Below, one piece after another: positions 1 through 64,000 of a DNA stretch of 64,000 bases. Below the pieces are notes generated by a model. The model made no database searches. It saw only the letters and a list, made by a program, of their open reading frames with translations, and was not told the origin of the DNA. Source of the DNA: Heliocybe sulcata (taxonomy: Eukaryota > Basidiomycota > Agaricomycetes > Gloeophyllales > Gloeophyllaceae); the NCBI GenBank assembly GCA_004369045.1, contig ML213504.1, positions 963,508 through 1,027,507 of the forward strand. Direction: 5' to 3'. Position numbers and translations under genes: made by a program. The stretch's first letter is position 1. Every line of letters starts with the position of its first letter.

Positions 1-429
1 TCGACCGCCTGAACGCCTGGAAGATCTTGGGTGGAGGCATCACCAATACGCGGTACAAAGTGCTGTTGTGTCAGTGCTAGCACTGCAGACACGGACACCC
101 ACCGCTCATATAGCAGGCTACATGCGGCACGCCATGCACGGGGTGGCAGGCCAGACCGGCCGATCGGAAATGTTAACGTTGCAGGATATGTCCTTCAATC
201 GGAGAACTCCACGAGGCTCTTGTGTACAGTTGTGTATACTTGCCCCGAGCAATCACATCACAAACGCAGGCAAGGATCTAAAATTGGGATCTCTTGTATT
301 GCAATCGTTATCAGATCTGGCCCTAACCTATCCAAACCTATACCGTAATTTAGCATGGTAGATCTTTCCACAGCCTCTAGGCCCTAAAGTAATGGCCATA
401 CCTTAAACTGTATTCCGATAGATAAAGTT
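1..429. other. left-edge intergenic DNA, no gene seen
   Basis: I find no coding pattern in this stretch. The short open frames lack recognisable motifs and no plausible splicing joins them. It lies downstream of the minus-strand PLP enzyme and probably contains its 3' untranslated region. Confidence 0.5.
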
Positions 430-2213
430 TTACGTGAGCACCCGAGAGCTAATCTACAGCTTAGCTTGACGCTGGCAGACAGGGACATCAGGGCATAGTC
501 AGGGAATGGGCTATACAGAAGCTCACCTTCGCTAGTTCCTGGAAAGCCTTCCTCAGATCATCCTTCAGATCCTAATCTCGAAGTCAGCTCAAATCTCCTC
601 GAAGAGTTTCAGACTGCTTCTCTACCTCGAGCTCCTCCACACCGACACTAATCCTAATGAGTCGGGGGTCTGCACCAGGATCAGCCGTGATACGGTGATC
701 CATGAGTGACTCGACACCGCCGAGACTGGTCGCAGGCTATATAGCCAGATTCAGTATCAAACATACAGGTCGCCATACAAGGTTGCCTACAATGAAATAT
801 GTCACTAGATGAGGAAGATGAGTAGCGTGCTCAGGATCGACCATCTGTCACCGTGCGGAAGTCATATTAATGCAATGAACGCGCAGATAGTCAGGCTACC
901 TACCAGCAAAGCAAAGGTCGCATTCCAGCCGCCCTCTAGCTGTTTCGACGGTTCGAACCCGCGCTTGTCTGTGCCCTGCAACGACGAATGCCACACTTTC
1001 TCGATGATCCCCCCAGGCACGTCGTCGAACGACTGGCCCTTTGGGACTGCGGCGACCTTCCTGAGCCACTGAGCGAGGCCTGTGGCCGTAGCAGACTGCT
1101 TTGGCACACGGAGGTGCAAAGTCCGGAGGGAACGAAGGAGGAGCCAGGACTCGAGGGAGCCCATCATGCTGCCCATGTATGTGCGGTCGTTCATTAGCTA
1201 CCCATACTCGTAAGTTATCCATCGTAGTAAAGAACACGTCAGTGGGTACCTGTTGCCATATCTCGGGTGTCTTGACGACCAGAACGCCACAGAGTAGGTC
1301 AGAGTGTCCACCAAAATATTTTGTGCCTGCCCATCATAGTCAAGATATAATCGGAAAGTTGATAGCGCTCTGCCTACCACTGTGCATCACCGTATCGGCT
1401 CCCCACTTGAAGGGATACTGCAAAGGCGGAGGAGCAAATGTCGAGTCCACGACGAGACGTCCTCCAACAGCGTGGACCTTCTCAGCGTAGTACTGTATAT
1501 CCCTTCCTGGCAAATCAGCATCTAAACAAGGAAGAAAGCTAAGATCTGCCCATACCTTGCCTCTCCGGTCGGGTTCAAAGGTGTCTCAAGCCAACAGAGA
1601 TCTCCAGCTTGGAAGTCATCGTCGATACCTATAACCTCCACGTTTCCGCGAGCCTTCTTATAGACCTCTACCGTATTGTGGCAGCCCCAGTAACCCTCGG
1701 TGATAGCGATCCGTTTTGGCTGATAGTATACCAAAGCCTGGGGTATTCATCATATTAAGCCAGATATATGCGTGGCGTAAGGGGAAATGTTACCGCATAA
1801 CAGGCTGCCAGGCCTGAAGCATAGGTGAGAGCATAACCACCCTAACCACGCAGAAGATGAGTACTTTAGAGGTAACTCAGAAAGTACACGGCCGGCTGAC
1901 GTTGATATGACTGAGCACTTTCTCCGCACGGGTGCTCACTGTCTGCGTGTATCGAGAGTATAGGTGTCTCGAAGGGTTCATCATGTCAAAAACATCCCAT
2001 TCCGTCAACTTCTTCGCATTCTCCTCTGGACTCGGCGCCTTGAAAGCTGGAGCACTATTGTCAATGTCTGTATCCCTCGAAACCACCCATGAACTTGCTT
2101 GTAGACACTGAGATCGCAGGTGCTACATCTCCTCCATGCCGATGTATAATGTCGTCCGCATGAACCAGGTCAGTACCGCTCAGGGCGGGTCTCTTGTGGT
2201 CCTTGGGCGCCAT
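430..2213 (-). CDS. Cys/Met-metabolism PLP enzyme (cystathionine gamma-synthase/lyase family)
   Basis: Pyridoxal-phosphate enzyme of the transsulfuration family, closest in pattern to the cystathionine gamma-synthase-like group (yeast YHR112C type). It probably acts on sulfur amino acids in the cytosol; the exact substrate cannot be told. The start is MAPKDHKRPALSG at 2213. Visible in order: NPSRHLYSRYTQ with TRAEKVL, GGYALTYASGLAA, LETPLNPTGE, the PLP-lysine motif KYFGGHSDLL, GGWNATFALL, PATSLGGVES and PRLIRISVGVEELE, ending AKISSRVLT. At least eight exons are needed, including a 40-nt intron at 2055-2094 that restores the frame after VSTS. All catalytic blocks are present, so the gene looks whole. 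It diverges from the F-box gene. Family call is firm, substrate is not. Confidence 0.85.
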
Positions 2214-2558
2214 CGCGATCGGTAGTCAAGACAAACGCAATTCCCGGGCAAAGAGGCGGAAAGGTGTACTGGCCGAGTCACTCATCATTTCCCGCAGTAA
2301 AGACGAAGACGGGCGCTTAAATCTTATCAAACTTGACTGACGCAGCTTCGGCCTCGGCTAGATATCATGCATCGCCGCCTATCCAGCTTCAGCGAGGACG
2401 CCTTGCTGGCCAGCAGACTAACTCTAGAGCTAAGTCCAGTGCGCACCGTCTTGTTGTTGCGACTCGTGATTACAGGAAAGAAGGGAAGGCACACGGGTTT
2501 GCGCCTCGAGTCCTAGGATCATCTGCCAGTTGTATCCGTCCATTGGCCGAAAATCACC
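2214..2558. promoter_or_regulatory. divergent intergenic region between PLP enzyme and F-box gene
   Basis: A 345-bp spacer between two diverging start codons must hold both promoters. I see no strong TATA box or named operator. Confidence 0.45.
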
Positions 2559-4106
2559 ATGTCTTCAAACACACCCCCTCTGGTACTTGAACCTCGCAGG
2601 GAGGACCATAAGCTTGTCGATGGCTCACAATATCTTCCCCCTCCCATTAATCGGCTTCCTCCCGAACTCCTGGCGGCTATCTTCTCATTCCTCGTCGTCG
2701 ACTATGAGGAAAGCCTCCTGCTACGCGCTACCATACCAATATTACTGGTGTGCCGCTACTGGAGGGACGCCGCGCTTGGAGAGCCAATCTTATGGAGGAC
2801 CATTTACCACACGCCTCCCTCCTTGACTTCTCTTCTTCTCCAGCGCTCGAAAGAAGCTCCACTCCGAGCAGCCTTCGTGCTTGACAACCACGATGTGCGA
2901 GACAGTGCGCATCGGGTTATGGAACATTTCAACCGAGTGGTAGAGTTCAGTTTGATAGGGATGAGCGACGAGCTCGACGAAATTCTGGAAAATCTTCCAG
3001 AGGAGGTGCCATTCCTGGAGAGCTGGAACATGACGAAGAAGCTGAACCACGAATTACCTCCCCCATCCACCCATTTTTACAAAGTCCGCGCTCCCCGCTT
3101 GCGGCGTTTCGCTCTACGAGGGTTCACCTGCGACTGGACATCATCCTTGTTCAGCGGCCTGACCAGTCTTGGCGTATTCAATGCCATGCGGGGCACGAAA
3201 ACGTCTCCTGAGACCATCTTGCACATACTATCTGCATCTCCACAATTGACGGAGCTCTCGCTGCGAGGCGTTTTTGACGAAAGCAACATACACGGGATTA
3301 GTGGCACCTCTATCGAAGTCAAGCTCCCGCGTCTCAAACGTCTATTCCTAGGCGAGACGTTCCCCGTAGCCGGTGTCAACCAAATGATGATGCTGGAACG
3401 CTTGTCCTTCCCTGCCACCGTCAATGTTGTCATATATTGCCGAACTATGAACGTACAAGATTTTCATCGACTCTTCAAATCTCTCGGTAATCTCACGCAC
3501 GGCTCCACCGCGATTCCCATGAAGAGAGTGGACTTGACCTTGACAGGACATGCCATCCGATTCGAGGGAAGGAGGGTCTCTGATACCGGAGAGCCGCACC
3601 TTTACTTGTCTCTACAGTGCTCGCAACCTCGCGGTAGTCTCGAGCTCGCGAGAGCGCTATGCGGTGGGCTATCTCTGGCGGGCGTCGAGACGCTGCACAT
3701 TCCTGGATCTATCCTGGGCGAGGCTGAGCCGGCGACTTGGACACATCTGCTCAGGTACTTTCCAAACGTACAGACATTCCAGATGGGGTTCCTGCCAAGA
3801 GCTATTGCTGCGGTGCTGGGCTACACGTCCGAGGACGGGCGCACACCTGCGGTGTTGTCCAGGCTGCATACATTCGAGTTAGGGAGCGGCGAGCATTCAT
3901 TCAAAGATGAAATGTCTTTACGTGTCTTTATGGAATCTCTGTCGACGCGCTGCCAGATACACTGCCCTTTGACTCGTCTCAAGATAGATGATGTGGTACC
4001 ATCTGAAGAGCCTCGGTATGCCCGCCTAGTGGATCAGCTAGTGTCCGAATTTGTCCGATCCACAGGGCCGTTGACAGTGACACTGGAACAGGGCATAGGA
4101 ATATAG
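2559..4106 (+). CDS. F-box domain protein
   Basis: Intronless 515-residue protein. Residues about 28-75 form an F-box: INRLPPELLAAIFSFL, then LLVCRYWRDAALGEPILW, the usual basidiomycete form with a conserved Trp and a Trp-Arg end. F-box proteins bring substrates to SCF (Skp1-cullin) ubiquitin ligases. The rest is leucine-rich with irregular LRR-like segments (for example LTELSLRG and LPRLKRLFLGE), as in the large, fast-changing F-box families of Agaricomycetes. The substrate is unknown. The stop codon falls in the first unit of a 15-bp tandem repeat. No frame damage is seen. Confidence 0.85.
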   Translation: MSSNTPPLVLEPRREDHKLVDGSQYLPPPINRLPPELLAAIFSFLVVDYEESLLLRATIPILLVCRYWRDAALGEPILWRTIYHTPPSLTSLLLQRSKEAPLRAAFVLDNHDVRDSAHRVMEHFNRVVEFSLIGMSDELDEILENLPEEVPFLESWNMTKKLNHELPPPSTHFYKVRAPRLRRFALRGFTCDWTSSLFSGLTSLGVFNAMRGTKTSPETILHILSASPQLTELSLRGVFDESNIHGISGTSIEVKLPRLKRLFLGETFPVAGVNQMMMLERLSFPATVNVVIYCRTMNVQDFHRLFKSLGNLTHGSTAIPMKRVDLTLTGHAIRFEGRRVSDTGEPHLYLSLQCSQPRGSLELARALCGGLSLAGVETLHIPGSILGEAEPATWTHLLRYFPNVQTFQMGFLPRAIAAVLGYTSEDGRTPAVLSRLHTFELGSGEHSFKDEMSLRVFMESLSTRCQIHCPLTRLKIDDVVPSEEPRYARLVDQLVSEFVRSTGPLTVTLEQGIGI

Positions 4107-4143
4107 ACTATAGGAATATAGACTATAGGAATATAGACTATAG
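4095..4143. repeat. 15-bp tandem repeat, three copies
   Basis: Three consecutive copies of a 15-bp unit (core ataggaatatagact) overlap the 3' end of the F-box gene. The TAG stop lies in the first unit, so changes in copy number would alter only the 3' UTR. Confidence 0.85.
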
Positions 4144-4371
4144 CGTCAATAGTGCATGCATCATAATCTAGGATATAATGGATGACTGATGACTGCCTAC
4201 CTACAGTCACAAGTCGCAGCCGCTGAGGAATGCAGCTGGTCACAGTCACGTGACTGACGCGTCCTGCGAACACTGGCGGTTCCGAGTCCGACTCGGGCTT
4301 CACATCTCTCTCTTTTACTTTTCCTTGTTCTTTCTATCGTTTCTACAATATCCGCCTGTACTCCGGCAGTC

Positions 4372-5394
4372 ATGTTTATACCTAGCGGCTTGGCAATGAC
4401 GGTCCTGGCGACGTCCTGGCTTCCGCTCTTCACTGGTGCCAGCGTGCTCGAACCAAGGTCTCTCGCATACACTAGATACACGACGGCCCACTCGCTAGGC
4501 GAGAACTATATCTTCGACACGAGGGAAGGCTGGCAAACTATCAACGTCACTGATCTGCAGTACAAATACGCTCGCTCTGAATCGCCGCCTCACGGGAACG
4601 GAACTCTGGTCGACTCGTCTGGTCTGGAAAAGAGGGCAAGCAAGAAGAAATCGTCGAAGACTAAGTCAAAGGCTGCGACGAAGCAGAAGGCGAGCTCGGC
4701 AAAGTCGAAGTTCAAGAGTCTGGTAACCTCCAAAGCGAACCTCCTGGGTGGTGCCTCGGTCACGCATGCACTTGATTCGGTCTGGAACAGTCTGAAGGGT
4801 ATTGGGAAAGCAGAACCCGTCACAATCACCTGGTACGCGGAAGCTCCATGCAAACAGGCTCTGTGACTTTATCGCATGCTAGGTACACCGGTCACGACCT
4901 CCAAAATCCCAGCTGCTGGGCAAATGGCAACTGGGCTCCAACGGTCAGTGTTTGCGCACGCTGAGATTCCTGATCCCTGGAATCATCTGATGCAACCTCC
5001 AGGATAACTCCTTCGCATGCGCGCTCACTCTAGAAGGCTGGACGTCCAAGCCCCAGTGTTTCAAATTCCTCGAGCGTGAGGACCATCACCTACCACTTCT
5101 ACTCCGTGATCCATCTAATCCATCCCTATATGCGCAGTTTGCAAAGACACCAAGACCTGCGTCTTCGTCCGCGTGGTCGACACCTGCGCGGGCTGTGCTC
5201 CCGGCTCCAAACATGTCGACCTCACCAAGGGGGCGTTCACTCAACTAGCGGACATCAACGAGGGGATCCTCCAAGTTCAGATGAGACCCGCTACTGACCC
5301 ATCGCCGCAATGGTAAATCAATCTGCGCTTCCACTTTTCATGCTTCTGACCATCATCCCATAGGTTCGAAGAACTATGGGGCCCTAAGCACTAA
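4372..5394 (+). CDS. secreted double-psi beta-barrel (barwin/RlpA-like) protein
   Basis: Five exons (4372-4832, 4883-4943, 5003-5075, 5138-5312, 5364-5394) encode about 266 residues. The N-terminus is a signal peptide (hydrophobic MTVLATSWLPLF). A pro-region leads to LEKR at residues 85-88, a likely Kex2 site, followed by a Lys/Ser-rich linker (SKKKSSKTKSK). The C-terminal half is a double-psi beta-barrel: VTITWYTG, a Cys pair framing NPSCW, FACALTLEGW, CKDTKTC and VRVVDTCAGC, with HVDLTKGAF, ending WFEELWGPKH. This fold occurs in expansins, cerato-platanin-related and RlpA-like proteins and binds or remodels cell-wall glycans. Whether it has enzyme activity is unknown. All exon junctions keep frame. 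Confidence 0.85.
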
Positions 5395-5559
5395 GTAACC
5401 GGGAAGGTAGCAACAAGGCGACTAATACACATGTATCCCTAGCTCTCATTACTGGCAGGTCCTGGAGCTCTCTAGCTTTGTATCACCATCAAATGTATTG
5501 ACACACGCTAACCCTGTATAATATACTTTTGTTCTATTCCACCTTCCGGTTGAGGGACC

Positions 5560-8500
5560 TCAAGCCTTGATACTCACCCGCTTCCTCTTCTTCCCCTCCG
5601 CGATCCTTGCCCGCACCTTCTCCTCATCCATCTCCTCCTCATAGAACTGCGCCGTCCTCTCCGCGTCGTTCTGCCTCTTGATGAACTGCAACGCAGCGAG
5701 GTTATACCCGATCGTCTCCTTCTGGCGTTGCAGCGCAAACCGCAGGTGCTTTCGTAACGACATGAGCGTCGTGCGCATAATGCGGTTCGCGACAATCTGG
5801 TGGTGGTGCGTCTTCATGAGGAAGAACAAGATCCGCGAGACGAGGACGATGTTCCATTCCTATTGGGGCATTGTTACTCAGCACTGGCAATCCAACAAGA
5901 CGTGGAGTCCGACTGACCTTCTGCGCCCAAATATTAAGGTATGTCATCAACGAGACAACCTTCCCAAACGGCAACACCAACAAGGCATCCATCAACGCCG
6001 TACCCGGTATCCTCTCAACAACCCTCAAGACCCATGCCTCCGGCTCCAAATCATACGCTGCCAACACCGCGTTCCTCGCGGGCGGCGGCAGCTTCTCGGC
6101 GTCATCCTCACTCAAGGTCGCCTTCGCCTCTTCGTACTCCCTCCACACAGCTCGCTCCGTATCGGCGAGGTCCAAAGCCTCGATGATCCGCTCGCCGGCC
6201 ATGAGGGTCTCGGTGGTTTGCTTGGACACGGCGGTGGCTTCTGCTTGGGCTTGGGAGGGCGCATCACCGTCGGCGGCCCCGCTGCCGATGGGAGCGTCTT
6301 CGCGATTGAGCGAATCGGCAATGCCGGTTTCGTAGAGGGTTTCGAGCTCGCGTTCGCGTTCTTCTTCAAGAAATAGCTATGGACGGCGTGAGTGGTCATT
6401 GCATGAATACCAGCGCAAGGGAGGTAACCTACGGGTTCATCAAGCTTCTCCCAAACACGAATTGACTTGTCATGCGATCCCGTCACCACAAAGTTCCCAA
6501 AGTGGCTCACAGCCAACGCCCAAATCTCCCCATGATGCCCCTCCAATTTCTGGATATTCTCAAACTGAATAACATACGAATGAGCTACCATCCCTTTTCA
6601 TACATCGATTACCTCGCTTACCTTATCACCATCCCAGTACTTCACCATCTTATCCTTGCCCACTGACCAGAAGTAATGCGATTTCTTCTCGAACGCGACC
6701 TGCATCACGCTCTCCTCGTGCGCGAATATCGACTTGTGGCAGTCGCCGAAATCGAGGCCCCAGATCTTGATGTTCTTGTCAGCGGAGCAAGTGACAATCA
6801 GCTTAGAGTCGTCGGAGATGTCCATAGAGAGGACGGGCAACTGTTGCGCGGTACGAGATCAGACACGCCTGTGGAGAGGAAAGAACTGAGGCTTACCTTA
6901 TGACCGTACAAGGAGAGGAAGAACTTGAGACTGTCTTCGTAGAATACCTTAACTGTCGAGTCCAGGAGCGAGACAGCGACCAGCTTTCTGTTCGGACTAT
7001 ACCGCACCGACAGCACATCGTCCGTCATCTTCAGTGTCCTGACATGAACCAGGCTGAGGAGTTTCGGACCCTGCATATATAGACATCCCGCATCAGCTCT
7101 GCTCTGATACATTCATATGCTAGCCCGGGTTCTTTGCTTACCTTGCCGTCGCCACCCTCTTTCTCCTCGAAATCCCAAAACTTGACGTCCTTATCCGCGC
7201 TGCCAGAGACGAGCGCTGTTCCGTCCGAGCGGACATGCATGGACCATACAGTCGCTGTATGCGCTTGGATAGTTTCTAATAGGGAAGACGAGGCAAGGTC
7301 GTAGACGTGGATCTCTCCGGATTTAGTACCCACTGCCACCTTCACGTCACAATCCAGTACTGAGTACCCAGTAGGCTGGATAAAGAAGGACAACGAACCT
7401 GTCGATCACCAGGCAAAAATGTGCTACAAATTGCATATCCACAATCGAGTGTTCGTATGCATGCCGTTGTCTTCATATTCCAAATCTTTACAGAGCCTGT
7501 AAATGACAATCAGTGCTTCCTCAGTACGGAAGGCGACTGAGGATCACCATTTGAAGCCGATGCTAAAAGCATATCGTCGGAACTCAGAGAGAGCGTCCTA
7601 ACATCTGTCCGGTGTCCAGGAAGGTCGAGGGAGTACATCCGAGTTGCTTCCGGCAGCTCTTCCTTCGATTTTGTGGGTTGGGGGATGTTGTATACTTCGA
7701 GCGCGTTTGATGCCAATGCTACGAAAAGCTTCACATTACCGAGAGGTTAAGCTCGGACCCTCGTGCGAAGATGTATAGACCCCACCCACCTGCGTGTTCC
7801 CCTTCACCCCAGGATCCGAGCTCGGAAAGTCAAATGACCTGATCTTCCCACTCGCCCTTACCACCAAATACGGCGTGAACAGGTCCACTAACTCAACCTC
7901 CTTATGCTCATCCACATCCACATCCACACCATCCTCATGGCCTTTACCCTTCTTTTCCTTCTTCTCCTTAGCCCGCCTCCGGCGTCTCGCCTGCTTCTTC
8001 CGCACTTCCTCTTCCGTGCGGATACGGAAGAGCTCGACGGAGCGGTCGTGCGATTGGACGGCGAGGTAGGGCAGAGTGGGATGGAAGGTAATCTGGGAGA
8101 CCCGGTGCGAGGAGGAGAGGGGGAGGGTCGTGATGGGGTGGATCATTTTCGTGACCTGAAAAAGCGCGTGTCAAGGGTCTGCATCCCTGGCACAGTTCTC
8201 ATAAACATGTACCTCTCCTGACTCAGCCCCCCTCAGCCCCTCAGCTAACGCTTCCTGGTCCAGCCGCCAAGCCTTCAGCTCTCCCTCGCCGCTACCGGTG
8301 AAAATGAGCTTTTGCTCCATATCCAGGTCCATGGACCATATTTCCGAGCGATGACCGACCACAGTCTGTATACAGTGCTGGGTGGAGAGATCCCATAGCT
8401 TGAGGAAAGTGTCCTTGGACGACGTCAGAATATACCCGGGACTTGCAGAGGTAGAGGTGGAGGGCTGTGCGGACGTCTCGGGGTTGATAAATCGGATAGC

Positions 8501-9093
8501 AGTAATCTGGTCTCGGTGTCCTCTCAAGCTAAATGTAGCCATATAAGAAGCTGAATTACACATCCATCATTCGACGTACCGGAAAAGACCCGCCTCCGCT
8601 ACAATATCCCAGATAATGAGGTCCGTGTCCTGCGATCCGGAGGCAAGACGCGTGCCAGCTTTATCAAAAGCCAGGGCTGTCACCATTTTCTTGTGCCCAT
8701 TCAGAGTGGTGGTCACAGTGCCGGATGATGCGTCCCAGAGTCGAATAGAGCCGTCAGCGTAGCCTACAGCAAAGGTGTCCTTCCGTGGAGACTTCTGAAC
8801 GCATGTCACTTCTGCTCTATGGCCTGTCTCATGCCACATAGCTAGCTGGTAAAAGCGGTTAGTATCATACTACTCAGTATGTGTTGCAGTGACATACCAT
8901 CTCGCCCTTCTTGACATCCCACACCAATACATCTTCCAGTGCAGGAACATACGCAAGTCTTTCATCGTATACCGAGTTGGACGAGGCGCTGCATACCAGC
9001 CCAAATGCCTGCACATATTCCAGCACAGCTCATTATTCCTGATGTCGCGGCACTTACCTGCGTAGGCCCGTGTCTGAGGTAACTCTGCACCAT
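5560..9093 (-). CDS. UTP12: U3 snoRNP WD40 protein Utp12/Dip2 (WDR3)
   Basis: Subunit of the UTP-B module of the small-subunit processome, needed in the nucleolus for 18S rRNA processing. The start [12 protein letters not shown] is followed after an intron by [16 protein letters not shown], matching Dip2 N-termini. Many WD40 repeats follow, such as [56 protein letters not shown] and [14 protein letters not shown], giving two beta-propellers. A helical Utp12 domain follows ([34 protein letters not shown]), with a basic tail ending [10 protein letters not shown]. About a dozen short introns interrupt it; the coding length fits the family's roughly 940 residues. It shares a 149-bp divergent promoter with the aspartyl aminopeptidase gene. 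Confidence 0.93.
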
Positions 9094-9242
9094 GACTGAG
9101 TGGCGAGGCAGAAAGACCAAAATTCTTGGGCAGACTTTGATTACCAAATCGGGCAGCTCGTTTGTGCTACGCTCAGCAGTCCGATCACTCTCAGGCTTCG
9201 CGCACATATAGAGCCCTGCCCACTCCAGCCAGGCCTGCAGAC
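9094..9242. promoter_or_regulatory. compact bidirectional promoter UTP12 / aspartyl aminopeptidase
   Basis: Only 149 bp separate the two diverging start codons, so the core promoters and 5' leaders overlap here. No named motif was recognised. Confidence 0.5.
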
Positions 9243-11042
9243 ATGATGATCCCAGCTCCTGCTGCCCCAGAGGCGGCCACCAGATTTCTCAACTTTGTCA
9301 ACGCCTCGCCGACGCCATTCCATGCCGTGCACAACGCTGCGCTCCGCCTGGAGAAAGCTGGCTTCCGCAAGGTACTGCTCCTAACTGCGGAGAAACAATA
9401 GATCTGTCTCAATGATAAGATGCATAGATCAGAGAGAAAGATGACTGGGAGAAGGACCTGACGGCCGGCGGGAAGTACTACTTTACGAGGTGCGTATGTG
9501 TACCGTGCCAGTCGCGGTCACGCGAGCTCACGAGTGCTGTGCAGGAACCAGAGTTCTCTCCTTGCCTTTACCATTCCACAGAAATGGAAACAAGGCGCCG
9601 GTGTATCGATCGTGGCTACTCATGTGGATAGTCCGAACTTGCGAGTGAGGTCCATCACCTCTAACGCTGCAAGAAAGGGGCGTTGACGCTCAAATCTTCA
9701 GGTACGACCCATCTCCAAGCGTACCAAGGAGGGTTATCTACAGGTTGGAGTGGAGACGTACGGAGGCGGAATCTGGCACTCGTGGCTGGACCGTGACCTC
9801 TCGCTCGCAGGGAGGATCGTCGTCTCGGACAAGAACGGCGGTTTCGACTCCAAGTTGATTCGGGTAGAGAGGCCTATTTTGCGGATACCCACTCTCGCTA
9901 TTCATCGTACGTTTCTCACTATCAATTCTTATGTACCACGTGCTAAACGATTCAACCGCAGTGGATAGAAATGTGAACGACAACCTCAAGTTCAACCAGG
10001 AGACAGAGTTCGTTCCTATCCTGGGGCTAATCGCCTCGGAGCTGAATTCGGCGAACGCGTCTGAGAGTAAGAAGGAAGAAGTCGAGGCAAAAGCTTCGGA
10101 TATCAGCAAGAACCATCATCCTGCTCTTCTATCAGTCTTGGCAAACGAGCTGTCCATCGCTCCAGAGGACATCCACGACTTTGAATTGTGTGTATGTCAC
10201 CCTCGTACTGGAATATCAGCTGATTCTTCCTCCGTAAGGCACCTATATGATACCCAGCCTTCCGTGCTCGGTGGCGTCAACAACGAGTTCATATTCAGTC
10301 CGCGGATGGACAATTTAGTATCATCGTAAGCTTTGTCGATACCCTCGCTATATATACGACAAACATCAACGCGTCGCAGGTTCTCCGCAGTTGAAGCCAT
10401 CTCCCAAACCGCCTCAACCGCCTCCTTTCCGACCCTGGAGGGCAACGTCAACTGCATCGCCCTCTTCAACCACGAAGAAATCGGCTCCGTCTCCACCACA
10501 GGCGCCGAATCCTCGCTCATCCCCTCCCTCCTCCACCGCCTCTCGCCCACGCCCTCCCTCCTCGCTCAGTCCGTCTCCCACTCCTTCCTCATCTCAGCCG
10601 ACATGGGCCACGCCGTCCACCCGAACTATCGGTCTAAACACGAGGACAACCACGCGCCGCAGATGAATGGAGGCATTGTTATCAAGACGAATGCGAAACA
10701 AAGGTACGCGAGTGATGCGATTGGCAGTTTTTTGGTGAAGAAGCTCGTGGAGACGAAGGGTGGGAAGGTGCAGGAGTATGAAGTAAGGAATGATATGTGC
10801 GTCTCGTCCTCACTGATACTGGCATTTATTACTAAAACTGCATATGAAGGGCATGCGGATCCACGGTGGGACCTATGCTCTCCAAAATTGGCGTGCGCAC
10901 GGTAGACGTGGGCAATGCCATGCTCTCAATGCACTCTATCCGGGAAACAGCAGGCTCGCACGACGTTCAAAATGCTATCGACTTGTTCTCCTCCTTCTTC
11001 GAGGGATTCGCAGAGCTGGATCGGGAGCTTACTGTCGATTAA
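9243..11042 (+). CDS. APE4: aspartyl aminopeptidase (M18 family)
   Basis: Zinc metallopeptidase that removes N-terminal acidic residues; cytosolic or vacuolar in fungi (yeast Ape4, mammalian DNPEP). The start [20 protein letters not shown] leads into [11 protein letters not shown], typical of M18. Metal-site blocks are present: [10 protein letters not shown] (His), [21 protein letters not shown] (catalytic Glu pair), [12 protein letters not shown] (Asp) and [12 protein letters not shown] (His). The second-metal region near [10 protein letters not shown] is also intact. About eight exons with short introns; exon joins such as NLR/VRPISKR and AIH/LDRNVN keep frame. It ends [10 protein letters not shown]. 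The gene converges on IMP4. Confidence 0.93.
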
Positions 11043-11304
11043 TCTGCGGGACCAGGCTGCGCTGTAACACTGTAAAATGTTCATCTTGTACTAGCACAAG
11101 TACAACCATCTGAATCACTACCTTGTGATCCACCATGCCGGACATCCCCTTCTCTCCCCGGGCGAGCCCTGCTTGGCTGTGCCAGTGCCTTGCGACCGTA
11201 CGCATGCGAGGAAACAGGAGCGCTGTCGACAGCAGAGACGTAATGCGAGCGATAGAGGTGCTGCGAGCTCCACCCCGTAGCAGCTGGGATTCGCAAAGGC
11301 AACA

Positions 11305-12508
11305 TCACCGCCTGGCCCGCTTTGTAGCTTGTTCATCCGACTCCGCCGCAGGTCGACCAGGCCCTGAAAGGAGGGTACGTTTCTTGGACGTTCTTGCGTA
11401 ATGAGCGAGAACCCATTCTCGTTCGGCTTCAGTCTGTTCGATTGTACCCAGGCGAATTTCGTAGGCTGTAGAGACAATGTCAATGACACTGAAATGCTTG
11501 GTGTGGAAGGACCTTACGTTTCATTTCAAACCGTGGACCGACTTCTGCTAGCTGAACAGAACCGGGGATTTTGACGAATACGTGATGACTATCCCCAAAT
11601 CAGTTCTGTATACAGAACAGGCGCAACCAGGACACTTACCGGAACGAGATAAAATCATTTTCATTGGCGAATGTCATAACACGCTTGCTGTCCTCCTTCG
11701 GCACCGGGAACAGATATTTGAGAGCATCCTGAATCCTTAGCCCGAGCCTTGACGTGAAGTTGTCAAAGATGAGGTGTGGGTACTGTTCCGAGACGGTAGA
11801 TTCCTTGTACGAGGCGATGTCGTGACGGAGCTGGACGTTGTGGAGGGTGAAGAAGACAGTGGGACCATGCGGGAAGTGTGAGACGATCATAGCATCTGTT
11901 GTGCAAGAGCATACGTCGAACTTAGCTCGCACCTCATGGAGAGGGGGAATAGCTCACCAGGTGTCCCCCGATGCTCATGCAAGATAACCAGATCCGTAAT
12001 GTCATTCGCCCTACATGCCTCTGCCAACTCCTTCACAACATAATTGCCCCGATTGATCCTATGCGAGTTCGGGAACACCAGCCGCATCTCCTTCGCGAAC
12101 TGCAGGAGCTTCGAGCTTGGGTCGCGCGAGGTCGTGACTACAATCTTGGGGTCTTGGGCGCCCGCCATGGAGTATTCATTATCAACGTGCGACGTTGGGT
12201 CTGCATCGCGTAAGGAGATTAGTGAAGCTGTCGCCAGGTAGGGGAGAAGAAGGAAGGGGCACACCAGCCTGAGCCTCGTCGAACGCTAGATCCTTCCCAA
12301 GCTCCTTGGCCTGCTTTCTCAGCTCTGTAGGCAGATTCTTCCCGCTCGCGAGGGCATCTTTTAGCTGTCTTTTACGTTCGTACGTTTGCCGCTCTTGTGC
12401 TTCGAGGGATTTTGCGTAGATGTACTGACGGCGTTCGCGAGTTTGTCTCCGAAGCTGTACCATACCGTATAAACTTCTGAGAAATGTAATGCTTAGACTA
12501 CTGACCAT
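11305..12508 (-). CDS. IMP4: U3 snoRNP protein Imp4 (Brix domain)
   Basis: Component of the Mpp10-Imp3-Imp4 complex that helps U3 snoRNA pair with pre-18S rRNA. After splicing the N-terminus reads [14 protein letters not shown], the family signature. The first exon holds only the ATG (12506-12508), followed by a 51-nt intron (12455-12505). The Brix domain follows: [73 protein letters not shown] and [20 protein letters not shown]. The tail is basic (KRARR). About five exons and 290-300 residues, as usual. With UTP12 it is the second SSU-processome gene within 7 kb. Confidence 0.93.
12506..12508 (-). other. IMP4: IMP4 start-codon-only exon
   Basis: Placing a 51-nt intron (gtcagtag to gtacag) directly after the ATG gives the conserved IMP4 start [10 protein letters not shown]. 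The unspliced frame would instead add residues such as [10 protein letters not shown], absent from the family. The coding part of exon 1 is therefore only the initiator codon. Confidence 0.75.
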
Positions 12509-12828
12509 GATGGTAACGTGGAATGATGGCAGTTGGCAGATACAGTGAGCAGAGGTGGATGAGAGAAGTGCACCCCAGACTGTGGCGTCGAGCACGAAGT
12601 GATCGAGTACAAAAAGTTAGGTGCTATATTTATCACATTGGAGAAAGTTGGGATTGCGATATTAATATTACGGAGAGTCTGGGAGGTGTCGCGAGGGGTG
12701 TGATATACCAAAATACACAGCAATAAAGATACATGAGAGGGGAGGTTGGTCTATGTACCATTATAAGCGCCCAGCTGAGCTGAGATGAGTATTATAATAC
12801 AGTCTAACGTCCGAGCGGTCAAAAGCGA
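12509..12828. other. intergenic, IMP4 upstream region
   Basis: A 320-bp spacer holds the IMP4 promoter and the 3' end of the minus-strand RNR gene. It is AT-rich and I see no coding pattern. Confidence 0.5.
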
Positions 12829-14235
12829 TTAGAAGTCCTCGTTGAGGGTGCTGTGATATTTCAGTCAGCGTCAGAGAAAGCATCACAAAGAGAGCTTGAA
12901 CCCACAATAATTTACTGCTGGTGGCATCAGAGGGCCCGTCGGTAGACGTCGCCGAGTGGTTCACGCCTGCCTTAGCATAGTCGGACACGCGTTTTTCGAA
13001 GAAATTGGTCTTCCCTTGCAGGGAAATGTTGTCCATGAAGTCGAATGGGTTTGTTGAATTATACAGTTTGGGATTGCCAAGAGTCTGGAGTAAGCGGTCC
13101 GCGACGAACTCGATGTACTGGCACATCAATTTGGCATTCATCCCTATGAGGCCGACTGGGAGAGCGTCTGGCAACATGGCATGTCAACGTGGTATTTTCC
13201 GTGGCTCGAACTAATGCGAACCTGTTAGGAACTCTTGCTCGATGGCCACTGCCTCGGTGATGATATCGCGAATAATATCGGGATGCGGTCGCCGGCGAAG
13301 ATGACTGAAAAGCAGGCACGCAAAGTCCGTGTGCATGCCCTCGTCGCGACTGATCAACTCGTTTGAGAACGTAAGGCCAGGCATTAGTCCTCGCTTCTTG
13401 AGCCAGAATATTGACGCAAAAGAGCCGGAGAAGAAGATCCCCTCCACGGCCGCGAATGCCACCAGCCGCTCGCCGAACGAAGACTGGTCATCCGAGATCC
13501 ACTTTAGTGCCCAGTCTGCTTTGCGCTTGATGCAGGGTATAGTCTCAATAGCGTCAAATAGATACTCCCGCTGGTTGGGATCCTTGATGTAGGTGTCAAT
13601 TAAGAGAGAGTAAGTCTCCGAGTGGATGTTCTCCATCATGATTTGGAAGCCGTAGAAGCACCTGGCTTCTGCTGCTTGGACCTCATTGGAGAAGCGTTCT
13701 ACTAGGTTTTCGTTGACGATACCGTCGGAGGCTGCGAAGAAAGCGAGGACGTGAGAGATGAAGTGACGCTCGTTGTCGTTAAGACGCCAGTTCCAGTCGT
13801 TCACGTCCGGCGCGAGGTCCATCTCCTCAGCTGTCCAGAAGGACGCTTCAGCTTTCTTGTACATGCGCCATATCTTAAAAGTAGTTATTGATGATGTGCA
13901 TAGCTCCTCGAGTTCGTACGCACTTCATGATACTGGATAGGAAATAAGACGAATCGGCGCTTCGACTCCATGAGAATAGGCTCCATACCTTCCAAACTAG
14001 TGAGCATATACTCAAACGTCTTATGGAGTAACGTACTCTCTGGTAAGTCCACGTCCCCTACAAAAGGAGTTGGATAGCAGGAGTATCTATCGCTCTCGGA
14101 GGATAACTGGTTTGATTTGCCATTGGGACCCTTAGAGTCCTTTGATATCGCTCTTTTTGACACAGACATTTTATCCAAGCTCAGTGAGAGCGGCTGTACG
14201 GTCGTAACATCAGGCATTTTCGAGGGGGGTGGCAA
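12829..14235 (-). CDS. ribonucleotide reductase small subunit, paralog A
   Basis: Class I RNR R2 subunit, which holds the di-iron/tyrosyl radical cofactor for dNTP synthesis. The start is [12 protein letters not shown]; a Ser/Lys-rich N-terminus precedes VDLPES and [12 protein letters not shown]. All cofactor residues are visible: Asp in AEEMDL, Glu, His and radical Tyr in [11 protein letters not shown], Glu in AVEGIFFSG, Glu and His in RDEGMHTDF. The C-terminal peptide that docks on the large subunit reads FTLNEDF after a final intron. Introns match paralog B after QYHE, after EQEFLT and before the docking peptide, so the two are duplicates. Codon choice is looser (CTA, ATA, AAA) than in paralog B, suggesting lower or conditional expression. 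Confidence 0.93.
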
Positions 14236-14716
14236 GGATGGATTGGTTGACAGCTACAGTAGTGGAAGAGTGCAGTTTTTGAGGCGTGGGAACCGAGTCG
14301 GCGCGTCTGGTCACGCGTCGCAAGTCACGCCGGTCATTCAACGGACGCGTCGTCTTCTTACGCTGGCCAGTCGTTCGTTCGAGCCGTGCCGGGATGATTT
14401 CCTGAAGCAGTTCTGGTCGGATCTTGGCCTTCGATTTGACTCGAACCAATGAGCCAGGCGAGCCGAGGATAAGAGCCTGATAGAGATGTGAAAATGAATA
14501 CCAAGTTTGGCTCAGCCTCTCCCACTTGAATCAGCCATGACGACGATCACGCAGGGAAACATACACTTCCAGTAACCGAATATATGACTGCCCTGTAAAT
14601 GTGGCCCAATATCGGGAAGTCACTGTTGAAATATCCGTGCAATTGGATACATGATTATCTATTTGATATATCACATATCGTTAAAATGAGAACATATATC
14701 TACAATTTGTGTGATT
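14236..14716. other. divergent RNR intergenic region, left part
   Basis: Upstream sequence of RNR paralog A. Apart from the two MCB boxes it has no coding pattern and becomes AT-rich toward the assembly gap. Confidence 0.5.
14313..14350. promoter_or_regulatory. two MCB (ACGCGT) boxes upstream of RNR paralog A
   Basis: ACGCGT occurs at 14313-14318 and 14345-14350, about 80-115 bp upstream of the paralog A start codon. This hexamer is the MluI cell-cycle box bound by fungal MBF (Mbp1/Swi6, Cdc10), which drives G1/S genes including RNR. Binding here is inferred. Confidence 0.65.
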
Positions 14717-15296
14717 NNNNNNNNNNNNNNNNNNNNNNNNNNNNNNNNNNNNNNNNNNNNNNNNNNNNNNNNNNNNNNNNNNNNNNNNNNNNNNNNNNNN
14801 NNNNNNNNNNNNNNNNNNNNNNNNNNNNNNNNNNNNNNNNNNNNNNNNNNNNNNNNNNNNNNNNNNNNNNNNNNNNNNNNNNNNNNNNNNNNNNNNNNNN
14901 NNNNNNNNNNNNNNNNNNNNNNNNNNNNNNNNNNNNNNNNNNNNNNNNNNNNNNNNNNNNNNNNNNNNNNNNNNNNNNNNNNNNNNNNNNNNNNNNNNNN
15001 NNNNNNNNNNNNNNNNNNNNNNNNNNNNNNNNNNNNNNNNNNNNNNNNNNNNNNNNNNNNNNNNNNNNNNNNNNNNNNNNNNNNNNNNNNNNNNNNNNNN
15101 NNNNNNNNNNNNNNNNNNNNNNNNNNNNNNNNNNNNNNNNNNNNNNNNNNNNNNNNNNNNNNNNNNNNNNNNNNNNNNNNNNNNNNNNNNNNNNNNNNNN
15201 NNNNNNNNNNNNNNNNNNNNNNNNNNNNNNNNNNNNNNNNNNNNNNNNNNNNNNNNNNNNNNNNNNNNNNNNNNNNNNNNNNNNNNNNNNNNNNNN
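14717..15296. other. assembly gap (580 N)
   Basis: A run of 580 N between the two diverging RNR genes. The true spacing and any content are unknown, and open frames running through it are artefacts. Confidence 0.99.
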
Positions 15297-15338
15297 GGCA
15301 TTTACAGCGATCACGTATATTCGGTTCCCTCCGGTGAT

Positions 15339-15435
15339 ACGCGTGGCGTGATTGTGTCGAGGAGGCGTGGCGATAAACGCGTCAATAAATGCAAACAACG
15401 CGTCCGTGACTCTCGTTTAATGAACAAACACGCGT
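15339..15435 (+). promoter_or_regulatory. cluster of four MCB (ACGCGT) boxes upstream of RNR paralog B
   Basis: Exact ACGCGT hexamers lie at 15339, 15377, 15398 and 15430, four within 97 bp and about 120-220 bp before the start codon. This is much denser than chance and matches the MBF-controlled S-phase promoters known for fungal RNR genes. Two more copies lie in introns at 15621 and 16060. Confidence 0.8.
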
Positions 15436-15451
15436 AAAGCCCCTATTATCC

Positions 15452-15459
15452 TATAAAAA
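15452..15459 (+). promoter_or_regulatory. TATA box of RNR paralog B
   Basis: TATAAAAA lies about 100 bp upstream of the start codon and just after the MCB cluster, a sensible place for a core promoter of a highly expressed gene. Confidence 0.6.
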
Positions 15460-15557
15460 CGCCCGCGCGCTGCTGCCGTCCTTTTCCTCCAGACCACCAA
15501 CGTCTTCCGCCTCTCGCGTCGCCAGCACACTTTTCCTACACTCTACCCTTCGTTGCC

Positions 15558-17104
15558 ATGGCCTCTATCGTCCGCCCTGTGTCCCCCGGCCCTTCCCCGA
15601 GCAAAAAGGTACGCGCCGAGACGCGTTCTCTACCCCATCTTGACTTCGTCTTCTAACCTACATGTACCCGTTCAGGCTGCTGCTGCCCTATCACAGTTCA
15701 ACATTACTACCCCCACCAAGTCCAAGAAGGCCGTCGAGATCATTGACGATGAACGCCTACCCGAGTCGCCCGAGAGCTGCTTCGATGACGCCGACTTCTT
15801 CACACTTAAGCCTGAGCCAAAGGTAGTCGAGGAGGTCGAGGAGCAGGTTGAGGAGGTCGAGCAGGAGGATATTCGAGGAAAGTACGTGGGCGAGGTTGAT
15901 CTTCCTGAACGTAAGTTTTGGTGGCACTGTTACGCGAATGTTGCCTGACATCCTCCAGACATGGAGCCTCTCCTGCTAGAGTCCAAGCGCCGCTTTGTCC
16001 TCTTCCCCATTCAATATCACGAGGTACGCATGCTACATATGTGGCACTGAGCAACTTTAACGCGTGTGTCTAGATCTGGCAAATGTACAAGAAGGCTGAG
16101 GCTTCCTTCTGGACCGCTGAGGAGATGGACCTGTCCAAGGACCTCCATGACTGGAACAACCGCCTGAACGACAACGAGCGCCACTTCATCTCCCACGTCC
16201 TCGCGTTCTTCGCCGCGTCCGACGGTATCGTCAACGAGAACCTCCTCGAGCGGTTCTCCAACGAGGTCCAAGTCGCCGAGGCGCGCTGCTTCTACGGCTT
16301 CCAGATCATGATGGAGAACATCCACTCCGAGACCTACTCCCTCCTCATCGACACCTACATCAAGGACCCCAAGCAGCGCGACTACCTCTTCGACGCCGTC
16401 GAGACCATCCCATGCGTCAAGCGCAAGGCCGACTGGGCCCTCACCTGGATCGCGGACAAGCGCTCTACGTTCGCTGAGCGTCTCGTGGCCTTCGCTGCTG
16501 TTGAGGGCATTTTCTTCTCTGGCTCCTTCGCCTCCATTTTCTGGCTGAAGAAGCGCGGCCTGATGCCCGGCTTGACCTTCTCGAACGAGTTGATCTCTCG
16601 TGACGAGGGCATGCACACCGACTTCGCCTGCCTACTCTTCCAGCACATGAAGAGGCGCCCTCACCCCGATACCGTCAAGGCTATCATCGTTGAGGCTGTC
16701 GGTATTGAACAGGAGTTCCTGACTGGTGAGCTCAGCGAAGGATGACATGACTGCAATGTACTAACTCAATTGCAGATGCCCTCCCAGTCAAGCTCATCGG
16801 CATGAACTCTGAGCTCATGTGCCAGTACATCGAGTTCGTCGCCGATCGTCTGCTCGTCGCTCTCGGCAACGAGAAGCACTACAACGCCACTAACCCCTTC
16901 GATTTCATGGAGAACATCTCGCTCCAGGGCAAGACGAACTTCTTCGAGAAGCGCGTGTCGGACTACGCCAAGGCGAACGTCAACCACACCAACAGCCAGG
17001 AGAGCCAGGCCAGTAACTCCAAGACTTTGTGAGTACCTTTTTGGTTTCTTGATGGCATAGCTTCCTAACGTCGCCGCTCCAGCACCGTCGATGAGGACTT
17101 CTAG
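15558..17104 (+). CDS. RNR2: ribonucleotide reductase small subunit, paralog B (main form)
   Basis: Class I RNR R2 subunit. The start [17 protein letters not shown] ends exon 1 (15558-15608), followed by an acidic N-terminal arm (FDDADFF and repeated VEEVEEQ). The core matches paralog A nearly residue for residue: [29 protein letters not shown] and RDEGMHTDF, so all iron ligands and the radical Tyr are present. The tail is FTVDEDF, split by the last intron. Codons are strongly C-ending (GCC, CTC, AAG, ATC), as in highly expressed fungal genes, so this is probably the constitutive S-phase enzyme. Control by MBF is suggested by the MCB cluster. Confidence 0.95.
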
Positions 17105-18259
17105 ATGCCATGGCAGACATGACGAACGTTTTTGCATCGGAGCTGTGTGCTATTAGCTGTATCATGTCATCGTTACCCTATGTTATCCTTATTGTTTTGT
17201 TCCATTAGTTGCATTAGATCTGTCATACTGTATAACAGCTTTACCACACCATACCAATATTCATAAACTCTTTGCGAGATCTTTGACTGAGATGAAGGCG
17301 ACGAGCTCCGGGGTCCAGCTCGAGCATGAGTTGCAATTGATCAACATAATTCGTTTGCAGTTGAACAATATTCATGAATCATTTCTCATCTTGGTAGTTA
17401 ATAGTTCTCCGTGTTCGGCGAGTCCAGTACTGTTACGCCGTATATACTTCGGTCCGCGCCCATCATTCCGAGGGGCCCGAGCTCGACTGGCCGAGCGTGC
17501 CATAGGTACAGGGTCCACTGAGATATGGAGTGTGGTGGCAAGATATCTTGACACAGTCTGGCGCGGGGTTCATCATTGGGTATAGAGCTTGCAACTATGT
17601 GTCCGTACTCCGCATTCCAGCGCGAGTATCCCGGAAGACTAGTAGATGCTGCTTGCTTTCGTTAGTGCCAAACAAGATGAAGCCAGGAACGTGACTTCAT
17701 TATAGGGCGCCGTGTGTTGCCCGACGAAACTGCCGCCGGTCGATCCAATCGAAGATCTCGGAGGGAGATTAACTAGGGAAGTTCCTAGATCCAACCCCGA
17801 TCTCGTGAGCAGAGGCCACCCCCAACTGCAGCAGCGTCCTGCATGCCGTCTTCGAGGCATAGATCTTAGAGACGAAGCGTAGAGTGAACACTAGTGTCGG
17901 CATAGTAGGCATCACCCGCGCTGCCAGAAAGCCCAGGTGAAGCGAGCATGGCCTGGAATAGGAGAACTGTCAATCTTGGCCTGGCCCAAGTGAATGAACG
18001 GATAATCGCGAAATGTATTGGTATGTGCTGCTCCGTTACCGCTACAGGACCTTTCCGCTCAGAGGGATAGGAGCAGTAATAAACATTCATTCCATGCGCG
18101 TCCCGACTGCACGTCCGCTACTTGCCCTTGGTGCTTGTTAACCAGCATCTGCTTCCTTACGTCCTTCACGAATTACGAGCCGTAAAGTAAGCGGCTCTTC
18201 TGCCATTCCCCGCCCACGCTAAACCACGATGGCCGTGTTAGACCATATCCTTATAATCA
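17105..18259. other. 1.15-kb intergenic region
   Basis: The first part is the 3' UTR of RNR2. The rest shows only short frames without motifs on either strand and no repeat that I can see. The promoter of the following disordered-protein gene must lie at its right end. Confidence 0.5.
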
Positions 18260-19699
18260 ATGAAGTCCCTCTCTGCATTCGTTAATCTCCTAAAGAACAA
18301 GAACGAGGGCGGAGGGAAGTCCAGTCGTAAAGAGAAGTGCGATGGCGAGGACCTCGTCTCCTACCTTCCTGGGTTGCTGCCAACACACCCGCGGGTCTCC
18401 GTTATTACGCCGCCCACTCGGTCTCCCAGCTACAGCAAGAGCAGAGCATCTACGTCTTCGCTGCGGAGCTCGAAGAGTGTACCAGCTTTCCGCGACGGGT
18501 CGCCTGGTAAGACACCTGAACGCAAAGGGTCCCCTTTGTCCAAGGATACCCAGAGCCAGCGACGACCGACGACTGGTACGACCCCGCGGGCACGGAAGTC
18601 ATCCTTCGCCAGCCAGAAGCGGCCCGCCACAAGCCCGCTCGACAAGTTCCAGTCTAGGACGCCTCAGCCTTCACCACTGTCATCCCTCAGCGATCTCGTC
18701 ATTGACGCCGAAGTCGATCAGATACGCTCCTCCCATCTCGAGACATTTACCCCCGAAAACAGCCCACTAGTCGAGCGCCCAGTCATTCCCATAATCATCC
18801 TCCAAGAGGACGAGGACGACTTGTATTCCTCCCGCTGCGTATTGGAATCCACATCTTCAGTCCCCTTTCCGCGCCCGACCCTCTCCGAGGCCGAGTTCCG
18901 CCCGAGCTTCCTGGATTTGGGCGGTGGCAGCGAGAATGACGACGACGATGACTGGAACTACTATGACGAGGAGCTGGGCGTCGATATCATGGACGCGCAC
19001 TGCAGCGTGCGCAAGGGCAAATCCAGGCGGCGGCGACGCCGGATTTCTATCATTCCTCCTGTCCCTACTATGCCTCCTCCGCAGCCCCCCGCCGACGTAG
19101 ACGAGCCTGCTTCGTCGAGCAAGCCGAAGCCCCAAGGCAGCGCACGGACGAGGGTGCTGCTAGAGATGTTCCCCGACGTGCCGTCCTTCCCTAGAGCTGA
19201 CCGACCACACTCAAGACGGCCCAGCACGTCTCCCGCAAGCCATCTGCCTTTCGCGCCCAAGCGCCACCCGTCAGCAGTGGGCAGTGCTTCTCAGGTCAGA
19301 CAGCCACGGCAGCTCAGGAGATCTATATCAGCAGATGCATTAGGGGTCTTGGGAGGCATACGGCGGCAGGAGATGTTATGTACGCCAGAGCAACCCAACT
19401 CCTCGCTGCCCGGCCTGCCGACTATCGAAGTGACAGAACCTTCTACGCCGGAGAGTCCTGAAGGAAGACGCTCGAGTAATGGAAGCTCAGACTACAGCTC
19501 GTCAACCGCCAGCTCCGTCGTCGGGCCCGTGTCACCACCCCCCACCATACACGAATTCCCGATACAGAAAGGGGATCACGGGCGTAGTCCATATCGGGAT
19601 TTGCCCTTTATACTTGCACCAAGAGACACGACGAACGCGCGCAAGAGGGTTAGCATGGTGTCGGAGTGCGGGAGCATACGCTGGGGGGTCGCAGTTTGA
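18260..19699 (+). CDS. Ser/Pro-rich disordered protein of unknown function
   Basis: A single open frame of 479 residues starting MKSLSAFVNLLKNKNEGGGK. I do not recognise a family. It is rich in Ser, Pro, Arg and Lys with many SP/TP sites (SRTPQPSPLSSLSD, PSTPESPEGRRSS), an acidic patch (SENDDDDDWNYYDEELG) and a basic patch (GKSRRRRRRIS). The short N-terminal stretch could be a helix. Such profiles suit phospho-regulated signalling or scaffold proteins, but that is only inference. It ends ECGSIRWGVAV, 34 bp before the convergent VMA21 stop. Length and codon pattern support a real gene. Confidence 0.7.
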   Translation: MKSLSAFVNLLKNKNEGGGKSSRKEKCDGEDLVSYLPGLLPTHPRVSVITPPTRSPSYSKSRASTSSLRSSKSVPAFRDGSPGKTPERKGSPLSKDTQSQRRPTTGTTPRARKSSFASQKRPATSPLDKFQSRTPQPSPLSSLSDLVIDAEVDQIRSSHLETFTPENSPLVERPVIPIIILQEDEDDLYSSRCVLESTSSVPFPRPTLSEAEFRPSFLDLGGGSENDDDDDWNYYDEELGVDIMDAHCSVRKGKSRRRRRRISIIPPVPTMPPPQPPADVDEPASSSKPKPQGSARTRVLLEMFPDVPSFPRADRPHSRRPSTSPASHLPFAPKRHPSAVGSASQVRQPRQLRRSISADALGVLGGIRRQEMLCTPEQPNSSLPGLPTIEVTEPSTPESPEGRRSSNGSSDYSSSTASSVVGPVSPPPTIHEFPIQKGDHGRSPYRDLPFILAPRDTTNARKRVSMVSECGSIRWGVAV

Positions 19700-19733
19700 T
19701 ATTGGCCATAGTCCACATTACGAGAGCTCACGC

Positions 19734-20116
19734 TCATTCGTTCTTTTTCGGGTCGGTAGAAGCAGCAGGCGCAGGAGGCCTGTCTTCTAGGATTGATAGG
19801 ATGATGTATGTCACCAGTACGATATTGGCCGCGAAGACGGCGGTAATTGCAGCGTAATTCGAGTTTCCTGTAATGCACGGGTGATCCTGGATGTTGCTTA
19901 CAATATTAAAAAAGCTGCGTACCGTTCCATACATATTTTTCAGACAGGAAATATGAAGAAATTGGGACGATACCCAACGACAGGCTGAATATGATCAGCT
20001 TGAGGAGGACACCCCTGCCGGATTAAAGTAAGTTACTAGGACGAGCAAGCCACCCTCGGCACAAACCCTTTTGCTGCTTGCTCTGTGATGTTTGCGGCTT
20101 TGGCCTGTTCGCTCAT
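19734..20116 (-). CDS. VMA21: V-ATPase assembly factor Vma21
   Basis: Small two-helix ER membrane chaperone that assembles the V0 sector of the vacuolar H+-ATPase. Three exons join as MSEQAKAANITEQAAK, GGVLLKLIIFSLSLGIVPISSYF with FLSEKYVWNG, then NSNYAAITAVFAANIVLVTYI, giving about 105 residues with two membrane segments. It ends DPKKNE: the KKxx dilysine tail is the known COPI retrieval signal of Vma21 (yeast KKED). It is easily missed because the longest single exon starts inside the protein. It shares a 228-bp divergent promoter with ALG8. Confidence 0.9.
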
Positions 20117-20344
20117 CTTTTGGTCGACCGGTTGGCAGAAGAGGTGGTGGTATTAATACAAGAAGTGATCGAGACGTGCGCGCCACAACGCGCTCGTATC
20201 GACGTGTCCCATCTCAGCTTAAAGCTTGCACTGCGACGCGTCATGTTCTGAAGGGACTGCTTTATTATTGATTCTACTCCTACATCGGCGCTTTCACGGA
20301 CCTCTGCAATTAACTTTGCCCAGCTCACCGGAGGAGCGAGCATC
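20117..20344. promoter_or_regulatory. bidirectional promoter VMA21 / ALG8
   Basis: A 228-bp spacer between diverging start codons of two ER membrane genes, so shared control is plausible. No named motif was recognised. Confidence 0.45.
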
Positions 20345-22627
<2,283 letters not shown>

Positions 22628-22702
22628 ACGAACTACGTTATATTCGCTCGGACAACACGCAGGATGTATATACTATAGCTACATGTGATGGTATCCAATC
22701 GA

Positions 22703-24422
22703 CTATTTCTTTACAATGTGCACGACTACACGTGTCTCTATCAGCCTCCGAAAGTCCACATGAGTCAGTCCATTCACTTACCGTCTTCATCCTCCAAAAC
22801 GTGCTCCAAGCCCACTTTTTGTCCTCGAGAATGCTTCGCACTGGCGCCCCATACAATAGCGCTGCAGTCATCTCAATGAAGTTCTACCTGCAGCATAATC
22901 TGAACCGAACTTACTATTTCATCTGCTTGGCAATTTCCTTGTGAATGGAATTACAGAAGTCTTCCACAGAGCTGCGACCCCTGCGGAGCACGACTGGCTG
23001 GGTATAGTCCGGAGGAGCTTTCCTGGGCTTGGTGTACACCCTGACGAGGTCCAGCCGTTCCCACATTCTGTCGATGAGCTCATCTATATTCAGCCACTCC
23101 TTCGACGAGACTGGGACGCTGTTGGGGATCTTGTAGAGCAGATCAAGTTCTTCAATAGAGATTGCATCGATCTGGGCCATGCCAGTATAAGTAGAGTTGC
23201 ACCATTTGGAACAGAGTAGAGAAGCCCACTTTGTTCAACACCTTGAGGACAGGACAGCGAAAGGAGTCAGCTCATATTTTCTCGAGCTCGTCAGCCCACA
23301 CTCACATAAATACAAGGGATATATACTCGGTTTCCTTCAATGACATCGACAAGGTCGTCCGCAGTCGCGTTAGGCTCCCGAATGGCAACGTCACAATTGC
23401 TGAGCTTATATTCGCTCAGAACAGCCTTGATCTCGTCTTGGTCGATGTTTGTGAGCGGAACAGTGTTCGTGATGGCAACACCGCCCTTGTCCTTTTTCCG
23501 TACTGTGATTGCTGGAGGCCGTTTGTTCAGCCGGATACCGAAACCTTCTAATTCGGACTCAATGATTCGTTTGTCTGCTAGAGGCTTGAGGACGTCCAGG
23601 ACAATGAAGATGAGATTACATGTACGTGCAACTAAGGGTTTCCTTCAGATTTCTTGCATTGGTGATTATTTGTGGGAATTCATACCAGCGATGACTGCAA
23701 ACAAATTTAGTATTCTGACAGGTAAAATATACCAGCGCTACTAACCTTGTCTTCCTCTACCTCGACCATCGTTAGCACCTTCAATAATACCAGCTGTGTC
23801 GACAAACTACTTAGCACTCAGTCAAGGAAGAAAATAGTTGCACTGACGTAAATCTAGGATCTGGATGGGTGCGCCGTGTACTTTCAAGGTGCCGGGAACC
23901 GTGGTCAATGTCGTGAAGTCAATTGCTGAGACCTCGGAGTGTGTTCCGGTCAGCTTGGACATCAAGGTGGACTGCCAGGTATCACAGAATTTAACGCAGC
24001 AGCTCCGTTGAGTCGACCTGATGACACACCTTTCCGACCGAAGGGAACCCGACAAATCCAACAGACGCGACACCAGTCCTAGCTACATCGAACCCTAGCC
24101 CACCACCTCCTCCTCCCCCGCTACCCTTTGTCGGGTCGAGAAGGTCGCGCCGTAGCTTTGCAAGCTTCGCCTTGAGCTGGCCCAAGTGATAACTCGTGGC
24201 CTTATTCTTTTGCGCTGCACGGCCACTGGGGTAAGATCTTCACTTCAAGTAGAGTCGGCGGGACATACTCTTGGCCTGCAAGAGGAATGTTCAGCGCAAT
24301 TCAGAGCATACAGTACATTTTGAGTACCATCTCATCTTCGATTTCCTTCGTATCATCGCTGTCAGCAGGACACAGCAGGGTGAATAGCGAGCCCTTACTT
24401 TAATCTTTTGTACGGTCGTCAT
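22703..24422 (-). CDS. RBG1: DRG1/Rbg1-type translation-associated GTPase
   Basis: Developmentally regulated GTP-binding protein of the Obg superfamily; with Tma46/DFRP1 it acts on ribosomes. The start MTTVQKIK is split by an intron. Then [20 protein letters not shown], a Gly-rich run, [12 protein letters not shown] (G1, split by an intron), TTLTTVPG (G2), LDLPGIIEGA (G3, across a splice), CIYVLNKIDAIS (G4) and [11 protein letters not shown] (G5). A TGS domain follows ([48 protein letters not shown]), ending VVHIVKK. About 370 residues as in human DRG1. The gene diverges from KCH1. Confidence 0.93.
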
Positions 24423-24724
24423 TGTTGCGGTTAAAGGTTGCGCGTCCCGAAAAGGCAGTGGGCCAAGCAGGCGCAAAGAAGCTTTCAAGCGACAGTCCGT
24501 GGCAACAACAGCCACAGCCTCATCGTTCATTCACCGTATCTGCCTGCACTCGGCCCACGTCCTGCGTTGCCTTCGTCCCAGTCGCTCTTTGACGCCTGTC
24601 TTTCCCGTGTATGTCGCTGGCTGGCCGCGCTACCACATCGTCGACCCCGACCTTGCCTTCCCTCCTTTACTGAATATCATAAGCGACCGCGGACTGCAAC
24701 CACCGACAACCTGTGTGTTCCAAG
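24423..24724. promoter_or_regulatory. bidirectional region RBG1 / KCH1-like gene
   Basis: A 302-bp spacer between diverging starts. Open frames through it show no family motif and I read it as promoter plus leaders. Confidence 0.45.
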
Positions 24725-26799
24725 ATGTGTGGAGGCCCAGCATGGAAAAGAGAGGCAGTACTGGATCATAAGGCACGCTGACGTTTTGTTGCCTATGGTT
24801 GACTCGCTGAGAGATTCCGTAGTTTGACTTCGTCGACGTCCGAGAGTTCACAGATAATGGCTCCGGCATGCGATTGAAGTACGTGTTATATCGATCCTTT
24901 ACTGTCCACTATCATATTTGGAGGGCTGCCTTGCGCTGCGAGAGATTTTACGACATATGAGACTTCTGCACCCCTCTGCCTATGACCCCGAGATCCCCGA
25001 GGCTGGATCGTGCTTGCAGCAGACACTGACATTGCCCTTCTCATAGATATCTCTGGCTATACATTGTCGTCCTCAAATCGTTCCTTGTATACGTCTCCGA
25101 TATTTTCACAGCCGTGACTATGTTGACCACGAAGGGTTGGTCGAACGAGACGTTGCAAAGATGCGAGCACCAGGCGAATAGCAATTGTCTGAACATATCA
25201 TTCTCGGTCGGCCGGTGGATCTTCGTGGGCTGCATTATATTCTCCTTCTTGCTGGTATGTCTTTGTTTCGTGGAGAGCACCGCCTCTGGGCATCTCACGC
25301 TGCCATTGTTCAGCTTGCGTACGAAGCGCGGAAATCAAAGAAGATCATCGCCAGTCATGATATCTCTTATTCGTACACCAATATCATGGCCCAACATTAT
25401 TATTCCCTGAGTGAGGCTTCTCTGTTCTCGGCCGTGTTCTTCCAATTTAATATGTGGAACAGGATCGTATGACCACTTCTGTTTCTTCGATCATTTGAGT
25501 AACTCTACGAAGCGGTCCGATGACTTTGCTTTCTGGATTTTCTTCACATTCAAGAGTGAGTGAACATAGCATTCAACGTTCTCTCTCGCTCATTATGGGT
25601 TGCAATCAGCGTGGAAGCAGTTACTACTCGCAGACGGTCCTCGTCAATGCATCAATGCCCTCACTTTGTACGAGTTCTACCAGAGTAAGCAGGACGATGG
25701 AGACTGGTACGACGTGGAGAAGTACTTCCAAGGCAACAAGAATATCTCGACGAGCATCCTGACAGTCACGACGTTGTTCACCGTCGTCATCTTTGCATTT
25801 GGTCTCATCCAGCTGATCATGGCTGGTATCGCGTATATTCCTTGGCTGTGCGTTATCCGGGGTAACTTGAAGGTCAGGAACGTATAGTTTGAGTCTACGC
25901 ACCTGCTAACAGTCTGAAACCAGGAATATGTGTGCCATAAGGTCGATAAGGTGAGTTCGGTGTCGTCATCTAAGCTGGCTACATCTCACATATTTATGTT
26001 GTAGCGTATCGCTGAGGTTATCAGGCGCAGGAACAAGCAGCGCCTGGCAAAGGCTCAGGCGCTAGCCAAGAAGGAGGCCGCAGGCGACTTCTCCCATCTC
26101 AAGAACGGCAAGGGCGGTCAACCTTTGCCGCAGCCTACCCTGCCGCAGATCTCCCTTGACGACGACGAGGATGACGCTTCTTCTATGCACACCCGTGTCG
26201 CCCCTAGCCAGTTCACTGCCCAGAATGACTACTACTACCACGCCGACTACAAAACCGAATACGACTATCCGCCTATGCCCGGGTACGGCCAGCAATACCA
26301 GGGCGCGTACGGGGCCTACAACCAGTCCAGTACTACCTTCACGGAGGACCAGAAGATATATGATGACGATGCGGCCAGCACTGCGCACCTCGCTGCGGCT
26401 GCTGCACCGTTCGCATATCAGAATGAGACCCGTCCTTCATCACTACCCGACCCCTACGCTGCGCCGCCTCAGCATCAAGGCTACGCGGCTGAGACATACG
26501 ACGCCTACCACGGAAATGCTCAAGTCGCCCGGCATGCGTCTCCAGACCAGCACTATGCCTCTCCAGACCAGCACTATGCATCCCAAGACCAGCACTATGC
26601 TGATGTGCAACGGTACGCCTCCCCTGACCCTCAGGCAGGCGCAGGGCCTTACGAAGATCATATGCAAGACTATCCTAGTCCAACTTCGGGCGGTCCTATC
26701 TCTCGGTCACTTGGACAACAGATGTCGCAGGTGCAGTACCAGGGCCAGTATGGTCATCAAGGGCAGGCGAACGGAGGCCAGGGAGGTTACGCATTATAG
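24725..26799 (+). CDS. Kch1/Prm6-family low-affinity K+ transporter
   Basis: Fungal plasma-membrane potassium transport protein that supports Ca2+ influx during stress or mating. The start MCGGPAWKREAVLDHK is followed, after an intron with a GC donor (24773-24822), by FDFVDVREFTDNGSG, then a 168-nt intron and YLWLYIVVLKSFLVYVSDIF. Hydrophobic segments follow at WIFVGCIIFSFLL, SLFSAVFFQF and LFTVVIFAFGLIQLIMAG. The conserved core continues with NALTLYEFYQ and CHKVDKRIAEVIRRR. The long cytosolic tail is Tyr/Gln/Pro-rich and holds a 7-residue tandem repeat. It ends NGGQGGYAL. The 5' exons were placed by hand and need transcript support; the family call is secure. Confidence 0.85.
26535..26602 (+). 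repeat. 21-bp tandem repeat in KCH1-like tail
   Basis: Three in-frame copies of a 21-bp unit encode ASPDQHY, ASPDQHY and ASQDQHY in the disordered C-terminal tail. Length variation among strains is likely. Confidence 0.85.
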
Positions 26800-27514
26800 T
26801 TTTAGGACGGACAGGTGATATATCTTCCCGCAAGCTATGCTTGCTATCAGACAGCGACTACGTACGGCTCTTCCGTCTTGTTCGCGTTGTACATACCTTG
26901 TGACTATAGCTCTACTTTACTATCTATTTGCAGCTGCGTAATTGAAGTCAGGTGATAGAGAAGGTAGTGCCGCTGAGCTGGTAATTACTCGGTGGCTTGG
27001 CCGTCGCGCTTCCGAGATCCAGCGTTGAAGCCGTCGATCGAGTATACCCTCGTTTCAAATAACATGCTTGCTGGACAGAAATGGTGCCCTTGGCGACATT
27101 CCGAGTATACTTTGCCGATATGTCTGTGGACACCAATTCCATATGAACTTCGGGCACTCGAATCAGCCAAAGAAAGAGGGAGCTACGCATAACACGTGTG
27201 CCTTGGATGCTCCACTACGCTTCAAGTTTCGAGGGTCCACAACTTCCCAAGTCAGCAGACGAAGCAGCTTACCCGTACGGCATCTTGTCCACTGTTTGTT
27301 ATTTCAAGATGCCTCACCGACCCGAACTCCGAGGTCCTTTGGCGCTGAACGGTATATAAGACTTGAGATATTTTTGCGATGTCCTCAAGGAGCAGATACC
27401 TCTGAGCTCTGCACCTTTGTCACGACCACCTCTGTACTCGAAGGACCGATTCATAAGTGTCCGAAGACTGCCCCTGCCGGCGTTCACGACCCCGCCTCGC
27501 ATCTGTTGTTTATT
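26800..27514. other. 0.7-kb intergenic region
   Basis: 3' UTR of the KCH1-like gene and promoter of the sugar transporter. Frames here have no motif; I see nothing further. Confidence 0.5.
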
Positions 27515-29865
27515 ATGTCCCGTTCACCATCTCCCACACGGGCCTCTGGCAAAGAGGCTGATATCCGCACTCCCGAATGGAGAGTGGAGGATGTCACCGA
27601 CAAACCACCTTCGGAATTTGAAGCTGAAGTCATATCTCACCTGCCCACGCTGAGGGGTCGCAAGTTAACGACTGCCTTGGCGATTGTGGCAGGAACGGGG
27701 TTTACACTATTTGGGTACCCAAGATTTCTCTACTTACCATAGCCGGCTCGCTGATAGGCGCGGTATAGTTATGACCAAGGTGTGATGTCCGCTCTCCTCA
27801 CAGCGAACCAGGTACCTCCGTCGGTTCTATCTCATCTCCGCGTTCACTGAATGTGTCCTCTAGTTCGAGAAAGTATTCCCGGAGACGGTGGGCGCCTCGT
27901 CTGAGCATGCCACTCTACAAAGTTTCATTGTTGCAATATACGTCAGTCGCCGGAATTCTCAAACTTCGTGAAGCTCGGAGTCTGACATAGCCCATTCTCT
28001 ACGCCATCTAGGAAATCGGATGCCTCATTGGCGCCTTATCGAACCTCTGGATTGGCGACCGGCTTGGTCGCCGAAGGACCATCGTGCTCGGCGGAATTAT
28101 CATGATTATCGGAGCTATCCTGCAAGCCTCATCGTACTCCTATGCGCAAATGGTCGTAGCTCGCGTTATCACTGGTCTCGGAAACGGTCTCAACGTACGC
28201 GTACCTGCTTTTGATCCGAGGTGCAAGAAGGCTCATATTTGATTTAGACCTCTACAGTGCCTTCTTACCACGCGGAGTGTTCTCCCGCCGCAAAACGAGG
28301 GAGCTTCATTATGATTGAGGGCAGCTTGATCACCTTCGGTATCATGATATCGTACGTCATTGTCTTCCCCTTTGCGTCGTGTCAGTCGCTAAGCCATATC
28401 TTCACAGATATGTGCGTCATTGCATGTCCCATTCCGCTCACCGTTACTGATCTATCCTTACGGAGATAGTGGATAGATTTTGCTTGGTGAGTTCTTCGCG
28501 ACTTCCCCTACAGGCAGCCGCTAATTGCATTGCAGCTTCTGGGCCCAGTCATCCTCTGCTCAGTGGCGGGTGCCGATCGCACTTCAGATATTGTTCGCTC
28601 TCGTTCTCATTGGCGGTATTGCACTCGTGAGTATCCCGACGCCGCCGTGCACAAGATGTTTCCTGATCCATTTGTTCTTCATCAGCTTCCAGAGTCACCC
28701 CGATGGTGCGCTGCATCTTGTCCCGTCCATAAATACTCGCTGAATGACTTTTTACTGCCAGGCTTGTCAAGAACGGGCGCAACGCAGAGGCGCTCGCCGT
28801 TATCTCGGCTTTGGACGACAGACCGCCCTCGGATCCCAATGTACAGCGCACGTTCGTCGGTATCCGTGAGGCAGTTGCGATGGAGGGCGGTGAAGGCAAA
28901 GCCTCGTTGAAGGAGCTCTTCCACGGAGGCCCGAGTCAGAACTTTCGTCGCGCTTGCCTGGGTATCGTCAACCAGTGCTTCCAGCAAATCTCCGGTATCA
29001 ACCTTATCACTTACTATGCGGTGAGTCCCACTGTCGCCAGCGATTGGCTTGCAGACTCAATTATCTCAATAGACGCTGCTGTTCGAGAGGCTCGGGATCA
29101 ACGACGTAAAGTCGCGCATCATTGCCGCATGCAATGGCACCGAGTACTTCCTCGCGAGCTTGATTGCGATCTTCCTTATTGACCGCGTTGGCCGCCGGAG
29201 GCTCATGTTGTTCGGCGCCGTCGGGCAGTGCCTTACCATGGTGCTGCTCGCCATCCTCGGCTCCATCGACAATTCTGCGACTCAGGTCGTCTCCGCGGTG
29301 CTCCTCTTCGTGTTCAACTCCTTCTTCGCTATTGGATGGTTAGGAATGACCTGGTTATACGTACGTGCCGCTGCCCTGTGGTTGACCCCGCCAGTGCTGA
29401 CATGTATGACAGCCTGCCGAGATTGTGGGCCTGAGAATTCGCGCCCCGGCGAATGCACTTAGTACCGCATCGAACTGGATCTTCAACTTTGTTGTCGTGA
29501 TGGTCACCGGACCCTCATTTGACAACATCGGATGGAAAACCTACATCGGTGAGCACATCGATGGATAGTGATGTATGCACCGATTTACTCACGGTCCCTG
29601 TATAGTCTTCGCCGCACTGAACGCTTTCATCGTTCCCATTGTATATTTGTTCTTCCCCGAGACGGCCGGGCGTTCTCTGGAAGACATGGACGTCGTGTTC
29701 GCCCTGGCTTATCGAGAGGGCGTGTCACCCGTCAAGGTGTCACTGCGCAAGGACGTGCCTTACGCTGGATCACCAGAGGCTGATGAGATTCTGGGCCTGT
29801 CGCCTCAAGAGCGGGAGACCAAGCGGCCACAGATTGAGGAAAAGAAAGCTAACGAAGACGCTTGA
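27515..29865 (+). CDS. MFS sugar transporter (hexose family)
   Basis: Twelve-helix plasma-membrane sugar porter. The start MSRSPSPTRASGKEAD is a hydrophilic tail; then TGFTLFGYDQGVMSALL (helix 1 signature), IGDRLGRRRTI (motif A), ARVITGLGNGLNTSTVPSY, PAAKRGSFI, WIDFA, LPESPRWL, NQCFQQISGINLITYY, IDRVGRRRLMLFG and LYPAEIVGLRIRAPANAL, with FFPETAGRSLEDMD at the end of helix 12. The cytosolic tail ends KKANEDA. At least nine short introns. The sugar-porter motifs are intact and length is normal; the substrate (glucose, xylose or other) cannot be told from this. Confidence 0.92.
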
Positions 29866-29977
29866 ATGATAACTTATTGCTTTACGACTCATATACCATG
29901 ATGTTTGCTGCTTGGCAAATATTTGTATACGTAGTAGATAGTCTAGACATGCGCAGAGTGTATTACTAGATAACGTT

Positions 29978-30926
29978 TCATTCGCTGCGTTTTGTCACTC
30001 GCGACTCACGCCATTGTTGCCGCTCGATGGCAGCCATGTCGTGACGCCATGCTCGACCTCTGGGAGGGTCCTCCCGAACTGTTATACGAGCCGGAACTGG
30101 ACCGATCCTCTCTATGGGGAAGATGATATACAGCAGCTTCGCATCTATCAAGGATATCGGAACCTGGAATCCAGTCATGGAGGTAAGTCGACAGAGGGTT
30201 ATATGTTATGTATCCACGCACCGGGCCAAATATATTGCTGTCATCGGAGTTGAACCTCTCGTCGCCTTATCATGACCCGTCAGTTTTATAACAAGAATGC
30301 GTGACAGTGCAACCACACCTTCTACCCAGACATGGCCTTCTGGAATACGAACCTCCAGGTCAGGATACGGAGGTAAGGTCTTCACCTGGAAGAAAATATG
30401 CATAAGTGTATGGTCCTCACTACTATGTACTTACGGTATCTCCTGCCGTCGCTATAATTCTTTTAATGAACAACTTCTGTGGATCCGAAGGAGACCTGAA
30501 ATGCCGGTTGAGACAGGAGAGCAGATATGCATCGAGATAGTCGCACCAGACTGTGACAATGTCCCCTCTTTCATAATGAGGCTCAACTTTCGCATGGTAC
30601 CGGTCACAAATGACAACATCTCGCAAGGGCGAGCTATTAGGGTTCAAGGTGGGCTGCCTACACTCGCATCACGTCCATCCGACAGTGGGATGGGAACACA
30701 GTTGGCATACCTGCATGCTCGGTCCCGACACTTGCTTAACGACGGCAAAGTATTTGGTGAACACTATAGCGGTAGGTAGCCAAAATACGCCAATGAAGCT
30801 CCATCTGAGGGCAGGGCGGCCGCTCGTGAAGCTTGTCCAAGCCGAGTGCATGCGTCGGAGCCTTTGAAATCGTGGCTTCAGACCAGACTTGAATACGGAC
30901 CGGAAAAGAAACTTCATTGTATCCAT
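29978..30926 (-). CDS. IMP2: mitochondrial inner membrane protease subunit 2 (Imp2)
   Basis: Type I signal-peptidase-like protease of the mitochondrial inner membrane that matures intermembrane-space proteins. The start chosen is MDTMKFLFRSVFK, giving a basic presequence; a membrane segment (GVFWLPTAIVFTKYF) precedes the catalytic serine block SGPSMQ, continued after an intron as PTLNPNSSPLRD. The catalytic lysine lies in LFIKRIIATAGD. Then RIPEGHVWVEGDE, a SNIFGPV block and VPISLIDAKLLYIIFP, typical of IMP2 rather than IMP1. Five or so exons; about 220 residues. A later Met (MHSAWTSF) is a possible alternative start. It converges with the sugar transporter. Confidence 0.9.
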
Positions 30927-31412
30927 TGCGACGTGATAGATGCGTGGATGCTCAGTGGGTACTCGTGCGCCTGAGATGGATCCCGAGCGAAGATTGGGTG
31001 GCGAGTGCAACAGTGGAAACGTCGGAAAGCCGAGTGAACCAGTTCTAAAGTCGAAAGTGTCCCCAGTCCGAGAACGACCTTATCACGGTCTGCAAGGAAA
31101 AGACTGCAACAAAGTCGCTATGCAAGATCGTGTCCTACAGCGAAATGTAACCGGTGGGTGATCGACTCTGTACGACACCGGAGTATTCCGACATGCTCGG
31201 ATCAAAAGTATCATTTCTATTAGTAGCTGTGGCTGTGCTGAAGCCTCAAATTTGATCCAGTGCCACACTCAGTAAAGCACTTCCATATGATGCGTGGAAT
31301 GCCACGGATTCAGTTGCAGGTAGAGCTATAATCATCATACAGTACACGATGATGACGCCATGTTCACAGAACTGCTACAGTATATGTCGCCGGACGGCGT
31401 GATATCCTCAAC
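30927..31412. other. intergenic, nothing recognised
   Basis: A 486-bp stretch between the IMP2 start and the ATE1 stop. Short frames on both strands show no motif. Confidence 0.5.
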
Positions 31413-33191
31413 CTAGTCCGACTCGGACTCATCATCATCGGAATGCACTAACCATAAGACCGTCTTAGAGAGAGATACGCCCAGTGCGTCAATATTATAC
31501 AATACGGTCCTGCGCGTATGACCGTCGTTCCAGCCGGGACATTCCTGAAGGGCATCAGTCAGCCGAGATCTGCAGTTGACGCTCGGTAGGCTCACATTAA
31601 TAGGTACAATAATAATGTTCCGCCCCTGCATTCTTACGAACACGTTGATTTGCTGCAATTCATCATCGCTTGGCGTGGGTGCATCATGGACTTAGCAGGC
31701 CGTGACGGAGTGAACACCAATGTAAGCTCAAGGTATTTGATGGTTACGACTTACTCGCCAGTATGGACGCGCCATGTGGGATAGAACGTTCAGGATGCGC
31801 GAAGCAAGCATACCTGTTGTCTTCCAGTAGAGGAACGCACTTGTCTAGCGGGTACCACGTGTATTCCTCCTACTCCGGGAGCTGTTAATAAACAAAATGC
31901 GTAGTTATTGAACATTTCACGTACCGGGTCGGCCAAGTAAGATGGCGAGTAATCCGCCTTGTAACGCATCTTCTGGCAGGAATGGATGTAGAATCCTGTG
32001 GGGACGTTATAACGGATTCTTCGAAACCTAGCGCAGAACCGTACCCATATACATCGAGTCCAAACCAGAGATACCTGCATCATGCAGCTCCCTAGCAAGG
32101 GTAGTTTCGCGCATGGCACTCAGCTTGCCCATTGAGAACTTCTCCCACTCCTTGTCGTACATAAAGTAGACGCTGGACACGCAGCCTGGAAGGATATCGA
32201 TGACGCCCATTGCAATGAGTTTGCCGTCGACTCGGTAGAGTTGGTGATAAGAGCCGTAGGTGGAAGGGAGGTGCTCAGGGCGTGTGGATGGGTACGCAAT
32301 CGGCTCGTGCTGTCACATATCAACGTCAGCAGTATAGGACAGTGGATATCTGACTATGTACCTGCAAAGGAGACTCTACGAGGAACCGCTTGAAACCAGA
32401 CGGAACGTTGTCAAAATCGAAATGTATCTCTGCCTGGTACTTTTTATACAGAGCAAACTTCTCGTCCGTGTATGAGGAGGGCTCTAGAGTAACCTCCATC
32501 ACCGGTATCAGTAATAACAACGAATAAACGAGTTTGCTGGCTCACCTCAAATATATGTGATAGTTTGCCATCGGAGATGAAGGCACGCTCAGATTCATGC
32601 AGTGACGAGACGAGGTCAAATGGAGCATTATTAGATCCTTTAGTCTTTCGCTTTGGAGGGTTGGACTGCCTAGCAAAGCATGGTGTTGTTAGACCGCATG
32701 CTCCAAGACTTATCGGATCGAGGAATGCGTACGCCATCTGTCTCCATTTTGTCCAGTGAATCTCCTTCTAAGATGAAGCGGTTCCACCTGCCGCGAGCAT
32801 CAGCCACGACAGCTCAAAAACACCTGATATGGAGTTACCGATAAACAAGCTTTCTGTGACTGCGGGAAGGCTTGAACTTCAATGCATCGAGCTTGATCGT
32901 ATACTGAGGGCAGCAAGACCGTTTCAGATCAGGTTTGTAGCAATACGTGCCGCTCCTCCGCCACCCTCTATCGATCATCTTCTGATATACCTGTAATATG
33001 CGAGGGTTTGAGCAACTGCGGATGCACTCCGCATCTTTGACGCTCACATCGCAAGAGAGCCCCGGGCCCACCGCAATCACGCTCCCTGACTTATAACTGG
33101 ATTTCGTCTCGCTTCGCTCGCCTGGTGGACTACAGTAGCCGCATGTGCTAGCACCGGGAGAGCAAGGTATTACCATGGACAGCCCACTCAT
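31413..33191 (-). CDS. ATE1: arginyl-tRNA--protein transferase (Ate1)
   Basis: Transfers Arg from Arg-tRNA to N-terminal Asp/Glu or oxidised Cys, marking proteins for the N-degron pathway. The start MSGLSMVIPCSPGAS leads to CGYC at residues 17-20; with the later CC in LKRSCCPQY these match the four Cys reported to bind an Fe-S cluster in Ate1. A 56-nt intron joins GLSCD to VYQKMIDRGWRRSG. Then PSRSHRK, FVSSLHESERA-type linker sequence, GFKRFLVESPL, YHQLYRVDGKLIAMGVIDILP and SVYFMYD, with GFYIHSCQKMRYKADY. The C-terminal part is less conserved and ends DDDESESD. About eight exons, all joined in frame. Confidence 0.92.
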
Positions 33192-33480
33192 CCTGCGAGG
33201 CTGAGAATTGTGCCAGTACTTGCTGGAGATGGTGGATATCGATTCCGAGCTTCAAATACTCCCGACGGCGCTGCATTTGCTTCCGATACGCGTGACGTCA
33301 CGCGAACTAATTAACGCGTTCAGGTCATGGCTGCGGCAAGTATACAAGGTCTAGAGAGATCAATCCATTGATACGTGTACAAAATATGCCAATGATATGT
33401 GCCCGAAATACTACATGCATGCACGACGAGCAAAGTCATAAACGTAGAAAGCAGTGCTAAGTGACAGAAGCCAAAAGAAA
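33192..33480. other. intergenic with CRE-like and MCB-like sites
   Basis: A 289-bp spacer upstream of ATE1. It contains the palindromic core TGACGTCA near 33293-33300 (cAMP-response/ATF type) and ACGCGT near 33314. These are single matches and may be chance. Confidence 0.35.
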
Positions 33481-35008
33481 TCAACCCCATCCATCCCACC
33501 TGCCATACCTTCTGAACTCCCTGAGGATACATTCATGGCCCTCCTTGCCTTCTCTCTCCTTCTCCTTGCCCTTCTCTACACGACTCGAGAAGGACGATGC
33601 GCTGGACGATCTCGGGCGTGGTATCCCGGCTGACCTGGGTGGCGAAGCAGAGAGTGGGAAAGATGGGGACGCTGCAGAGCCACTGATCCCTGATCCTGAG
33701 CCCGGCAACGATAATCGGTACCAGCCACCGGAATACGTGAGCGCAATGAGCTGAAATTCTCGATCCCGCTCAGAAACGGGGTATTCGATCCATGTGACGA
33801 CACAGCGCTCCTCGTCTGCGACATTGAGCTGGGGGGCCCTGGAGGGCTGTGTCTGGATCGAGGCATGAGGTGATTGGGTAGGGATGCGATACTGCGCGTA
33901 GGACCATTCAGACTCGAAGTACTTGGGGAGTGGTAGGAAGGGAGTTATAGAGGATAATGATGATTGTCGATTCCTACCCACACGTTAAGCATTTAAACAG
34001 TCCGACCACGTGAAGAAGTGACTCACGATGCACCTGAGCCAGTAGTGATAGCAAACACGTGTACCGTTCCTTTGTCACTCCACACACAAAGCTCCTTCTC
34101 ATCCGGGCGGAAGGCTACACCGTAGATCTCAGCCTTATCTGTCCCTCTCCGGAACTCCCGTACCAGCTTGCCAGAATATGCATCCCATACTCGGACCAAT
34201 GTTCCCTTGGAGGATGTCGTGGCGAGCAGTTTGCCCGAGGGAGGGACAGATAACGTACTCAGTGAGCCTGCATGTGCTGCAATAATAGAAACTGGATGCT
34301 TTGTCGGTCTAGGAGGTGGCCGAGTCTGGTTAGATGATGAGTTGTGCTCTGACTTTGCAGGTGGCCGACATGGAGGTAAATGAATGAGCTGGACATGGCC
34401 TATCTGTCGACCCGGGATAGCAAGGAGAGTTGAGTCAGCGGCCGTGGCCATCGCGACCAGACCTGCGTAGCCCGGTCATTGTCAGCCCACGAATGATTTG
34501 AAAGCAATGATATTATGCGCACCTCTTGGATTATCGCATGTATCCCATTCACCGTGCCTGGAGACACGCTCGCCAACTTCAAACAATACGACCCTCCTAC
34601 GTAAGGCAACCGCGAGCCATCCCCGTCTGCACGCAAACCCTCGAACGCGTTCTCTAAACTCCAGCTCCGCGACCTCCTTGCCCAGAGAGTCATCCCACAA
34701 TATAACCTTGTTCGGAGGGTAGAGCGGGCTACGTCCGCCGCCAAGCAAGAATAGCAGATTGGATGAATGAAGCGGAAGAACAGCGGCAAGGGTTCCACCA
34801 GTCAGTTCTTGTGGGCGATGTCAAGAGACGGTACCTTGCCCAGGCGACAGTACATACCTCGTTTCCGGAGTAATGTCAGTGGGTGAGTGCGATACACGGC
34901 GAAGCCGGATGGTGTTGAGCAGGTGAATATGCGCGACTCGGCATCGAAGCGTGCGTCTAGAATGCGGATGGACTTGGTCGCGGTAATGGAATGTCGTTGC
35001 AGATTCAT
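33481..35008 (-). CDS. HSV2: PROPPIN WD40 protein (Hsv2/WIPI3-4 type)
   Basis: Seven-bladed beta-propeller that binds PI3P/PI(3,5)P2 and acts in autophagy or vacuole traffic. The start MNLQRHSITATKSIRILDARF begins blade 1. Then FAVYRTHPLTLLRKR, LLFLLGGGRSPLYPPNKVILWDD (typical of the Hsv2/WIPI4 branch), ISIIAAHAGSLSTLSVPPSGKLLATTSSKGTLVRVWD and the lipid-binding signature REFRRGTD (FRRG), followed by IYGVAFRPDEKELCVWSDKGTVHVF. A long variable loop follows (IPTQSPHASIQTQPS), and the C-terminus holds a low-complexity Ser/Glu/Lys-rich tail. Four exons. Atg18 itself has a different blade 3, so HSV2 is preferred. Confidence 0.88.
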
Positions 35009-35437
35009 GAGGTCGTCACGATAGAACTAGAAATCAAGAGGAATCTGCTATAGAAGAGACATGAGGGTCGTGTGCGGACCGGCTGGGCAGGCGGTGGCTG
35101 CGTGCGGGCAGTTGTACAGAGGCAGCCTTTCGCGCGGAAGTACCGAAGCGTGTCAATGTCACCGCACAATGAATAGAATGAATAGATGTAACAGTGTCGA
35201 CTAGTACGTATACACAAAGTATACATGTTACAAAAATCGGGCTACAATTCCAACATAGAGCTCCTCCTCTATCCCTCCTTCCAACCACCAAGATATCCCA
35301 AGAGAAAACTTTCCAAAGATACATTTCCGTCGTTTGCCAGCCAGTCGCAAGTCAGATACAAAATCACAGTCGCTTCTACAATCACCTTTATCGTTCGTTA
35401 TGTTTCGTGCACGTCGACCCCAGATGGCATGACGACC
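35009..35437. other. intergenic, nothing recognised
   Basis: A 429-bp spacer between two minus-strand genes, holding the promoter of the PROPPIN gene and the 3' UTR of the next. No coding pattern is visible. Confidence 0.5.
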
Positions 35438-36852
35438 TCAAGCTCGCGAAGAGTTGCGTTTGGGAGCCTCAGAGGGATTCCAGGACTTGGGCGGGCGCAG
35501 ACCAACATTCGCCAGCTGAAGCCTCGCCGTCTTGAACTCCAACTCCTCCATATGGTTCTGCGCGACCTGAGCAGCCTTTTTCTCTGCTTGGCGCTGAATC
35601 TCTGCCTCCGACTCATCAGACAGATAGTCTGTAAACCCCTCGGACGTGACTGTGCTGTCACTCAATGACCCGTTCGAGGAGCCCCCACTCTCGCTGCTGG
35701 CACTATTGGGTCCTTTCTTCGTAACCTCCATGCCGGTAAACACCTCGCCTAGACTGGCCCGCCGATTGGAAGAGCGTTTAGAGACGGTTTCCGACTTGCT
35801 CGAGACCTCAGAAGACTTCATAGGAGGAGAGGGAGGTTTGTTGGAGAGGTTCCTTGATGTAACTGTAGATGAACGGGAACGGCCTATCTGGTGGGTCTGT
35901 TCTTCTGCGGGCAGCGGGGATTTCGTCGTAGTGGGAGTCTGGAGTACAGCGGATACAGAGGGACGGCGTGCTGAGCCACGACGTCCCACCGACCCTTCCA
36001 AATCTTTCGGTTTAGATCCCGGAGATTCATGCCGCTTGTCCGCGTGGCGGTGGTTATCCCGTTGTTCGACAGCACCAGGAGAACCGGAACGCTGTGCTGC
36101 CGTAGCCCGTGAAATGCTCCCAGTCAGAGAGGTTGCCGGCTGCTTGGGACTGCTCCCAGAACGGGGTTTGGAAGCTACTCCCATGACGGCCGTCCTTATA
36201 GGGACAACGGTGGCCTTGACCGCACTACCAGAGCTGCTGCCGCTGTTTTTCCTCTCCATGGATGGCGCTGGCGGTGGGAGACCGGCCACACGAGGCAGTG
36301 GACTCGACCTGCTTGTGACGACCCGCTCCAACAGTGCCTTGATCTCCGCCGGAATAGGGATATGATGTACCGTGCTAACGGCAATCCAGTCCGCGGCGGG
36401 CACTTTCTTGGTCTCGCCAGCTCCAGGAGGTCTACAGCATCCCGGCCAGCCAGGATTCTTACTGCCTGACAGACTTGGGGGCGGATTGGTTTCAGCCCAC
36501 TATGATAATAGAGTCAACTATCTATGAAGATTTGCATCGTGGCAGATCGCTCACCTTGCAGTACCCGCAACCATTGAAGGTTTGGACTGGAAATTGCGTT
36601 GATTAGATAATAATCGGCAAGGCTATGGCACGGACACTAACCTTCAGCGTTCTTCAAGTATACGACCTCCCCGGGGTGCGCTGCCTCGTTCCGGCATACT
36701 CCCCGCTTGTGGGGGCACCTGAGTGCACAGCTGGATAAGCGCTAAGCCTCAAGCAATTTGGGCGGAACTTACCTGGAGCCGCTAGGTTTGTAGACCTTGC
36801 ACATCGGACAAGTGCTGATCGCTTGCTCGACCGAGCCATCTACGACGCACAT
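35438..36852 (-). CDS. Cys-rich N-terminus plus long disordered region, unknown function
   Basis: Four exons join in frame: MCVVDGSVEQAISTCPMCKVY, CPHKRGVCRNEAAHPGEVVY, VQTFNGCGYCK and WAETNPPPSLSGSKNPGWPG, then one 1-kb exon. The first 60 residues carry paired Cys (CPMC, CPHKRGVC, CGYC, GCC), suggesting a small zinc-binding module. I do not recognise a named domain. The rest is Ser/Pro/Arg-rich and probably disordered, with a short coiled segment near the end (EAEIQRQAEKKAAQVAQNHM). The start at 36852 is the first Met in frame with the Cys block. It diverges from the NCS1 gene. Confidence 0.72.
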
Positions 36853-37340
36853 GGTGGGCCGCGACGTCGAAGCGGAGAGGCGGTCGGGCTGTTAAATAGA
36901 TGGAGAACTGGCAAGTGCTAAAAAGGGCATACAACGCTGTTTGTACTGAGAAAGAACTGTTGGACGGAGAAGGCAGGCCCGGCATGTGGTTTCCCCTCTG
37001 GCTGATCGATTCTGTTTAAGCCAAGCATGGATTTCGACGATAAGCTGGAGAATAGGCAGGGATACAACTGGAAAACTAGCAAACAGTGAGCAACCGAGCG
37101 TGTCTGCGCTTATAAGTGGTCTGCGCTGCCTCGTGTTGCGGATGTAAATACTCTCTCCTTCCAACCGTCCTCGAGGCAGCGACCAAGTGCCCGCCTCTAT
37201 ATACGGCAGCTGTACCGCCGGCTCTAGGGAGATTACCGGGCCTGATAATCGCACAGCCTTTCCTTGTATGACATCTGCACTGCACTGCCGTTACGCCCCC
37301 GACCGCCACAGCCCAGACCGCTTGCATCCTATCCATCACC
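36853..37340. promoter_or_regulatory. divergent region upstream of NCS1
   Basis: A 488-bp spacer between diverging starts. Minus-strand frames in it have no motif. Promoters of both genes are expected here; none was recognised by motif. Confidence 0.4.
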
Positions 37341-38168
37341 ATGGGCAAATCGCAGAGTAAGTTATCACCGGAGCAGCTTGCCGACCTGCAGAAGAACACG
37401 TATTGTGAGTGTCTTCCATCGCTGCTGCATGTTCGCGCATTTATCATTCATGTAGTCGACAAGAGGGAGCTTCAGCAATGGTAGTCGTCCTTTCCTGGTG
37501 ACTGCATTGCACTGACGCTCGCACAGGTACAAGGGTTTCCTCAAAGACTGTCCCTCCGGCCAGCTCGACAAGACTGAATTTGGCCGAATATACAAGCAGT
37601 TCTTCCCCTTCGGCGATCCGGGCGAGTTCGCGGACTACGTGTTCAATGTATTCGACGAGAATAAGAACGGGACCATTGATTTCAAGGAGTTTATCTGCGC
37701 GCTTAGTGTCACAAGCAGAGGACGCTTGGATGAGAAGCTCAAATGTGCGTCTATCAGTTCACCGCCTCCCCGTCATTCCTGATCGCTTCACCCAGGGGCG
37801 TTCCAGCTATATGATATCGATGGCGATGGTTTCATAACGTACGACGAGATGCTACAGATAGTCCAATCAATATACAAGATGACTGGGCAGATGGTAAAGC
37901 TGCCAGCGGACGAAGATACCCCAGAAAAGGTCGGATCAATGCTAATTGCGGCCGCCTCCCTCCTGACCTTTGGCATTCCTTCAGCGTGTGGATAAGATCT
38001 TCAAGAATATGGATAGGGACAAAGACGCGAAACTGACGTATGATGAGTTTGTGGAAGGAAGCAAACAGGACCCGACAATCGTCCAGGTACGCCACATTAC
38101 CGATGTCCTCCCTAGCTTCAATTAAAGCCGTCGTTCAGGCGCTGTCGTTATATGATGGCCTGGTATAA
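37341..38168 (+). CDS. NCS1: neuronal calcium sensor 1 / frequenin
   Basis: Myristoylated EF-hand Ca2+ sensor that activates the PI4-kinase Pik1 at the Golgi in fungi. The start [13 protein letters not shown] has Gly-2 for N-myristoylation. About 190 residues: a degenerate first EF hand ([16 protein letters not shown]), then functional loops [24 protein letters not shown] and [12 protein letters not shown]. The tail [10 protein letters not shown] matches frequenins. Six exons; an early intron splits MGKSQ from the next block. Length and order fit the family exactly. Confidence 0.95.
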
Positions 38169-38555
38169 CGTCGGGGGAGCCGCTCGGCTCGATTCCATCC
38201 GCAGGGCTTTCAGTGAGTGTCTTGCTATCTGCATTCGCTGCTACTTGTATACCGATCGTTCCATGCTCAGGATATGCTGTAGATTGTATTCTTTGTATCT
38301 TTATGGATAGACTATGCGGCGGTGATAGGACCCACCGGCCGTCCTCACGATATCTTACAATAACAGTAACAGAACGTATACCGACCTCGGCGACGTTCGC
38401 TACTGGATTTTCTATATGTAATCATCGTACGTCGTCCCTGGACCTATTTCGCACTGTAGCCTTACACTCGGTAATATGTCAGTTTCTTTTGCGCAGCGAT
38501 CTATATTATACGAGGCAGCTGCTACTTGACTTGGACATACCCGTATACTGGTACA
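38169..38555. other. convergent 3' intergenic region
   Basis: A 387-bp spacer between the NCS1 and EMC3 stops. It should hold two 3' UTRs; no other signal is visible. Confidence 0.5.
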
Positions 38556-39663
38556 TTAGGACGGAGGCAGTTTACCGTATCTCCGAAGTACCCTCTGCTC
38601 CACATCTTTGCCGACCCACGAGTACAGACCTTCCGCAAGCTCTAGGTTGTCCTTCTCGGCCTTTAGTAGCTTACTGTAATCCTGAGCTTGTCCGGGTGCC
38701 TGCGGGACGCCGGCGGCGAAAGGACTCGCCATATCACGCGAGGCGTCAGCAGCTTAGGCACAAGATCCGAAGATATCAGATGTCCAGAAGCTGCAAAAGA
38801 AACGAATGCGCAACTGACCATTATCACCGCCAAGGATCAGGCGATAGAGACCATTCAGTCCGAAGAAGTTGAGGAAGTACCATGACAGAGATGACACCCA
38901 TCTGACATCCATGTCGGGTGTTTCGATACCGCGCTGGAGCATGGACTTGAAGCCGAGTGTCAGTGGGAACGGAAGCTTGACTGCGCCGTATATCCAGTCA
39001 GCAGCGACCCCACCGGTGCCCGGCTATATCACTCACTCAGGACGAAGCCTTGGAAGAAGAAGTTGATCCAGCCCATGATAATCATCTGTGGGACCATCAT
39101 CACCATTTGGGTCTTCATACCCGCCATCATGCCATCCATAGCATTCGGGTCCGAAAGAGGATTGGGCGGTGTGGAGGGAGCATCTGCCTTAGGCGGACCA
39201 TCCTTCAAATATGTTCCTGCCTCGAAGGCCTGCGAGAGATTCTGAGAGATGGACTTGTAGAACGACTCGGGAATGGGAGAGTTCGTAGATGTCGTTCTCA
39301 GAATCTGTGAACGAACCAGGGCACGCCTGACATCGATGCCCCTCCGTCGGCCACGGTCATGAGGGTACGTCGCGCCACTCACTGTTCCCGGATTGCGGCT
39401 CTAGGGAGCTTTTTCGGAGGAGACTGCAGCAAAATCACGACGTAGTGACGCAGAATGCCAACCAATATCTGGAGAACACAGGCTTCAGTTCCAGTGGCTC
39501 TGAGTGCACGTCTCATGACACGTACCATTACAAGAGTGATGGGGAAAAGCACCCAGTCCCGTATCTGCGGGTCAAGGTACAATGACACCCTTCAACAAGC
39601 ACCATAGTGTAAATCAGCTGGAGGAAGTGAAGAGAGGTAAGAGTCGTACGCATTGTTCGACAT
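38556..39663 (-). CDS. EMC3: ER membrane protein complex subunit 3
   Basis: Core membrane insertase subunit of the EMC (YidC/Oxa1/Get1 superfamily). The start MSNNA is joined by an intron to [21 protein letters not shown]. Then [41 protein letters not shown], the first cytosolic helices, [42 protein letters not shown] and [21 protein letters not shown]. The C-terminal block [20 protein letters not shown] and [19 protein letters not shown] is strongly conserved in EMC3. Six exons. It diverges from the helicase gene across 190 bp. Confidence 0.92.
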
Positions 39664-39853
39664 GGTTTACGTCTAGAGGTGCTTTCGGATGTGTCCGAAG
39701 CGCGGGACCGACGCGTGCATTCCCTCGCGCTTTTTGATCGCGACAAGTCAGTAGCCACAACCGGACTGCACTGAGCGCGGTATTTACTTCAAATCACACT
39801 TCATTATAGAGTCTCTCAGGCCGGTCCTAAGCTGCTGTTCTTCGTCCTGAACC

Positions 39854-42800
39854 ATGGTCAATATTCTCCGCCATCTGGAACTCCTTGCCGACTCAGTCCC
39901 AGAGTCCGATGTCGACCGACGCGGTGTGGAGGAATGGTTGAGGTCCGTCGGAATTAGCGCATCGGGCACTGTTCATTAGAGGGTTGACATGCTCCTGAAG
40001 CATCCGAAAACCAGGTAAAGGTGAGAAGGGAATGTAAGATGTGACCCTGCCTTTGCCGAAATACATCTCAGGCAAGGCCAAGGAGGACACAGACCAACTG
40101 GAAGAGGACCTTGGTCATGAGGAATCATGGAACTCTATCGTGGATGCGTCTAAAGCGGGGCCAACGAATGGACACGCAACCACTCCTTTGCCCTCTGAGC
40201 TAGCGCAATCTCTCGTTTCCCGTCTTATATCGTCAGTGAGGCAGTTCCGAATTCAGGGTACAGTGTTCTCAGCTCCTACTTAGTAAACCAAATGCCGAGC
40301 CACTTTTGAATACCTTGCACGCGACTCTGTCATCTTCGCGTCCCAACGATGCCATTTCCGAAGAGCTGGTCGAAATTATCGGTTTCGACGATCTTGACTT
40401 GGCTACGGAAATCTTGAGCCATCGAGCTGAGGTTACGGCCGTGGTAAGTCTGGCGTGGCTTTACCCAGCCCCTGCGTGATGTTCTTCAGCTAGGTGCTTG
40501 GACTGGTAATGCTGAACATCCAGTTGAACCAATCGAGCCTACCAGTAACAAATCCAAAGGGAAGGCCAGACGTGGCAAGTTGTCGGCTGTTGCATGACTA
40601 CTCCGAACGCTGACGATTATGCAGACGGCGTCCCTGATAGTGCAGACCTGTCACCAGAAGCTGTACGGAAGCGAATGCAGCAACAGCTCCGGGATAACGC
40701 TGCTCGCCCTCTGTTTACCGGAGTTGCGGTAAGGATGGTTGTCCGTCCTTGACTTTGGTACCTCATTCATCGTGTACAGCACGATGCGCCTGAAGTCTTG
40801 CCACACGTCTACAGTTCTTCCTCGATTGTTCAGAACAATATCTTGTCACAGATGGGTAGCAAGTACCTTCTACCGATGGGTACTACTCGACATGACCATG
40901 AGGTACCGTCCATCTTCAGACGATTTAGCTTTCTCCTAACTACTGATAGGAATATGAAGAAGTCGTTGTTCCTCCGGCTAAACCCGTTCCTCCTAGAGAG
41001 TCAGAACGCCTGATATCTGTTGCCGAACTGGATGATCTGGCTGCAGGCTCGTTCCCGGTAATTGCGAAGTTCCGTATGGGCATTCTGTTGAGCTAAGCAT
41101 CAGCACATAACTAGGGATACAAGTCGTTGAATCGAGTGCAGTCGATTGTATACCCTACTGCATATGGATCGAACGAAAATTTGCTCATTTGCGGTAAGGA
41201 CATTTTTGACCTCGCTAATGTTGAGGCTTACCTTCGAACTCTCGTCAGCTCCGACTGGTGCTGTCAGTACTCTCCAGAACATGAATGAAGAGGCGCTCAT
41301 ACCACTTATTGCAGGGTAAAACAGACGTGGCCATGCTGACTGTATTACGTGTCCTTGATCAGCATCGTTCCAAGGATCCGAATGCAAAGTCTCTGGCATC
41401 CACAATTGACGTCAAATCCTTCAAGATCATCTATGTGTATGCGCACATAATCTAATGAACGTGGCGAGTCTTACCATGCTGTAGTGCGCCCATGAAGGCT
41501 TTAGCAGCAGAAATAGTGCGGAAATTGGGTAGTCGGCTCAAATGGCTTGCTATTCGAGTTCGAGAGCTGACAGGTATAACTGACTACCCTCATCAAGGAC
41601 CTCGGAACCTCATGACTTTTAGGTGACATGCAACTAACCAAGGCCGAAATCGAGGAGACTCAGATTATCGTGACGACTCCCGAGAAATGGGACGTGGTGA
41701 CCAGGAAACCTACGGGTGAAGGAGAGTTGGTGACGGTAGGCTGCGTCATTACGCTCAATGGACGGTGCCTCACGGAGCGTAGAGGGTCAAACTTCTCATT
41801 ATTGATGAAGTTCATCTTCTGAACGAAGACCGTGGAGCAGTCATTGAAACTATTGTGGCAAGAACGCTTAGGCAGGTGAGAACACCTTGTTTAAGCCTTT
41901 ACTGAGTAGCGTTGCTGAAATCTACCAGGTCGAATCTAGCCAGTCAGTAATCCGAATTGTAGGTCTTAGTGCCACCCTACCAAATTACATTGATGTGGCA
42001 GACTTCTTGAGGTTCGGATCTTTTGTCCTTGACCTCATCTCGTCCTCACCTGTCACCATAGTGTTTCCCGGTATACCGGACTGTTCTACTTCGATTCTTC
42101 TTTCCGTCCCGTTCCCTTGGAGCAGCATTTTATTGGCGTCAAGGGCAAGCCTAACAGCCCTACATCAAAAAAGAACCTCGACAGAGTGTCATATGAGAAA
42201 GTGGCGGAGTTAGTCAACCAAGGTCATCAAGTCATGGTGTTCGTCCATGCCCGGAAGGAGACCGTGAAGACTGCTCAAGCTCTGCGCGAGGCAGCTCTAG
42301 CGGCTGGTGCCCTCGATGAGTTCAGTTGCCAAGATCATCCTCAGTGGTCGTTCTTCCGTCGGGATATTGGCACATCCAGGAACAAGGAGATGAAGCAGCT
42401 GTTTGACGACGGCTTCGGCATACACCATGCCGGTATGTTACGGAGCGATAGAAACATGATGGAGCGCATGTTTGGCGACAGAGCCATTAAGGTGAAATAT
42501 TGTCTAATGGTTAAACCTCTCATGCCTGACAGCTGCTAGGTTCTCTGCTGTACGGCCACTCTTGCTTGGGGTGTCAACTTGCCAGCTCACGCCGGTCAGT
42601 GCAAACAGAAGATAGCCAGGCAGCTCCTGAATAATCGTTTACAGTAATCATCAAGGGCACCCAGGTGTATGACAGCTCCAAGGGTTCCTTCGTCGATCTA
42701 TCGGTCCTGGATGTCTTGCAGGTATTCGGTCGAGCGGGTAGGCCAGGATTAGAAAGCAGTGGCGAGGGATATATCTGCACGACGGAAGATAAATTAACCC

Positions 42801-45800
42801 ATTACCTTGATGCGGTTACCTCGCAGGCGAGTACCAGACCAGCATGATGCCCGGAGGACTGACGTAATGCATTGAACGCAGAATCCGATCGAATCCAAGT
42901 ACGTCTAAAGCCAGCAGTCTAGCATCACTGAATATTAATCTTGGTTGCCAGGTTTGTTGGAGGCATGGTTGATGCCCTGAATGCAGAGATAGCCTTGGGC
43001 ACTGTTGCAACAGTCCCTGATGGCGTCCAATGGCTAGGCTATACATATCTCTTCGTAAGGATGCGCAAGAATCCATTTCAATATGGTGCGTGTCTAGCTC
43101 GCCAACGCTATGGATCTCATGGTTTGTTAGGCTTGTCCCGCGACGAGTTGGGTGACGATCCGCAATTGGGCAGTAAACGGGCACAACTCATAGCGTTTGC
43201 CGCCCAGCAGCTAGCTGAGGCGCGGATGATCATCTTCGATAGGCAAAGGGAGGCTCTACATATCACCGACATTGGCCGTATAGCGGCGAAATATTATATC
43301 AGGCATTCTTCGATTTTGATCTTCAATAAAGAATTCAGGCCGAAAATGACGGAGGCAGATATCCTTGCTATGCTAAGCTTGAGTACGGAGGTATGTATGC
43401 ATGCTGGAAAGATAATTCTGTGGCTAACCGGTCACCAGTTTGATCAGGTACAAACTCGCGAGTCGGAACAGAAAGAGCTGGAAGAGCTCATGAATCAAGC
43501 CCCGTGTGCGGTTAAGGTCGGTCCAGTGGTCGCTTAGACTCAGAACATCGGACTTATGTCAATTATGCATTGTAGGGAGGTACTGAGAACAGTCACGGCA
43601 AAGTGAATATCCTGCTACAGGGCTACATCTCTGGAGCAAGGGTGGAAGATTTCGCGCTCGTCTCGGATACAGCGTACGTGGCCCAAAATGCGGGACGTAT
43701 TATTCGAGCACTCTTGGAGATCGCAATCAGTCGCAAGTGGGCAAATGCGAGCTCTGCACTTATGGGCATGAGTAAGGCCATAGAGAAGCGCATGTGGCCC
43801 TACGATCACCCGCTCAAACAATTCACTCTCAAGTATGACGTTCTCTACAACTTGGAGCGGTGGGCGGACAACTATACGGTACCGGAACTGGCAGCCATGT
43901 CGGCTGCAGACCTTGGCAAGTTGATCCATCTGAACGAGCATCACGGTGCGGCTCTGCTGGACGCTGCGAAACAGTTCCCGACAGTAGAGATCAGTTATGA
44001 GCTTCGGCCCCTGGGATCCAACATTTTGAAGATTGCTGTGCATCTCGGCAGGGTGTTCAACTGGAGTTCCAAGATCCATGGGTCCGTCGAGCCCTTCTGG
44101 GTATGGATAGAAGATCACGAAGGCTTGAATATTCTTCAGATGGCGCATCTGGTTTTCAGACAATCCACCAAATCCCTCGACGCCGACTTCGTCATATCCA
44201 TTCCTAATGGCGACCTTCCACCATCAATGACAATACGGTTCGTCTCGGACAGATGGATCGGGGCCGAGGAAGAAGTATCTGTATCTTTCGATGGTCTCGT
44301 TATGCCAAAGCCTCCTCAGAGCCACACTCCGCGTCTGGATCTCCCTTTCCTGTCGTCATCGGTGCTTCAGCACTCTGCATTGGAAGATTTGCTGTCCAGT
44401 AAGGTTCGGAACTTCAATGCACTACAGACCCAGGTGTTCTGGAGTGTGATACGAACCCGGTCTACTTGTCTGGTATGCGGTCCCCCTGCGTGCGGGAAAA
44501 GCACCATGCTGCAGATCTTGTCATGGTAAGAAAGTCCTGTGAAAGCTTACTCGTCGTCTTACTCGTGATTTCCTAGGTCGACCCTCACGAACTCCGAAGA
44601 TTGCTCATGGGTACTTGTAGTGACGCCCCGGCGGAGCTTTGCCTCTGAACTCATCTCGGAAATGAGACCAATTTCTAGGGTCCTGGGCATTTCCGTGGAA
44701 TTGGCCACCGAACAAACTGTGTTCAGGACAGTGAAGGAAAAGACGATCAAATTCGTCGCCGCAACTCAGCTGCTGCCAGCTTTGGCGGCTGCAAGGAACC
44801 ACCGTGCTCTCTCCTCCTTGAAACTTGTCGCTTGTGATAGTCTGGAGCAACTAGACCCGGCATATGAAGCTGCCGTCTCTCTTCTCCGCCAAGCCTCACA
44901 GCACCACCCAATTCGTTTTGTTGGTTTCGCCAGCTCTCTGAACGATCCGACAGATCTTGCTGCCTGGCTTGATGTGGACCCTCTGGATCTATATGACTTC
45001 AAGCCAGTCGATAGTGATCAATCCCTGACCGTCTCCACACAGACTTTCACCATCCCTCATTCGGCAGCGCTCTTGAAAACAATGGCAAAGCCTGCATACT
45101 CTGCTATCCGCGCCGGGTCTTCTGATGGTCCCGCGATTGTATTCGTCCCAAGTCGCGGCCAGTGCCGTCCCGTGGCTTTAGATCTCATCACCCAGTGTGC
45201 ACTTGGGACAGGATCCATCTCGGGATATCTCCCGCCAGGCTTTCCTTCGATACACCTGGAAGATATCTGCTCTCGCTTACAAGATTTCAGTCTCGCGGAT
45301 GTTATCCGGAGCGGCGTCGGTATCTTTCATGATGGCGTCGTCCGATCCGACCGCGCTCTCATGCTTGACTTGTACGCAGACGGGATCATCAATGTCTTGA
45401 TAGTCCCTCGGGAGGCATGCTGGACACTGCCCGTACGCGCTGCTGTGGTAGTCGTGATGGGGACGCAGTACTTCTCGGTGCAGACCGACAGCGATGAACG
45501 GCAGCTGCGTGAATATGGGCTCGACGAGCTCGTGCGGATGCAGGGTCGCGCCGTACGGCATGGCGGGTCCGGCCACTTTCACCTGTTTTGCCAGGCAGAG
45601 AGCAAGGACACGTACGTCCGGCTCTTAGAAGACGGTCTGCCTCTGGAGTCCAAGCTCCTAGACACGTCGACGTTCTCAGACTGGTACAAGGACCGAAGAA
45701 AGGACGGCTCCATCTCGAGCAAACAGGACGCCATGGACATTCTCTCATGGACCTATCTTGCGCGTCGGATTGATAGCAATCCGGCTTACTACGATGTCGG

Positions 45801-45864
45801 GAGCGACTCCACACAGAAAGCGTTGTCACGTATAGTAGACGTATTGGACCAAAGATGCGAGTGA
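39854..45864 (+). CDS. SLH1: Slh1/ASCC3-type Ski2-like helicase with reduced second cassette
   Basis: Large helicase of the ribosome quality-control trigger/ASC-1 complex, which splits collided ribosomes. The start [13 protein letters not shown] is tentative. Cassette 1 is intact: Walker A spliced as [74 protein letters not shown] and VFGRAGRPG, followed by a Sec63 block ([28 protein letters not shown]). Cassette 2 has a Walker A ([10 protein letters not shown] at 44476-44505), but motif II reads CDSLEQ instead of DExH and motif VI reads MQGRAVRHG. The protein ends soon after [19 protein letters not shown], so the second Sec63 domain is missing. About 20 introns, roughly 1,650 residues versus about 1,970 in yeast. 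Confidence 0.88.
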
Positions 45865-45987
45865 TTTTATAATACATGACGGCTACATCATATGCTGGTA
45901 CAAGACACAAAATAGTAATAATTACGGCGAAGCAGCCCAATAATATGGTACGTCAGCGCACGGGACAGTTTTCTATGACATGGCTGT

Positions 45988-47717
45988 TCAGCTGATGTAT
46001 TTCTTGAGAGATTGTAGCCGTTCGCCTGCAAGTCGGAGAGTCTCCACGTCTTTGCAGAAACCGAATCGAGCGTACTTTTCTCCGATACTACAATGCTCTT
46101 CGCAGTAGAACTGGAGGTCGCGTAAGTATCCATTAAGCGGCGTGGCCGATGCAAGTGTGCGTACCTCGCTGACGGGTATCGACGAGACACCGATCTCGCA
46201 GGCAATGAACCAGCATGCTCTGCAGACACATGAGAGCTTGTTCATCTATGCCCACTGCAATAATCACTCACTTGAAGTCCTGGCCGCGGCCATCCAGCAT
46301 CTGAGGGAACTGATAATCTTCTGGGATCTTCAACGAAGAAATGTCCAACAGGATAAAGTAGCTGCCCTGCGGCAGAGTGTACTTCATCCCGAGTCGTTCG
46401 AACGCGTCGATAAGAACCGCGCGCCGCTCGTCGTACTCCCGGATCTGATTCTCGAAGTATCCCCTCTCCCTTGCCTGTTCGAGGCCGACGGCGGAAGCTT
46501 CCTGGAGGGGTGAGTTGGAGGAGAAGACGATGCGCGTGCAGGCGGCCAGGGAGGGTCTGATGATTGACGGGGGCCCGATCAGCCAGCCGATACGCCAGCC
46601 GGTCGCAGCGAATGCCTCTGCGAGCATATGTTAAAGACTGCTTTGTGATGACGGGAGGCGAGGTACGTACTACCCGCGGATCCGACAGTAACCGTGCGGT
46701 CCCACATGCCGGGGAGGTTGGCAATGCGGACGTGCTCGCGATCGTCGTAGACAAGGCAGTCGTACTACATGCTCACGTGAGTTAGGTGACACAGTGGGAG
46801 TTGGGATAGGAGACGCACGACTTCATCAGCCATTACGAGGAGGTTGAATTCCTCCGCGAGTGCTGCGATCTTCTCTAGCTCTTCGCGAGTGAACACCTTA
46901 CCCACGGGGTTGTGTGGGGTGTTCACGATGATCATTTTCGTTCGGGGGCTCATCGCGCGCCTGGAGAGAGGGGACTTAGCATGGCTCGCAGTGCGGCCAG
47001 TCATTTAGCCTTACCGAAGTTCATCAAAGTCGATTGTCCAGTCGTCGCCAGTAAGACGACCCTCCTTGGATTCGTTTGGGTGCAGTGGGACGTAGACTGG
47101 CGTGCCGCCATTGAAGGTTATCGAGGGAAGGTACTGGTCGAAGTATGGCTCGAACATGATAACTTCGTCGCCCTGCTCTAAGAAGGCTGTGAAGACAGAG
47201 TACTGTCCTGTGTGGACCCGAGTTAGAATTAGCTGCGCGTAAGAGATGTGAGAGTCCCCCACCTTCGTTGGCTCCACTCGAGACCTGGATCTCAGTCTCT
47301 ACATTCAATTCACGACCAAACGAGGGCCCGTAGTGCTTAGCGATGGCTTCCCGGAGCCGTAGACGGCCTTTGGGATGCGCATAATGATTGGGAGCGACTG
47401 TCCTTAACGCCTCCTCCGCTGCGTCTGTGACCCACTTTGGAGGCGCAAAGTTCATGTAGCCTTGTCCGAGGTTTATGCAGTCCTCCGGTAAATTGGCCAC
47501 ACTACAAAATGGTCAAGGTCATATCTCCAATGGCCAAAGATCAATCTTACTTGAAGATCGACCACACATCCTGAGCCAGAGCACGTCCGGTCAGCAGGCG
47601 CGATGAGTAGGGAATGAGATTGGATCGGTCCCTCGTCCCGTTGATACCATTAGCGGCTTTGACACCGTTCAGCCCGGTGTCGGCGGCAGCCTCCTTGTCG
47701 AGCGTCGGGATAGGCAT
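45988..47717 (-). CDS. BNA3: class I aminotransferase (kynurenine/glutamine transaminase K type)
   Basis: PLP enzyme of the kynurenine aminotransferase/cysteine-S-conjugate beta-lyase group; probably transaminates kynurenine or glutamine. The start MPIPTLDKEAAADTGL is followed by INLGQGYMNFAPPKWV, NHYAHPKGRLRLREAIA, VSSGANEGQYSVFTAFL, MFEPYFDQYLPS, IIVNTPHNPVGKVFT, MADEVYD and the PLP lysine in SAGKAFAATGWRIGW. The lysine codon is made by splicing at the gtacgtacc donor; a donor four bases earlier would replace it by Glu. The Arg that binds the substrate carboxylate lies in KYARFGFCKD. About seven exons and 440 residues. It converges with SLH1 at 123 bp. Confidence 0.9.
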
Positions 47718-48136
47718 GGATGAAAGTGGACGAGCGGTGGTTGGAATTCTTGACGGTATTTGTAGGCGCCGGTTACCGCGAAGTGCGAGGCGGACGGAAG
47801 AGCTTGAATAAAATGGCAGATTGTGAGTCAGGGCCGTCCATGATGTATATATTGGCCGCCAGCATCCTAAATTACACCAGAGTGGCGGTAATAGGGCAAT
47901 TTACTCACGTGACGCGGGACATGGCACCCGACAAAGCCGATTGCAATCCTATGCTGGCCCCGTGTCCTACTCAGCCGTCGTCGACCTGCCAGCTGAGCCG
48001 CCTCCAACAGCGGGATTGCTAAACTCTGGCGGTGCACACCTCACCTGGAGATTGTCTGTCTTATAACTCAAATCGCCTTTCTCACGACTACCAATCTCGG
48101 ACGATAAACCCGCTTCCCTGGCGTTCCTTGTCCGTT
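47718..48136. other. intergenic, aminotransferase promoter side
   Basis: A 419-bp stretch between the aminotransferase start and the transposon's left target duplication. No coding pattern is visible. Confidence 0.5.
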
Positions 48137-48143
48137 GCTAATT
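48137..48143. repeat. target site duplication, left copy (GCTAATT)
   Basis: Seven bases directly outside the left inverted repeat are repeated in the same orientation directly outside the right one. Confidence 0.85.
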
Positions 48144-48183
48144 CCCAGTAAGAACCGACATTTTTAAATATCATTTAGCTTCG
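48144..48183 (+). repeat. left terminal inverted repeat (40 bp)
   Basis: Reads CCCAGTAAGAACC...AGCTTCG and is the exact reverse complement of 50089-50128. Confidence 0.92.
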
Positions 48184-48595
48184 GTGTCGTTCAATTACTT
48201 CGAGCAAAATCATTTAACTTCTAGAAAGTTGCCAAACCGTATCTTTCCGTTCTCTTGCCCGTGACCGCATTGGGACGTGGGAGACGCGAAGTTGCATGAA
48301 CGCTAAACACATTGCGTGTTGTGCGTCGTTGGTGTCAGCGTCGCACGCTCCTGCAGTACAGTGACGCCGACGCGCTCCTTGCAGCACAGTCAGTACTTTC
48401 CAGCTACGTCATCCGCTACTATGCCACGTCATGCATTACAACAGGTGCCCTCCGCCACGTATACCTAGCACGTCGTCTGCTCCTCCACATGTCGTCTGCC
48501 CGCCCGCCCCGACGCGGCTTCTTGTCTTCGACCAGACCGGGCGTGTCGTCCTCGACTGCACCTGGTGCGCTCTCGTCGACAATTAACGATTGTAG

Positions 48596-49040
48596 CCAGC
48601 ACAGCGACTACAACTGTGCCGGCACGTTCTCCTCGACGCTACTTGACACCTTGCTGGATTGGGGACTCGACGCGCCGTTTGTATCCAGCAAAACGACTGT
48701 AACTGCGCGCCGCGCGTTCTCGTCGACAGCGGCTGGATCTGGGCCTGGGCGCGCCGCTAGTTCAGGGACTTGATGCGCCGCTAGCTCCAGGACTCGGTGT
48801 GCCACCTGCTCCGCCGATCGTACCCAGCAAGACGACTGCTATCGCGCCCGGCGCGGTCTTGACGACACTACTCGACACACCGCTGGATCGGGGACTGGGT
48901 GTGGTACCGCCAGCTCGGGGACTTAACACACCACTAGCCCCAGAGCTCGGTGCACTGATCGTATCCAGCACGACAACTGCAATTGCACCCGGCGCATTCC
49001 CAATGACGCTACTCGACACGCCGCTGGATCGGGGACTGCC
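48596..49040. repeat. diverged long tandem repeats inside the transposon
   Basis: Four related segments of about 75 bp begin near 48596, 48681, 48826 and 48962. Each has a ccagca-cgac start, a cggcgc middle and a gctggat-ggggact end. Shorter units around 48750-48800 (gccgctag followed by ggactcg) repeat between them. Both strands stay open over parts of it, which is what GC-rich repeats do and not good evidence of a gene. Confidence 0.7.
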
Positions 49041-49293
49041 CAACGTGCCGCCAGCTCAAGGGCCCGACGCGCTGCGAACTTCGGGACTCGACGTGGTCGC
49101 TACTTTGGCGATCGATGCATCACCCGCTCGATTATCTGCCGGGTTCTCGTCGGCACTAATCGACACGCGGCCAGCTCCAGGACTCGAAACATCGCCACCT
49201 CCGAGCCTCGAGACCTCATCGTCTTCGGGCACTATACCTCATGCGTCCTCGGCATCTGCAAATTGTTTGTAATGTCTTGCTTGACCTTTTTAC

Positions 49294-49640
49294 AATTTAT
49301 GTTCTGCTATAGCAGCCGCCAGCACTGCTTCGAAGAAGCCGCGCCGTACCTGGACTGTCCCGAATGAAATGAATGCAAAGTATGTTATTCAGCAGCATTG
49401 TCGTACACACTAACATATGCTAATACAGGAATGAATGCGCTCGTGATTGGCAGGTGAAACACCCAGAGAAACTGCAGAAGGAGTTTGCAGCATATTATCG
49501 AGCGCTCGATGGAGATGCAAAGCGGGTAAGTGTCATCCGAGATCTCGTACATGGGTAGCTTCTGATTGATTATTCTTTTTGTCGATACAGCCTTGGAAAG
49601 ATTGATTACGGAAAGCTGGGGCATTGAAGGAGAATCAGCC
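49294..49640 (+). pseudogene. coding-like patch inside the transposon
   Basis: Translation gives STASKKPRRTWTVPNEMNAK, then after a GT...AG segment NECARDWQVKHPEKLQKEF and AAYYRALDGDAKR, then another consensus donor (gtaagtgtc) and a frame with a stop soon after. This looks like exons of a basic, helical DNA-binding-like protein, but no complete gene can be built. It could be a remnant of an element protein or captured host exons. Confidence is low. Confidence 0.3.
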
Positions 49641-50088
49641 TGCTATAAAGGTGTGTCACTCGAGCTTATTAATTATTCGCTGGATCATGTAACTGAGCAA
49701 AAGCACAGAAATGACCACGGTCCGTAGGCATATATGGCGGGAGGTGGGGTAATGGAGGACCAGCAGTAGTGGTGTGAGGGTAGGGTGGCTGGAGGGCTGG
49801 AGGGGATGGTGCCCGTACGGATAGTAAATGAATGAAGTTGTTTGATCAGAAATGATTCCAAATGAACCTGAGTACAAATGTGATCGCAACGCTAGTGGAC
49901 GGGCTGGCATCATTTACGATCTTTCAATTTCGTGCACCGTAAAGGTAATGATTGTCAATGATCTTGAATGAGATCGGATGAACTTGATGGATGCTCGCAA
50001 TCTTTTAAAGCTGAAAATCGGCAACTTTTGTCAATTAAGAGCTTTCAATATCATTGCTTTTCATTGTGCTATACTAAATGAAGTATAT

Positions 50089-50128
50089 CGAAGCTAAATG
50101 ATATTTAAAAATGTCGGTTCTTACTGGG
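50089..50128 (-). repeat. right terminal inverted repeat (40 bp)
   Basis: Exact reverse complement of the left repeat at 48144-48183. Confidence 0.92.
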
Positions 50129-50135
50129 GCTAATT
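50129..50135. repeat. target site duplication, right copy (GCTAATT)
   Basis: Matches the seven bases outside the left inverted repeat. Confidence 0.85.
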
Positions 50136-50899
50136 ATTGACAGACGGCAAACGACGGTGTCCTCGATATGTTTTGCCGTTATATTGCAGCTAGATTGCCT
50201 GTGGGAGATGTTGCAGGGCTTCGTCCGAACAGCGCCCGGCGATACACGTAATGGACTGTGAAGCGTTGGAGCAGAGGAGTGTTTCAAGCAATCGCGCAGC
50301 GAACAGAGGATTTGGAGGCAGTTGGGACGGAAAAAAAAGGTGCGCCATCTTGGTGGTCTCGGGCTGAGGTGTTCATTCTGCCCTTTCTTATAAGAGACTG
50401 GTTGAATGCGTACGTAAATGAATGCGTAATTACGGCTGTTGGTGCCACTACAGTCCCCTACTGTACCTGTCTCCGGGACCAGTCTCTCCCCTTCAGCGAC
50501 GACCTTTCAGGACGTACGTCTTATTGAGTGCACGATACTCAAGCTTGGAATCTTAGGAGCTTGACTTGAATGAGTCTCTGGTGGCATTATAATAGCACTT
50601 GCTTCCGGGACTCCCACAGTCAATGCGTCTTCGCGAGTTTGATATAAACGTATGGACTGAAATAGCGGGCATATGCGACAGGTTCGGTTGTTCTGTAGAC
50701 TTGTCATCGTAGCGTAGTCCTTGAAGCTTGTAGGTCCAGCAACCAGTGAATGCTCGAGAAGGAGTCCGATGGGTGCCCGAGCAGATGCCCGGGGAGACCT
50801 GATCCGGCATCATCAAACTGACGTATCGGGAACAACCTTAATGGCCCCGTCCTGTTGAGTGGCGATCGCTTGCTTTGTGCTGAATGCTCTGGAACGAGG
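50136..50899. other. intergenic, promoter side of the FYVE-RING gene
   Basis: A 764-bp stretch to the right of the transposon. Frames on both strands have no motif; I see no further repeat. Confidence 0.5.
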
Positions 50900-53800
50900 A
50901 TGGACTTCAGACAGGAGCGTGATAGAGACAGCGAAGAGTATGTCGTTATTGCAATAGACCTGGCTGACTCGTAAGCTCATTCTTGGTAAAGGACGTTCAT
51001 GTACCCGGGTTCTTCAAGTTCTCCATCGACAAATACGCCTGCAGAAGAGTCGGACGATGAAGAGTTTGTGTACCCTGGTGCATCCTCCGACGGTCAAGAT
51101 ACTCAGCAAGCCGCTTCTACCTCGGAAGCCGCTTCGTCCACAGTGGTCGAACCAGGGTACCAGCCAATGGTCCAGCCTGCAGCACAGCAGGCCTCTCCAG
51201 CTCAGCTAGAGGCTCTCTATGCCGCGTCTTCTTCAGGCGATCTTAGGCTGCTCCAGAACCTCCTCCGCAACGCACGCCAGTCGGAGAATGTAGAGGCATT
51301 CGCGCTTGTCAATGATGCTTCCTCCAGGACTGGGCTGACTGCTTTGCATGCAGCCGCTAGCAGAGGCTATTTGGATATCGTAAAGTGGTGTAAGCGCGTA
51401 TGTTTTCTTCTCTACACGGCTCTGAACGAGGTGTGCAGTAATGGAGGAGTGTGGTGCAATGGCCGACATTGATGACAAGGAAGGAGAGGTTCGTACTCAA
51501 TTGGGCCCGTGGTGTGAGCGTGCTTATACTTTCACAGAATGCATTGCATAAAGCGGCGCTTAACGGTCACATGCCAATCATAAAGTATCTACTGCCGGAC
51601 AAGGCAGACGTCCATGCGCGAGATGCAGATGGGTGGACCGCCTTGCATAACGCGTGCTCCAAGGTAATTGTTTATATCTACACACTAATGTTCCTGGCCT
51701 CATAATATGGCAAGGGCTATCTAGGAATCGTCAAATGGTTGTGCGAGGTGGCGGGTGCTGCGTCGGAGGTCGGCGGCGTGCGCGGAGTTGACCGCAGGAG
51801 TAACGGTGGTTGGACACCTTTGAGTGAGTCTATTCATGCCACTCAGCTTCATGGCTGCCTTGCTGACAGATTGATGGACAGTGAATGCGGCTTCGAAAGG
51901 GCATTTGCCCGTCGTAAACTACCTACTGAATAAGCAATCGGCCAATCCTCTAGTCAGAAATAATTGGGGAGAGACTGCTTACGACGCAGCAGCTGCCGTC
52001 TTCGAAGTGTGGATTTGCGAGGTACGTGTCGGCGTTTTGGAGGGTAGACTCGTTCCTTATCATGCTGTACGACAGGTGCTTCAGAAAGCGGAAGCGGAGC
52101 AGTGGAGGGGCACTACGGTTCCCTACGATCCGCTAGCTGTCCACACTACTGTGCCCTTGGTGTTATACGAGAACCAGCGGCTTGATGCACGCCTGAAGAC
52201 TCTTGCGGTATCCGGCGGACGGCCCAGATTCTCGGCTTCGGGTTTGGGCAGACAAGGCCGGCGAGCCCCCTTCGAGTTAAAGTTGCCTAAGTCCGATGAT
52301 GCAGGTAAAAGGGAGGTGCCTGCTTGGAGGAGTGACGTGCATTTGCCTTTCTTGCATGACCCGTTCGTATTGCCGCCACCTACCAAGGAGGACGCGTCGA
52401 TTCAAGGAGCTGAGAGGAGTCATTTCTGGTTGTGAGCAGGCTTCATCTTGGGCCACGCGCGTTTCATATCTGAATAGATTTTTGCAGATCGGATTGGACA
52501 TTGGATGTCACCCATCCCAAGGTGAATGCCGAAGAAGGCTGGCAATACGCTCGTACGTTCCAAGACCCGGACGAGGAATGGACAGCCGAGCCTCCCCCTC
52601 CGCTCGAGCGCCTGCTAAACGGCGGCGGTGCCCTGACTGCTGGATTTTCGGGGACCTCGTCCGTTGCGAATGGCACACGTTCGCGCTCTGGTACTCAGAG
52701 CGCACAATCATGGGTGCGTCGCCGGCGCTGGGTTAGAGTCATGCGAAGGAGGCTGGATATACCGCCGATGCCGTTCATGGAGCCGGATGGGAATATGTAT
52801 CACATGGGGTCGGATGGTGCGCTGGTTCGCGTCATGAATGACAGTGATAGCGCGTTTGCGGAGGGCGGGCAGGAAATGGGGGTCATGCCGTTGAGTGGGT
52901 TGTTGGCTGCGGGGGATTATGTTGCTCGGGCGAGGTACCTTGCGGGAGGGGAGGAAGAGGAGGGCCAGGCGAATGGCGCGGTGGATGCTAGGCGAGCCAT
53001 TGCGAAGTTGGAGCGGGCGACGATGGAGTTGAGGCAGGGGATCTCTGGTGAGCAGAAGGGCCGGCAGCGATTTGCAGTTGTTCATTTCTGCCCATCAGGT
53101 GATGTCGACCCTGAGCGGAAGACCCAGGCTGAGGTTTTACTGGACGCATATACTCGCGAGCTTGAGCGCAGACGGCTTAAAGCTGGTTCTCAGGGCTTGT
53201 TGATATCCGGTTCTGGTGAGTACCCAGAGTTTCTTTCCGTGCGGTTGCTGATAGTTTGTTAGATGTCGGTCCTTTCGAGGACGATGAGGACGATGAAGAA
53301 GAGTTCCATTACCCGGGTGCTTCTCCGTCATATGCGCAGAGCTCTAGGGCTAGGTCGGCATCGATCCGCTCTGGTAGCACCGATTACTTCGGGCGCAACA
53401 CGAGAGGTCCTACTGATCTGACACCGCAATTGTCGCAAGCACCAGAATTCAGAGTGCCTACCCATGAGATGCCTCAAAAGGTCCTGACGCCTACCTACAC
53501 GCCACCTACGCCACATCAGGTTCACGCGCAGTGGGAGAGGGACAGCAGTGTAGCAGAGTGTCGAGATTGCCATCGGAGGTTCAATTTCATCACCCGTAGA
53601 GTGAGTGGCGTCCCTCGGATTATTCGGATATCGGGCTGACGACCGTACAGCATGTGAGTATATTAATCATCTCTGCGATCCGGCTGCTGAGCTCGACGTA
53701 GCATTGTCGGAGATGTGGGCGCATCTTCTGCGACCGCTGCTCCTCCTATCGCGCAGTCCTAGATCCCTCTGACGTCATCTACGATCCGTCCCTGCCCGAA

Positions 53801-54431
53801 CCCACAGCTTCAGGCTCGTCGCATCGCGTGTGCCGGTCATGCTACGAAGAGGTGAACGCGAACGTGCCTAGCCCTCTCCAAATTGGAGGCGGGCGCTCGA
53901 TGGAACGGATAGTTATAGACGAGGGCAGGCTCTCCGCCTCTCCCGCAGGTCGGCGACGGTCTAGCTCGCAAATTAGCGACTTGAATGAGTGGGTCTGGCA
54001 CGCCAAGTGCTCGTGTTGGGAGACTGACGTTACGCAGGTGTCCTGTCTGCAGTCAAAATTTGGAAGAACTAGGTGACAGCTCTGTACAAGAAGCTCATGT
54101 CAAGCTATGTCTTGAAGGCGGTGCTGGAGCCTCGCCACCGACGGCTAAATATCTGGTATACAGATTGCCAGCGGAGAGCGCTCTCATCGGTGTCGAATGT
54201 GCGTATTGTTTTGCACGTTTCATAACGAACCGCCCTCTGACTCTGTGCTAGGCGTCATCTGTTTAGAGGAATTTCTGCCAGGATCCGAAGTTGCTCGCCT
54301 GAGCTGCCTATGCAGCTTCCACAACAGTCTGTCCGTTCCCTGTGTGATCTCTGCGAATACTGATGTCTGGTATAGCTTGCCTAACTTCTTGGCTGCAACG
54401 AGGCCGTAGCTGTCCAGTTCACGCCAGATGA
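50900..54431 (+). CDS. ankyrin-DysF-FYVE-UBZ-like-RING protein (putative endomembrane E3 ligase)
   Basis: Multi-domain protein. The start MDFRQERDRDSEE (exon 1 50900-50937) is joined to TFMYPGSSS. Ankyrin repeats follow (GLTALHAAASRGYLDIVKW, NALHKAALNGHMPIIKYLL, GWTALHNACSKGYLGIVKWL, NAASKGHLPVVNYLL). DysF-N/C segments come next (WTLDVTHPKVNAEEGWQYAR, WVRRRRWVRVMRRRLDIPP), as in Pex30 and TECPR1. The FYVE finger reads QWERDSSVAECRDC, RRHHCRRCGRIFC and VCRSCYEEV, needing a 3-nt exon at 53651-53653; it binds PI3P. A CPVC...HVKLC finger resembles UBZ. The RING is ECVICLEEF, then CLCSFHNTCLTSWL and CPVH, of yeast Pib1 type. Ubiquitin transfer at endosomal or vacuolar membranes is inferred. About 14 exons. 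Confidence 0.82.
53651..53653 (+). other. 3-nt micro-exon (CAT) in the FYVE motif
   Basis: Exon ...CGTAGA ends at 53600 with a gtgagtgg donor. The acceptor cgtacag ends at 53650; CAT is followed at once by a gtgagtat donor; the next acceptor is cgacgtag ending at 53701, then CATTGTCGG. Including the CAT gives RRHHCRRCG, the FYVE consensus. Skipping it gives RRHCRRCG with one histidine lost. Confidence 0.65.
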
Positions 54432-54748
54432 TGAGTGTACTCGGTTTTCTTCTCGCTAGGTCAGGGGTTCCTCCTGGTTGCCGGAGACATAGGCAGGGGA
54501 TTTCAACGCCCTCGAGTCGCGGTATACTTCCTTGCAGCGTTGGAGGCGAAGCTATCCTTCGCTGTACTCAGGATTCGGAAGGCCATACCTTAGTCTCGCT
54601 TGGCTGATCGGCCTATTGACATCATTTTCCTCGTCTCGGAGCACACCTACATATCTACATAATCTTACACGCACATTACAATGGAATACAGACTACGGAT
54701 ATAATGACTAACGTACAACAATGTAGATGGCGCAAGCAGGAGTGTCTA
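54432..54748. other. convergent 3' intergenic region
   Basis: A 317-bp spacer between two convergent stops, presumably 3' UTRs; nothing else is seen. Confidence 0.5.
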
Positions 54749-55693
54749 TCAGTCGCCTTCCCGCTCGTACAAGGAATTAGACGGTATTCTGGAGTGGTCT
54801 ATGCGGATGATGTTGCCGTAGTCTTCATCGTCCGGTTCTACGATGTCCTGGCCCTTCCGGCCATCTTCATCTTCGTCAACGAACCAGTTAGTTGGGTCGT
54901 CCGAGTCTTCGTCATCCTCGTCGTCATCGTCATCATCCTCCATGTCCTCCTCAGTCGGCTTGTAATTTCTACGCCACCTGGTCAACGACGGTGCGAAGAT
55001 GAAAAATGAAAGCAACTCACAAGAAGGCCCACATCCTTGCGTCCATTTCTGCCCGCGTCAGCACCTCGCCTTTAATTGGGAGACCCTGGCGCATTTTGCG
55101 CTCGTTTATCTTCTGCTTCCTCAACATATCCTGCGCAAGTGTCCTCTTCTCGATTGCGGCGGCTTCTTCAAAGCTCATGACGCCAGTCCCCTGCTTGACA
55201 GCAGCGTTCTGAGCCTGCAAACACGGTTTCAGTACATGACAACGGAGGTTTATCGATGGTACGCACGTATTGGGCCAGGGCCCTCTGCTTCGCCGAGATC
55301 GCTCGGGGAAGGTTAGCTTCGTCGTCGACATTCATGCTCTCGGTGATGCTAGTACTATTCATTCCGCTTTGAATGCTATCCATTCCGAGCTCCATGAGGC
55401 GGGCCTCCACGGCAGCCTGCTCTGATGACACCCTCTGGATGTAGGCAGAAGTGGACGCGGATCTGGTATTTCGGGTTAGTCGATATTAAGATCCAGGAAG
55501 TCGTACCATATACATACCCTGAAGATAGTATCTTTGCATTCCTCTCTTGCAATTCACGCAGCTCACGTACTGAAAGGTCCTGGATCGGACGTGGCTTGGG
55601 CCGAGGTGGTGCAATGAACCCAGGCGGCACGCCAGAGTGTCGTGCTGCACGACTGGGGGACAATGGTCTGCTGCTGGTGGGCGATGGGGGCAT
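54749..55693 (-). CDS. acidic coiled-coil protein of unknown function
   Basis: Four or so exons encode about 250 residues. The start MPPSPTSSRPLSPSRAARH is Pro/Ser-rich. Then IQDLSVRELRELQERNAKIL, RVSSEQAAVEARLMELGMD, NLPRAISAKQRALAQYAQN, MSFEEAAAIEKRTLAQDML and QGLPIKGEVLTRAEMDARMW, all helical and charged. It ends in an acidic run (EEDMEDDDDDDEDDED), then NWFVDEDEDGRKGQDIVEPD and YEREGD. The leading helix (RELRELQERNAKIL) faintly recalls Gdown1/GRINL1A-type RNA polymerase II regulators, but I cannot support that name. Conserved spacing and splicing support a real gene. Confidence 0.75.
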
Positions 55694-56006
55694 GTTGCTG
55701 GGGGTTAAGTGAAGGCGAGAGCTGAGCTTGCTGGCCCTATTTATGCAGTGAGGTTGTAGGTCCTTATTTTGGTTTGAAACCACAATCAGAAGAGCTTGAG
55801 TCGCCGTAAATGGAAGTTCCTAGTGGCGATCGCAGCTGCCACATCCCTTCTCTCGGATTTGGGCGTTCGTCTTTCTTCTCTTAGCACTTACTGATACAAT
55901 CAACTACGGTATTACATCTTCAAAGATACATCGACAATTACAAGACGGTTCAGCTTTGCGAGGTCGTCACAATACAACTGTTATCGCCGCTTCAGGCAGA
56001 AGGCTA
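55694..56006. other. intergenic, nothing recognised
   Basis: A 313-bp spacer between two minus-strand genes. It contains the promoter of the acidic protein gene and the 3' end of the PI31-like gene. Confidence 0.5.
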
Positions 56007-57149
56007 TCAAGAAAACATATCCCCCTGGAGGAATGATTGAGTAACGGAAGCGCGCAAACTCAGGAAGAGAGTCAGACTTACCATTCCGGGAGGCATGAAC
56101 TCGTCGTTGTCAGGTCCTCTCATGTTGCCGCCTCCGGGCATTCCACCTAGACCACCGAATCCGCCCCGACCAGGCCCTCGCATTCCAGGACCCACAGGGT
56201 CAAACCGAGCACCAGGAGGAGCGCCCATGGGAGGAAGGAAACCGTCTCCACCCCAGGGACCTTGAGGCTGGCCAGCCCCCCCGAATCCCCCGCGACGAGC
56301 TCCGAATATCGGATGATCAGGACCTACATACATGCCATCGCCGCCTGAGCTGCCAGGGAAAAGTGGCGGAGGAGCCCATGGGTTGTGTGGGATGGGATCG
56401 AGGTCCCGACGACCAATCATCAATGGATTCTCCGGCGGAATGTGCGAATACGGTGATCGGACTGGTTCATTAGGAGGCGCCTCTGGCTGAGGACGCGCAG
56501 GCTGAGGAGCGGGATTGGGTGCGCGAGGCGCTGATCCGCTGGCATTTGTAGATGCCTCGGTACTCGACTCGGTATATCCAGGCTTGTTAAGGCCCGGAAT
56601 CAGCTTTTGGAGGACCTGAAGCTTATATTGCGACATAAGATCAGTGACGCGATTAGACGAGATGAAGCCGTGGACAAGCGGCTGAGCGTCGGAAGCAGTG
56701 AGGTCATGAGGGTAGAACGACGGGGATACGAAGTCGTTTGTGGAAATATCAAGGGATGCAGCTTTGTCACTCTGGGAGGCCATCAATTACGCATATCTGG
56801 AATAGATTGGGGCAGTACTCACCTCGATAGCGATGGCATTGACAAGAGTACGAGAGCCGAGCTTGACGATCTTGATCAAGTATTCAAGACTGCTCTGCTC
56901 GTGTTTGTATCTCAGAGCATAGTTTCCGGGTCCATGCTTGTTCCATTCATCTGGTAGGACGTTGTCCAAGATCGACCTAGCTGGCGTGTCCTCATCTACA
57001 GCGACGAGTCGGAAACCGACCGCCACCATCGCGGCATGCAGCAGTGCAACAACGCCATCCTGGGGAGATTTGAGCTTCTTCTCGCCAGGCGGTAGCAAAT
57101 TGGGCAGCTTCGACAGAAGCGCTGAAGGGTCTAAGAGGTCGGCAGTCAT
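56007..57149 (-). CDS. PI31-like proteasome regulator
   Basis: About 350 residues in three exons. The N-terminal FP domain runs from MTADLLDPSALLSKLPNLLP through SPQDGVVALLHAAMVAVGFRL, PDEWNKHGPGNYALRYKHEQ and TLVNAIAIE to LVHGFISSNRVTDLMSQYKLQ, the dimerisation domain shared by PI31 (PSMF1) and Fbxo7. The C-terminal half is Pro/Gly-rich with the family's NPLMIGRRDLDPI and GPDHPIFG blocks, where PI31 contacts the 20S core to regulate assembly and activity. It ends PPGMGDMFS after the last intron. A Met four codons upstream (57161) is an alternative start. It diverges from PRP5. Confidence 0.88.
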
Positions 57150-57326
57150 GGTAAGAGTCAAGTAGGATCGATTGGTTTACTATGATCCACTGTACGCGCA
57201 TACATGGCTCTAAGTATAGCATCCGGCGGAGCGGTACCGAAGCTTACAGCAACTGCCACAGCTTGCCAAACAACACCAAACTCGCACTTCTTCCTGCGTC
57301 AACCCAGGCTCTCGAGGACAGGTCCA
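57150..57326. promoter_or_regulatory. bidirectional promoter PI31-like / PRP5
   Basis: A 177-bp spacer between diverging start codons; both promoters must fit here. No named motif was recognised. Confidence 0.45.
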
Positions 57327-60300
57327 ATGGCGCGACGCGACAGATCCTACTCGCCAGACGGCTCAAATAAGAGGGTAAGATCTTCATATCGCTCTTCACC
57401 CAGGTCCCCGTCGCCGACCAGGCGCCCAAGACCTAGATATGACGATCGAGACCGCGACAGAGAAAGGGACAGGGACAGGGAGTACCGCGACCGCGACAGA
57501 GACCGGCATCGAGACGACAGATATCGCGACGATAGGCGGAGAGATGCGTACAGAGACGACAGGCGAGACGACCGCAAGGACGACCGCCGACGTTCCCGGT
57601 CTAGGGAGCGGAGAGACCGCGAGCGCGACAGAGACCGGCCTGCGGCTCCTACGCCCGAGAAGTCCCAGGACAAGCAAGACAGGGAAGGCTCTGAGCCTGC
57701 ATTACCTGGAGAACCAAAGAAGAAGGATCTGAAGGCGAAGCTGGAGGCATGGAAGAAGCAGAGAGAGGCAACGAAGGCTTTGGATGAGGCGAAGGCGAAA
57801 GCTATGGCTCTGGCGGGCAAGTCGGCACCTCCAGGTGAGTATCCCGCTCTACTTTGGGTTATTTCATGATTTCACATCACTTGGTCAATGCCCCATCAGC
57901 TCCCGCCGCGTCCGCTCCAACCACAACCACGACCAAATCCTCCGGCCAACTCAACCGTGCTGCACTAGGAGGTCTAGGTCTCAAGGGTCTCCCTATCAAG
58001 CCTGACGTGCTTAAGCAAGCGAAAGCCTCAACTGCTGCGACATTGGACGATTCTGTCGAGACGAAGCGCACTCTGGAGAAGCTGGAGGATATGCCTGCTA
58101 TCGATATGACCATGGTCGAGGGTCAGAACGGCGTCGGCGATCTGGAAGGTGACGATGATGACGAGGAAGCGAACCGGATTGAACAGGAAATGAAGGAGAA
58201 AGCGAAGGACGTCACGGTGATGGATGTGGATGAAGACGACGTCGATCCGCTCGACGCGTTCATGAGCAGCGTGAAAGAAGAAGTGAAGAAGGTTAACGCA
58301 GAGGATTTGAAGAAGATGGGCGTGAATACTGGCAGCCTTCGTGCTCGTCTCGATGACCAGAACGGCGATGATGGTCCTGACGACATGACAGAAGCAGCCA
58401 CGGATGAGCTGGACGTGACAGATCTAAATGCTGAGGATATCCTCGCTTTGGCTGCTAAGAAAGTTAAGAAGAAGGATCTTGCCACCGTCGACCACTCCCG
58501 TATCCGCTACGAGCCATTCCGCAAAGAGTTCTATATTCCTCCGCCAGATATCGCTGACATGACGGACGAAGAGGCTGATCTCTTGCGCCTTGAACTGGAC
58601 GGCATCAAGATACGAGGCGTTGACTGCCCGAGACCAGTGACGAAGTGGAGTCACTTTGGCCTGCCTGCCACTTGGTGAGTGTGGCACCTCGAGAGATTCA
58701 ACATCATGTTAATGATCCTATCGCAGTTTGGACGTCATTAAGGAGAAGAATTACACCGCTCCTACACCCATCCAAGCTCAAGCAGTCCCTGCGATTATGT
58801 CTGGCCGGGATGTCATCGGCGTTGCGAAGACTGGGTCAGGAAAGACTATAGCATTTTTGTTGCCCATGTTCAGACATATCAAGGATCAACGACCGCTGGA
58901 ACAGATGGAAGGCCCCGTCGCTGTTATCATGACTCCTACTCGTGAACTTGCCGTTCAGATCCACAGAGAGTGCAAGCCCTTCCTGAGGGTGCTGAACTTG
59001 CGGGTACGTCTAAAGCGTTAGCCCTTTTTTGCCTCAGATCACTAATCCCCTGTATTCTAGGCTGTATGCGCCTATGGTGGTTCACCTATCAAAGACCAGA
59101 TTGCAGATATGAAGAAAGGCGCCGAGATCATTGTCTGCACACCTGGACGAATGATCGACCTTCTTACCGCAAATTCTGGTCGCGTAACCAATCTTAAGCG
59201 GGTGACCTACCTTGTCTTGGATGAAGCTGACCGTATGTTTGACATGGGTTTCGAACCTCAAGTGATGAAGATCGTGAACAACATTCGCCCTGACCGTCAG
59301 ACTGTCCTGTTCTCCGCGACCTTCCCCAAACAGATGGACTCACTTGCACGAAAGATCTTGAAAAAGCCTCTCGAAATTACCGTTGGTGGGCGCTCCGTCG
59401 TCGCTGCAGAAATTGAGCAGATCGTCGAAGTTCGCCCTGAAGAGACTAAGTTCAACAGGCTCCTGGAAATCCTCGGCCAGATGTACAACGAGGATCCGGA
59501 GGCTCGGACATTAATCTTCGTGGACCGCCAGGAAGCGGCGGACGATCTCCTACGCGAGCTTCTGCGCAAGGGCTACCTATGCATGTCCTTGCACGGTGGG
59601 AAGGACCAAGTCGATCGTGACCAGACCATTGCTGATTTCAAGTCTGGCGTCGTACCTGTTGTTATTGCGACCTCGGTTGCAGCGCGAGGCCTGGACGTCA
59701 AGCAGCTGAAGCTTGTTATCAACTATGATGCCCCGAATCACATGGAGGATTATGTCCACCGCGCTGGTCGTACTGGTCGTGCGGGTAACAAGGGGACATG
59801 CGTCACCTTTATCACCCCTGACCAGGATCGGTATTCGGTGGATCTTTACAGGGCTTTGCAAGCTAGCAACGCGCCTGTACCTAAAGATCTCGAGGAAATG
59901 GCAAACAGTAAGTCGGTGCCACTGAACTAATGTGCAGCATGGAGAACTCATGTCCTTTTAATCAGGTTTCCTTGATAAGGTCAAATCTGGAAAAGCGCAT
60001 ATAGCAGGCTCTGGGTTTGGTGGCAAGGGTCTGGATAGGCTGGACAAAGAGCGCGACGCCAAAGAGAAGGCTGAGCGCAAGGCTTACGGCGAACCTGGCG
60101 TGGAGGAGGAGAAGACCACTACCGAGGAGACCACTGCTAAGGGTGCAGACGACATGAACTTTGGTAATTTCAAAGTCGAAGTCAAGCGTGGCCCAGCACC
60201 GGACTCTTCCAAGGGCCTGCTCGGCGTGGCAGGTGCGGCTGCGGCTGCCAAGCGCCTGGCGCAGCAGAAGGAGCAGGAGAAGCTGCAAGCCTCCCTGCGT

Positions 60301-60964
60301 GCTGCAGAGGAAGCCGTTGCTCGGGCTGGCAAGGATACGCCAGCCCACAAGCAGGCCATGAGTGTGGTGGCCAAGCTGAACGCGCAGCTCAGAGCGCACA
60401 AGCTGGTCATGCAGTCCCAGATCCCGCTGGACGACACGTCTACTCGGAAGGCAGATGCCACCGAGTTCCACGCCATTATACCTATTAACGATTACCCCCA
60501 GAAGGCTAGGTGGAAGGTTACGAACAAGGAGACCATGACTCAGGTACGTCGGATTCCCTCGTTTCATGGGATCATATTGTACTTACTTGTCTATTTGTTC
60601 CGCAGCTCATTGAGATTAGCGGTGCCTCTGTAACTAATAAGGGTGCGTAGACTATCCCTGCTGAGTTTAATCTACTAATATGTGCCGCGTGGTGTCTAGG
60701 TATATTCTATGAAGCCGCCAAGGAGCCGCCTCCCGAAGGGCCTCCTAAGCTACACCTTCTCATTGAATCCAACGAAGAGTGGAGGGTACGTCTTCTTCTC
60801 AATTTCAGGTGAACTCATGCTGAGTCATATGCGCGGATTCGCGTCTCCAGGTCGAGCAAGCAGTACGAGAGATTAAGCGCCTGCTGCTCGAGGCTTCAGC
60901 GGCTGCTATTCAGGCAGAAATGCGGAATCCGACTGGCACAATTGGTCGTTACAGCGTGGTCTGA
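57327..60964 (+). CDS. PRP5: pre-mRNA-splicing DEAD-box ATPase Prp5 (DDX46)
   Basis: RNA helicase that remodels U2 snRNP for branch-site recognition. The start [15 protein letters not shown] leads into an RS/RD-rich region (repeated RDRDRE and DDRRD blocks), then an acidic linker with [12 protein letters not shown], the Prp5-specific block. Helicase motifs are complete: [10 protein letters not shown] (Q), AKTGSGKT (I), PTRELA (Ia), TPGRMIDLL (Ib), [12 protein letters not shown] (II), FSATFPKQ (III), [10 protein letters not shown] (IV), [13 protein letters not shown] (V) and [10 protein letters not shown] (VI). The C-terminal domain with [15 protein letters not shown] and [11 protein letters not shown] is typical, and it ends [10 protein letters not shown]. 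About eight introns. Length of about 1,070 residues fits the family. Confidence 0.95.
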
Positions 60965-61524
60965 AGAGGGTCATTTCTTGGTGCGGTATGCAATACTGGT
61001 ATTTCTTTGACATGTATTCCTGGACAATCCGATGTGGTGTATTGACTGATAAGTCACAGCTCCCGTGGACCGTACTTACGGGTGACGCGGTGTCTAAATA
61101 AATCTGCGCTGCCGCGTCTGTGCTGACGATAGTTGCGCGCGCATTCCGAGCCCACTTTCAATGCCGCGGGGCCCTGGGGACCAGGTCAGTCACGGTGGGG
61201 AAATGATAACGTGAATTGCCGATTTCTGGAGAATTGAGAATACACACGGCGTCTACTCGGGGCGAAGCAGCAACGTTTAAATTATATACATAGGATGACT
61301 TCGTATCCGGGTCGCGGACCATTGGAGACGTAGGCTATCAAAGCGCACGACTCGTCATCTTGTATGACCTGCCGAGCTGCCGTACCGTCGGATGGCAAAT
61401 GTCGCCAATGGGCATTCGTGGATGTTTGTAGTCACAAGCTTCGAGCAATAAATGGGACAGCCTGTGTCCAACCCGGCTTTTCTGCTTTCCCTGCCCTGTC
61501 GTCCAGCGAGCCTCAACGAGCTCC
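60965..61524. other. intergenic between PRP5 and drug transporter
   Basis: A 560-bp stretch with the 3' UTR of PRP5 and the transporter promoter. No coding pattern is seen. Confidence 0.5.
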
Positions 61525-63668
61525 ATGGCCGCCGAGGACGCCCGTCCGAGCACTGCAGCGTCGGCAGCCACGTCCTTCACGCAAGTTCATGACCATAACG
61601 ACCAGGGCTTAGCGACCCCCAACTGCATGCAGGGCGAGGGTGAGTCTGCGATTCCAGAAGACAAGAAAGAGGAAATCCTCGAGAATCTTGAGGATGACTG
61701 GCAGCACGATCCCATCAATCCCCGTAACTGGTCGGGCAAGAAGAAATGGCTGATGGTTTTCCTGGTAAGTGTCCCGATTCTTGGAATGGACGCACAAGCT
61801 CTGACAGCGATCATGACGGAAGGTGTCATTCTACACCTTCGTAACACCTCTGGCGAGTTCCGTGATGGCCCCGGCGCTCCCAGAAATTGCGGTACATTAT
61901 GGAATCACAAACCAGACACTAGTCGCTATGACCCTTAGCATCTTCTTGCTTTCCTTCGCGATTGGCCCACTATTCCTGGCACCTCTGTCCGAGATGTATG
62001 GTCGTACATGGGTAGGTCTGTGGGATCTCGCGTTGATCTCGAGTTCTTACGGCATCACGTAACAGGTCCTCCATCTGGGGAATCTCGTCTTCCTTGCCTT
62101 GAACCTCGGATGTGCATTCAGTCCTACGGCGAATTCTCTGATCGCGTTCCGGTTTCTCTGTGAGTACCAGCGTCTCTTCCAGCGCTTCGGTCCTGATGTC
62201 TGCTGTAGCGGGTTTTGCTGGCGCTGCGCCGATCGCCTGTGGCGGTGGATCTGTCAGTGACCTATATGCAGAGCGAGAACGCGCTTCTGCGATGGCTGTA
62301 TATACCATTGGCCCGCTCATAGGTAACTCTTCTGTCAACTACAGGCAGAGCAATCATTGATACCTGTCTATAGGCCCCGTGGTCGGGCCCATTATTGGTG
62401 GCTACGTCTCTGAAACGATCGGCTTCAAATACGTTTTCGTTATCGTTGCGGGGCTTTGCGGTCTCGCATCCGCGATAGCCATCCCGCTGTTACAAGAGAC
62501 TTATGCGCCTGTCATCCGGCTGCGGCTTGCCAAAAAGTCCGCTGATCCCGAGAAGGCGGCTGCAAAGCATCCCCATCTTCAGCAAGAGCATGGAAGCAAG
62601 CTGCACATTTTATGGGTAAACATCAGTCGGCCCTTCATACTACTCACTAGAAGCTTTATATGCTTCATCCTAAGCGCCTATATGGCTCTGTACGTGTTTA
62701 AGAATTCCTTCCTCTGTGTGTGGAACTGATCACGCCTTCCTTAGGATGTATGGTCAGTGCCCTTCGTGCATTGCGGTCTGTCTGGCATAGTGATCAAGAT
62801 ATTGTGTACTAGGTATTTACTACCTTATGTTCTCGACATTCCCAGGTGAGTAGGCTGCCCATCTAGCTAACTAACATGCTCATTGAATTATTGTCCAGAT
62901 CTCTTCAGTGGCGTGTACCATTTCGGCTTGGGGCCCACTGGGCTGGCGTATATCGGGCTCGGTGCTGGCTTCCTACTCTCCACATTCCTCGGCGCGCAGT
63001 GGTCAGACGCCATGTATGCTTGGGTAAGTGGCACACTTGCCGAATACTGCCGATTGCATGCTCATCCTCTACCCAGTTCTGCGCCCGCAACGGAGGGCAA
63101 GGTAAGCCGGAATACCGGATACCTGCTCTCATATTCGGATCTATCTGGGTGCCAATCGGCCTTTTGTATGTCTCGAAAGCTGCATGAAACATTCATAAGA
63201 CTGACAGCGGTGTAGTTGGTACGGGTGGTCGGCAGCAGCCAGGCTCCATTGGATAATGCCCATCATCGGCACGGGCATCTACGGATTTGGACTGATGGCG
63301 ACGTTGTAAGCCATTTCATCCCGCTCCTGTAACTCGGACGTTCTCACTAAGAGCCATCGAAGCCTACCTATATCGCTGTACCTCGTCGACGCCTTTACCT
63401 ACGCCGCCAGCGCCATTGCTGCTGCCTCGGTAAGCTAGTCCTTTACGTGCCTACAAGATGATCAGTGACTGAATTGTGAGATCAGGTTTTCCGATCCATG
63501 TTCGGCTTTGTGTTCCCTCTATTCGGCACACAGATGTACGCGGCCCTTGGGGTGGGAGGTGGTAACTCCCTGCTTGCGGGGCTCGCCATCGTCCTTGGGA
63601 TCCCCGCACCCATCTGGATTTTCTTCTACGGAGAAAAGCTTCGGGCTCGGAGCTCGCTGTCACGCTAA
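61525..63668 (+). CDS. DHA1-type MFS multidrug transporter
   Basis: Twelve-helix drug:H+ antiporter of the plasma membrane (Tpo1/Flr1/Qdr group). The start MAAEDARPSTAASAATS precedes a long hydrophilic tail with DPINPRNWSGKKKW, the block found just before helix 1 in this family. Then VTPLASSVMAPALPEIAVHYG, PLSEMYGRTWV (motif A), LAFRFL-type helix 4, AGFAGAAPIACGGGSVSDLY, GPVVGPIIGGYVSETIGFKYVF (motif C) and LPLLQETYAPV. The later helices include GPTGLAYIGLGAGFLLS, IPALIFGSIWVPIGL, YLVDAFTYAASAIAAAS and FVFPLFGTQMYAALG, then a short basic tail ending ARSSLSR. About ten exons; substrate unknown. Confidence 0.9.
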
Positions 63669-64000
63669 GTCTCACACGACCCGTCCGCGACACCCCTCTC
63701 CGATCTCCCATAGTACATACAGGTTACTATCATAGTTCATGTTGTTGTGTGGGTTTGTATAGGTCGTATATTATGGATGTAGTCACGCAACGGAATGATA
63801 TACCTAATGAGTACACTGGTCATATTCACCATTGTCTTCGCCTTGACGGAGGCTGATTGCGCCTCTGGCCGTCTGTACATCGACGGCGACAAGATAGGGA
63901 AAGCATATACGGCCATTCAACGGGAATTAGCAATATGCTGTAACTAATATGCGCTCCTGTTCAACCCAAAGCTCCGAGGCTTCACACTACTGGAGTTCAA
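63669..64000. other. right-edge intergenic DNA
   Basis: 3' UTR of the transporter gene and sequence running off the window. No gene is visible. Confidence 0.5.

Follow-up and report, generated by a model that had tools for sequence, protein, structure and literature searches.

We analyzed a window of 64,000 nucleotides on contig ML213504.1 of Heliocybe sulcata, whose assembled genome comprises 31.6 Mb in 51 contigs. The window contains a Upa1-type gene in which the coding region of the FYVE domain is interrupted by two introns, with three nucleotides of exon between them. The features, in window coordinates, are as follows.

50900..54431, + strand: Upa1-type gene with 15 exons and 14 introns, coding for 937 aa; the start codon was picked by inspection.
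51059..51076, + strand: PAM2L-like core EEFVYP, found by sequence inspection, with an EFxxP core as in PMC4466420.
53048..53098, + strand: 51-nt intron, revealed by comparison with the homologue P0002; it has no in-frame stop, and its retention adds 17 aa.
53298..53315, + strand: PAM2L-like core EEFHYP upstream of the FYVE domain, found by sequence inspection, with an EFxxP core as in PMC4466420.
53532..53842, + strand: coding region of the FYVE domain, starting at the W of WERD and ending with the last CxxC (Pfam PF01363, 71.6 bits; PDB FYVE chains), with two introns inside.
53601..53650, + strand: upstream intron GTGAGT...TACAG of 50 nt; retention leads to a stop, TGA, ending at 53639.
53651..53653, + strand: 3-nt exon CAT, exon 11 of 15, coding for His745, the first histidine of RRHHCRRCG.
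53654..53701, + strand: downstream intron GTGAGT...GTAG of 48 nt; retention leads to a stop, TAG, ending at 53701.
54038..54431, + strand: C-terminal RING region (Pfam PF13639, 35.9 bits) with introns at 54199-54251 and 54327-54375.

On a 954-aa model that retains the intron at 53048-53098 (the corrected protein has 937 aa), Pfam placed Ank_2 with five stretches, followed by FYVE at 738-814 and zf-RING_2 at 911-951, which is the Upa1 order of ankyrin repeats, FYVE and C-terminal RING. The 120 homologues listed, of 263 in total, share 59-74% identity over the FYVE-RING part, and we take nearly all of the named ones to be agaricomycetes. Because of the Pfam domains, the two EFxxP cores and these agaricomycete homologues, the gene is, as far as sequence can tell, an agaricomycete orthologue of Ustilago Upa1. 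The Ustilago maydis protein likewise combines ankyrin repeats, PAM2L, FYVE and RING, and its FYVE domain, which endosomal localization there requires, places it on mRNA-carrying endosomes; deletion of FYVE and RING together abolishes movement and function, and deletion of the RING alone does not (PMC4466420). The part of that paper covered here reports no micro-exon, and the word "intron" is absent from its main text.

By the FYVE criteria of WxxD, R(R/K)HHCR, RVC and eight cysteines, as given in PMC3017826, the protein has all motifs of the domain, namely WERD, RRHHCR, RVC and four CxxC pairs. Five other FYVE loci were found in the genome. Four of them have an uninterrupted R(R/K)HHCR, and the scanned frames of the fifth, L006, contained none. 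A sequence-only reading of this DNA had spoken of a FYVE zinc motif that depends on the CAT exon. It was right about the FYVE domain, which Pfam recovers, and mistaken about the metal: the zinc ligands are the eight cysteines, R(R/K)HHCR is the PI3P-binding motif, whose second histidine helps in ligand choice (PMC3017826), and the histidine pair acts as a pH switch (PMC3001460). On Pfam, the isolated domain scored 70.6 bits with the histidine and 60.8 bits without it, a loss of 9.8 bits.

Exon 10 ends with CGT AGA at 53600, exon 12 starts with CAT TGT CGG AGA TGT GGG, and the reading frame across the CAT exon is RR-H-HCRRCG. With the CAT included the junction reads CGTAGA followed by CATCATTGT, and without it CGTAGA-CATTGT. 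Fusing both introns into one of 101 nt loses a single residue and keeps the frame, leaving 936 aa. We enumerated splice forms with one or two introns of 30-130 nt, using donors at 53570-53705 and acceptors at 53600-53729. This gave 63 GT-AG forms (106 once GC donors were allowed), four of which were in frame and stop-free to CRRCGRIFCDRCSS. RRHHCRRCG without extra residues came from the reported intron pair only; the other in-frame forms gave RRHC, RRVSGHC and RRVSGHHC, the last of which was rejected as an alternative route to HH, as it adds VSG and uses a poor donor. The introns at 53601-53650 and 53654-53701 lie exactly where the sequence-only reading had placed them. Frame and enumeration also agree with its claim that RRHHCRRCG needs the CAT and loses one histidine without it, and the different acceptor giving HH that would have spoken against it was sought among the 63 forms, where only the reported pair yielded HH free of additional residues.

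A coding segment of 3 nt is thus flanked by an acceptor and a donor, the donors of the two introns being strong and the acceptors weak. Scored with a matrix built from the 12 other introns of the gene, the two donors were the strongest GTs in the stretch (10.0 and 8.7; others 4.8-9.1), and the acceptors reached 2.7 and -0.5 (the 12 others 0.9-8.2), the second falling below all others; a competing AG at 53712 scored 2.1. The other 12 introns measure 47-58 nt, which makes a merged intron of 101 nt, about twice the usual length, odd for this gene. The pattern GTRNGT-N34-56-YAG-N3-GTRNGT-N34-56-YAG matched once in the window on both strands, against a mean of 0.1 in 40 first-order Markov sequences, a rarity that is suggestive alone and decisive only together with the comparative data.

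We compared the motif across homologues. The first search, made with the HH form and therefore slightly biased towards HH, listed 120 of 263 homologues, 38 with HH, 70 with one histidine and 12 with something other; later searches used the single-His form and are biased towards H. All 11 rows of the first search sourced from assembled contigs alone (lgn) had HH, as did all eight junction-spanning jgi/lgn rows from the single-His search, and both histidines were thus present in 19/19 junction-spanning, transcript-like proteins from assembled contigs. Among 125 named gene models (ncbi, uniref or nr; 109 rows of the first search and 16 of the single-His search, with P0085 counted once), there were 30 with HH, 79 with H and 16 odd ones. 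For HH versus H, the assembled-contig proteins and the named models differed with a Fisher p of 8.6e-10. We take the 19 proteins to be RNA-derived, a sample type suggested by their ORF structure, because the 11 long proteins, of 892-1027 aa, each form one open frame, compared with 14 introns in the gene here, and because relatives' ORFs break at the junction; two of the 19 sit on contigs that are long for a transcript (P0119, 10,921 bases; P0187, 8,210 bases). A single-His protein was sought among these 19 and found in 0/19, in a set of homologues that are cluster representatives at 90% identity, where an isoform differing by one residue would be hidden.

Near-identical genes disagreed in their labels. 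P0057 (HH) matched P0113 of Suillus subluteus (H) at 95.9% over 435 residues, and P0016 (HH) matched P0050 of Phanerochaete sordida (H) at 91.5% over 446 residues. On a label tree of 121 rows (FastTree only, long branches flagged), the H and HH labels needed 28 changes. The H group alone took 35 changes (shuffles: mean 39.0, with 49/500 as low), the HH group alone 29 (mean 33.2, 32/500), and the three labels together 39 (mean 43.7, 9/200). Because these counts lie only slightly below the shuffled means, the labels are scattered for the most part, with slight clustering, and are not fully random; clades with HH throughout were Rhizoctonia/Ceratobasidium (7/7) and Schizophyllum (3/3).

Some models carried another residue in place of the first histidine. 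The models of P0038 and P0086 read RRQHC and RKQHC, and an acceptor 3 nt upstream was seemingly used to fill the missing residue. The P0194 model (Collybiopsis) reads RRYHC, and P0199 (Jaapia) the same as read in a shifted frame; either the histidine has truly changed to tyrosine, or these models are wrong as well.

Short homologous ORFs from assembled contigs run from exon 10 directly into the intron and gave a view of the junction in relatives. Because the relatives' DNA is known through translated ORFs alone, CAY codons and splice sites there are deduced from residues. We used 62 read-through ORFs (ids P0122-P0208 minus the named models P0176, P0194 and P0199, the rows without the upstream pattern and the rows with the motif joined). 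The residue after RR/RK was V in 58 of them, corresponding to a GT donor, A in 2 and HV in 2. Read in a shifted frame, AG-CAY-GTRAG is expected to appear as A-C/R-K or similar, or as S-M/T and then a stop. Of the 39 tails with a length of 13 aa or more, which do not include the two H-V rows, 29 carried an AG-CAY-GT signature of this kind at a distance of 49-68 nt from the intron start; 2000 shuffles averaged 1.6 and never exceeded 7. The rule behind this count was widened, with the shortest tail lowered from 14 to 13 aa, after a first look (28/40, with P0176, P0194 and P0199 still in), and was applied in its widened form to the shuffles as well. Tails of at least 26 aa had the signature in 19/20 cases (shuffles: mean 0.9, maximum 5 in 2000).

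Three ORFs (P0122, P0182 and P0185) stay open in one frame across the two introns with the micro-exon between them and reach HCR[RK]CG; P0195, whose donor is less common, likewise crosses both introns. P0185 is nearest to P0062 of Ganoderma leucocontextum (91% over 89 residues), the model of which has one histidine. The micro-exon was thus found at a conserved position in relatives' genomes, as judged from translated ORFs, and the arrangement appears to be widespread in Agaricomycetes. Exceptions were P0203, whose shifted frame we read as having just one intron, placed ahead of HH, and two ORFs that lie closest to Rhizoctonia and Ceratobasidium, P0168 and P0207, which have an intron between the histidines only. 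Because of these, the 3-nt exon is best seen as coexisting with one-intron states, in an arrangement that is not universal and for which we claim no ancestral state. A scan of viral contigs for relatives' DNA returned 55 pattern matches and no relative. We hold with high confidence that the micro-exon is real and conserved.

The ORFs P0163 and P0169 leave exon 10 as R-K-A and not as R-R-V or R-K-V; the upstream intron of their lineage perhaps has a GC donor.

We propose, at a probability of roughly 0.92, that this Upa1 orthologue has a FYVE domain split by two short introns around a 3-nt exon that is widespread, constitutive and often lost in prediction. One intron would lie before the first histidine codon and the other between both histidine codons, leaving an exon of 3 nt (CAT here, CAT or CAC in relatives). 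The likeliest mechanism is ordinary intron definition, in which each intron of about 50 nt would be recognized across itself, and the two would be spliced one after the other; because each is recognized on its own and neither is kept, the codon would always be included, and we infer constitutive inclusion in this species with good confidence. The FYVE domain would then keep R(R/K)HHCR and with it PI3P binding on endosomes, as the motif, the orthologues and the FYVE literature suggest for this protein, and the demand for the histidine may explain why the micro-exon persists. Gene prediction would often lose the exon by treating both introns as a single one of about 100 nt.

We weighed this explanation against others. 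That there is no micro-exon, and that a single 101-nt intron yields a truly single-His protein (RRHCRRCG), agrees with 79 of the 125 named models; we nevertheless give it next to no credence, considering the 19/19 HH among transcript-like proteins, the AG-CAY-GT trace within the relatives' supposed intron, the 9.8 bits that the single-His form drops on Pfam FYVE and the disagreement of near-identical genes (HH versus H). Because the transcript-like proteins are uniformly HH while most models are H, and because of the trace in relatives, the single-His protein looks to be mainly a gene-prediction artefact. The identical GTGAGT donors and the adjacent position of the two introns could also point to a recent duplication of one intron, or to a stwintron, in which an intron is nested in the splice signal of another; both concern the origin of the pair and are compatible with the explanation that we prefer, and we consider them extremely unlikely. 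The intron interiors scored -4.5 against a shuffle mean of -4.6 (sd 3.2), 509 of 1000 shuffles being as good, and recent duplication was rejected on this similarity, which is no greater than that of shuffles. The stwintron was rejected as well, because no splice signal is interrupted by or nested in another: each intron is complete alone, with its own donor and acceptor, and the CAT between them is coding.

If the 3-nt exon were instead a regulated cassette, left out under certain conditions or in certain cell types, the result would be a single-His FYVE without PI3P binding, which would take Upa1 off the endosomes. Skipping would preserve the frame (936 aa) and remove one histidine of the pH-sensing pair (PMC3001460), single-His models are common (79/125), and both acceptors are weak. 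However, the histidine is absent from 0/19 transcript-like proteins though most gene models lack it, and real isoforms should be sampled at similar rates in both; because the histidine rate of the models differs from that of the assembled sequences, the models do not appear to sample real isoforms. The skip intron would moreover be 101 nt long, about double the 47-58 nt usual for the gene. We therefore regard a regulated cassette as very unlikely. The splice-controlled switch of lipid binding put forward in the sequence-only reading finds no footing here, as the codon is included in 19/19 transcript-like proteins and the single-His form was seen in named gene models (79/125); regulated skipping as a switch is unsupported, and minor skipping may occur. 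A further version, an old and conserved dial in which the weak acceptors permit regulated skipping and so give cytosolic Upa1 with PAM2L, ankyrin repeats and RING intact, seems to us similarly a long shot. In such a dial, skipping would halve the pH-sensing histidine pair, and the splicing of one codon could let hyphae detach mRNA cargo from their endosomes.

Returning to the 3-nt exon, we compared it with exons of similar size. The view that 3 nt is near the known lower limit does not hold, because 1-nt exons have been published in plants (PMC8831610) and in Fusarium (PMC12940212). Plant microexons of 1 nt and other sizes within 1-15 nt, e.g. in APC11 and VPS55, are likewise ultra-short coding exons that are conserved across a wide clade and often missed by annotation; they lie in other genes and were demonstrated by RNA-seq and RT-PCR (PMC8831610). 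The 1-nt exon of Fusarium CYP621A is, like the exon described here, fungal, part of a conserved motif (PKG there), located inside an over-long apparent intron and lost by automated annotation, but it belongs to an ascomycete, to one P450 family and to one genus, and its omission breaks the exon phase, whereas here one residue is silently deleted (PMC12940212). Drosophila homothorax also has a conserved 3-nt exon, which is alternatively spliced from a longer exon and gives isoforms with their own functions, whereas no alternative form was seen here (PMC7392893). A functional fungal microexon is also known from Trichoderma Xlr2, where it is needed for the zinc-cluster domain and its inclusion depends on glucose, in contrast to the inclusion here, which looks constitutive (PMC11121469).

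A literature search by title and start of abstract, covering the best-ranked matches of long lists (15 of 2,723 and 15 of 122) with subscription papers mostly outside it, returned no report of a micro-exon in FYVE or Upa1; papers pairing FYVE with microexon include those on Arabidopsis ESR1 and ACINUS. That annotation misses ultra-small exons is already known, and this FYVE/Upa1 exon adds another case, which stands out because it spans a broad range of taxa, falls within a signature motif and drops silently, in frame, out of 79/125 models. This 3-nt exon, widely conserved among mushroom-forming fungi, extends the short list of ultra-small exons. It suggests that where fungal genes are rich in introns of about 50 nt, such an exon can be retained for long at a seemingly indispensable residue. 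It also suggests that these genomes conceal further exons of this kind within what look like introns of about 100 nt. Of the compared named models, 79/125 appear to give the FYVE motif wrongly, with a single histidine. This amounts to a database error of a systematic kind that affects an endosomal protein, and cloning or work on FYVE evolution based on such models would go astray. Gene predictors and aligners can readily be benchmarked on this case.

We made two further observations on this genome. U. maydis Upa1 works with the MLLE partners Pab1 and Rrm4. One MLLE match alone was listed for the H. sulcata genome (G000:C3:454158-454283). Because the U. maydis protein uses MLLE partners, yet one match was listed, an Rrm4-type MLLE in this species is either divergent, overlooked in the exon-wise search, or lacking. 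Upstream of the Upa1 gene, a stretch of 1,985 nt at 48144-50128 of the window is flanked by 54-nt inverted repeats that are 91% complementary. Contigs C6 (99% over 745 nt), C18, C30 and C33 carry partial copies of this stretch, which is probably a DNA transposon.
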